NCBI GenBank assembly: GCA_026400395.1
Contig: JAPLPD010000173.1
Location: forward strand, 1 to 40,015
Reading direction: 5' to 3'
Origin: Alphaproteobacteria bacterium
Lineage (GTDB): Bacteria > Pseudomonadota > Alphaproteobacteria > Rhizobiales > Xanthobacteraceae
DNA: 40,015 nucleotides
Shown here: piece by piece, positions 1 to 40,015 of the stretch
Layout: every line of letters starts with the position of its first letter
Position numbering within the stretch: the first letter of the stretch is position 1
Position numbers and translations under genes: made by a program
The notes under the pieces: model-generated
Databases searched by the model: none
The model's input: the letters and a program-made list of their open reading frames with translations, nothing else
What the model was told of the DNA's origin: nothing

Positions 1-1024
1 CCTTGCCGGCGCGCAAATCGTTGAGCGCCGCATTCACGTCGTCGAGCCGACGCGTCGCGGTCGGCACCGCCGGCAAACCGGTGCGCTTGACCAGTTCGAT
101 CAATTCGGCGGTCTCGGTCAGGCTGCCGGTGTAGGAACCCTGGATGGTGATCGCGCGCATCGGGAACGGCGGCAGCGACAGCGTGATCTCGCCGCCATAG
201 AGGCCGACGACGATCAGCTTGCCGCCCTTGCTCAGGCTGTCGATGGCGAGCCGCGCGGTTCCGGCCGAGCCGACCAGATCGATCACCGCCCAGGCGCCGC
301 CTTTGGTCGCCGCGACGATCTGCGCCGAAGCGTCCGCCGCGCCGCCGTCGATCACCACCGCCGCGCCGGCCTGCCTGGCGGCCTCGCGCTTGCCGGCATC
401 GATCTCGACGACGACGGCGCTGTGACCGCCCATCGCCTTGTGCAAGGCGAGACACATCAGGCCAAGGCCACCGGCGCCGACGATCACCGTCGGCTCGGTG
501 GTCAGCGTCGGGCCGACCTTCTTCAACGCGCTGTAGGTGGTGACGCCCGAGCAGGCGAGCGGCGCCGCGCGCTCCGGTGGAATGTTGCCGATGTCGAACA
601 GGTAGCGCGGATGCGGCACCATCAGGTGATCGCTGTAGCCGCCGGGACGGAACACGCCGATGCTGCTCGGCTTGGTGCAAAGCTGCTCGTCGCCGCGCTT
701 GCAGACGCCGCATTCGCCACAGCCCATCCAGGGATCGACCAGCCGGCGGTCGCCGATCTTGACGCCGCGCGCGTCGGGGCCGAACGCCACGACCTCGCCG
801 ACGTTCTCATGACCGAGCGTCACTGGCAGCTTCATGCCGCGGTCGATGATGTTGAGCTTCTTGCCGCCGCCGAGATCGAAATAGCCGTCCGACAAATGCA
901 GGTCGCTGTGGCAGACGCCGGCGGCCAACACCTTGAGCAGGACCTCGGTTCCGCGCGGTTCGGGCGTGGCGTGGACCGCGAGTTGCAGCGGCTCGCCGCA
1001 GGTACAGACTTGGAAGCTGCGCAT
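1..1024 (-). CDS. Zinc-dependent alcohol dehydrogenase (3' end cut by window edge)
   Basis: Medium-chain zinc alcohol dehydrogenase, which would oxidise an alcohol to an aldehyde or ketone with NAD(P) in the cytoplasm. The frame opens with ATG at 1024 and runs open for 341 codons to the left edge, so only a handful of C-terminal residues are missing. Visible marks are the catalytic zinc ligands Cys38 (VCHSDLH) and His72-Glu73 (GHENVGE). The structural zinc lobe has Cys102, 105, 108 and 116 in C-x2-C-x2-C-x7-C spacing, and a Rossmann nucleotide loop GAGGLGLM lies near residue 195. It is divergent from glnD, with about 200 bases between the starts. The family is clear but the substrate cannot be read from sequence. 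Confidence 0.9.
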   Translation of the reverse strand, partial: MRSFQVCTCGEPLQLAVHATPEPRGTEVLLKVLAAGVCHSDLHLSDGYFDLGGGKKLNIIDRGMKLPVTLGHENVGEVVAFGPDARGVKIGDRRLVDPWMGCGECGVCKRGDEQLCTKPSSIGVFRPGGYSDHLMVPHPRYLFDIGNIPPERAAPLACSGVTTYSALKKVGPTLTTEPTVIVGAGGLGLMCLALHKAMGGHSAVVVEIDAGKREAARQAGAAVVIDGGAADASAQIVAATKGGAWAVIDLVGSAGTARLAIDSLSKGGKLIVVGLYGGEITLSLPPFPMRAITIQGSYTGSLTETAELIELVKRTGLPAVPTATRRLDDVNAALNDLRAGK

Positions 1025-1233
1025 GACTATCATCCCCGGCTGACCAAGCTGTCCCACCATATCCGAGACCCTGGCGCAACAGCGCCATAACCCATTGCTT
1101 ATGTTAATAAACTTCCGGCGGGAGCCCGGAGGGAAATCCGCCTCGTTTGCGCGGACTTGGAGCGATCTCGTTTTTCCCACATGGTGCGCTGCGCCGTGAC
1201 ATCGGACGCGCGCTTCGCTATCCGAAAGGCCAC

Positions 1234-4053
1234 ATGCTCACCCAAGAAAAGCCGCCCAAGACCACCGACAACACCGCCAACGGAGTGGCCGGTGCACTGT
1301 TCGACGAGCCCGCCCTGATCGCGGAGCTCGCCGAACTCGCCAAACTACACGCCGGCTCCGAACAGGAGCTGCGGCGCGCCGTCGCCAAACGGCTCAAGGC
1401 GGTGCTGATCGCCGGCCGCGCGGAGGCCGAACAGGCGCTGCTGAAGGATCGCCAGGGCCGGCGCTGCGCCGAACGCCTGTGTTTCATGATGGACGAAATC
1501 CTGCGCGTGCTGTTCGAGTTCGTCGGCACGCATCTTTACCCGTCGAAAAATCCGTCCGACTCCGAGCGCATGGCGATCGTCGCGACCGGCGGTTACGGCC
1601 GCGGCCTGCTCGCCCCCGGCTCCGACATCGATCTGCTGTTTCTGCTGCCCTACAAACAGACCGCGTGGGGCGAGTCGGTCGCCGAAGCCATTCTCTATTG
1701 TCTCTGGGATCTCGGTCTGAAGGTCGGCCACGCCACCCGCTCGATCGACGAGTGCATCCGCCAAGCCAAGGCGGACATGACCATCCGCACCGCCACCCTG
1801 GAATCGCGGTTCCTGCTCGGCGACAAGAAGCTGTTCGACGAGTTGATGACCCGCTTCGACAAATTCGTCATCCAGGGCACCGCCCCGGAGTTCGTCGCCG
1901 CCAAGCTCGTCGAGCGCGAGGAGCGCCACCGGCGCGGCGGCCAGTCCCGCTATCTGGTCGAACCCAACGTCAAGGACGGCAAGGGCGGATTGCGCGACCT
2001 GCATACGCTGTTCTGGATCGCGAAATATGTCTACCGCGTGCACGACGTCGAGGAGCTGATCGACCGCGGCGTGTTCGACCACGACGAACTCAAGCTGTTC
2101 CGCCGCTGCGAAGATTTCCAGTGGTCGGTCCGCTGCAACATGCACTTCCTGACCGGCCGCGCCGAGGAGCGGCTATCGTTCGACATCCAGCGCGAGATCG
2201 CCGTGCGGCTTGGTTACACCGAGCATCCCGGCATGAAGGATGTCGAGCGCTTCATGAAGCACTACTTCCTGATCGCCAAGGATGTCGGCGATCTGACTGC
2301 CATCCTGTGCGCCGAACTCGAGGACCAGCAGACCAAGCCCGCGCCGGTGCTGACCCGGATGATGGCGAAGCTCCGCCCGGTCCCGGGCCGGCGCGCGTTG
2401 CCGGACACCCATGATTTCTTCGAAGACAACAACCGCCTGACCCTCGCGGACAAGGACGTGTTCGCGCGCGACCCGGTCAATCTGATCCGGATGTTCCGCT
2501 TCGCGCAGAAGCACGATCTGATGCTGCATCCCGACGCGATGCGCGCGGTCAGCAAGTCGCTGCGCCTGATCGGCCCGAAGCTGCGGCATGATCCCGAGGC
2601 GAACCGGCTGTTCCTGGAAATCCTCACCTCCAACAACGCCGAGGTCTTCCTGCGGCGCATGAACGAGGCGGGCGTGCTCGGCCGCTTCATTCGTGCGTTC
2701 GACCGCGTCGTAGCGATGATGCAGTTCAACATGTATCACCACTACACGGTGGACGAGCATCTGTTGCGCTGCATCGGCATCCTCGCCGAGATCGAGCGGG
2801 GCAGCAACGAGGAGTACACCCTCGCAAACGACCTGATCCGGAAGATCCTTCCGGAGCACCGCACGCTGCTCTATGTGGCGCTGTTCCTGCACGACATCGC
2901 CAAGGGCCGCATCGAGGACCACTCAATCGCCGGTGCCCGTGTCGCGCGCGCGTTCGGCCCGCGGATCGGGCTGTCGCCGGCCGAAACCGACACCGTCGCC
3001 TGGCTGGTGGAGCAGCATCTGGTGATGTCGTCGGTGGCACAATCGCGCGACCTGTCCGACCGCAAGACCATCGAGAACTTCGCCGCGGTGGTGCAATCGC
3101 TGGAGCGCATGAAGCTGCTCACCATTCTGACCACCGCCGACATTCGCGCGGTCGGCCCCGGCGTCTGGAACGGCTGGAAGGCCCAGCTGCTGCGCACGCT
3201 GTACTACGAGACCGAGCCGGTGCTCACCGGCGGCTTCTCCGAGGTCAACCGCGCCCAGCGCGTCGCCATGGCGCAGGCCGAGCTTCGCGCCGAACTCAAG
3301 GACTGGCAAGCCGACCGCATCGATGCCTACATTGGCCGGCATTATCCGGCCTATTGGCTGAAGGTCGACGTGCCGCATCGTGTCTTGCATGCGCGTTTTG
3401 TGGAGAAGGCCGAAAGCGCCGGCAAGTCGATCGCCACCGCCTTTGCCCTGGATGCCGCGCGCGGCGTCATCGAACTCACGGTGCTGGCGCCGGATCATCC
3501 GTGGCTGCTGTCGACCCTGGCCGGCGCCTGCGCCGCCGCGGGCGCCAACATCGTCGATGCGCAGATTTTCACAACCACCGACGGGCGCGTGCTCGACACC
3601 GTTTCGGTGTCGCGCGAGTTTGACCAGGATGGCGACGAGGCGCGCCGCGGCTCCCGCATCGCGGATACCATCGAGAAGGCGCTGAGCGGGACGTTCAAGC
3701 TGCCGGAGGTGGTCACGCGCCGCGCCATTGCCAAGGGCCGGATCAAAGCTTTCGCCATCGAGCCGGAAGTGACCATCAACAACCAGTGGTCCAACCGCTA
3801 CACCGTAATCGAGGTGACCGGCCTTGACCGGCCCGGCCTGCTGTACGAGATGACGGCGGCGCTGTCCAAGCTCAGCCTCAACATCACCTCGGCGCATGTG
3901 GCGACGTTTGGCGAGCGCGTGGTGGACGTGTTCTACGTGACCGATCTGCTCGGCGCGAAAATCGGATCGCCGACCCGCGAAATCGCAATCAAACGCGCGC
4001 TGCTAGAGCTGTTCACGCCGCTTAAGCCGGCCACGGCCGCTACGGCCCGCTAG
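1234..4053 (+). CDS. glnD: [Protein-PII] uridylyltransferase / uridylyl-removing enzyme GlnD
   Basis: Bifunctional nitrogen sensor that uridylylates PII proteins when glutamine is low and removes UMP when glutamine is high, setting glutamine synthetase activity and nitrogen-regulated transcription. Domain order is complete. A nucleotidyltransferase carries the GSDID metal motif at residues 129-133, followed by a PII-uridylyltransferase linker. An HD phosphohydrolase has LHDIAKG with His-Asp near 553, and two ACT domains begin near residues 746 and 856. I chose ATG 1234 (939 residues) because GAAAGG lies just upstream and the in-frame extension back to 1147 looks non-coding. The length fits rhizobial GlnD. 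It stands alone, with no obvious operon partner. Confidence 0.97.
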   Translation: MLTQEKPPKTTDNTANGVAGALFDEPALIAELAELAKLHAGSEQELRRAVAKRLKAVLIAGRAEAEQALLKDRQGRRCAERLCFMMDEILRVLFEFVGTHLYPSKNPSDSERMAIVATGGYGRGLLAPGSDIDLLFLLPYKQTAWGESVAEAILYCLWDLGLKVGHATRSIDECIRQAKADMTIRTATLESRFLLGDKKLFDELMTRFDKFVIQGTAPEFVAAKLVEREERHRRGGQSRYLVEPNVKDGKGGLRDLHTLFWIAKYVYRVHDVEELIDRGVFDHDELKLFRRCEDFQWSVRCNMHFLTGRAEERLSFDIQREIAVRLGYTEHPGMKDVERFMKHYFLIAKDVGDLTAILCAELEDQQTKPAPVLTRMMAKLRPVPGRRALPDTHDFFEDNNRLTLADKDVFARDPVNLIRMFRFAQKHDLMLHPDAMRAVSKSLRLIGPKLRHDPEANRLFLEILTSNNAEVFLRRMNEAGVLGRFIRAFDRVVAMMQFNMYHHYTVDEHLLRCIGILAEIERGSNEEYTLANDLIRKILPEHRTLLYVALFLHDIAKGRIEDHSIAGARVARAFGPRIGLSPAETDTVAWLVEQHLVMSSVAQSRDLSDRKTIENFAAVVQSLERMKLLTILTTADIRAVGPGVWNGWKAQLLRTLYYETEPVLTGGFSEVNRAQRVAMAQAELRAELKDWQADRIDAYIGRHYPAYWLKVDVPHRVLHARFVEKAESAGKSIATAFALDAARGVIELTVLAPDHPWLLSTLAGACAAAGANIVDAQIFTTTDGRVLDTVSVSREFDQDGDEARRGSRIADTIEKALSGTFKLPEVVTRRAIAKGRIKAFAIEPEVTINNQWSNRYTVIEVTGLDRPGLLYEMTAALSKLSLNITSAHVATFGERVVDVFYVTDLLGAKIGSPTREIAIKRALLELFTPLKPATAATAR

Positions 4054-4106
4054 GTCTGCCGCGCTATTCTTTATCGCCTGAGCTATGCGCGGCGCGTTCG
4101 CTGGTC

Positions 4107-4400
4107 TTATCCCACTCGCTCGAACGCACCAGCCGTAAGGCTCGGCTCAAACGGCTTGGCCGATTGTTCCTGCTCCATCGTCACCGCCACGCGGCCGTTC
4201 GCCGTCAATCGAACCTTATTGCTTCCCACATCGGCAACCAGGCTGAGCTCGATGAAGTGATGATGCGCCATGTGACGGCCTTCGCCGCTGTCCTTTTTGG
4301 TCAGCTTGATACGCTGCCCTTCGACCTTATCGACCGTCCCAACGTGCACTCCGTCGACACCAATAATTTCCATATGTTCTTTGATCTTGCTCGCGTCCAT
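4107..4400 (-). CDS. DUF2171 family small protein
   Basis: A 97-residue protein beginning MDASKIKEHMEIIGVDG. The pattern HMEIIGVDGVHVGTVDKVEG, followed by a Lys-rich stretch and then HHFIEL, is the DUF2171 signature: a short PRC-barrel-like beta domain with no known activity. The start at 4400 is supported by AAGGGAC immediately upstream; the longer open frame to 4583 runs through a terminator hairpin and is not believable. The gene is convergent with glnD (53 bases between stops). Function is unknown; relatives are often associated with stress or adhesion-type surface adaptation, but nothing here tests that. Confidence 0.8.
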   Translation of the reverse strand: MDASKIKEHMEIIGVDGVHVGTVDKVEGQRIKLTKKDSGEGRHMAHHHFIELSLVADVGSNKVRLTANGRVAVTMEQEQSAKPFEPSLTAGAFERVG

Positions 4401-4549
4401 TGGCTGTCCCTTGGGTGTTGAGGGAACCAACGCGCGCCGTGTCATTAAGTTCACCGGGTGCAATCCGCTGCAAATCGAGGTTTTCCCCGCCCGTGAGCCA
4501 GGGGCGTTTACACGGTTGGCCGACCCATCCATTCGCGCGGCCAACAGAC

Positions 4550-4590
4550 AAAAAAAACGGCGATGCCGGTTCATGACCGGCATCGCCGTT
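4550..4590 (-). terminator. Rho-independent terminator of the 66-residue secreted protein gene
   Basis: A perfect 15-base-pair stem (arms 4556-4570 and 4576-4590, 5-base loop) is followed on the minus strand by a run of eight T (A on the plus strand, 4550-4557). It lies 27 bases beyond the stop of the minus-strand gene at 4618-4818, exactly where its terminator is expected. Confidence 0.9.
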
Positions 4591-4617
4591 AGCTCGCTCA
4601 GACGATGAGCGCTGCGA

Positions 4618-4818
4618 TTACGACTTGTTCGACGCGAGGTAGAACGGGATCATCCAGCTCGGCAGGAACACCGGCAGGGAATCACGCACCAGGCGCGCGC
4701 TGTTTTCGTTCGAATTCGCCGAAGCAACCGGCGCCGGAGCCTTCTTCGACTTCTTCGCCGCGACGGCCGGAGAGGCCGCGACCACAGCGATGAGGGCCGC
4801 AAGTGCAAACTTCTTCAT
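4618..4818 (-). CDS. Small secreted Lys-rich protein (66 aa)
   Basis: Begins MKKFALAALIAVVAASPAVA, a textbook Sec signal peptide with cleavage after AVA around residue 20. A basic KKSKK stretch follows, then a short tail ending with aromatic residues (FLPSWMIPFYL). The start at 4818 is fixed by an AGGGGG ribosome site; the longer frame to 4938 has no signal. It has its own strong terminator downstream. It resembles the neighbouring 65-residue protein in size, signal peptide and lysine content, although in that one the basic part is at the C-terminus. No family was recognised; a secreted periplasmic or surface role is inferred from the signal peptide only. Confidence 0.75.
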   Translation of the reverse strand: MKKFALAALIAVVAASPAVAAKKSKKAPAPVASANSNENSARLVRDSLPVFLPSWMIPFYLASNKS

Positions 4819-5044
4819 AGTTTTAATCCCCCTGTTACGCCCCGCATTTTGGGTGGCGGTACACCCTAAAACCTTAGCATGACCGGCTACCCGGCCGAAA
4901 CGGGTTTCCAGGCAACACCCACACATTATTTGGAGCACGTTTTCTCGGTTGTATGGGTCAAAACCGCCGTGAACCGGGTTTCATCTACGAAAGCACCGAA
5001 ACCCGTCCGCGGCGGCCAGATTCGCTCGTGGAATGGAAAGGCGA

Positions 5045-5242
5045 CTACTTTTTCTTCTTGCCCTTCTTCGCCGTCTTGGCGGGAGCGGGCGCCGCCGTGG
5101 TGGCCGCCGCGCCTGCGGGCCCCTGCAGGAGCTTGAACGAGTTCTTGTTCAGCTCGAAGAAGTCCTGAGCCACTGCCGGAGCAGAAGTGTTAGCGAACGC
5201 AGCGGTCATGGCGATAGCTGCGAAGAGTGCGACTTTGCGCAT
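5045..5242 (-). CDS. Small secreted protein with poly-lysine tail (65 aa)
   Basis: Begins MRKVALFAAIAMTAAFANTS and has a signal peptide cleaved probably after APAVA (about residue 26). The mature part is FFELNKNSFKLLQGP, then an Ala/Pro/Thr-rich linker and a highly basic end, KKGKKKK. I took ATG 5242 because the hydrophobic signal starts directly there; the upstream extension to 5296 adds unlike sequence. It lies in the same orientation as the 66-residue gene, with 226 bases between them, so the two probably have separate promoters. Function is unknown. The basic tail could bind an anionic envelope polymer or nucleic acid, but that is speculation. Confidence 0.72.
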   Translation of the reverse strand: MRKVALFAAIAMTAAFANTSAPAVAQDFFELNKNSFKLLQGPAGAAATTAAPAPAKTAKKGKKKK

Positions 5243-5483
5243 GTTGAATCCCCAGTCTATGTCCACCGGATTCCCCGGTAACTGGAAATCATGCACAAAA
5301 CGGCGACATTGGGAAGACGCTCACGACCCCGACAATCACCCGCGAATCCAGCGCCCGCCTGGGGTTTCGCCCCCCGGCCGGCGGCGGCTTAACGGTCCCT
5401 TAAAGCCGTCGCCGTAGCCTGCATCCGGGCGCCACCGCCAAGGGATCGCCAAGGCTGCTTGCGGCACGGTTACGGGACGGGAC

Positions 5484-7610
5484 ATGGGATCGCCGAAGGC
5501 CAAAAATCGTCCCGGCGAACGCCGCGAGCCGGTGTTCGACGTTGCGCCCGGCGGGGAGCCCGCCGATGAGGCCGCCGCGCCGCGCCGCGCTGCCCCGGAC
5601 GGCGATAGCCCACCCAAAAAACGCAAGCGCCGCACTGGGAACCGCAAGAAGGGCGGTGGAGGCGGAAGCCGCCGCTGGACCATCGGACGGGTCGCCTATT
5701 GGGGCGCGGTGGTGGGGCTCTGGCTGGTGATAGCCACCATTGGCATTGTTGTCTGGGTCGGCGCCCATCTGCCGCCGATCCAGTCGCTGGAAATCCCGAA
5801 GCGGCCGCCCTCGATCAAGATCGTCGATCTGCAGGGCCGCCTGATGGCGACGCGCGGCGACATGGGCGGCGCCGCCGTGCCGTTGAAAGAATTTCCGCGC
5901 TACGTACCGCAGGCGTTCGTCGCCATCGAGGACCGCCGCTTTTATTCGCACTATGGGGTCGATCCGCTCGGCATCGCACGCGCCGCGGTCGCCAACGTCC
6001 TGCGCCGCGGTGTGGCGCAGGGCGGCTCCACGCTGACCCAGCAGCTCGCCAAGAACCTGTTCCTGACCCAGGAGCGCACGATGTCGCGCAAGGTTCAGGA
6101 GGTTGGGCTGGCGCTGTGGCTGGAGCGCAAATACAGCAAAACCCAGATACTCGAACTCTATCTGAACCGGGTCTATTTCGGCGCCGGCGCTTATGGCATC
6201 GAAGCGGCGGCGCAGCGCTATTACTCGAAGCCTGCGCAGAAGCTGACGGTGGCAGAGGCTGCGACGCTCGCCGGCCTGGTTCGCTCGCCGACGCGGCTCG
6301 CTCCCACGCGCAACCCGGACGGCGCCGAGCGCCGCGCCCAGGTCGTGCTGGCCGCCATGACCGATATGAAGTTCATCACCGACGACATGGCCAAGCTGGC
6401 GCTGATGCAGCCGGCCCATACGGTGAAACCGCCCGGCGCGGGCTCCGCCGGGTATGTCGCCGACTGGGTGATGGACGTGCTCGACGACCTGATCGGCCGG
6501 GTCGAGCAGGACATCGTGGTCGAAACATCGGTCGATCCGGCGCTGCAGAACGCCGCCGAGACCGCGCTGGTCGATGAATTGAACAAAAACGGCGCCAAGG
6601 CCGGCGTCGGCCAGGGCGCCGTCGTCGTGCTGACGCCGGACGGGGCGGTGCGGGCACTGGTCGGCGGGCGAAACTATGCCGAAAGCCAGTTCAACCGCGC
6701 GGTCTCCGCCAAGCGGCAGCCCGGGTCAGCGTTCAAGCCGTTCGTCTATCTCACCGCGATCGAACGCGGGCTGACGCCTGACACCATCCGCGAGGACAAG
6801 CCGATCGCGGTGAAGGGCTGGAAGCCGGAAAACTACAGCCACGAGTATTTCGGGCCGGTGCCGCTGAGCAAGGCGCTGGCGCTGTCGCTCAACACGGTGT
6901 CGGTGCGGCTGACCCTGGAATTCGGGCCGACCGCGGTGATGCGCACCGCGCACCGGCTCGGCATCGCCTCCAAGCTTGAGCCCAACGCATCGCTCGCGCT
7001 CGGCACCTCCGAGGTGTCCGTGCTCGAACTGGTCGGGGCCTACGCCGCCTTCGCCAACGGCGGGATGGCGGTGCAGCCGCATGTCGTCGAAGGCGTGACG
7101 ACCGCGGCCGGCAAGCTTTTGTACCAGCGCAAGAACGACAATCTCGGCCGCATCATCGAGCCGCGCTACGCCGGCATGATGAACGGCATGATGCAAGATA
7201 CCCTGCTCACCGGCACCGCGCGCAAGGCCGAACTCCCCGGCTGGCCGGCCGCCGGCAAAACCGGCACCTCGCAGGATTTCCGCGACGCCTGGTTCATCGG
7301 CTACACCGGCCATCTGGTCGCCGGCGTGTGGCTCGGCAATGACGATTCCTCACCGACCAAGAAGACCACCGGCGGCGGTATGCCGGTGGAAATCTGGAGC
7401 CGGTTCATGAAGGCCGCGCACCAGGGCGTGCCAGTGGTCGGCCTGCCCGGCGTTGGCAGCGCGCCGCTGACCGCCAGCCTCGCACCGTGGAGCAACGGCC
7501 GCATCGCGCCGCCCGCGCCGGTCGGCAACTCCGAAGGTCCGGTGCAGTCGGCGTCCGCTGATGGCGGCATCGACAACTGGCTGATCAACCGGCTGTTCGG
7601 CCGGCGCTAG
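5484..7610 (+). CDS. Class A penicillin-binding protein, PBP1A family
   Basis: Bifunctional peptidoglycan synthase: a glycosyltransferase that polymerises lipid II and a DD-transpeptidase that cross-links it, acting on the periplasmic face of the inner membrane. At 708 residues, a cytoplasmic tail rich in Lys/Arg/Gly (about 44-68) precedes one membrane segment (about 74-96). The GT51 domain carries the catalytic Glu149 in EDRRFYSHYG and the QGGSTLTQQLAKN motif. The transpeptidase has Ser415 in SAFK, the SLN motif and Lys592 in KTGTS. All catalytic residues are present. The last four bases overlap the stop of the convergent exporter gene. Family is certain; which PBP1 paralogue it is cannot be decided. 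Confidence 0.95.
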   Translation: MGSPKAKNRPGERREPVFDVAPGGEPADEAAAPRRAAPDGDSPPKKRKRRTGNRKKGGGGGSRRWTIGRVAYWGAVVGLWLVIATIGIVVWVGAHLPPIQSLEIPKRPPSIKIVDLQGRLMATRGDMGGAAVPLKEFPRYVPQAFVAIEDRRFYSHYGVDPLGIARAAVANVLRRGVAQGGSTLTQQLAKNLFLTQERTMSRKVQEVGLALWLERKYSKTQILELYLNRVYFGAGAYGIEAAAQRYYSKPAQKLTVAEAATLAGLVRSPTRLAPTRNPDGAERRAQVVLAAMTDMKFITDDMAKLALMQPAHTVKPPGAGSAGYVADWVMDVLDDLIGRVEQDIVVETSVDPALQNAAETALVDELNKNGAKAGVGQGAVVVLTPDGAVRALVGGRNYAESQFNRAVSAKRQPGSAFKPFVYLTAIERGLTPDTIREDKPIAVKGWKPENYSHEYFGPVPLSKALALSLNTVSVRLTLEFGPTAVMRTAHRLGIASKLEPNASLALGTSEVSVLELVGAYAAFANGGMAVQPHVVEGVTTAAGKLLYQRKNDNLGRIIEPRYAGMMNGMMQDTLLTGTARKAELPGWPAAGKTGTSQDFRDAWFIGYTGHLVAGVWLGNDDSSPTKKTTGGGMPVEIWSRFMKAAHQGVPVVGLPGVGSAPLTASLAPWSNGRIAPPAPVGNSEGPVQSASADGGIDNWLINRLFGRR

Positions 7611-8797
7611 ACGCGGCCGCGGACACCGCGGCTCAAGGTCCACAGCACCAGCGAAAGGCCGCCCACCAGCATCATGGCGATGGCGAGCGGCCACGCCGTC
7701 GTTCCGAGCACATGGCCGATGATGGCGCCCATCACCGCTGACGCGGTCTGGATGACGAAACCGAGCAGCGACGACGCCGCACCCGCCCGGTCGGGATACG
7801 GCAGCAGGGCGCCGGCCTGCGCCTGCGCCAGCGTCATGCCCATGCCCACCAGATAGAGCCCGACCGCGGCGACGATGCCCCACGCGCCGACCGGCGTGAA
7901 GGCGAGCATCGCCACCATCACGGCGCCTCCGAGGGCCATGGCGGCGGCGCCGAGACCCATCGTGCGGCCGCTGCCCCAGTGCATGACGAAGCGAGCGGCA
8001 ATGATGGTACCCAGCATGTAGCCCGAGGAGCCAATCGCGAACGATACGCCGAACGCCAACGCCGACATGCCGTAGATGTCCTGCAGCACGAAGGCTGCGC
8101 CGGAGATCCACGCGAACAACCCGGTCAGGCAGCAGGTCGCGATGCCGAGATGGATCACGAAGCTCTTGTCGGCCAGGAAGCGCCGGTAGGACCGAACGAT
8201 CGAGCCGGCCGACACCGGCTCGGGCGCGCGCTGACGCAGCGTCTCCGGCAGCAGGAACCAGACCATGGTCCAGGTCGCCGCGCCGACAAACAGCAGCAGC
8301 ACGAAATTCGAGCGCCAGCCGAACGCGGTCTCGAGGACGCCGCCGATCAGCGGCGCGACAAGCGGCGCCAGCGCCATGATCGCTGCCATCCGCGCCAATT
8401 CGCGGCCGATCCTCCGGCCATCGTACATGTCTCGCACGATGGTCCGCGCCAGCACGCTGGCACCCGAGCCGCCCACCGCCTGAAGAAAGCGAGCGGCGAT
8501 CAGCATTTCGATCGACGTCGATAGGGCGCACGCGAGGGTCGCCACGAGATAAATGCCGAGCGCCGTCAGCAGCACCGGCTTCCGGCCGTGGCGGTCGGAC
8601 AGCGGCCCGTGAAACACCTGCGCGACGGCAAACCCGATCAGATAGGCCGAGATGGTAAGTTGCACCTGCGACGTCGGCGCATTGAGCAGACGGCCGATCG
8701 ACGGCAGCGACGCCAGATACATGTCCATCGACAGCGGACCGATGCCCGTCAGCATCGCCAACAGCAATGTCAGTGCCAAGGATCCGGGGGCCAGCAC
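7607..8797 (-). CDS. Bcr/CflA family drug-efflux MFS transporter
   Basis: A 396-residue proton-coupled inner-membrane exporter of the major facilitator superfamily with twelve hydrophobic segments. Diagnostic features are the N-terminal GIGPLSMDMYLASLPSI, typical of the Bcr/CflA branch, and the cytoplasmic loop GPLSDRHGRKPVLL between helices 2 and 3. Helix 4 has ARFLQAVGGSGASVLARTIVRD. Relatives export bicyclomycin, chloramphenicol or other small compounds; the substrate here is not known. Its stop overlaps that of the PBP gene tail to tail. The YgjP-type metallopeptidase gene follows upstream in transcription order only if read from 9572, with a 7-base gap (8798-8804), so this gene may be co-transcribed with it. 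Confidence 0.92.
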   Translation of the reverse strand: MLAPGSLALTLLLAMLTGIGPLSMDMYLASLPSIGRLLNAPTSQVQLTISAYLIGFAVAQVFHGPLSDRHGRKPVLLTALGIYLVATLACALSTSIEMLIAARFLQAVGGSGASVLARTIVRDMYDGRRIGRELARMAAIMALAPLVAPLIGGVLETAFGWRSNFVLLLFVGAATWTMVWFLLPETLRQRAPEPVSAGSIVRSYRRFLADKSFVIHLGIATCCLTGLFAWISGAAFVLQDIYGMSALAFGVSFAIGSSGYMLGTIIAARFVMHWGSGRTMGLGAAAMALGGAVMVAMLAFTPVGAWGIVAAVGLYLVGMGMTLAQAQAGALLPYPDRAGAASSLLGFVIQTASAVMGAIIGHVLGTTAWPLAIAMMLVGGLSLVLWTLSRGVRGRV

Positions 8798-8804
8798 CGC
8801 GCGG

Positions 8805-9572
8805 CTACTGGCCGGCGCGCGGCATGCCGAAGCGATGCAGGTCGGTGCCGTGGATGTCGAGCCAGACTTTGGCGCGGGCGGGGTCGGCGCAAACGCCTTG
8901 GACCAGCCGCCAGAATCGCGACGAGTGGTTCATCTCGATCAGATGAGCGACCTCATGCACGGCGAGATAGTTGAGCACGAAGGGTGGCGCGAGGATCAGC
9001 CGCCATGAATACGACAGCACGCCGGTGGCCGAGCACGAGCCCCAGCGGCTCGATTGGTCGCGCACCGAGATGCGCTTGACCGAGACGCCGAACCGCTCGG
9101 CCGCGCGCTTCGTCGCGGCGTCGAGATCGCGCAGCGCCTCGCGGCGCAGAAAATCGCTGACCCGCCGATCGATGTGCGGCACCTCGCCGGCGACACAAAG
9201 CAGACCCTCGCCATCGGCACCGGCCTCCTGCCACACCGTACCGCGAACGCCGGACCGGTGAACGATGCGATGCTGCACGCCGCGCAGCGGCAATACGGTG
9301 CCGTCGGCAAACGGCGCCGCCTCCGGCAGGCGGCGCAGCCTCGCCGCGATCCAGCCGCCGTGCCTCTGCGCGAACTCCTTGGCCTCGCGGACGCTGCCGC
9401 GCGGCGGCATGGTCAGGATGACCTCGCGGCTCGCGGCGTGAATGCGAAGCGTGTAGCGGCGGGCCTGGCGGTGGCGGCGGATGCGCACCGGATAGATTGC
9501 CTGGTCGAAGACGACCTGGATCGTCTGCGGTTCGCTCGGCCGGCGATAGAGCAGCGCGCGCAGCGGCATCAT
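8805..9572 (-). CDS. YgjP-type (DUF45) zinc metallopeptidase
   Basis: A 255-residue protein of the YgjP / SprT-like metallopeptidase family. The zinc-binding HEVAH is at residues 206-210, followed by NHSSRFW, the distal conserved block. The preceding RDQSSRWGSCS and LSYSWRLILAP segments are characteristic of the family. ATG 9572 (MMPLRALLY) is preferred: the open frame continues back to 9662 but that part overlaps the tail of the depolymerase pseudogene and has no conserved look. It is followed after 7 bases by the MFS exporter gene. The physiological substrate of YgjP proteins is not established; related SprT proteins cut DNA-bound proteins. Confidence 0.88.
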   Translation of the reverse strand: MMPLRALLYRRPSEPQTIQVVFDQAIYPVRIRRHRQARRYTLRIHAASREVILTMPPRGSVREAKEFAQRHGGWIAARLRRLPEAAPFADGTVLPLRGVQHRIVHRSGVRGTVWQEAGADGEGLLCVAGEVPHIDRRVSDFLRREALRDLDAATKRAAERFGVSVKRISVRDQSSRWGSCSATGVLSYSWRLILAPPFVLNYLAVHEVAHLIEMNHSSRFWRLVQGVCADPARAKVWLDIHGTDLHRFGMPRAGQ

Positions 9573-9654
9573 CAATGACCCGAATCCCGAGTCCAAGAAT
9601 AGCAGATCGGCCACAATTTCGCGAACAGGTTGAGCGTCTGCTTTGCCCAAGGAA

Positions 9655-11020
9655 CTAGCCAACGACCTTTAGCGCCGGCCGGCGCGCCGCTTGCTTGGCC
9701 GGCACCTGAACGCTGAGGATGAAGTCGGAGATGCGCGGCGCCACCTCGGAGCGGAAGCGGGAGCCGTTGAACACACCGTAATGACCGACGCCGAGTTGGA
9801 GATAGTGCATCTTCTTCTCCGCCGGAATGTTGAAGCACAGCTTGTGCGCCGCTTCGGTCTGTCCGACACCGGAGATATCGTCGTGCTAGCCTTCGACGGT
9901 GAGCAGCGCAGTGTTGTGAATCTTGCTCGGGTCGATCCCGCGGCCCCGATGCGTCATCGTGCCCCTTCGGCAAGGAATGAAGGATGAACACAGTATCGAC
10001 CGTCTGCAAATAGTATTCGGCAGTCAGGTCCATGACCGCGAGATATTCGTCGTAAAATTCGCGGTGCTTGGTCGCCGAGTCGCCATCACCCTTCACCAGA
10101 TGGACGAACAGATTGTTGTGCGCGTCTACGTGGCGGTCGAGGTTCATGCTGACGAACCCCTGCAATTGCAGGAAGCCGGGATAGACCTCGCGCATCACAC
10201 CAGGGTGGGGAAACGGAACCTTGGTGATGACGTTGCGGCGGAACCAACCGACACCGCGCTCCTGAGCCAGCTTGTTCACAACGGTGGGGTTGCTGCGGGT
10301 GTCGATCGGTCCACCCATCAGCGTGATCGAGCGCGGCGCGCAGGGGTTGTTGTCCTCTTCCATCAGCGCGGTCGCGGCCAGCACCGGCACCGACGGCTGG
10401 CACACCGCGACAACGTGCGTATCGCCTCCGAGGAAATTCAGCATCGCGATGACATAGTCGATGTAGGTGTCGAGATCGAAACGGCCCTCCGACAACGGCA
10501 CCATCCGCGCGTCGGTCCAGTCGGTGATGTAGACGTCGTGATTGGGCAGGAAGGCTTCGACCGTACCGCGCAGCAGCGTCGCGTAGTGGCCGGACATCGG
10601 CGCCACGATCAGCAGCTTGGGCTGTGGCCGGCGCGGCATGTGACAGAACATGCGCTCAAAGTGCAGCAGCTTGCAGAACGGACGCTCCCACGCCGTTGCG
10701 ATGTTGATGGGCGCCCGCTCGCCACCGATCAGGACAGATTCGATGCCCCAGTCGGGCTTGGAGTATCGGCGGGTCGAACGCTCGAACAGTTCGGCGCCGG
10801 CGGCCACGGATTTGCCGTAGGAGGTATGGGAGAGCGGATTGAAGGGGTTCTTGAAGAACAGTCGCGTCACGTCGGCCATGGCGCGCGCTGGCTGCAGCGC
10901 GGCATGACTGGCTTCGTACAGCCAATACATGCCGTTCGCCGCCAAAGGTCCGGCCGAGGCAGGTGCCCCGCCAAATTCGCCGATCGGGGCCGGTATTCTG
11001 CCGAATTCGCCAATTGCCAT
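9655..11020 (-). pseudogene. phaZ: Intracellular polyhydroxyalkanoate depolymerase, broken by frameshift and nonsense codon
   Basis: Remains of a PHA depolymerase, an enzyme that mobilises cytoplasmic storage polyester. The first part is intact and typical (MYWLYEASHAALQPARA, PMSGHYATLLRGTVEAFLPN, ITDWTDAR). After LPKG the frame is lost. Removing one G from the GGGG run (plus-strand cccc at 9962-9965) restores TMTHRGRGIDPSKI and then the family C-terminus DDISGVGQTEAAH and VGHYGVFNGSRFRSE, ending at a TAG at 9655. Within that restored frame the conserved Glu/Gly position after LLTVEG is a TAG at 9886-9888. Two independent lesions argue for a dead gene rather than a sequencing slip. The unshifted frame runs on to 9572 but encodes nonsense. 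The N-terminus up to residue 30 carries a small duplicated GEFG block; the true start may be residue 31. Confidence 0.85.
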
Positions 11021-11207
11021 GCTTATTCGGGCTCCCGGCCCAATTGTTGCGCCGCAGCATAATAACGGGGCAGTGATTTGGTCAACCTATCAAAGGACCG
11101 TTGGCGATCGGTTAGGAGCCCCAAACAGGCTCTTTCCACCCGGTTCAGGGGATACCGGGGAACGTTCGCTCCCGGCGTTTGTTCCAAGTTAAGAATTCAG
11201 GCTGCAG

Positions 11208-12338
11208 CTAGTCAGCCCTGCGCGCAGGAGGAACGGCAATGTCAGGCGCTTCGAAAAGCGGCACGCCGTCAGTCCGGTCAAACGAGTACATCCGTCGGTG
11301 TGCCCCCATGAGCAGTTCGACCGGGTGCTGAGCGAGATCGAGGCCAAGCCGTCTTGAAAGCGAAACCCGGTCCGCAAACTGATCGAGGAAAACCTGATTC
11401 ATTCCGCCGTCCAATTCGCTGTAAATGGGGGCGGCTGGCGTCTTCTCCGCAATCAATCGCGCGTATTCGAGATCGTCGGCGCGTTGCTTGTGTATCGCCA
11501 GTTGCGCGACTTTCGGATTGACGACAAAGGCGGGGCATTTACCGGCGGGGTTGAAGACGAGAGGCTTCGATGAATTCGGGGGACGTTGCGCGTCGAATAC
11601 ATAGTGGCGGTTGCACACGTCCACCCTGGGTTCGAGTTTCGTCGCCTCGAAGTGATCGTTGCCGATCTGGAGATTCTTCCAGAAGGCTAGGTTCGGATTA
11701 TTTCGATGCCGCGCCAGATTCGCCGGCGTCAGACGGAACGGATAGGCCTGAACCTGGAATGACGACCGGCCGCCCACGAATGAATCGCGCGCGAGCGCAT
11801 AGATTTCGCTGATCTGTTCGTCGGTCATCGCAAAGCAGCCCACGGACCAGCAGTCGCCGTGGATCATCAGCAAGCTGCCGTCGCGCTTGTTCGCTTTGTC
11901 GAAGCTGTTGGGGTAGCCAATGTTAATTGCAAGATAGTAATTGGAGTGAGGATTCATCTGTTCGGGGGTCACTCTGTAGAATCCCTCTGGAGTCTGACGG
12001 TCGCCCTCCCAAAACTTCGGCCCAAGATCGCCCGACCACCGACAGATCGGATAGGTCTTGAGAATCTGGAAATGACCGGTGGCGTCCTGTTTCCAGACTT
12101 CAAGCTCCGCCTCTTCCTTGAAAACGCGCACAAGGATCGGTGACTGCACGGCCATATTCTTTTGCCGAAGCAGCGCGAGCAGTTCAGGCGGCAGCTTCTT
12201 GGTTGCCTTGGCCGGCAACTTGGGTACCTTGGGCGACGGCGGCGGGTCGTTGTCTTCGCCAAGGCACGTGACCGGCGTCAGCGCCGCGGCAGAAATTGCA
12301 ATCAGCACAAGCGCGCGGAGCACGGTGGCGCAGATCAT
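11208..12338 (-). CDS. L,D-transpeptidase (YkuD catalytic domain), YafK-like
   Basis: Predicted periplasmic cysteine transpeptidase that forms or edits 3-3 cross-links in peptidoglycan or attaches proteins to it. The start at 12338 (376 residues) is supported by TTGGAGAGG upstream and by an immediate signal peptide (MICATVLRALVLIAISAA); the 17-codon extension to 12389 lacks these. The YkuD domain is recognised by WEGDRQTPEGFYRV and the catalytic block MIHGDCWSVGCFAMTD, holding the conserved His and the nucleophile Cys. The C-terminal third is a YafK-type extension of unknown function. It lies downstream of the ABC exporter genes with an 82-base gap and may have its own promoter. Confidence 0.88.
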   Translation of the reverse strand: MICATVLRALVLIAISAAALTPVTCLGEDNDPPPSPKVPKLPAKATKKLPPELLALLRQKNMAVQSPILVRVFKEEAELEVWKQDATGHFQILKTYPICRWSGDLGPKFWEGDRQTPEGFYRVTPEQMNPHSNYYLAINIGYPNSFDKANKRDGSLLMIHGDCWSVGCFAMTDEQISEIYALARDSFVGGRSSFQVQAYPFRLTPANLARHRNNPNLAFWKNLQIGNDHFEATKLEPRVDVCNRHYVFDAQRPPNSSKPLVFNPAGKCPAFVVNPKVAQLAIHKQRADDLEYARLIAEKTPAAPIYSELDGGMNQVFLDQFADRVSLSRRLGLDLAQHPVELLMGAHRRMYSFDRTDGVPLFEAPDIAVPPARRAD

Positions 12339-12420
12339 TGCCTCTCCAAGGCTGAACGACACCGGAGCGCGTCTGATTGCAGCATGCACTGGCGAGCGAT
12401 GAAAAGGGGCTGGTCCACGG

Positions 12421-13242
12421 CTAATCTCCGCCCTGCAGCAATGTCCCTTCGCGGCGCGCGCTGCGTAGAAACAGCAGGAATCCCATTACACCGCCAGCGA
12501 ACCACACTGCGTTCAGCCCAAAAGACTGGATCATAAGGTCTGCGCGAAACACGTGTTCGACGATAAGCGCCCGCATGCCCTCGAAAACATAGGTCGGCGG
12601 CAGCATCCAGGCGAACACCTGTAGCCAGCCCGGCAGTACATCAACCGGGTAATAGACGCAGGTCAGCGGCAGAAACAGGAACATGAAGCTCCACGCCATG
12701 TTCTCGGCGCCGAGCCCGTGACGAAGCAGGATGCCCGCGACCAGAATGCCGATCGCCCAACTGGTGAGAAGGAGATTGAGGAAGAACACCGCGAGTGCGA
12801 GCCCGAGCCCCCACAGATTGAAACCGAAGAACGCGATGGCCAGCAGCGACACCGGCACCATGCCGATCGCAAGCCGGATCATGCTCTGAATCATCAGCGC
12901 GGCGACGAACTCCGCCGGACGCAACGGACTCATCATCAGGTTGCCGAGGTTGCGGGCGTACATTTCCTCGAGAAACGAGATCGAGAATCCGAGTTGGCCG
13001 CGAAACAGGATGTCCCACAGCATCACCGCGCCAATGAAAGTGCCGGCCGCCTTCATAAAGAAGCCGGAGTTCTGCGAAACGTACTGCTGCAGAAAGCCCC
13101 ACATCAGCATCTGCACTGCGGGCCAATAAATCAAATCGAGCACGCGCGGCCACGACGAACTAAGCAGATACCAGTGGCGCAGCACCATGGCGCCGACGCG
13201 GCGGGGCGAGAATGCGACGTGGTCGGGAGATTGCTGGGTCAT
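12421..13242 (-). CDS. ABC-2 type exporter, permease subunit
   Basis: A 273-residue membrane protein with about six transmembrane helices and the ABC-2 core (LSSSWPRVLDLIYWPAVQ, then SISFLEEMYARNLGNLMMSP, LPLTCVYYPVDVLPGWLQ, PPTYVFEGMRAL). This last pattern is that of NodJ/DrrB-like permeases. It overlaps the ATPase gene by four bases (ATGA at 13239-13242), so translation is coupled and the two proteins form one exporter. Cargo is unknown; family members move polysaccharides, lipids or drugs out of the cytoplasm. Confidence 0.9.
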   Translation of the reverse strand: MTQQSPDHVAFSPRRVGAMVLRHWYLLSSSWPRVLDLIYWPAVQMLMWGFLQQYVSQNSGFFMKAAGTFIGAVMLWDILFRGQLGFSISFLEEMYARNLGNLMMSPLRPAEFVAALMIQSMIRLAIGMVPVSLLAIAFFGFNLWGLGLALAVFFLNLLLTSWAIGILVAGILLRHGLGAENMAWSFMFLFLPLTCVYYPVDVLPGWLQVFAWMLPPTYVFEGMRALIVEHVFRADLMIQSFGLNAVWFAGGVMGFLLFLRSARREGTLLQGGD

Positions 13243-14030
13243 CGCGCCGCCTCCCGCGCTTCGCCGGTGCCGCGCGCGATGTCGAGGAACACCTCTTCAA
13301 GATTGCTGCGGCCATAGCGGGCAACCAGCCGCGCCGGCGTGTCGTCATCCTCGATGCGGCCGGTCTTGAGCATGATCACGCGATCGCACAACCGCTCGAC
13401 CTCGTTCATGTTGTGCGACGCCAGCAGAATCGTGGCGCCCCGCTCGTGGCGATACCGCTCAAGCCGCCCACGCACCCAGTCGGCGGTGTCGGGATCGAGC
13501 GATGCCGTCGGCTCGTCGAGCAGCAGAATCTCCGGCTGATTGATCAGGGACTTCGCCAGCGCCACGCGGGTCTTCTGGCCGGATGAAAGTTTGCCGGTCT
13601 CGCGGTCGAGGAAGGCATGCATGTCGAACTCTTCGGCCAAGGTACGGATGCGGCCCGCCACATCATCACAGCCGTAAAGCATGCCGAACACATTGAGGTT
13701 CTGTCGAACCGTGAGCCGCATCGGCATGTTCACGTAGGGGCTCTCGAAGTTTATTCGGTGCAGCACGCGATGGCGCTGACGCGGCATTGCCGCGCCGAGG
13801 ACAGTGACGGCGCCCTCGGTCGGTTCGACCAGTCCCATGATGGTGGAGATGGTGGTGGTCTTGCCGGCGCCATTGCCGCCGAGAAGCGCGGCGCAGGAGC
13901 CCGCGCCGACGGCAAAGGAAATGCCGTCCACCGCGGTGACGGATTTGTAGCGCTTGACCAGGCGGTCGATGACGATTGGGGACGCGTTCACGGAGGGGAC
14001 GAGCATGGCTGCGCAGATTTGACGCGGCAC
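13239..14030 (-). CDS. ABC-2 type exporter, ATP-binding subunit
   Basis: ATPase energising the permease encoded directly after it. Walker A is GGNGAGKTTT, the signature is KLSSGQKTRVALAK (usually LSGGQ; the second position is Ser here, which is common in this branch), Walker B is ILLLDEPTASLDP, and the switch His sits in LLASHNMNE. The start is uncertain: ATG 14030 gives 263 residues and ATG 14006 gives 255 (MLVPSVNASPIV); neither has a clear ribosome site. The four-base overlap with the permease supports an operon. Confidence 0.9.
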   Translation of the reverse strand: MPRQICAAMLVPSVNASPIVIDRLVKRYKSVTAVDGISFAVGAGSCAALLGGNGAGKTTTISTIMGLVEPTEGAVTVLGAAMPRQRHRVLHRINFESPYVNMPMRLTVRQNLNVFGMLYGCDDVAGRIRTLAEEFDMHAFLDRETGKLSSGQKTRVALAKSLINQPEILLLDEPTASLDPDTADWVRGRLERYRHERGATILLASHNMNEVERLCDRVIMLKTGRIEDDDTPARLVARYGRSNLEEVFLDIARGTGEAREAAR

Positions 14031-14087
14031 GGGGCCCGGCGCAAGCCCCTCATATCTGCTCTAACAGGCGTCTGAAAACTCTCCGCA

Positions 14088-14210
14088 GTCATTCCGGGAC
14101 CCCGCGAAGCGCGGACCCGGAATCCGGAAATGACGGGAATTCCTGTGTTCTGGATTCCGGGCTCGCGCTCATAGCGTCGAAGACGCACTATGGACGCGCC
14201 CCGAAATGAC
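14088..14210. repeat. Inverted pair of palindromic dispersed-type repeats
   Basis: Lies in a 280-base gap between two divergent genes. A first unit (about 14088-14127) reads GTCATTCCGGGACC, then GAAGCGCGGACCCGGAATCC. A second unit (about 14150-14210) is its reverse orientation, starting on the minus strand GTCATTTCGGGGCGCG and ending GCGAGCCCGGAATCC. Each is internally palindromic around CGCG. This sequence style is familiar as an intergenic repeat in Bradyrhizobium-like genomes. The paired, facing arrangement resembles REP/BIME elements that RNA hairpins or nucleoid proteins recognise. No coding potential is seen. Confidence 0.7.
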
Positions 14211-14310
14211 ATCTCTAACCTTTCATCGCGCCGCTAAGGTCGATCCGGCCCGTGTTGCGTGTGCCGGTTTGCAACATTGAGAACCGCGTCCGGCAAACTA
14301 AGATAGGCCA

Positions 14311-15630
14311 ATGCTCGAAGACACCGCCGACGTCTTGCATCTGCCGCAGCGGCGAAACGTGCGTCTCGACACGCTGCTGCGGCTGCGCTGGCTTGCGATC
14401 ATTGGGCAGACCATCGCCGTCCTGGTGGTCCAGTACGGGGTGGAGTTTCCACTGCCGATCTGGGCATGCTTTTCGGTGATCGGGCTGTCGGCGTGGCTGA
14501 ACGTCGCGCTACGCCTGCGATTTAGCCCGACCCAGCGGCTGGAGCCCGAGCGCGCCGCCTGGCTTCTGGCCTTCGACATCGCCGAACTCGCAGTTCTGCT
14601 GTTTCTAACTGGCGGCTTGGAGAATCCATTCGCGTTCCTGTTCCTTGCGCCAGTACTGCTGTCCGCCACCGCGCTGCCGCCGCGCATCACCATCATTCTC
14701 GGCGTGTTCGCGATGCTGTGCGCGACCGTGCTGGTGTTCGCACACTATCCCCTGCCCTGGGATATCGAAGACCCGCTTGAACTGCCGTGGATCTACCTGC
14801 TCGGAGTCTGGCTCTCGATCCTGCTCGCGATCGGTTTCATCGGCATCTATTCATGGCAGATCACCGAAGAGAGCCGGCAGATCGCGGAGGCGCTAGCCGC
14901 CACCGAGCTCGTTCTGGCGCGCGAACAGCATTTGTCGCAACTCGACGGACTGGCCGCCGCCGCCGCCCATGAACTCGGCACGCCGTTTTCGACCATTTCG
15001 GTGGTCGTCAAGGAATTGGAACTGGCGCTGGACAAGGACTCGCCCCACCTGGATGACGTAAGGCTGCTGCGTGAGCAGGCTCAGCGCTGCCGCGACATTT
15101 TGTCCAAGCTGACGGAGCTATCGACCGGCGAACCGTTCGACCGCATTCCACTGGCGGCACTCATCGAAGAGGTGGTGGCGCCGCATCGGAACTTCGGCAT
15201 CGCCATCGATATCGCATTGCAGCAAAACTCGGTGGCGCCGATGGGCGGCCGCAACCCGGCGATCCTTTATGGACTGGGTAATTTGCTGGAAAATGCCGTC
15301 GATTTTGCGCAAAGCCGCGTCGAAATTACCGCCGACTGGACCGACGACGACATCGCCGTCACGATCAGCGATAACGGCCCCGGATTTGCCCCGGAGGTCA
15401 TGGACCAAATCGGGGAGCCCTATGTTCGGTCGAGCAAACGCCGCCGGATGAACGCTGGCAGCGAGACCACGGGCCTTGGATTGGGCTTCTTTATCGCCAA
15501 AACCCTGCTGGAACGCTCTGGCGCCAGCGTCGATTTCGAAAACCGCAAGTTCCCCGACCGCGGCGCGGTCGTGCGCGTGCGCTGGGACCGCTCCGATTTC
15601 GAGCGGCCGCTGGGCTTCACCAGGGAGTGA
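14311..15630 (+). CDS. regB: Redox-sensing histidine kinase RegB/PrrB/ActS
   Basis: Membrane sensor kinase of the global redox system that senses the ubiquinone pool and controls respiration, photosynthesis, CO2 and nitrogen fixation genes in alphaproteobacteria. At 439 residues it has about six membrane helices (30-190). The quinone-binding motif GGLENPF is at 101-107, and the H-box phospho-acceptor is His220 in AAAHELGTPFSTI. The family's redox-active cysteine is Cys260 in QRCRDIL. The ATPase region has NLLENAVDFA, DNGPGF and GLGLGFF. All sensing residues known from Rhodobacter RegB are present. The response regulator follows after 65 bases. Confidence 0.95.
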   Translation: MLEDTADVLHLPQRRNVRLDTLLRLRWLAIIGQTIAVLVVQYGVEFPLPIWACFSVIGLSAWLNVALRLRFSPTQRLEPERAAWLLAFDIAELAVLLFLTGGLENPFAFLFLAPVLLSATALPPRITIILGVFAMLCATVLVFAHYPLPWDIEDPLELPWIYLLGVWLSILLAIGFIGIYSWQITEESRQIAEALAATELVLAREQHLSQLDGLAAAAAHELGTPFSTISVVVKELELALDKDSPHLDDVRLLREQAQRCRDILSKLTELSTGEPFDRIPLAALIEEVVAPHRNFGIAIDIALQQNSVAPMGGRNPAILYGLGNLLENAVDFAQSRVEITADWTDDDIAVTISDNGPGFAPEVMDQIGEPYVRSSKRRRMNAGSETTGLGLGFFIAKTLLERSGASVDFENRKFPDRGAVVRVRWDRSDFERPLGFTRE

Positions 15631-15695
15631 GACCGCAAACAGTTGATCGGCAGGCACTTGAGCAGCAACGTCAGGTTATCTAGATTATTGTTCGC

Positions 15696-16262
15696 ATGAA
15701 CCTGGCGATGATCGATATCCCGCAGGCGGTGGCGCAGACTGAGCGCACTCTGTTGATCGTGGAGGATGACAAGTCCTTCCTGCAAAGACTCGCGCGCGCC
15801 ATGGAGGCACGCGGCTTCCAGGTCACCACCGCCGAGTCGGTGAGCGAAGGGTTGCAACGGGTCGAGACCGCGGCGCCGGCGTTCGCCGTGGTCGATATGC
15901 GGCTCGGCGACGGCAACGGCCTCGACGTGATCGTCGCGCTCAAACAGAGCCGCCCTGACGCACGCGCTATCATCCTCACTGGCTACGGCAACATCGCAAC
16001 CGCGGTAAACGCCGTGAAGGTCGGCGCGGTGGACTATCTGTCGAAGCCGGCCGACGCCGACGATGTTGTGGCAGCGCTGCTGGCCCTGGAGGGACGCAAG
16101 GCCGATCCGCCCGAGCATCCGATGTCGGCGGACCGCGTTCGCTGGGAGCACATCCAGCGCATCTACGAATTGTGCGGACGCAACGTCTCGGAAACGGCGC
16201 GGCGGCTCAACATGCACCGCCGCACCCTGCAGCGCATCCTGGCCAAGCGCGCGCCACGCTGA
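15696..16262 (+). CDS. regA: Response regulator RegA/PrrA/ActR
   Basis: Partner of the RegB kinase. The 188-residue protein has a receiver domain with the acidic pocket VEDD (23-25), the phospho-acceptor Asp67 (VVDMRLGDG) and Lys117 (LSKPAD). A short linker with prolines follows, then a Fis-type HTH at the very C-terminus (NVSETARRLNMHRRTLQRIL). This HTH is nearly invariant in the family. The start at 15696 has no strong ribosome site; ATG 15708 is an alternative that would shorten it by four residues. As a global activator/repressor it could act on the formate dehydrogenase genes in this window, but no site was demonstrated. Confidence 0.95.
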   Translation: MNLAMIDIPQAVAQTERTLLIVEDDKSFLQRLARAMEARGFQVTTAESVSEGLQRVETAAPAFAVVDMRLGDGNGLDVIVALKQSRPDARAIILTGYGNIATAVNAVKVGAVDYLSKPADADDVVAALLALEGRKADPPEHPMSADRVRWEHIQRIYELCGRNVSETARRLNMHRRTLQRILAKRAPR

Positions 16263-16368
16263 CTTCGCGTTGCTCAGGCCGTTGTTTCAGCCGATAGCGC
16301 CACAAACGACATCAAGCTCGCCGCTGAACTCGCCACGTTCAAGCGCGAACACTTGAATTCCAGCCGCG

Positions 16369-17370
16369 TTATTTGATCAGATTGCTCACGCGGTCGACGA
16401 CCGACTTCGGCGTCGCGTAGATTTTGTTGATCAGCCCCGCGAGATGTTCACCGTCCTCAGGCTCGAGCTCGAACTTGTTTCGTTTGACGTCGGCGATGAA
16501 CTCGGAATCTCGCATCGTCGCGCTGAAAGCATCGCGGAGCATTTTGAGTTTCTCCGGCGGCAGGTCGGGCGGCGCGACGAACGGCCGGCCGATGTCCTGT
16601 CCGGCGTAGAGATATTCCAGCACTTTCTTCTCTTCTTCAGTGCGAGCAAGCGTGAGCACGTTCGGAACACCCGCGAGCATCGGATGCGATTCCGCGCCGG
16701 CCTGCAGCAGAACATTGACGATTTTCTGCGGAATCCACTCCGGTTTGCGCTGGTTGATGCTGTCCAGGCTCTCGCAGATGCCCTCGACTTCGTTACGCTC
16801 CATCGCGAGGAACACGTCTGCCGACGATCGAAAGCCCGAAACAAGCTTGAACTTGGTGCCGAGCAGGTCGTTCAAAACCTTCGGATACGACCGCGTGCCG
16901 GTTCCCGGTCCGGTGTCCCCGAGGATGAGTTCATGGTTGCGCAGATCATTCACCGACTTCACCTTCGCGCCCGCGTTGGCGATGCAGGCGTTGTGCTCCC
17001 GCGTCGGACTGCCGAGCCAGGACATTTTGGTCGCATCGAAACGCGCGCCCGGCGCGCCACTCAGCGGACCGAGCGCGGCGTCGCGCGCGATGATGGCGAT
17101 CACCGTCCCGTCCCTCGGCGCGGCGGCGTAGATATGGCTTGCCGCAACGTAGCTGCCCGCGCCGGGCATGTTCTGGGGCACCACCGTCGGACTGCCTGGT
17201 AGATGCTTGCCGATGTGGCGGCCGACCAGACGGCCCCACAGGTCATAGCCGCCGCCCGGACCGAAGCCGATGACCAGCGTGACGGTCTTGCCGGCGAGCG
17301 ACTCCGGCTGCGCGGCGACCGGCGCCGCGAAGGCAAGGACGAGCACGAAACCCGCTGCGACCGACCGCAT
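16369..17370 (-). CDS. Bug/TctC family periplasmic solute-binding protein
   Basis: Secreted receptor of the tripartite tricarboxylate transporter type, binding a carboxylate in the periplasm. I chose ATG 17370 (333 residues) because GAGGG sits at the correct distance and the signal peptide MRSVAAGFVLVLAFAAPVAA starts there; ATG 17382 is also possible. Family features are GKTVTLVIGFGPGGGYDLWGR at the mature N-terminus, VVPQNMPGAGS, the DTGPGTGTRSYP block and the C-terminal PPDLPPEKL. No TctA or TctB membrane genes are nearby, so it is an orphan receptor. It follows the carboxymuconolactone decarboxylase-like gene by 28 bases and is probably co-transcribed. Confidence 0.88.
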   Translation of the reverse strand: MRSVAAGFVLVLAFAAPVAAQPESLAGKTVTLVIGFGPGGGYDLWGRLVGRHIGKHLPGSPTVVPQNMPGAGSYVAASHIYAAAPRDGTVIAIIARDAALGPLSGAPGARFDATKMSWLGSPTREHNACIANAGAKVKSVNDLRNHELILGDTGPGTGTRSYPKVLNDLLGTKFKLVSGFRSSADVFLAMERNEVEGICESLDSINQRKPEWIPQKIVNVLLQAGAESHPMLAGVPNVLTLARTEEEKKVLEYLYAGQDIGRPFVAPPDLPPEKLKMLRDAFSATMRDSEFIADVKRNKFELEPEDGEHLAGLINKIYATPKSVVDRVSNLIK

Positions 17371-17398
17371 AGCCACCCTCATGACTGGTCCGCCGATG

Positions 17399-17944
17399 TC
17401 ATTCGGCCAGCGGCGTCGGATCGTTGGCCGGCGGCGCAACTTGGAAGGTCGCCGCCGTCATGCACGTCATCGAGAAGCTGCCGGTGGTCGCCACCAGCGC
17501 CACCAGGTCCGGCAATCCCATCGCGGCTTCCGCCGCGGCATAGGCCGCGTCGCTGAGACCTTTGTTGGCAAGAATCTCGCGCGCCACGTTGTAGCAGGTG
17601 CGTTCGCGCGCATCGGCAAGCTCAGGCGTCTTGCGCGCATTGATGGCGTCGATGATCGACTGATCGATGCCGACGGTAAGCGAACCGCGCACCTGCGCGT
17701 ACCATGGATAACGGGCGTTCCAATGCCGGGCCACGACCAGGTTGACGATCTGCTGTTCGCGCCGCGACAGCGGCCCGGACGAAAGACAGCCGCGCAGCGC
17801 CTGGGCAGCCTCAAACAGCTTCGGCAAGCGGATGTAGGCAAAGTACGGCCCGCCCACCGGCCCGCCGGACTGCTGGGCGGCATCGTGGACGCGCGCCTGC
17901 TCGGCGTTCATGTCGGCGCGGTCGATGATGGCGAGACGTGGCAT
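17399..17944 (-). CDS. Carboxymuconolactone decarboxylase / AhpD-fold protein
   Basis: An all-helical 181-residue protein of the CMD/AhpD family. The core helix pair LSRREQQIVNLVVARHWNARYPW followed by GSLTVGIDQSIIDAI matches the family. The start at 17944 is given by AGGGGGAA upstream; the frame is open to 17989 but without a ribosome site. Odd points: there is no CxxC redox pair as in AhpD, and the usual catalytic His after the EW/Y position is replaced (WYAQVR). So it is neither an obvious peroxidase reductase nor a clear decarboxylase. It is followed closely by the Bug receptor gene, which might suggest an aromatic-acid or carboxylate catabolic role. Confidence 0.82.
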   Translation of the reverse strand: MPRLAIIDRADMNAEQARVHDAAQQSGGPVGGPYFAYIRLPKLFEAAQALRGCLSSGPLSRREQQIVNLVVARHWNARYPWYAQVRGSLTVGIDQSIIDAINARKTPELADARERTCYNVAREILANKGLSDAAYAAAEAAMGLPDLVALVATTGSFSMTCMTAATFQVAPPANDPTPLAE

Positions 17945-18019
17945 TGGTTTCCCCCTGATTCTCGTTTTTGCTTGGGGAGAGGCTACCATTGCCCGGCGGC
18001 TCGGGCACCCACGTCCGGA

Positions 18020-18508
18020 TTAAATCTCGCCCGCGTAGGGCCCCGACGGATCGACCAGCGATTGCAGCCGCAGCGCGGCGGCGCGGGCGATATTCAGCAT
18101 CATGCTCTTGCGGGTCGATGCATGCAGCCGGTGCTCCGGCGCCTCGCAGACGATCTGCGCGCCGAACGCGTCGGCCACGATAAGTCCGGTGTCCGGCGGG
18201 AAAATCTCACAGGGCACCTCGACGGTGGTGGCGAAGAACAGCCGGTCGCAATGCATCCGGTAGTCCATCCACTTCTGGTCGGCGCGGAAATCCGCCACCG
18301 ACGACTTGATCTCGACAATCCAGATCTCGCCATCGGCGCCCAGCGCCACGAGGTCGGCGCGGCGGCCCGAGGCGAGCGGCAGTTCACTGACCACACAATA
18401 GCCATGCGCGTGCAGAAACCGCGCGGTGCCGCGCGCGACCTTGAGCGCGGTCTGCGACTGCCGGCCATCGACAGGAAGCTCAATGACGTTTCCGGTCTGT
18501 AGACTCAT
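18020..18508 (-). CDS. mmcB: MmcB family DNA repair protein
   Basis: A 162-residue PD-(D/E)XK-like nuclease-fold protein. MmcB was named in Caulobacter as an SOS-induced gene linked to mitomycin C damage tolerance. Evidence is the pattern VVSELPLASGRRADLVAL followed by IWIVEIKSSVADFRADQKW, where the Asp and the Glu-x-Lys form the predicted active site, and DRLFFATTVEVP further on. It overlaps the M20 peptidase stop by four bases (18505-18508). A repair gene in a salvage/peptidase operon is unexpected. No clear LexA box was seen nearby, but I did not search exhaustively. Confidence 0.88.
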   Translation of the reverse strand: MSLQTGNVIELPVDGRQSQTALKVARGTARFLHAHGYCVVSELPLASGRRADLVALGADGEIWIVEIKSSVADFRADQKWMDYRMHCDRLFFATTVEVPCEIFPPDTGLIVADAFGAQIVCEAPEHRLHASTRKSMMLNIARAAALRLQSLVDPSGPYAGEI

Positions 18509-19755
18509 GGTCCCTTCGGTCCCACAGGAGTCTTGCCCAGCTCCATGATCATGCGGGTCATCAGATAGAACCGCGGCACGATACTATCGACCATGGCGAA
18601 CTCACGGTCGGTGTGAGCGTTGCCGCCAATCAAACTCAGACCGTCGAGCGTCGGCTTGAACACGCCGGCAGAGAGCGAAGAATCCGCGGCTCCGCCGCTG
18701 CCGCCAAGCGTCAGGGTCCGGCCGAGTTCGCCATAGACGCGCTGGGCCATGCCCGCGAGCGCATCGGTCTGCGGATTCTGCGACATCGCCGGAAAACTAC
18801 GGGTCAGTGTCGCCGTCACTTCAGTGTCGGGAATGAGCTTGTTCTTCACAGCCGCCGGCAATTCCCGCTCGACGCGATCGAATTCCTCAGAGACCACAGC
18901 GCGAATGTCGGCATCGGCTACCGCGTGTTCTGGGATGATGTTCTTGCGGTCGCCAGACTTGACGACAGTGAAGTTGATGGTGGTGCCTTTCTCCGCGCTG
19001 GCGAGCTTGACGAGTTGCAGCATCTGATGCGCCAGTTCCATCGCCGCGTTGCGGCCCAGTTCGGGAGCAGCCCCGGCGTGCGAGGCGCGGCCCTTCACCT
19101 CGACGGTGATGGTGCCGGAGCCCTTTCGCCAGATGGTAATTCCGTCGTCCTGCCGGCCGCCCTCGAGATTGAGCGTCACATCGTGCTCGCGGGCGAGTTG
19201 CTCGATCAGAACGCGGGAGCCGCGCGAGCCGGTCTCCTCGTTGGTGTTCAACAACACGGTCAGGCGCGCGTAGTCCTTGAACTTGAGCTCGTCGAGTATT
19301 TTCAGAACCGACACGGCAACGACGATGCCAGCCTTGTCATCCGATACGCCAGGACCATAGGCGCGATTGCCTTCAATGCGGAACGGCCGCGCCGCCGCCG
19401 CGCCCTTGGCAAACACGGTGTCCATGTGGGCGATCAGCAGCACTTTGCCTTTGCCCGATCCGGACAAGCGCGCGACGATGTTGTCGCCGAAGGCCGGCAG
19501 AGCCGGAACTTTCTCGACGGCCGCGCCGAGTTGCTTTAGTTCATCTGACGCGATGGCGCCCACCGCGTTGACGCCCTCCCTGTCTCCAGTTCCGGAATCG
19601 ATATTGACGAGCCGCTCCCAAAGCTTGATCGCGCCGGGCTTCTGGCGCTCCGCGCTGTCGAGGACCGGCTTGTTCGCCTCGCCCGCCACCGCCGTGCCCG
19701 CGCCGGACAACAAAAGCGCCACCACGGCGACGGCGGCTTGCATCCGTCCGCTCAT
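18505..19755 (-). CDS. M20 family metallopeptidase, secreted (glutamate carboxypeptidase-like)
   Basis: A 416-residue di-zinc exopeptidase of the CPG2/ArgE group with a signal peptide (AVAVVALLLSGAGTAVAG), therefore periplasmic. Metal and catalytic residues are in place: His110 and Asp112 (IAHMDTVF), Asp139/140 (VSDDKAG) and the Glu pair near 173-174 (TNEETGSRG). A distal block IGGNAHTDREF supplies the last His. A dimerisation lid lies between about 215 and 320. It overlaps mtnA upstream and mmcB downstream by four bases each, so all three are translated from one message. It would hydrolyse C-terminal glutamate or a similar amino acid from peptides or folates; the true substrate is unknown. 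Confidence 0.9.
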   Translation of the reverse strand: MSGRMQAAVAVVALLLSGAGTAVAGEANKPVLDSAERQKPGAIKLWERLVNIDSGTGDREGVNAVGAIASDELKQLGAAVEKVPALPAFGDNIVARLSGSGKGKVLLIAHMDTVFAKGAAAARPFRIEGNRAYGPGVSDDKAGIVVAVSVLKILDELKFKDYARLTVLLNTNEETGSRGSRVLIEQLAREHDVTLNLEGGRQDDGITIWRKGSGTITVEVKGRASHAGAAPELGRNAAMELAHQMLQLVKLASAEKGTTINFTVVKSGDRKNIIPEHAVADADIRAVVSEEFDRVERELPAAVKNKLIPDTEVTATLTRSFPAMSQNPQTDALAGMAQRVYGELGRTLTLGGSGGAADSSLSAGVFKPTLDGLSLIGGNAHTDREFAMVDSIVPRFYLMTRMIMELGKTPVGPKGP

Positions 19756-20855
19756 TGGCTGTCACTCGCGCGTTCGGGAAACGCCGCCTTCAAGCCCTCG
19801 CGCGAGGCTTTCAGCACTCCACGTTCGGTGATCAACCCGGTCACAAGCCGCGCCGGCGTGACATCGAAGCCATAGTTCGCCACCGGCGAACCGTCAGGCA
19901 CCACCTGCACCGTCTCGATGCGGCCATCGGCGGTGCGACCGGTCATGGTCGATTGCTCCTCACCGCCGCGCTGCTCGATCGGAATCTCGGCGACGCCGTC
20001 GGACACCGTGAAGTCGATGGTGGTTGACGGCAGCGCCACATAGAACGGCACGTCGTTGTCCTTGGCGGCGAGCGCCTTGAGGTACGTACCGATCTTGTTG
20101 CACACGTCGCCCTGGGCCGTGACGCGGTCGGTGCCGACAATCACCATGTCCACCATGCCGTGCTGCATCAGATGGCCGCCGGTGTTGTCGGCGATCACCG
20201 TGTGCGGCACGCCATGCTGGCCGAGTTCCCACGCGGTGAGCGAAGCGCCCTGGTTGCGGGGGCGCGTCTCATCGACCCACACGTGGAGTTTGATTCCCTT
20301 GTCGTGCGCGGTGTAGATCGGCGCCGTGGCCGGACCGAAATCGACAGCGGCGAGCCAGCCGGCGTTGCAGTGGGTCAGCACATTGACCGGCTGACCAGGC
20401 TTTCGCGCGGCAATGCTCTCGATCAGCTTGACGCCGTTGAGACCGATCGCGCGCTGGATGGCGACGTCCTCGTCGGCAATCTCGGCGGCGCGGCGATACG
20501 CCGCCGCGATCCGCGCGTCACGCGGCTGGTTACGAACCGCGGCCACCATCTCGTCCAACGCCCATTTCAGATTGATCGCGGTCGGCCGGGTGGCGTGCAG
20601 CACGGTGTAGGCCCGCTCCAACCCCTCGTCCGAGGTGTCGGCGCGCAGCGCGAGACAGACGCCATAGGCCGCCGCCGCGCCGATCAGCGGCGCGCCGCGC
20701 ACCTGCATCGATTTGATGGCGTGCGTCATCGCCTCCAGCGTCGCCACCCGCAGCGTGGCGAAACGGTGCGGCAGCACGGTCTGGTCGATGATGCCGACCG
20801 ACCAGCCGTCGGGTTCGAGCCAGATGGTGCGGGTGGGCTTGCCGTTGACCTTCAT
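19752..20855 (-). CDS. mtnA: S-methyl-5-thioribose-1-phosphate isomerase
   Basis: Methionine salvage enzyme converting methylthioribose 1-phosphate into the ribulose form in the cytoplasm. The sequence from MKVNGKPTRTIWL is typical. The conserved blocks are RGAPLIGAAAAYG, LTHCNAGWLA (with the catalytic Cys), RPRNQGASLTAWEL and VGTDRVTAQGDVCNKIGTY (with the catalytic Asp). ATG 20855 (367 residues) matches the family N-terminus; the open frame upstream to 20930 is not conserved in style. No other salvage gene (mtnK, mtnB, mtnC, mtnD) is in the window. It is the first gene of the three-gene overlapping set with the M20 peptidase and mmcB, and divergent from the VWA gene. Confidence 0.95.
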   Translation of the reverse strand: MKVNGKPTRTIWLEPDGWSVGIIDQTVLPHRFATLRVATLEAMTHAIKSMQVRGAPLIGAAAAYGVCLALRADTSDEGLERAYTVLHATRPTAINLKWALDEMVAAVRNQPRDARIAAAYRRAAEIADEDVAIQRAIGLNGVKLIESIAARKPGQPVNVLTHCNAGWLAAVDFGPATAPIYTAHDKGIKLHVWVDETRPRNQGASLTAWELGQHGVPHTVIADNTGGHLMQHGMVDMVIVGTDRVTAQGDVCNKIGTYLKALAAKDNDVPFYVALPSTTIDFTVSDGVAEIPIEQRGGEEQSTMTGRTADGRIETVQVVPDGSPVANYGFDVTPARLVTGLITERGVLKASREGLKAAFPERASDSQ

Positions 20856-21046
20856 GCCGCACTCATAGCCCCGCGCCGCAATCGGGACAACATCGGGCGC
20901 GGATTTCCGGGCCATTCGTATTTGCCGCATCGGAGCGGTCAGAATCCGTCCACAATCCGCCGGTGGTCGGCCACGATCCGGACCATCCGGCGTCGCGATG
21001 GCCTGGGAATCATATCCGCGTCGGAGATTTCCAGGAGGGTGACATC

Positions 21047-22198
21047 ATGTTTACTTCCATTGCGCGGGCGCTGGTGCCCGCTTGTTTCGCCGCGGCTGCT
21101 GTTTTCGTCACCACGTTCGTCATGGCCGCGCCCGAGGAGCCGTCCTCTCAGGCCGTCCGCCCGAAGCCGGTCGTCGAGGTCGCCTTCGTGCTCGACACCA
21201 CCGGCTCGATGGGGCCGCTGATCGAAGGCGCCAAGCGCAAGATCTGGTCGATCGCCACGGCGATCCTCGATGCCAACCCCAACGCCGAAATCCGCATGGG
21301 CCTCGTCGCCTATCGCGACCGCGGCGACGACTACGTCACCAAGACGTTCAACCTCACCACCGATATCCAGGACCTTTACGCCAACCTTCTGCAGCTTCGC
21401 GCCCAGGGCGGCGGCGACTGGCCCGAGAGCGTCAACGAGGCGCTCGAAGTCGGCGTCACCAAGCTTTCGTGGACGCAAGGCAAAGAAATCTGCCGCATCA
21501 TGTTCCTGGTCGGCGACGCGCCGCCGCACATGGACTACGCCCAGGACACCAAATATCCCGAGGTGGTACGCATGGCAGCGGACCGCGGGATAACCGTCAA
21601 CGCCGTGCAGGCGGGCGGCGCGCGCGACACCGAGCGAGTGTGGCGCGAGATCGCACAGCGCGGCAACGGCCAGTACATCCCGATTCCGCAAGACGGCGGC
21701 CAGGTGCTGATTATCGAAACGCCGTGGGACACCGAGATCATCGAACTGCAGGGCCGCATCAACGGCACAGTGATCCCTTACGGCCCGCGCGCGCAGCGTT
21801 CCAGCGTCGAGCAGAAAGCCAACCAGCTCGCGTCGGCGCCGGCACCGGTCGCCACCGAAATGGCGGGTTACCTGAGCAGGAGCAGCGCGGCGCGCGCCGG
21901 CGAGGCCATGACCGGACGCGGCGATCTGGTTGCCGACGTCGCCGCCGGGCGGCAAAAGCTCGACGGCGTCAAGGACGAGGATTTGCCCGACACGCTTCGA
22001 ACGCTGAAGCCGGTGGAGCGGCAAGCCGCGGTCGACAAGAACCTCGCCGAACGCAACACGCTGAACGAGCGGCTGGCCACGCTGGTCAAGAAGCGCGATG
22101 CGTACGTAATCGATCAGCGCAAGAAGGCGCAGGCCAGGTCCGCCGATTCGTTCGACCGCGCCGTGGCGGAAACGCTGAAGGCGCAGATCAAGCGGTAG
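21047..22198 (+). CDS. Secreted von Willebrand factor type A domain protein
   Basis: A 383-residue protein with signal peptide (ALVPACFAAAAVFVTTFVMA) and a VWA domain starting at about residue 43. The MIDAS-like metal site begins DTTGSMG, with further loop residues in YRDRGDDY and the QGGGDWPESVNEAL stretch typical of bacterial secreted VWA proteins. The C-terminal third is helical and charged (residues 265-383), with no recognised domain. The start at 21047 is decided by AGGAGGGTG just before it. Likely a metal-dependent adhesion or scaffold protein in the periplasm; the partner is not known. It is followed by a repeat pair and then the hydrolase gene. Confidence 0.88.
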   Translation: MFTSIARALVPACFAAAAVFVTTFVMAAPEEPSSQAVRPKPVVEVAFVLDTTGSMGPLIEGAKRKIWSIATAILDANPNAEIRMGLVAYRDRGDDYVTKTFNLTTDIQDLYANLLQLRAQGGGDWPESVNEALEVGVTKLSWTQGKEICRIMFLVGDAPPHMDYAQDTKYPEVVRMAADRGITVNAVQAGGARDTERVWREIAQRGNGQYIPIPQDGGQVLIIETPWDTEIIELQGRINGTVIPYGPRAQRSSVEQKANQLASAPAPVATEMAGYLSRSSAARAGEAMTGRGDLVADVAAGRQKLDGVKDEDLPDTLRTLKPVERQAAVDKNLAERNTLNERLATLVKKRDAYVIDQRKKAQARSADSFDRAVAETLKAQIKR

Positions 22199-22212
22199 CT
22201 TCGCGTCCTTCA

Positions 22213-22277
22213 CCTCTCCCCGCCCGCGGGGAGAGGCCGGATCGCCAATCGACGCTCTCCCCCTAACCGGGGAGAGC
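22213..22277. repeat. Two tandem CTCTCCCC/GGGGAGAG palindromes
   Basis: Two hairpins stand 17 bases apart in the gap after the VWA gene. The first is 22213-22236 (9-bp arms around GCCCGC) and the second 22254-22277 (9-bp arms around CTAACC). The two units share the CTCTCCCC...GGGGAGAG core. This is the style of dispersed intergenic repeats common in Bradyrhizobium-like genomes. Neither is followed by a T run, so they are not simple terminators, although they may stabilise the 3' end of the message upstream. Confidence 0.75.
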
Positions 22278-22337
22278 GAGCACGCCTTGCCCGCATCATC
22301 GCCTTGCGCCACTCTCCGGCTGGCAAAGGAGCGTTCG

Positions 22338-23177
22338 ATGGCGATGGACTACGAGGTTGAATACAACAACCGGGCGCGGGTGCCGGAGCATCCTGAGATT
22401 TTCGCGCGCTGGATCAGCGATGGCGCAGCCTACCGGGCTGAGACCGCCAAGGAAGGCCGCTCCGAGATCGGGCTGAAGTTCGGGCCCTCTGCGCGCCAGA
22501 CCATCGATATCTTCAAGCCGGCCGGTGGCGGCGATGGCCCGCTGGCGTTGTTCGTCCATGGCGGCTACTGGCGCTCGCTGGAGCCTTCGAGCTTCAGCCA
22601 GATGGCGCGCGGCATGAACGCACACGGGGTGACGGTCGCGGTGTCAGGCTACGATCTCGCGCCGCAGGTTTCGATCGGCGAGATCGTCCGGCAGACCCAG
22701 CGTGCGTGCCTGTTCCTGTGGAAACGATACAAAAAACGGATCATGGCGAGCGGCCATTCAGCCGGCGGGCATCTGGCCGCCTGCCTGGTGGCGACCGACT
22801 GGAAGGCGCTCGATGCGGGTGCCCCCGCCGATCTTGCACCGGCGGGCTATGCGATGTCCGGGCTGTTCGACCTCGAACCGTTGCTGCATCTGGCGACCAA
22901 CTCCGACTTCAAGCTCGACGCCGCCGAGGCGCGGCGCATCTCGCCGCTGTTTTGGCCGGTGGCCAAGGGCCGGGTGCTGGACGCTGTCGTCGGCGGCGAC
23001 GAATCCGCGGAGTTCCTGCGGCATTCCAAGAGCATCGCCGATGGCTGGCGGGACAAGGGCGCCGAGACGCGCTACGAGGCGATCCCCGGCAAGAACCATT
23101 TCACGATCTGCGATCCGATGACCGATCCGGCCAGCACCATGACCAAACGGCTGGTGGAGCTGGCTCGCCGAACCTGA
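22338..23177 (+). CDS. Alpha/beta hydrolase, kynurenine formamidase-like
   Basis: A 279-residue serine hydrolase. The oxyanion motif HGGYW (LALFVHGGYWRSLEP) is characteristic of arylformamidases that open N-formylkynurenine. The nucleophile elbow is GHSAGGHLAACL, an acidic residue lies in the VVGGDESAEFLRHS region, and the terminal catalytic His is in PGKNHFTI. The start at 22338 has AAAGGAG upstream at the right distance; the extension to 22287 is inside the repeat. No tryptophan-pathway neighbours are seen, so a general formamidase/esterase role is equally possible. Confidence 0.85.
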   Translation: MAMDYEVEYNNRARVPEHPEIFARWISDGAAYRAETAKEGRSEIGLKFGPSARQTIDIFKPAGGGDGPLALFVHGGYWRSLEPSSFSQMARGMNAHGVTVAVSGYDLAPQVSIGEIVRQTQRACLFLWKRYKKRIMASGHSAGGHLAACLVATDWKALDAGAPADLAPAGYAMSGLFDLEPLLHLATNSDFKLDAAEARRISPLFWPVAKGRVLDAVVGGDESAEFLRHSKSIADGWRDKGAETRYEAIPGKNHFTICDPMTDPASTMTKRLVELARRT

Positions 23178-23228
23178 CGTTGAGCAAGAGCCGTTCCGGA
23201 AACCGGGATCCCCTATCCGGGGGCATGC

Positions 23229-23999
23229 TTAGAACCAGTATTTCCAAGCAAACACCGCGGTCAGCACGGCGCCGACCGCGACGACCACCACGCGCATGGC
23301 CCGTTGCGGGATGCGGCGCGACAGATGCGCGCCGCAGAAGCCGCCGATCAGGCAACCCGCCGCCATGGCCAGCGTTTGCGGCCAGCTCACCGCGCCGTTG
23401 GCGATGAACCAGATCGAAGCGGAGAGCGTGTTGAGGCTCGACACCAAATTCTTCGCCGCATTGGCAGAGCGGTAGTCGCCCTCGGTCGCCATCGACAGTA
23501 CGCCGAGCAGCAGCGTCCCGGCGCCGGCGCCGAAATAGCCGCCGTAGACCGAGATCGGCAGCACCAACGGCACGCTGGTCACGCTCATCTTCCATTCGCG
23601 GCCGCGGGCGTGCGCCCGCGCGCGCAGCCACGCCGTGATCTGCGCGGCGAATGCGAACAGGATGGTGGCGATGCCGAGCAGGATCGGGATCAGGAATTCG
23701 AACATCCGCGCCGGCGTCGCCAGCAACAGCACGGCTCCAAGCAGCGCACCCAGCACGGACGCCAGGATGAGGCCGACGAACGCGCGGTTGAACGGCGGCA
23801 GCTGGGCGCGCTCGGTGTACGCCGCGAGGAAATTCCCGGCGCTGACCGCGATGAGATTCGACGCGGTCGCCGTCACCGGCGGCAATCCGACCGCCAGCAG
23901 CACCGGAAAGGTAATGACCGACGCGCCGCCGACAATGGCGGCCATCAGCCCGCCGCCGATGCCAGTGACGAAAAGAATCAGAACCGTATTCAGGTCCAC
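23229..23999 (-). CDS. TauE/SafE family sulfite/anion exporter permease
   Basis: A 256-residue inner-membrane protein with about eight helices. The N-terminal half has GIGGGLMAAIVGGASVITFP and the second half has the mirror motif VYGGYFGAGAGTLLLGVLSM, the internal repeat that defines the TauE/SafE (DUF81) family. It starts 11 bases from the stop of gcdH upstream and is likely co-transcribed with it. Family members export sulfite, sulfoacetate or other organic anions; the substrate is undetermined. Confidence 0.9.
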   Translation of the reverse strand: MDLNTVLILFVTGIGGGLMAAIVGGASVITFPVLLAVGLPPVTATASNLIAVSAGNFLAAYTERAQLPPFNRAFVGLILASVLGALLGAVLLLATPARMFEFLIPILLGIATILFAFAAQITAWLRARAHARGREWKMSVTSVPLVLPISVYGGYFGAGAGTLLLGVLSMATEGDYRSANAAKNLVSSLNTLSASIWFIANGAVSWPQTLAMAAGCLIGGFCGAHLSRRIPQRAMRVVVVAVGAVLTAVFAWKYWF

Positions 24000-24009
24000 G
24001 CGATAACGA

Positions 24010-25239
24010 TCACATGAACGCCTGGATGCCGGTCTGAGCGCGGCCGAGAATCAGCGCGTGGATGTCGTGAGTGCCCTCGTAGGTGTTCACGGTTTCGAGG
24101 TTGCACATCACGCGCATGACGTGGAATTCGTCGGAGATGCCGTTGCCGCCGTGCATGTCGCGGGCGACGCGGGCGATGTCGAGCGCCTTGCCGGTGTTGT
24201 TGCGCTTCATCAGCGAGATCGACGGCGGCGAGCACTTGCCCTGCTCCAGCATGCGGCCGAGCGCCAGCGCGCCGCGCAGGCCGAGCGCGATTTCGGTCTG
24301 CATGTCGGCGAGCTTTTTCTGCACCAGTTGATTGGATGCCAGCGGCCGGTTGAACTGCTTGCGGTCGAGCGTGTACTGCCGCGCCGCGTGCCAGCAAAAC
24401 TCGGCGGCGCCCATCGCGCCCCAGGCGATGCCGTAGCGCGCCATGTTGAGGCAGCCGAACGGGCCGGCGAGGCCGGAGACGTTCGGCAGCAGATTCTCTT
24501 CCGGGATAACGGCGTCCTCAAGCACGATCTCGCCGGTGACCGAGGTGCGCAGCGAAAGCTTGCCCTCCACCTTCGGCGTCGAGAAGCCCTTGGTGCCGCG
24601 TTCGACAATGAAGCCGCGGATTTTGCCTTCAAGCTTGGCCCAGACGATGGCGAGGTCGGCGATCGGCGCGTTGGAAATCCACATCTTGGCGCCGTTGAGC
24701 TTGAAGCCGCCCGCCACCTTTTCAGCACGCGTGACCATGGAGCCCGGATCCGAACCGAAGTCCGGCTCGGTCAGGCCGAAGCACCCGATCAACTCGGCGG
24801 TGGCGAGCTTGGGCAGGTACTTCTTCTTCTGCGCCTCGGTGCCGTAAGCGTAGATCGGATGCATCACCAGCGACGACTGCACCGAAAGGGTCGAGCGGTA
24901 GCCTGAATCGACGCGCTCCATTTCCCGAGCGATCAGGCCGTAAGCGACATAGCCCAGGCCCGCGCCGCCGTATTCCTCGGGAATAGTCGGTCCCAGCAGG
25001 CCGAGCTCGCCCATCATGGGCAGAAGCTCTCTGTCCTCACGCTCCTCGCGCCAGGCAAGCTTGACCCGAGGCATCAGCTTGTCGTCGCAGAACGCCTTTG
25101 CGCTATCGCGCACCATGCGCTCCTCCTCGGTCAGATCGCCGTCGAGGTTGAGCGGGTCCTGCCAGTTGAAGTCCGCGTCCTTGAGAACCGCGGCGGGTTT
25201 GGGCGAGGACTTGGTTTCCGGCGAAGCGGCACGGGACAT
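24010..25239 (-). CDS. gcdH: Glutaryl-CoA dehydrogenase
   Basis: A 409-residue flavin acyl-CoA dehydrogenase that oxidatively decarboxylates glutaryl-CoA to crotonyl-CoA in lysine, tryptophan and benzoate breakdown, passing electrons to ETF. The subfamily is shown by [18 protein letters not shown] at the N-terminus, [16 protein letters not shown] in the FAD region and [18 protein letters not shown]. The catalytic Glu, near residue 388, lies in [20 protein letters not shown]. The start at 25239 gives the usual length. The kynurenine-formamidase-like hydrolase nearby fits tryptophan catabolism, though it is on the other strand. The gene is followed directly by the TauE permease. Confidence 0.95.
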
Positions 25240-25350
25240 GGAAGGCTCCAGTTTTAGATGCTGGCCCGCATCTTAACCGGTCCCGCGCGCCCTGTCGTCA
25301 GCCAGGCATGCCAGCTCAGAAGCCAGCGAGCGCGGCCCAAACCGCAGGAA

Positions 25351-25390
25351 CGCGCAACTCAGCTGGATAGAGCGCCACCCTCAGAAGGAT
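25351..25390 (+). pseudogene. tRNA-Arg(CCG)-like 5' fragment
   Basis: The string AACTCAGCTGGATAGAGCGC is, apart from the second base, the D-arm of many alphaproteobacterial tRNAs. It is followed by CACCCTCAGAAGG, which lines up with the anticodon arm CTGCCCTCCGAAGG that I recall for tRNA-Arg(CCG), with the anticodon changed to CAG. The anticodon stem no longer pairs beyond two base pairs. No T-arm (GGTTCGAATCC) or CCA end follows and no acceptor stem precedes. So this is a dead remnant, not a functional tRNA. Confidence 0.5.
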
Positions 25391-25637
25391 TCAAGAGCGG
25401 CGGTCCGGGGCGCGAGGGACGGTCCGACTCAGGGCCATGAGCTATTCCGCGCATCGAAGGCAAACGCGCGAGGAGAACCTGCACAAATTTCGATGAAATG
25501 CCCTTCACGCTCAAGGTCAGAAGGTTCTCATGATGCTTCAAGCCCTTCCCGCCTTTGACCAGCCCCAGGTTCCTAATGATGCAATAGGAGCCGTCGCTCA
25601 TTTGGGCGAGCTGAGAGCCTTTGAAGTAGCTTCGCAT
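25359..25637 (-). CDS. Unassigned 92-codon open frame, doubtful
   Basis: Open frame beginning MRSYFKGSQLAQMSDGSY, containing a basic stretch LGLVKGGKGLKHHENLL and ending in a Pro-rich part that runs antisense across the tRNA-like fragment. No signal peptide, membrane helix or known motif was recognised and no ribosome site was found. The middle part is compositionally different from neighbouring genes. It may be an orphan or a gene remnant; I lean towards non-coding. Confidence 0.2.
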   Translation of the reverse strand: MRSYFKGSQLAQMSDGSYCIIRNLGLVKGGKGLKHHENLLTLSVKGISSKFVQVLLARLPSMRGIAHGPESDRPSRPGPPLLNPSEGGALSS

Positions 25638-25804
25638 GGCCGTATGGATGCATCGCCGGGCGATGCAGTCAATTCTTGGCCGGCCTTCATCAACAGGCGA
25701 CAAGCATGCAGCGGATAGACCGCACGCCATCCTGGAGCGGAAAATAGCCCCAACAAAGCGGGGCGCCGCGGATGGCAACCAACGAGGCTTTGGATCAGAC
25801 TGGC

Positions 25805-25927
25805 TTAAACTCGCGCGCCAGTGGTCGAAAAAGCCGACTCGGCCGACTTCTGAAAGTGGCTCAGCGCAAGCGCCGCGCCACCGGCGATTACCACAGCGGC
25901 CACGCAGGCCAGAACAAACGACTTCAT
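25805..25927 (-). CDS. 40-residue single-pass membrane peptide at the end of the fdh operon
   Basis: Small gene below the usual length cut-off. It begins MKSFVLACVAAVVIAGGAAL, a single hydrophobic helix, followed by LSHFQKSAESAFSTTGARV and a TAA stop. A strong GGAGGAA ribosome site stands 6 bases before the ATG at 25927. Very similar peptides (MKSF.., then ..AFAT.SVRL) are, from memory, widespread in Bradyrhizobium-like genomes. It lies 51 bases after the original end of the formate dehydrogenase gamma gene in the same direction, so it could be the last gene of that operon, although a general function is possible. Single-pass topology is inferred from hydrophobicity. Confidence 0.72.
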   Translation of the reverse strand: MKSFVLACVAAVVIAGGAALALSHFQKSAESAFSTTGARV

Positions 25928-25978
25928 GGATTCCTCCAAGGGCGGCGCCTGGCCGCCGGATGACTTCAATCCGACAGT

Positions 25979-26059
25979 CTATTCGGCCGGGGTGGCCGCG
26001 GCGCGAATCTGCGATTTCGATTCGTTCAGGCCGCTGCGGGCCTGCTCCTGCTGAAGCCA
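25979..26059 (-). pseudogene. Out-of-frame remnant of the gamma subunit C-terminus
   Basis: Read in the frame shifted from the gamma gene, this stretch gives WLQQEQARSGLNESK and ends TPAE followed by TAG. It resembles the final residues of intact gamma subunits after the WAKEHH..W motif. ATGG occurs at both sides of the presumed junction (ATGGATGG at 26057-26064), consistent with a slip deletion between short repeats. Translation would need a frameshift to reach it. Confidence 0.5.
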
Positions 26060-26961
26060 TCCATGCCGATCGAGCCGATGTAGATATGGGCGATCATCGC
26101 CGCGATGAAAAGCACCGCCACGGTGGCGTGGATCACCTGGGCAAGCTGCATCCCGGCAATGTCGGTGCCGTAGAACGGGAACATCAGGAAGTATCCGGTG
26201 GTCGCGACGCAGCCGCCGCCGAGCACAACGATCCAGTAGATCACCTTCTGGCCGGCGTTGAACTTGTAGGCAGGCGGATGATCGTTGCCGACGATGCCAC
26301 CGCCACGCTTGATCCAAGCGATATCGACTCCGTTCGGGATATTGTTGGCGACCCACATCAGCAGCATCAGCACGACGCCGAGCGTGAACGGGAAGCTCAG
26401 GTAATTGTGGGCGTACTTGCCCCACTGCGACCAGGCGGCGAAGGCATCGGCGCCGAACAGCGGCAGCAGAAGCGATTTGCCAAAGCTGATGTTGAGGCCG
26501 GTGATGGCGAGAACGATGAAGCAGCCCGCGGTCATCCAGTGAACGCCGCGTTCGAACGCATTGAACCGCACGATTGAGCGGCCCGAGCGGCCGTTCTCCA
26601 GCTTCACCATGCCGCGCATCAAATAGAAGACAACGAGAACAGCGAGCATGCCAAGGATGGCAATGGCCGCGAGCCAGTGCAGCGCGCCCTCGTGGAACGC
26701 CCGCCACGCCTGACCGGCCGGCTGAATGAGGTTGCCGGACTTCTGATCGGGAATGCTGACCCGGCCGCTGATGGAGTCGCCGCCGCCGGGGCCACTTTTC
26801 AGGGCGTTGAGCAGCTGGTCTTCCTTGACCGCACTTGCCGTCGGATTCACCGAATTATCCGAATTTCGCTGCTGCGCGCCGGCCGGGGCGGCCACACCCA
26901 CGATCAGCGCCAATGCCAGCGCCGCGACAATAAAGCGAGCGTTTGCAAACAGTCCCGCCAT
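26026..26961 (-). CDS. fdhC: Formate dehydrogenase gamma subunit (cytochrome b), C-terminal tail lost
   Basis: Membrane anchor carrying two b hemes, taking electrons from the beta subunit and reducing quinone. At 311 residues it has a cleavable signal peptide (1-29), a periplasmic region and four transmembrane helices. Candidate heme ligands are present: His141 (GVHWMTAG), His278 (VIHATVAV) and His292 (AHIYIG). Normally the family continues after IGM with EGAFDAMG...VNWAKEHH..W. Here the frame reads DGFSRSRPAAA and stops at 26026. The expected end of the tail reappears in another frame (25979-26059), which indicates an internal deletion of roughly 70-80 bases with frameshift. Heme sites survive, but the tail that packs near the quinone/beta interface does not. 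It is 93 bases downstream of the beta gene. Confidence 0.88.
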   Translation of the reverse strand: MAGLFANARFIVAALALALIVGVAAPAGAQQRNSDNSVNPTASAVKEDQLLNALKSGPGGGDSISGRVSIPDQKSGNLIQPAGQAWRAFHEGALHWLAAIAILGMLAVLVVFYLMRGMVKLENGRSGRSIVRFNAFERGVHWMTAGCFIVLAITGLNISFGKSLLLPLFGADAFAAWSQWGKYAHNYLSFPFTLGVVLMLLMWVANNIPNGVDIAWIKRGGGIVGNDHPPAYKFNAGQKVIYWIVVLGGGCVATTGYFLMFPFYGTDIAGMQLAQVIHATVAVLFIAAMIAHIYIGSIGMDGFSRSRPAAA

Positions 26962-27054
26962 GCCAACCTCCTCAGACTTCAGACTTTTTATTGCCTTGCG
27001 TGAACGTCTCGGACGATCCGGCGGTGTCCCGCCGCATCGCCCTCCGGTATCCGC

Positions 27055-27651
27055 TCAGGTTGCGATGGATTCCTTGTAGGCCGTCTTCCAGCCCCACGCG
27101 CCGGAGCCGTAACCGCGGCGCACCACCCGCTCCTTGTAGATCTGCGCGATGATATCGCCGTCGCCGGCCAGCAGCGACTTGGTCGAACACATCTCCGCGC
27201 AGAGCGGCAGCTTGCCCTCGGCCAGCCGGTTGCTGCCGTACTTCTCGTACTCTTCCTTGGAGTGATCCGCCTCCGGACCGCCGGCGCAGAAGGTGCACTT
27301 GTCCATCTTACCGCGCGAACCGAAGTTGCCGACCTTCGGATATTGCGGCGCGCCGAACGGGCATGCGTAGAAGCAGTAGCCGCAGCCGATGCAGAGATCC
27401 TTGGAGTGCAGGACCACCGCGTCCGCGGTCGTATAGAAGCAGTTTACCGGGCAGACCGCCGCGCAGGGCGCGTCGGTGCAATGCATGCAGGCCATCGAAA
27501 CCGAGCGTTCGCCGGGCTTGCCGTCATTGATGGTGACGACACGGCGGCGGTTGATGCCCCACGGAACTTCGTGTTCGTTCTTGCAGGCGGTGACGCAAGC
27601 GTTGCACTCGATGCAACGGTCGGCATCGCAGAGGAATTTCATACGGGCCAT
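27055..27651 (-). CDS. fdhB: Formate dehydrogenase beta subunit (iron-sulfur)
   Basis: A 198-residue electron-transfer subunit of the Fdh3-type enzyme. It carries four [4Fe-4S] sites: CIECNACVTACKNE, CMHCTDAPCAAVCPVNC, CIGCGYCFYACPFGAP, and CTFC paired with CAEMC towards the C-terminus. It has no TAT signal of its own and is expected to travel through the TAT pore as a passenger of the alpha subunit. The start ATG is 12 bases after the alpha stop, so the two are co-translated from one message. Unlike FdnH/FdoH it lacks a C-terminal membrane helix, which marks the shorter Fdh3 class. Confidence 0.95.
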   Translation of the reverse strand: MARMKFLCDADRCIECNACVTACKNEHEVPWGINRRRVVTINDGKPGERSVSMACMHCTDAPCAAVCPVNCFYTTADAVVLHSKDLCIGCGYCFYACPFGAPQYPKVGNFGSRGKMDKCTFCAGGPEADHSKEEYEKYGSNRLAEGKLPLCAEMCSTKSLLAGDGDIIAQIYKERVVRRGYGSGAWGWKTAYKESIAT

Positions 27652-27663
27652 GTTCGTTGCTCC

Positions 27664-30615
27664 TTATGCCGCTCTGACCTGACAGAGCGTCGCCTTGGGT
27701 TCTTGCATGCCGGTGACCGGGTCGAAGCCGTAGGTGGTGAGCGTGTTGACGCTCTCACCCAGCACGATTGGATCGGCTCCCTTCGGATAGTTGCCGCGCT
27801 GATCGACGCCCTGGAACCAGCCGGCGAAGTGGAACGGGCACCAGGTGACGCCCTTACCGACGCGCTCGGTGACCAGCGCCTTCATGCGGGCCTTGGACTG
27901 GTGTTCGGCGCCGGTGACCCACACCCACTGACCGTCCTTGATGCCCCGCTCGGACGCGTCACCGGGATTGATCTCGATGAACATGTCCTGCTGAAGCTCG
28001 GCGAGCCACTTGTTGGATCGCGTCTCCTCGCCGCCGCCTTCGTATTCGACAAGACGGCCGGAGGTGAGGATGAGCGGGAACTGCTTGGCAACCCCCTTCT
28101 CGGCCGCCGCCTTCTGCACGTCGAAACCGACGTTGGGCATGCGGAATTCACGCCGGTTGGGAAGCGTTGGATATTTGGCGACGAGTTCGGGCCGCGGCGT
28201 ATAGATCGGCTCACGATGCGTCGGGATGGCATCGGGCAACCCGAAGGCATTCGCCCTCGCCTTGCCGTTGCCGTACGGAACGCAACCGTGTTCGATCGCC
28301 ACGCGCTGGATGCCGCCTGACAGGTCGATCGCCCACGACACCGCGTCGGGCGTCGTCGGGTTGATCTTGTTGATCACCGCCATTTCGGCTTCGGTCAGAT
28401 CCTTGTCCCAGCCGAGCTTCTTCAGCACCCCAAGAGTAAACTCGGGATAGCCGTCCTTGATCTCGGAGTCCTTGGAGTAATAACCGTTGCCGAGCAGGCT
28501 CACCTTGCGCTTAGAGCCATCGGCCAGGGTTTCTTCGCGCTCGACGCCGAAGCGTGCGCGAAACGTGCCTCCGCCCTCTTTGACCGAAAGGTTGGTGTTG
28601 TAGAGCAGCGGTGTGCCCGGATGCTTGTATTCCGGGGTGCCCCAGCACGGCCAGGGCAATCCGTAGTAGTCACCCGTGTTCGGCCCGGACGCGGCCTTCT
28701 GGGTGAGCATGTCGAAGTCTTTCTGGTTCGCCATGTGCGTCTTAAGCCGCTCCGGCGACTGGCCGCAGTAGCCGGTCGACCAGCCGCCGCGATTACTTTC
28801 GCGGAGGATGTCCTCCGGGGACGGCACGTTGTTCTCGACCTTGATGTTCTTGAACATCGTGTCGGCAAAACCGAGCTTCTTGGCGAGGAGATACATTACC
28901 TCGTTGTCGTCCTTGGACTCGAAGATCGGCTTGACGATCTGCTCGCCCCACTGGATCGCGCGGTTGGAGGCCGTGCGCGAACCCGCGGTCTCGTAGCTGG
29001 TGGCGATCGGCAAGAGGTACGTATTGTCCTTGCGTGCCGGCGCAAGCGCCGCCCAGGTCGTCGGGTGCGGATCGGCGACCACGAGCAATTCGAGCTTCTC
29101 GACACCCTCCTGCGCCTTGGGCATGCGGGTCACGGTGTTGCCGCCGTGGCCGAACACCATCATCGCCTTGATGTTGTCCTTCTGGGACACATCCTTCTGC
29201 TCCGACAGCGTGGCGTCGAACCAACGGGTCGATGGAATGCCCGGCACCTGCATGGTGTTGGATTCCTTGCCGTCCGCGGCGGTGATCTTGTCGAACCTGC
29301 TGACGAACCAGTCGTAAGGCACCTCCCAGACGCGCGACCAGTGCCGCCACGCCGGCTCCGCGAGCCCGTAGTAGAGCGGCAGCGTCGCGATATCGAGGCC
29401 GAGATCGGTCGCGCCCTGCACGTTGGTATGACCGCGGAAAATATTGGCGCCGGTGCCCGGTGCTCCGACGTTGCCGGTGGCGAGCAGCAGGATGCAGAGC
29501 GCGCGCACATTGGCGGTGCCGACGGTGTGTTGGGTGACGCCCATGCACCAGATCAGCGTCGAGGGCTTCTCGGTCGCGAACATCTTGGCAACGCGCTCAA
29601 GCTGCGCTCCAGGTACGCCAGTGACGCGCTCGACCTCCTCGGGCGTCCACTTCTCGACCTCCTTGCGGATGTCGTCCATTCCGTAAACGCGCTGCTCGAT
29701 GAACTGCTTGTCTTCCCCGCCGTTCTTGAAGATGTGCCAGAGCATTCCGTAGATCACCGGAATGTCGGTGCCGGAACGCAGCCGCACATATTCCGTCGCG
29801 TGCGCCGCGGTGCGGGTCATACGCGGATCGATCACGATCATGTTCGCCCGCTGCGACTGCTTGCCTTCAAGCACATGCTGCAGCGACACCGGATGCGCTT
29901 CAGCCGGATTGCCGCCCATGATCATGATGGTCTTGGAGTTGCGGATGTCCGTGTAGCTGTTGGTCATCGCGCCGTAGCCCCAGGTGTTGGCTACGCCGGC
30001 AACCGTCGTCGAGTGGCAGATGCGGGCCTGATGGTCCGAGTTGTTGGTGCCCCAGAACGCCGCGAACTTACGATTGAGATAGGCGCCTTCGTTGGTGAAC
30101 TTGGCGGAGCCGAGCCAATAGACGGAATCGGCGCCGGACTTGGCGCGGATCGCCATCATCTTGTCGCCGATCTCATTGATCGCCACGTCCCACGAGATGC
30201 GGGTCCACTGGCCGTTTACCAGCTTCATCGGATACTTCAGCCGGCGGTCGCCGTGCACGAGTTCGCGCGTCGCTGCGCCCTTGGCGCAATGGGAGCCGCG
30301 ATTGATCGGGCTATCCCAGCCCGGCTCCTGGCCGACCCAGACGCCGTTCGAAACTTCGGCGATCAGCGTGCAGCCGACCGAACAATGCGTGCAGATATTC
30401 TTGCGGATCGTGGCGCCGGCGCCGGGCGCGGAACCGGCCGCGTCAGCCTTTCGCACGCTGGTCAGCGGCAAGGCGCCGACGGCGGCGAGACCACCCGCGG
30501 CAAGACCCGAGCGGCGCAGAAAGGTGCGGCGGTCGATACTTCCGGCGGATTGCGTGCCGAGCGCAGCGGCCAGCATGCCACGGCGCGCTTGACGTTCTGT
30601 TCTCTTGATGAGCAC
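27664..30615 (-). CDS. fdhA: Formate dehydrogenase alpha subunit, TAT-exported, Cys-type
   Basis: A 983-residue molybdenum/tungsten bis-pterin enzyme oxidising formate to CO2 in the periplasm. A twin-arginine signal is present (DRRTFLRRSGLAAGG, Arg29-Arg30). One [4Fe-4S] cluster is bound by Cys75, Cys78, Cys82 and Cys110. The metal ligand is Cys200 in RICHST, followed by His201, so this is the cysteine and not the selenocysteine form. The remaining conserved regions (GSNTTEAH-like GGNPAEAHPV, the MGVTQHT block and GRLVEYEGGGEETRSN near the C-terminus) are complete. It is preceded by the small TAT peptide gene (10 bases) and followed by fdhB (12 bases). Confidence 0.96.
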   Translation of the reverse strand: MLIKRTERQARRGMLAAALGTQSAGSIDRRTFLRRSGLAAGGLAAVGALPLTSVRKADAAGSAPGAGATIRKNICTHCSVGCTLIAEVSNGVWVGQEPGWDSPINRGSHCAKGAATRELVHGDRRLKYPMKLVNGQWTRISWDVAINEIGDKMMAIRAKSGADSVYWLGSAKFTNEGAYLNRKFAAFWGTNNSDHQARICHSTTVAGVANTWGYGAMTNSYTDIRNSKTIMIMGGNPAEAHPVSLQHVLEGKQSQRANMIVIDPRMTRTAAHATEYVRLRSGTDIPVIYGMLWHIFKNGGEDKQFIEQRVYGMDDIRKEVEKWTPEEVERVTGVPGAQLERVAKMFATEKPSTLIWCMGVTQHTVGTANVRALCILLLATGNVGAPGTGANIFRGHTNVQGATDLGLDIATLPLYYGLAEPAWRHWSRVWEVPYDWFVSRFDKITAADGKESNTMQVPGIPSTRWFDATLSEQKDVSQKDNIKAMMVFGHGGNTVTRMPKAQEGVEKLELLVVADPHPTTWAALAPARKDNTYLLPIATSYETAGSRTASNRAIQWGEQIVKPIFESKDDNEVMYLLAKKLGFADTMFKNIKVENNVPSPEDILRESNRGGWSTGYCGQSPERLKTHMANQKDFDMLTQKAASGPNTGDYYGLPWPCWGTPEYKHPGTPLLYNTNLSVKEGGGTFRARFGVEREETLADGSKRKVSLLGNGYYSKDSEIKDGYPEFTLGVLKKLGWDKDLTEAEMAVINKINPTTPDAVSWAIDLSGGIQRVAIEHGCVPYGNGKARANAFGLPDAIPTHREPIYTPRPELVAKYPTLPNRREFRMPNVGFDVQKAAAEKGVAKQFPLILTSGRLVEYEGGGEETRSNKWLAELQQDMFIEINPGDASERGIKDGQWVWVTGAEHQSKARMKALVTERVGKGVTWCPFHFAGWFQGVDQRGNYPKGADPIVLGESVNTLTTYGFDPVTGMQEPKATLCQVRAA

Positions 30616-30625
30616 GGGCGCCTCC

Positions 30626-30829
30626 TTATGACTTCGCCGGATAACGATTCACGCTGTAGTACTTCTTCACGTGATCGGTTTCCTGGTAGCGGGATTTGCG
30701 TTTTTCATCATTGGTTTCGTTATCGGCCCTGGCCGCGGTGGCACCCAGCGGAAGGGCGGCCGCCGCCCCCGCACCGGCACCCAGCACACGCAGGAAATCG
30801 CGACGGCCCACCGTGTCTTGCTTCTTCAT
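30626..30829 (-). CDS. Formate dehydrogenase-region TAT small protein
   Basis: A 67-residue protein with a twin-arginine signal at the start (MKKQDTVGRRDFLRVLGAG). A short charged mature part ends KKYYSVNRYPAKS. It matches my recollection of the family annotated as 'formate dehydrogenase region TAT target' (TIGR02811). The start at 30829 is chosen for the GAGGAGG ribosome site; the open frame back to 30865 runs into the upstream gene's stop. Its role is unknown. Its constant place directly before the alpha gene suggests an assembly or small structural subunit on the periplasmic side. Confidence 0.85.
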   Translation of the reverse strand: MKKQDTVGRRDFLRVLGAGAGAAAALPLGATAARADNETNDEKRKSRYQETDHVKKYYSVNRYPAKS

Positions 30830-30861
30830 TGCCGCTTCCTCCTCAATTCGGCGTTGTCGGT

Positions 30862-31635
30862 TCAAGCCGGCAGCGCAAAGGCTTCAGTCTCGATATCGAT
30901 GAACAGACGTCCGAGCGTGCCGACGTGGCGATAGAATCGCGCCGATTCGGCCCGCTCGAGGTCGGCGAAGAAGCGCCCGATCCACGGCGCCATATGGCTT
31001 TCGAACACCTTCTGGTCGCTGCCGGCCGGCGCTTCGAACTGGCGCGACGCAAGCCCCGCCATGATCTCGCACAGGATCGCGGCGTGATCCTCGGGTTCAG
31101 CCTGCCCCTCGGCGCGCTCGATGCCGATCGCCCGCAGATCGTCGCGCAACCGCGCCAGCGGACGCTCGTGCAGAAAGCCCGTGAGATAGAACGAACCATA
31201 CGGCAGCAGTTCGCCGCGCCCGAGCCCGATGAACAAGTCGAAGAACTCGCGCTCGATCTGTTCCAGCGAAGCATGGCCAGCGGCTTCGGCGAGCGCCGCG
31301 TGGGCCACGCCGAGCGCGGTCGGATCGCCGCGCAACCTGGAAAGCCGCTCTAGGAAAGCCGCATCGGGAGCGCGCGCGAGCAGCACAGCCAGCAGCGCGT
31401 ACTCCTGCGCACGCGCGATGTCAGTTTCATCGGCGGCGGCTGAATCGATGGCTGCGAACAGGTCGGGGCGCAGGACGGCGCGGTTGATCCCGGTCGCGCT
31501 CTCCACCGAAACCACACGCTCGGCCGGGACACGATCCCAGCTCGAAATCGAGGGCTGCGAAATGCCGATCCGGCGCGCGAGTTCGCTGACGCTGCCAGCG
31601 GCGCGGATCGCTTCCTGCAAGCCAGTATCCCGCAT
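30862..31635 (-). CDS. HTH (YdaS/Cro-like) - TorD chaperone fusion, putative regulator of fdh
   Basis: A 257-residue two-part protein. Residues 1-60 form a Cro/YdaS-type helix-turn-helix (SVSELARRIGISQPSISSW, then the RVPAERVVSVESATG block and RAVLRPDLF). After a short linker, residues 75-255 are a TorD/DmsD-type chaperone (EYALLAVLLARAP; FFDLFIGLGRGELLPYGSFY; LTGFLHERPLARL; the EPEDHAAIL motif at 180-188). TorD-family chaperones bind the TAT signal and hold the molybdoenzyme until its cofactor is inserted. The N-terminal HTH suggests the same protein binds DNA. It is the first gene of the unit, 32 bases before the TAT peptide gene; an inverted repeat overlaps its own start codon. The ribosome site is weak. 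Confidence 0.9.
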   Translation of the reverse strand: MRDTGLQEAIRAAGSVSELARRIGISQPSISSWDRVPAERVVSVESATGINRAVLRPDLFAAIDSAAADETDIARAQEYALLAVLLARAPDAAFLERLSRLRGDPTALGVAHAALAEAAGHASLEQIEREFFDLFIGLGRGELLPYGSFYLTGFLHERPLARLRDDLRAIGIERAEGQAEPEDHAAILCEIMAGLASRQFEAPAGSDQKVFESHMAPWIGRFFADLERAESARFYRHVGTLGRLFIDIETEAFALPA

Positions 31636-31739
31636 TCGAATTGCTCAAGATTTCGGCAGGTAGATTCCGATAAGAACAATTCGAAACACTAGTTGGCCTG
31701 CGGAACAGTAGCAATACACCTATAGACTGAAGCTATAGG
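31635..31739. promoter_or_regulatory. Candidate operator/promoter region upstream of HTH-TorD gene
   Basis: Between the DUF3306 stop and the HTH-TorD start. A 9-bp inverted repeat has arms TTCGAATTG (31635-31643, overlapping the start codon) and CAATTCGAA (31677-31685), 33 bases apart; each arm contains the palindrome TTCGAA. A second palindrome, CCTATAG and CTATAGG with a 7-base loop, is at 31719-31739. The first fits binding of a dimeric HTH protein at two half-operators near its own start, i.e. autoregulation. The second could be another operator or the 3' hairpin of the DUF operon. Confidence 0.45.
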
Positions 31740-31744
31740 GCCCG

Positions 31745-32440
31745 TTACTGGGGCAACGCCCGCCCATGCCTTCGTTCAGCCGGCGGAACACTATCCTCGC
31801 TCTTTATTTCTTGTTGCATCGCAACATTTTCTTTTTCGCGATGCACAATAACGGCGTCTCCGACACCGGATGGCGCCCGCATGTCGGACACCGGCTGATC
31901 GAGCGTTTTCGTGTCGAATGACGCTGTTTGCGGTTCCTTTGACACCACCACCCCTGGACCGGGCTCGCCTTCGGCACCGACCGCCGCGCCGGGCTGCTCA
32001 ACCAAGGGGGGAAGCTGGCTCTGAAACACCTCCGCGACCAACCGGCGAACATCGTCCGTCGCTTCGAGCGGGCCAAAGCCGGGCAGCCCTTTTCCGGTCG
32101 CGAAGTCCCACTGGTTCTCCGCGACCTCGATGAAGTCGCGAATGGCCGGATCAGTGGTCCACGCGCGGCGAAGCGCCGCACGGGTCAATTCGAGCGGGAC
32201 GCCCTTCTGAAGAAACGACCGGATGTCGGTGCCCAAGGTGATCGATTCGATCGGCGGAAGGGTCGAGAGATCGACCTCCGGCTCCTTGTGACCCTCGGCT
32301 GTCGCCTCAACCGCGGATGCCGCGGATTCGATTTCCCGAACGGGCTCAACACCCGATGCGTCTTTCGGAGCCTCGGCGTCGCGCGTTGCTTCCTGCTTGA
32401 GGCGCGACCAGCGCGACAGGAATTTGTCAGACTCGGTCAT
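31745..32440 (-). CDS. DUF3306 protein, formate dehydrogenase accessory
   Basis: A 231-residue protein starting MTESDKFLSRWSRLKQEA, the family N-terminus. The centre LSTLPPIESITLGTDIRSFL and the tail block LTRAALRRAWTTDPAIRDF, then NQWDFA, are the conserved region (about 60-130). The last 100 residues are low-complexity and charged. There are no catalytic motifs and no membrane segment. It overlaps the DUF3305 gene by four bases; the pair is usually found together next to formate dehydrogenases. It is the last gene of the five-gene overlapping set. Function is unknown; a role in maturation or regulation of the enzyme is inferred from location only. Confidence 0.85.
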   Translation of the reverse strand: MTESDKFLSRWSRLKQEATRDAEAPKDASGVEPVREIESAASAVEATAEGHKEPEVDLSTLPPIESITLGTDIRSFLQKGVPLELTRAALRRAWTTDPAIRDFIEVAENQWDFATGKGLPGFGPLEATDDVRRLVAEVFQSQLPPLVEQPGAAVGAEGEPGPGVVVSKEPQTASFDTKTLDQPVSDMRAPSGVGDAVIVHREKENVAMQQEIKSEDSVPPAERRHGRALPQ

Positions 32441-32943
32441 CCCTCATCCTCGGCCGGCCGCGTGCGGCGGCCCAGCGCGTCCAGGTTGGCGCGATCCCGC
32501 TTGCGCTTGAAAAACGGTTGTTCGACATGGTGCTCGGCAACGAAGACATCAACCGTGCCCCGTATCGCCTCCGGCATCGGCACCTGCTCGACGATGTCGT
32601 TGCCAGCCGACGTGTATCCCTCGCCCTCCGAACCATCGGCGGTGACACACACCACGGCGAACGGCGGCTCCGCGCCGGTCGGCCGCAACACAACCCAAAG
32701 CTTCGCCTCGCCGGTGGCAAGGTTGTCCCGGTAGTTCGAGGTCTCGCTTGAGTGCAGCATCACATCCGCGCGGCCGGCATAGAACGTCGCGCCGTCCGCG
32801 GTCTCGCTCAGCATCGTCCACGGGCTCGCGTCTGGCTCGCCTGGAATCGCGGCGAGAGGCCGCCAGGTAAAGTCGATCCACGGCGAATCCGCCTTGCGCC
32901 GCTCAACCACCACGCCGACGGGAATGCGGATACTCGCGCTCAT
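32437..32943 (-). CDS. DUF3305 protein, formate dehydrogenase accessory
   Basis: A 168-residue protein beginning MSASIRIPVGVVVERRKADS, followed by the family block PWIDFTWRPLAAIPG. It has a beta-rich core (YRDNLATGEAKLWVVLRP) and the C-terminal VEQPFFKRKRDRAN, where a phenylalanine and basic patch is conserved. It overlaps both neighbours by four bases (32437-32440 and 32940-32943). No known activity; I infer an accessory role because it occurs with DUF3306 in the same kind of locus. Confidence 0.85.
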   Translation of the reverse strand: MSASIRIPVGVVVERRKADSPWIDFTWRPLAAIPGEPDASPWTMLSETADGATFYAGRADVMLHSSETSNYRDNLATGEAKLWVVLRPTGAEPPFAVVCVTADGSEGEGYTSAGNDIVEQVPMPEAIRGTVDVFVAEHHVEQPFFKRKRDRANLDALGRRTRPAEDEG

Positions 32944-33938
32944 GCCTTCATGGCCTCGATCGGCAGGCCGGTCAGCAGGTTCTGAGGTTTGAACCGCACC
33001 ACCTTATCCTCCCCGACAGCAAGGATCAGATAAACCGGCTCTCCCCGCAGCGCATCCATCACGCCGGACGAGTCATGGAATGTCAGCCGATAAAGCCCGA
33101 CGATTCGATTGCGAAGCGCATCGCTCAATTCCTCGCCGTTCCAAAGCGCATCGCCGATCTTGGTTCCCTCCGCATCGAGGCCGGCGTACCAGGTAAAATT
33201 CGCGTTCGTGGCCTCGGTGAACGGTTCCACATCGACATCGACCGAAAGCAAATGCCTGACCCAGCGTGCCATCGCCTGCGCCAGCGCGATATGACCGCGC
33301 TGACCGCCGCTGAGATCGAGGGCGACATGGAACTGATCGCTGTGCTCGAAATAGTGTTCGGCATTGTCGGCGTTCATAACGTCGATATCGGCGGCGGCCG
33401 GTATCCCCAGCATTGAAACCAGGGGCGACACCGGCCCGGGGCTCTTGCCGGAAATCGTTTCTTCATCCGCAACGATCAGCGCGCCGTCGTGCAAGGTCAT
33501 GCGCTGCGGGCGGAAAAAAATCTCCGCCGCACGCAGCACATAAGGATCCTCGCAATCATCGAGCGCGTTGCGAAGGATGACGTGAACGAGCTGGTTGAGA
33601 AACAGATGCGGCACCTTGAGGCCACGCCGCACGATATCGAGGTAGGCGGCTTCAAGCGTACGGTGGCGCAGCAGATGGTCTCGAAACGCCAGCAGCACCT
33701 GCCAGTTCTCGCGCGCGTCCGGATCGGCGATGCGGGCAATCTCCTCCGGCGGCACGGGCTTGCGAGGGTCGGCGAGCAGCGCCGCGTGCAGGTCACGCTC
33801 GGTCGCGCACGCTTCCGGAGGCGGCACAAGCTCGGGCCGCGCCAGATAGACCTTGAGGAAATCGTCGGTCAGAAGCAGGCCGCCGCCCTGGTCACGGTCG
33901 AGCAGATGGTGCCCGCAAGAAAGCCAAAAGTCCTTCAT
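32940..33938 (-). CDS. DUF6352 family protein, formate dehydrogenase accessory
   Basis: A 332-residue cytoplasmic protein starting MKDFWLSCGHHLLDRDQGGG and ending LLTGLPIEAMKA. The order DFWLSCGHHLLDRD, LVPPPEACATERDLH and LFLNQLVHVILRNALDDCEDPY (about residues 5-150) fits the family assigned DUF6352 in my memory; the name should be checked. No catalytic residues were recognised, although the opening CGHH (Cys-Gly-His-His) could bind metal. ATG 33938 is fixed by the ATGA overlap with the upstream gene, whereas the open frame extends much further upstream (to 34136) in what would be out-of-family sequence. Confidence 0.75.
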   Translation of the reverse strand: MKDFWLSCGHHLLDRDQGGGLLLTDDFLKVYLARPELVPPPEACATERDLHAALLADPRKPVPPEEIARIADPDARENWQVLLAFRDHLLRHRTLEAAYLDIVRRGLKVPHLFLNQLVHVILRNALDDCEDPYVLRAAEIFFRPQRMTLHDGALIVADEETISGKSPGPVSPLVSMLGIPAAADIDVMNADNAEHYFEHSDQFHVALDLSGGQRGHIALAQAMARWVRHLLSVDVDVEPFTEATNANFTWYAGLDAEGTKIGDALWNGEELSDALRNRIVGLYRLTFHDSSGVMDALRGEPVYLILAVGEDKVVRFKPQNLLTGLPIEAMKA

Positions 33939-34474
33939 CTGTCGCTCTCCTGCTGGCCCAGGCTCGTCAGATCGATCCGTTCTTCCGGCTCTTCTTCTCC
34001 TTCGACCTCCAGGAATGCAAACGCGCGCAGCGGCTTCGGTCCGGCTTTGCGTTGCAAGCTGCGGAAGGTCTCGCGTATTTCGCCGTTCTCCTCGCTGCGG
34101 TGGACGGCGATCAACGTGTCCGCGGGGTGCGAGCACAAAGAGCTGGCGAACGCCACTTCCGCCTTGGCCGCCAGCTCTGCGTCATCGAAGGTTGGCGCGC
34201 CGAAATTCTCGACCAGCCGATCCGCCAGCGTCCGGACCAGATCGGAATAGTCGCGCTCGCTGGCTTCGACGATCTGCACCAGCGTGGACCATCCCAGCGA
34301 CTGCACGCCGAGAAAGCCGCCACGGAACGCCGCGCGTGCCTTGCCCTGCAATCCGGCGGCATCGTCGTTCAGGAACGCGAACGAGCCCGACACCGCCCAC
34401 TCACCCGGCTCCGCCGCGCGCTCGAACACGAAGGTATCCGACGGATCGAGCCGGATGGTGCGAAGGAGCTTCAA
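33935..34474 (-). CDS. DUF6505 family protein, formate dehydrogenase accessory
   Basis: A 179-residue protein starting MKLLRTIRLDPSDTFVFERA. A beta/alpha core includes FRGGFLGVQSLGWSTLVQIV, the tail has RRSLQRK-type basic residues, and the acidic end is EVEGEEEPEE. I recall this group as DUF6505; certainty about the label is moderate. It overlaps the genes on both sides by four bases, so its product is made in fixed ratio with them. Nothing in the sequence indicates an activity. Confidence 0.7.
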   Translation of the reverse strand: MKLLRTIRLDPSDTFVFERAAEPGEWAVSGSFAFLNDDAAGLQGKARAAFRGGFLGVQSLGWSTLVQIVEASERDYSDLVRTLADRLVENFGAPTFDDAELAAKAEVAFASSLCSHPADTLIAVHRSEENGEIRETFRSLQRKAGPKPLRAFAFLEVEGEEEPEERIDLTSLGQQESDR

Positions 34475-35220
34475 GGCGGCCCTCGCGTTGCCGGATCGAG
34501 CCAGCTCGGCTTGGCCAGCGCCGGCACCAGCGGACAGCGTTCGACCTCGACCTTTCCCATGCGCCGGATCAGCAGATCGCCGTTATCGGCAATGCTGCGG
34601 CTCACCCCCTGCTCCGGCGCCAGTCGCGACAGGTAATCCCGCGACACCGCGCCAAAGCCCCGTTCCCGCCAGGTATCGAAGGCCGTCATCAGATGACGGG
34701 AAAAACTCTCCGCGAGTTGAGCCGCGCCAAAATCCTCAAAGCCCTCCTCCTCCAGCGCCGACGCCAGCGGACGCAACCCCGGATCGCCTTCGGCCAGCGA
34801 CACGGTCCGGATCATGGCGCCGAACACCAGCCATTCCGGTTGTTCATTCTCGAGCCCGCCCGGCCAGGCAAGTTGCCCGCCACCAATCAGACCGCCATCG
34901 ACGTGGATCGCATCGGGCCAGCCGAACGAAATCGGCTTCTCCGGAGGCGCATGAGCCGCCAGTGCATCGGCCAGCGCGCACATGCCGGCGTAGAAGGCGC
35001 GGCGCGCGGTCGAGAGCGGCTCGTCAGGCTCGAGCACCACCGCGAACTCCGACAGATCGAACCGGCCGACGAACACCAGGGTGCCCGCGCCCAGCGCGGC
35101 TGCGTGGGTCCGGGCGTGCACGAACGCATCGCCGACTTCACGCAGCGTCACCAGACGAAAGCCCGGCGGCAGCGAAAGTTCAGTTCCCATCTGCGTTCTG
35201 GAGGCCATTCCGGCTGCCAT
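34471..35220 (-). CDS. Biotin/lipoate protein ligase-fold protein without the catalytic lysine
   Basis: A 249-residue protein of the biotin/lipoate A/B ligase superfamily: TLREVGDAFVHAR, AGTLVFVGRFDLSEFAVVLEPDEPL, ISFGWPDAIHVDGGLIGGGQL. In BirA the segment KWPND..RKLAGIL supplies the catalytic Lys; here it aligns as GWPDA..GGLIGGG, with Leu111 at that position. The GRGRRG nucleotide loop is also absent. It is therefore likely not a conventional ligase, and may bind a lipoyl-like or formate-pathway ligand. The ATG at 35220 has GGGGAA upstream. It is the first gene of the five-gene unit, divergent from the iron-sulfur gene across a 95-base AT-rich region. Confidence 0.8.
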   Translation of the reverse strand: MAAGMASRTQMGTELSLPPGFRLVTLREVGDAFVHARTHAAALGAGTLVFVGRFDLSEFAVVLEPDEPLSTARRAFYAGMCALADALAAHAPPEKPISFGWPDAIHVDGGLIGGGQLAWPGGLENEQPEWLVFGAMIRTVSLAEGDPGLRPLASALEEEGFEDFGAAQLAESFSRHLMTAFDTWRERGFGAVSRDYLSRLAPEQGVSRSIADNGDLLIRRMGKVEVERCPLVPALAKPSWLDPATRGPP

Positions 35221-35315
35221 CCGTTCCCCGATTGGTACTTTTTGTTTGGGATAATTATAACCTAGTTCGCGCGTGTACCAGCGGCGATCGCAGGCCCACG
35301 CGGCAAGGAGATTGA
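35221..35315. promoter_or_regulatory. Divergent promoter region for the two formate accessory units
   Basis: A 95-base gap between the minus-strand ligase-like gene and the plus-strand iron-sulfur gene. It holds an AT-rich island around 35238-35265 in an otherwise GC-rich window, with TTATAATTAT on the minus strand; TATAAT lies 30-45 bases before the minus-strand start, suiting a -10 element. The palindrome ATAATTAT sits inside it. No -35 element is convincing. The right part holds AAGGAG at 35305-35310 serving the GTG start of the iron-sulfur gene. Confidence 0.5.
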
Positions 35316-37349
35316 GTGACGGAACAGCGAACGATCCTGGTGTGCTCCTGCGAAGACACCATGCCGCTCGACACCGATGCGATCCGGCGCGGCTGCAAGG
35401 GCGCGACCGTCGAAACCGCGCGTTTCCTCTGCCGCGACCAGATCGACCAGTTTCGCAAGACGGCCGCCTCAGGCGGCATGCTTACGGTCGCGTGCACGCA
35501 GGAGGCGCCGTTGTTCGCCGAGGTTGCCGGCGAAATCGCCGCGATCACCTTCGTCAATATCCGCGAGACCGCCGGCTGGTCGAACGACGCCGCGAAGGCC
35601 GGGCCGAAAATGGCGGCGTTGCTCGCCGCCGCCGCGGAACCGCAACCCGAGATTTCCTTCGTCAGCCTGAATAGCGAAGGCGTCGTCCTGATCTACGGCC
35701 GCGACGAAAAAGCTATCGAGGCCGCCGATCTGCTGAAGGACCACCTCGACGTCACCGTGCTGATCACCAAGGCGCGCGATCTCAGCCCGCGCAAGGTCAC
35801 CGAGTTTCCGGTGGTGAAGGGCACCATCAAGTCCGCCAAGGGATATCTCGGCGCGTTCGAGATCGTCGTCGATGATTATGCGACGCCGGTGCCATCGTCG
35901 CGCGGGCGCCTGTCGTTTGCCGCGCCGCGCGATGGCGCGGTGTCGCGGTGCGATCTCCTGCTCGACCTCTCGGGCAATCCGGCGTTGTTTTCGGCGGCCG
36001 ATCTGCGCGACGGCTATCTCCGCGCCGACCCTGGCGATCCAGCCGCGGTGCTGCGCGCGGTGCTGAAGGCGCGCGACCTGATCGGCACCTTCGACAAGCC
36101 GCGCTACATCACCTTTACGTCAGACCTTTGCGCGCACGCCCGCTCGAAGATCGTCGGCTGCCACCGCTGCCTCGACCTTTGCCCGACCGGAGCGATCGTA
36201 CCGGCGGGCGACCATGTGGCGATCGACGCGCAAATTTGCGCGGGCTGCGGACAATGCGCGGCCGCCTGCCCCACCGGGGCCGCGGCCTACGCGTTGCCGC
36301 CGTCGGATGCGCTGCTTCGCCGGCTTCGCACGCTGCTGTCGACCTATCGTCAAGCGGGCGGCTCGCATCCGGTCGTGCTGCTGCACGACGAATCGCACGG
36401 GACCGAACTGATCGACGCGCTGGCGCGCCACGGCGACGGACTGCCGGCCAACGTGTTGCCGGTGGCCGTCAACGAACTGACCCAGATCGGCCTCGAAGCG
36501 ATTGCTTCGGCCTTTGCCTACGGCGCCAGCGGCGTGCGCCTCCTGCTTCGCGCCAGGCCGAAGCATGACATCGACGGACTGAAAAAAACCTTGGCGCTGG
36601 CTGAGCCGATTCTGGCCGGATTGGGCTTCGGCGCGGGCCGTATCGCCACCATCGAAACTGACGATCCGGACGTGCTGGGGGCCGCGCTCCGCGCCGATGA
36701 ACGGCGGGAGCCGGCGCCGCGGCCCGCGACATTCACGCCGGCCGGCGGCAAGCGCGACGTGCTGCGGCTGGCGTTGCGCGAGTTGCATCGCGCCGCGCCT
36801 GCTCCGGTCGATGTAATCGCATTGCCGGCGGATGCATCGTTCGGCACGATCGAAGTCAATGTCGAGGGCTGCACGCTTTGCTTGTCTTGCGTTTCGGCCT
36901 GCCCGACCGGCGCGCTGCGCGACGATCCGGAGCGTCCGACCTTGCGCTTCGCCGAGGATGCCTGCGTGCAATGCGGCTTGTGCAAGGCGACCTGCCCCGA
37001 AAAGGTGATCAGCCTGAAGCCGCAACTTGATTTCCGCGCCGCCACCGCTTCGCTGCGGCTAATCAAGCAGGAGGAGCCCTTCGCCTGCATCCGCTGCAGC
37101 AAGCCGTTCGGCGTGAAGAGCTCGGTCGAGCGCGTCCTTGCCAAGCTGGAGGGCAAGCACTGGATGTACAAGGGCTCCGCCCAGCGGCTCGACGTCATCA
37201 AGATGTGCGAGGACTGCCGCGTTACCGCCATGAGCGAAACCGATTTCGATCCGTACGGCGCGCCGCGCGCCAATCCCCGGACGACGGACGACTATCTTCG
37301 CGAGCGTGAGCGTCTGAAGCAGGAACACGAGCAGAAAAGCAAAAGCTGA
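35316..37349 (+). CDS. Multi-[4Fe-4S] cytoplasmic protein, HdrA/MvhD-like parts
   Basis: A 677-residue protein starting at GTG (35316) with AAGGAG 5 bases upstream. An N-terminal region of about 270 residues (TILVCSCEDTMPLDTDAI...) resembles parts of heterodisulfide-reductase-type proteins but lacks the FAD-binding GxGxxG. Next is a pair of 4Fe-4S motifs near residue 282 (CHRCLDLCP and CAGCGQCAAACP). An MvhD-like stretch, AVNELTQIGLEAIASAF, follows. A second pair lies near residue 519 (CTLCLSCVSACP and CVQCGLCKATCP). The end has two CxxC pairs (CIRC, CEDC) that may bind zinc. There is no signal peptide, so it acts in the cytoplasm, presumably moving electrons for fdh maturation or formate metabolism. 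It is convergent, 4 bases apart, with the WD40-cytochrome gene. Confidence 0.82.
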   Translation: MTEQRTILVCSCEDTMPLDTDAIRRGCKGATVETARFLCRDQIDQFRKTAASGGMLTVACTQEAPLFAEVAGEIAAITFVNIRETAGWSNDAAKAGPKMAALLAAAAEPQPEISFVSLNSEGVVLIYGRDEKAIEAADLLKDHLDVTVLITKARDLSPRKVTEFPVVKGTIKSAKGYLGAFEIVVDDYATPVPSSRGRLSFAAPRDGAVSRCDLLLDLSGNPALFSAADLRDGYLRADPGDPAAVLRAVLKARDLIGTFDKPRYITFTSDLCAHARSKIVGCHRCLDLCPTGAIVPAGDHVAIDAQICAGCGQCAAACPTGAAAYALPPSDALLRRLRTLLSTYRQAGGSHPVVLLHDESHGTELIDALARHGDGLPANVLPVAVNELTQIGLEAIASAFAYGASGVRLLLRARPKHDIDGLKKTLALAEPILAGLGFGAGRIATIETDDPDVLGAALRADERREPAPRPATFTPAGGKRDVLRLALRELHRAAPAPVDVIALPADASFGTIEVNVEGCTLCLSCVSACPTGALRDDPERPTLRFAEDACVQCGLCKATCPEKVISLKPQLDFRAATASLRLIKQEEPFACIRCSKPFGVKSSVERVLAKLEGKHWMYKGSAQRLDVIKMCEDCRVTAMSETDFDPYGAPRANPRTTDDYLRERERLKQEHEQKSKS

Positions 37350-37353
37350 CGCG

Positions 37354-38670
37354 CTACTTCGCCGTCGCCTTCTTGAGAAACTCCATCAACGCCGTGCGAT
37401 CCTCCGCCGAGCCGATCCTCTGCTCCGGCATCTTGGTGCCCGGCGTGTATTCCATCGGCCCCACCTCGAACAGTTTCGATAATGTTTCCGGCGACCAGAC
37501 GATGTCGAGCCGCTTCAACGCATCGGAAAAATTGTAGCCGGCCAGGCTGGCAATTCTGCGCCCGAAAATGCCGTGCAGAGTCGGACCGGCGCGGTTGCCC
37601 TCGTCCGGCGACAGCGTGTGGCAGGCGACGCAGGCGCGGTAGACCTCCGCGCCCCGATCGCCTTGATAGGCGGCCAGCGGGTCGCCGGCGCCGGCCATCG
37701 GCACCATGCCGATGTGATCGCCGCTCAGCGCATCCCAGCGCCGGATCATCCGGTCGGTGCCGCCGGTGAGGAGCGTGCGGTTTTCCGGAAGAAACGCCGC
37801 CGCCCAAACCGGCAGTCCCGGTCCGACCAGTGTGCGTTCGAGCTTGCGCGAAGCCCGTTCGACGATCGCAACCGACCCGCGGATTCCGGCGGCGGCAACG
37901 AGTCTGCCATCGTTGGAAATCGCCACGCTGATCAGCGGCGTCTCGGTCGCGGCCAGTACCCCGCGCGGCTCCCCCGTCGCGGAAAAAAAGTACACCACGC
38001 CATCGGCGCCGCCCGCGACGATCTCTCCATCGCCGGCCACCGACACCGCGTTCAGCGGCGTTGCCAGCGTTACAATGGTGGGCGGCCCGCCGTCGAGCGG
38101 CCAGATCCGGACCTGCGGATCGTGGCTGACGCTGACGACCGATTGTCCGTCCGGCAAAAACGCAACGCCATTGACGTTCTGCTGGTGGCCCTCCAGCACC
38201 TGGGACGCACCGCCGTCGGCCGACCATACTCTGACCGTGCGATCCCAGGAGCCGGTCGCCAGCCGCGTCCCGTCCGGCGAAACCGCGACCGCGGCGATCG
38301 GCGCGGTGTGCCCGGACAACACCTGCTGCGGCTTCGTCTCGCCCGGGCGCCAAATGGCGAGCCTGCCGTCCTCGCCGCCGGTCGCCACCCGGCCGTCCGG
38401 CAGCAGCGCGACGGCATTCACCGCGCTTTCGTGGAACCGCAAGACCTGTTCGGCCGAACCACGCGGGAGCGACCAGAGGATGGCCGACGTGTCGAAACTG
38501 CCGGAGACCGCGCGGCTGCCGTCGGCCGACACCGCCAGCGCCCGCACTGGGCCGCCATGCCCCTGAAGCTGCGCGTGCGCCGGTTGGATGGCGATGACCG
38601 CCAGAGCGAGCCTCGCCAATATCGACTGTTTAATCAATTGCTTACACGAACCACGCTGGTTTTGAGACAT
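37354..38670 (-). CDS. Secreted WD40 beta-propeller fused to cytochrome c
   Basis: A 438-residue protein from ATG 38670 with signal peptide (ARLALAVIAIQPAHA, cut near residue 33). About seven WD40-type repeats run to about residue 325 (recurring SxDGxxxATGSxDxxVRVW patterns). A C-terminal class I cytochrome c domain has the heme site Cys347-x2-Cys350-His351 (CVACHTL) and a methionine ligand in TKMPE near residue 417. The GRRIASLAGYNFSDALK block resembles cytochrome c2 types. It should be periplasmic and soluble, with the propeller as docking surface. Beside the formate genes it could be a partner or regulator of electron flow. The start is uncertain because no clear ribosome site is seen. Confidence 0.85.
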   Translation of the reverse strand: MSQNQRGSCKQLIKQSILARLALAVIAIQPAHAQLQGHGGPVRALAVSADGSRAVSGSFDTSAILWSLPRGSAEQVLRFHESAVNAVALLPDGRVATGGEDGRLAIWRPGETKPQQVLSGHTAPIAAVAVSPDGTRLATGSWDRTVRVWSADGGASQVLEGHQQNVNGVAFLPDGQSVVSVSHDPQVRIWPLDGGPPTIVTLATPLNAVSVAGDGEIVAGGADGVVYFFSATGEPRGVLAATETPLISVAISNDGRLVAAAGIRGSVAIVERASRKLERTLVGPGLPVWAAAFLPENRTLLTGGTDRMIRRWDALSGDHIGMVPMAGAGDPLAAYQGDRGAEVYRACVACHTLSPDEGNRAGPTLHGIFGRRIASLAGYNFSDALKRLDIVWSPETLSKLFEVGPMEYTPGTKMPEQRIGSAEDRTALMEFLKKATAK

Positions 38671-38772
38671 CCCCGAACATACCCGACTGGAGGTGCGGCC
38701 GCTATTTGCCGGCCGGGTGAACCTCAACCGGCCCAAGCGCGTTGTCTCGCAGATCGTTCACAGGAGGAGCCG

Positions 38773-39399
38773 ATGCGCAGGGTTTTGAGTTATGGGGCGG
38801 CGCTGGTTTTGCTCGGTTCTTTCGGTGCGATGGCTCAGAACCCATCGGTGGCTCCGGACCCATCGGTGAAGGAAGCCCAGCAACAGAGCTTCCCGGCTCA
38901 ACCGCAGACACCCGCGCAAGACAGCAGCACCGCCGGGACCATCCCGCCGCCGCCGCTGTCGCAACCCCAGGCCCCGATTGCCGACCAGGCCGCTCCGGCC
39001 GCGGTCGGCCCCGCTCAGGCAAACACGACGGATGGGGATGGGACCGACCACGCGATTCCGCTCGGCGCCACCCGCCAAACCATGCCTTCGACGATCTCGA
39101 AAGAGAATGCCGCGCTCGACAAGCTGTCGATCACGCAATTGCAATTGCCGCTCACGGAGGAGCAGAAGCGGTCGATCGCGAGAAGCGTCGCAGCAACGCC
39201 TAAGACTCAGCCGCGCGCTGACATGGCAAATGTGCACTTGGCAACGTTCCTGCCGATCGGAACGCCCATCAAGGAATTTTCCGAGGAGCTAAAGCAACAG
39301 GTCACGTCATTGACCCGCTACAAATACGTCGCACTCAACGACCGGGTTCTTATCGTCGATCCATCCATTCTAACCGTCGTGGGCGAGATCACCCTCTAA
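38773..39399 (+). CDS. DUF1236 domain secreted protein
   Basis: A 208-residue protein from ATG 38773, with AGGAGGAGC upstream. It has a signal peptide (MRRVLSYGAALVLLGSFG, cleavage after AMA), a Pro/Gln/Ala-rich linker (residues 25-90) and a C-terminal DUF1236 module ending TRYKYVALNDRVLIVDPSIL, where IVDP is the family mark. This domain is common in rhizobial secreted proteins, often in several copies, with unknown function. The open frame upstream of 38773 is only the antisense of the WD40 gene and is ignored. Confidence 0.85.
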   Translation: MRRVLSYGAALVLLGSFGAMAQNPSVAPDPSVKEAQQQSFPAQPQTPAQDSSTAGTIPPPPLSQPQAPIADQAAPAAVGPAQANTTDGDGTDHAIPLGATRQTMPSTISKENAALDKLSITQLQLPLTEEQKRSIARSVAATPKTQPRADMANVHLATFLPIGTPIKEFSEELKQQVTSLTRYKYVALNDRVLIVDPSILTVVGEITL

Positions 39400-39404
39400 G
39401 CCGA

Positions 39405-39629
39405 TTACGCATAAGGTTCGGCGACGGCTTGGACCAATGCGCGGCGCAGCATCAGTTCACATTCTTCGGCACGTTGACGCACAATGTCGGAGTCCGAGTG
39501 AATCAGAATTTCACGTAAATCCCGTATAGCGGCGTCAACCGCGGTCATAATATCAATATCTGTCTCGACAGGGGCTGCCGCACGATAGTCGCTCAGGGTC
39601 AATATTTGCGCGCTCACCGAATACTCCAC
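39405..39629 (-). CDS. Conserved small hypothetical protein (74 aa)
   Basis: Begins MEYSVSAQILTLSDYRAAAP and contains a helical, acidic/basic part (AIRDLREILIHSD, IVRQRAEECELMLRRAL) that looks like a short coiled coil. There are no membrane segments or known motifs. I believe similar proteins occur in Rhodopseudomonas/Bradyrhizobium genomes, but I cannot verify it here. Its stop lies 6 bases from the stop of the convergent DUF1236 gene. Confidence 0.6.
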   Translation of the reverse strand: MEYSVSAQILTLSDYRAAAPVETDIDIMTAVDAAIRDLREILIHSDSDIVRQRAEECELMLRRALVQAVAEPYA

Positions 39630-39719
39630 GAATCACACCGGCGATAGAATGCGACGGGCCCGTTAACGAGCCGTGAGCGGCCCGGCGCGGGACGGGATGC
39701 GGTGGCGACTTGGGCCGCC

Positions 39720-39911
39720 CTAGGGGCCTGGCCGGTCAGGCCGTAACTGCTCCCTGTTCCGAAACAGGCGGCGTCCATACCCGATCCCAGGACGCTCGAC
39801 GGCCCGATACAGCAACTCCGCCGCGGGCACCGTGACGGCCAGACAGAAGCACGCCGTCAGAATTCCACTGACGGCTGTAGCGCGACAAACTGGATGAGAA
39901 CTCCGCGACAA
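39720..39911 (-). pseudogene. C-terminal remnant of an acyltransferase-3 family membrane protein
   Basis: A 63-codon frame whose sequence (LTACFCLAVTVPAAELLYRA, then VERPGIGYGRRL) matches the last transmembrane helix and tail of OafA/YrhL-like acyltransferases, where the pattern is a helix, Pro, then Tyr-Arg-x-x-Glu-x-Pro-Gly. In the same frame a TGA stands directly upstream (39912-39914), so the N-terminal body is missing. No full gene lies to the right within the remaining 100 bases. I see no other feature in 39925-40015. Confidence 0.4.
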
Positions 39912-40015
39912 TCAGGATGGCCATTTTGGCGGTCGCGGCGAGGAGATGATTGTCGCGGCGCGACGATAACGCAAGCGATATTTTCGTGACGCGTGATTTG
40001 ATTGTCGTGGAGCGA

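Follow-up and report, generated by a model that had tools for sequence, protein, structure and literature searches.

We identified a TorD-type chaperone gene in a formate dehydrogenase operon that encodes a YdaS/Cro-type helix-turn-helix (HTH) domain in the same open frame, together with a predicted operator for this protein, ATAG-N7-CTAT, just upstream of its own gene. Both are found in a 40,015-nucleotide stretch of DNA from an alphaproteobacterium of the family Xanthobacteraceae (GenBank assembly GCA_026400395.1, contig JAPLPD010000173.1), hereafter the window. Comparison among orthologues strongly supports DNA binding of the predicted protein, HTH-TorD, in cis and autoregulation of the torD-tatS-fdhABC unit. 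Taken as a whole, we propose that HTH-TorD is an autoregulator with the enzyme's maturation chaperone as its other half, and that immature FdhA affects transcription, a reading that we consider reasonably probable.

Table 1 Features of the HTH-TorD gene and its operon in the window (positions count from the first letter of the window)
Feature	Position	Strand	Basis
HTH-TorD fusion gene, 257 aa, ATG start	30862..31635 (stop codon included)	-	ORF call, Pfam, orthologous fusions
YdaS/Cro-type HTH domain, residues 6-60	31456..31620	-	Pfam PF15943, Foldseek
Recognition helix region, residues 27-33 (QPSISSW)	31537..31557	-	model helix 27-31, covariation
TorD/DmsD chaperone domain, residues 73-255, including P181-E182-D183-H184	30871..31419	-	Pfam PF02613, Foldseek, conservation
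Predicted operator ATAGCTTCAGTCTAT, 15-bp palindrome ATAG-N7-CTAT, centre 94 bp before start codon	31722..31736	-	
Putative -35 element TTGCTA	31709..31714	-	by homology to L002, scoring weakly
Putative -10 element TAGTGT, spacer 17	31686..31691	-	scored promoter prediction
DUF3306 gene, precedes HTH-TorD; stop codon 8 bp from predicted operator	31745..32440	-	ORF call, Pfam
tatS, small Tat-signal protein, 67 aa	30626..30829	-	TIGR02811 'formate dehydrogenase region TAT target'
fdhA, alpha subunit of formate dehydrogenase, carrying a Tat signal (DRRTFLRRSG); presumed client	27664..30615	-	
fdhB, FDH3-type beta subunit	27055..27651	-	NF038355 above cut-off
fdhC, gamma subunit	26026..26961	-	TIGR01583

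The initial annotation had read a single open frame as a YdaS/Cro-like HTH joined to a TorD/DmsD-like chaperone, and this is borne out by Pfam, where both domains score above their cut-offs: residues 6-60 match YdaS_toxin (PF15943; E = 1.4e-13, 50.9 bits vs. a cut-off of 30) and residues 105-224 match Nitrate_red_del (PF02613, the TorD/NarJ family; E = 1.5e-30, 106.4 bits vs. a cut-off of 22.2). "YdaS toxin" is only Pfam's name for PF15943, and the HTH-TorD gene sits in a metabolic operon. An AlphaFold2 model built from 28 sequences (the window protein, 16 of the 21 fused loci then available, and 11 unfused loci) reached a mean pLDDT of 83.1 and a pTM of 0.67, with a compact HTH half (helices 4-13, 16-23, 27-31 and 38-48), a poorly defined linker at 62-66, and an all-helical chaperone domain with weak stretches at 138-155. 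Foldseek matched the HTH half to Xfaso 1 Cro (3bd1; TM by target 0.78, 41% identity) and the chaperone half to DmsD (3efp; E = 7.1e-5) and YcdY (9m26; TM by target up to 0.79). The residues P181-E182-D183-H184 correspond to EPxDH, a motif of the TorD/DmsD/NarJ family; across 63 fused proteins P181, E182 and D183 are invariant, and H184 is present in 95%. In one-component transcription regulators, a single chain carries a DNA-binding domain together with another domain that may bind a ligand, and HTH-TorD has this architecture, differing in that its second domain is a Tat proofreading chaperone and its presumed ligand a protein precursor from the same operon.

Read 5' to 3', the operon comprises genes for a biotin/lipoate-ligase-like protein, DUF6505, DUF6352, DUF3305, DUF3306, HTH-TorD, tatS, fdhA, fdhB and fdhC, with a divergent 4Fe-4S protein gene upstream, and this order is common to most fetched loci with enough sequence. 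The operon is of the FDH3 type, scoring 342.6 bits with NF038355 (vs. 240) and 58.4 with TIGR02811 (vs. 48.45). The fusion gene had been described as directly upstream of the formate dehydrogenase; in fact, tatS intervenes before fdhA. A gap of 109 bp separates the DUF3306 gene from the HTH-TorD gene, which leaves room for a promoter of its own. The genes preceding this gap, from the biotin/lipoate-ligase-like gene to DUF3306 (window 31745-35220, minus strand), are conserved, uncharacterised formate dehydrogenase accessory genes.

Of 38 loci fetched from GTDB contigs by protein similarity, 21 carry the two halves in a single open frame, and the same holds for 38 of the order's 397 genomes (a count that includes the window's own genome and G207, whose match came in two pieces; 139 of the 397 have any match), so the fusion is not an accident of frame. 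Outside this order, four genomes of the class also have it (loci L137-L140). Beyond Alphaproteobacteria, no match to both halves was found in 398 genomes of the phylum, with a query that would miss other HTH types. Seven long open frames outside the class were rejected as fusions, being read by eye as a neighbouring ferredoxin-like gene in another frame, as was Falsigemmobacter L033, where stops interrupt the apparent match that begins at residue 2. Many orthologues occupy the same operon position without an HTH. Separately, DUF3306-like and TorD sequence share one open frame in L081 and L083, possibly a further fusion; L081 comes from genome G171, which has two formate dehydrogenase copies, one with the HTH fusion and this one without an HTH.

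The predicted operator is located between the DUF3306 gene and the HTH-TorD gene, inside the interval 31600-31745 that the initial annotation had named, and its consensus before fused genes is YATAG-N7-CTATR. Within 230 bp upstream, a perfect ATAGN7CTAT precedes 54 of 59 fused genes, one further gene (L025, HTH present) has the site with one mismatch, and the remaining four have ATAA-N7-TTAT; shuffled upstream sequences lead to an expectation of 0.05 perfect sites per 59, and a perfect site precedes 0 of 36 unfused genes. Loci added later had the site before 4/4 canonical fusions and 0/9 unfused genes, and named genomes added later had it before 1/1 fusion (a plasmid copy) and 0/2 unfused genes. 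Counting either form within 230 bp upstream, the 121 orthologues divide into 62 with HTH and site, one with the HTH alone, none with the site alone, and 58 with neither. When the upstream region was extended to 500 bp, one of 52 unfused genes (L124) showed a chance-like ATAA-N7-TTAT in AT-rich DNA.

On a tree of the TorD halves (121 rows, made by a quick method with SH-aLRT support only, and leaving out L077-L080, L146, L033, L158, L166 and L083), the HTH changes 6 times and the site 7 times. The HTH and the operator largely share one clade, so their association is phylogenetically confounded, and the independent HTH/site pairs (two on well-supported branches, six on all branches) are too few for significance. 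The suggestion that the chaperone may regulate its own enzyme's genes nevertheless gains by this comparison, with a site in 62 of 63 orthologues with the HTH and 0 of 58 without it, and we take it as the best reading because the HTH is conserved, a matching palindrome is present, and both are gained or lost together. From these patterns, HTH-TorD very probably binds ATAG-N7-CTAT upstream of its own gene, and it very likely controls the torD-tatS-fdhABC unit. The predicted ATAG-N7-CTAT operator in front of HTH-TorD is new here.

We also searched for further targets, and found none other than torD-tatS-fdhABC in the window's own genome, in 11 fused genomes, or in 62 fused loci. The 62 loci (743,063 bases) contain three further sites, of which one (L139) lies in an upstream region that already has the operator. 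In the window's own 5.3-Mb genome, ATAGN7CTAT occurs at 7 places vs. 17 for the reversed control, with no related operon seen near the others, and CATAGN7CTAT in the 11 fused genomes occurs 50 times forward and 56 times reverse vs. 58 and 58 for the reversed control. Given no excess of sites in either comparison, we do not claim a wider regulon. The site was also rejected as a generic YdaS operator, since five other YdaS-type proteins (L077-L080 and L146) have no ATAG site upstream, their best candidates showing 2-3 mismatches. The fold z-score of the leader RNA (-1.58) was not notable. In six loci (L094-L098 and L101), a second palindrome-like element, such as TTGGAATAATTCCAA or CTAGAACAGTTCTAG, lies downstream of the operator and is perhaps a site of another regulator.

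Our analysis also revealed other DNA-binding domains on the same chaperone. Ten genes of another family (f144) and one gene of f179 carry a YdaS domain with the helix KQANVWHW or SQGHVWHW; these lack the ATAG site and have ACAAA-N4-TTTGT upstream (perfect in 9/11, one mismatch in 2/11), a motif that is perfect in 0.1% of shuffles and in 0/116 controls. By eye, the f144 site lies between TTG(-35)- and TA(-10)-like hexamers. A single case, L144, combines a TorD-type chaperone with an Xre-type HTH (HTH_31, HTH_3), and its upstream DNA contains a palindrome on which, from one sequence, we base no claim. Both f144/f179 and L144 fall among unfused proteins on the TorD tree, apart from the canonical fusions, and DNA-binding domains have thus joined the chaperone more than once. 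In L147 and L148 (f138), an IS1595-type transposase zinc ribbon shares an open frame with TorD, but these were not accepted as a firm fusion on account of a promoter-like stretch seen by eye before the TorD part.

Relative to the predicted promoters of 63 genes, the operator centre is at -13 to -17 in 20 cases, at -41 to -43 in 19 cases and at -49 to -53 in a further 10, leaving 14 genes with other positions. A centre at -13 to -17 suggests repression, whereas one at about -43 or -52 is compatible with either sign and resembles activator positions. In the window, the top promoter prediction scores 7.4 and the one chosen by homology, TTGCTA-N17-TAGTGT, scores 7.3; the latter puts the operator near -51. 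Since the site falls inside the -35/-10 spacer in several lineages, we lean toward repression as the sign of regulation, while activation by the window protein is possible given that its site appears ~50 bp upstream of the start point. We did not adopt an activator reading from the helical phasing of -43 and about -52, which is suggestive only and comes from few lineages.

In the mechanism we propose, HTH-TorD, presumably as a dimer, would recognise ATAG-N7-CTAT just before its own gene, while its TorD half, by analogy with the family, would bind the signal peptide and/or the apo form of FdhA. The E. coli TorD monomer is reported to bind signal peptide at about 1 uM and to dimerise with a constant exceeding 50 uM (PMC8428690), and as signal peptide is bound by the monomer, client binding could alter the pairing of the HTH domains. 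We therefore favour, with a modest degree of confidence, the idea, already raised in the initial annotation, that occupancy by immature FdhA alters dimerisation or DNA binding, such that transcription would track how much chaperone is present relative to immature enzyme. Repression by the free dimer would be lifted by immature FdhA, so that more chaperone (and enzyme) is made; repression by the client-bound form, or activation by the free form, would instead give negative feedback on enzyme synthesis. More broadly, and with the case for and against it evenly poised, HTH-TorD may represent a class of regulators in which the sensor is a Tat export chaperone and the signal is the immature enzyme, with at least three origins in Alphaproteobacteria by capture of different HTHs at the same formate dehydrogenase operon, each with an operator of its own, tuning transcription to molybdoenzyme maturation.

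A serious alternative, though the less probable one, is plain Cro-like negative autoregulation, in which the HTH would hold the levels of chaperone and downstream enzyme by concentration and the TorD half would be no sensor of its client. YdaS of prophage CP-933P is reported to bind the promoter region driving its own transcription and to act like Cro (PMC8630535), and such YdaS/Cro prophage regulators, including Xfaso 1 Cro (3bd1), share HTH family and fold with HTH-TorD. The palindromic operators of YdaS overlap its own promoter region, much as the predicted palindrome of HTH-TorD stands upstream of its own gene and overlaps core promoter positions in several lineages, and all of the observed covariation is explicable without ligand sensing. 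HTH-TorD differs from these regulators in having its HTH on a metabolic chaperone in a respiratory operon and in recognising what is predicted to be a different palindrome. Purely concentration-dependent control would leave unexplained why a chaperone, of all proteins, repeatedly gained DNA-binding domains, and the fusion places DNA binding and client binding in one chain, where the two would compete or communicate.

It is very improbable that the HTH simply tethers the chaperone at the fdh genes to catch nascent FdhA, with no transcriptional regulation: a single cis site per locus and the coupling of transcription and translation in bacteria would suit such a role, but the predicted site overlaps or abuts promoter elements in many loci, where transcription should be affected.

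The pairing of helix and operator bears on whether the palindrome could be the site of a different regulator. ATAA/TTAT precedes L069, L104, L108 and L073, and among the 63 fused proteins these four, and no others, have a QPA(I/V)S helix; the remaining 59 have a QPS or QPT helix together with ATAG/CTAT. In an unrestricted scan of HTH residues 1-62 against those operator positions that vary, residue 29 ranked first with a normalised mutual information of 1.0, covarying with positions 4 and 12 of the 15. L187 retains ATAG/CTAT with a QPPVS helix, so residue 29 is not the sole determinant of the operator base. That the palindrome belongs to another regulator, marking a clade in which the HTH is incidental, would fit the phylogenetic confounding described above and its two well-supported independent pairs, but we regard it as extremely improbable: QPA is placed at two separate spots on the TorD tree, so that residue 29 switched together with the site twice, a different helix accompanies the different site ACAAA-N4-TTTGT, and the site is missing from unfused relatives that branch within the fused group.

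The HTH half is also the more constrained part of the protein. Among 63 fused proteins, the mean column entropy is 0.92 for the HTH, 1.29 for TorD and 2.33 for the linker, and residues A9, G14, L19, A20, P28, S31, W33, P37, R40, E45, R52, L55, R56 and D58 are invariant. Pooled pN/pS over 22 pairs, obtained by simple counting with some pairs near saturation, is 0.275 for the HTH vs. 0.424 for the TorD half. By these measures the HTH codons are under purifying selection, and more so than the chaperone half, and the initial annotation, which had made its proposal depend on conservation of the HTH residues in orthologues, holds on this point. The HTH can hardly be a functionless relic, even with 58 of 121 orthologues lacking a canonical HTH, given this excess of constraint, the invariant helix residues P28, S31 and W33, and a conserved matching operator.

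For the chaperone half, the closest studied case is FdhM of Campylobacter jejuni, a TorD homologue reported to be required for formate dehydrogenase activity (PMC4148689). Like HTH-TorD, members of the FdhM/TorDfdh clade (PMC4148689, PMC4464133) are TorD-family chaperones encoded in formate dehydrogenase operons; unlike HTH-TorD, they are described, in the passages of these papers that we drew on, with no mention of a DNA-binding domain. The main text of the bioinformatic survey of the NarJ family (PMC4464133) nowhere contains the terms "helix-turn-helix", "DNA binding" or "fusion", and "helix-turn-helix" was not found in the consulted text of a review (PMC10609526). In agreement with the earlier remark that no characterised system of this type is known, we found no description of an HTH-TorD fusion or regulator in the open-licence literature. 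A possible working analogy is offered by the flagellar export chaperones FliT, FliS and FlgN, which are reported also to affect gene expression, coupling assembly to transcription (PMC8527033). These serve type III flagellar export, whereas HTH-TorD would serve Tat export and itself bears the HTH. How cells match the synthesis of complex molybdenum/iron-sulfur enzymes to the slow loading of their cofactors and to Tat export is still little understood. In this operon, the protein that presumably encounters the immature subunit as its chaperone also appears to occupy the promoter of that subunit's genes. To our knowledge, FliT, FliS and FlgN have no covalent DNA-binding domain.

The 15-bp predicted operator and the covariation between residue 29 and the operator base make the question directly testable. 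Proteins annotated just as "molecular chaperone TorD family protein", as is the plasmid copy of the fusion in Bradyrhizobium sp. 184, may prove to be regulators. Finally, two open frames were noted by eye: L146 (G412), a 588-aa frame joining a YdaS-type HTH to an apparent YjeF_N/NnrE-type protein, that is, a metabolic protein with a phage-like HTH, and, in the window at 37354-38736 (minus strand), an ORF whose single frame appears to combine WD40 repeats with a c-type cytochrome motif (CVACH) after them.
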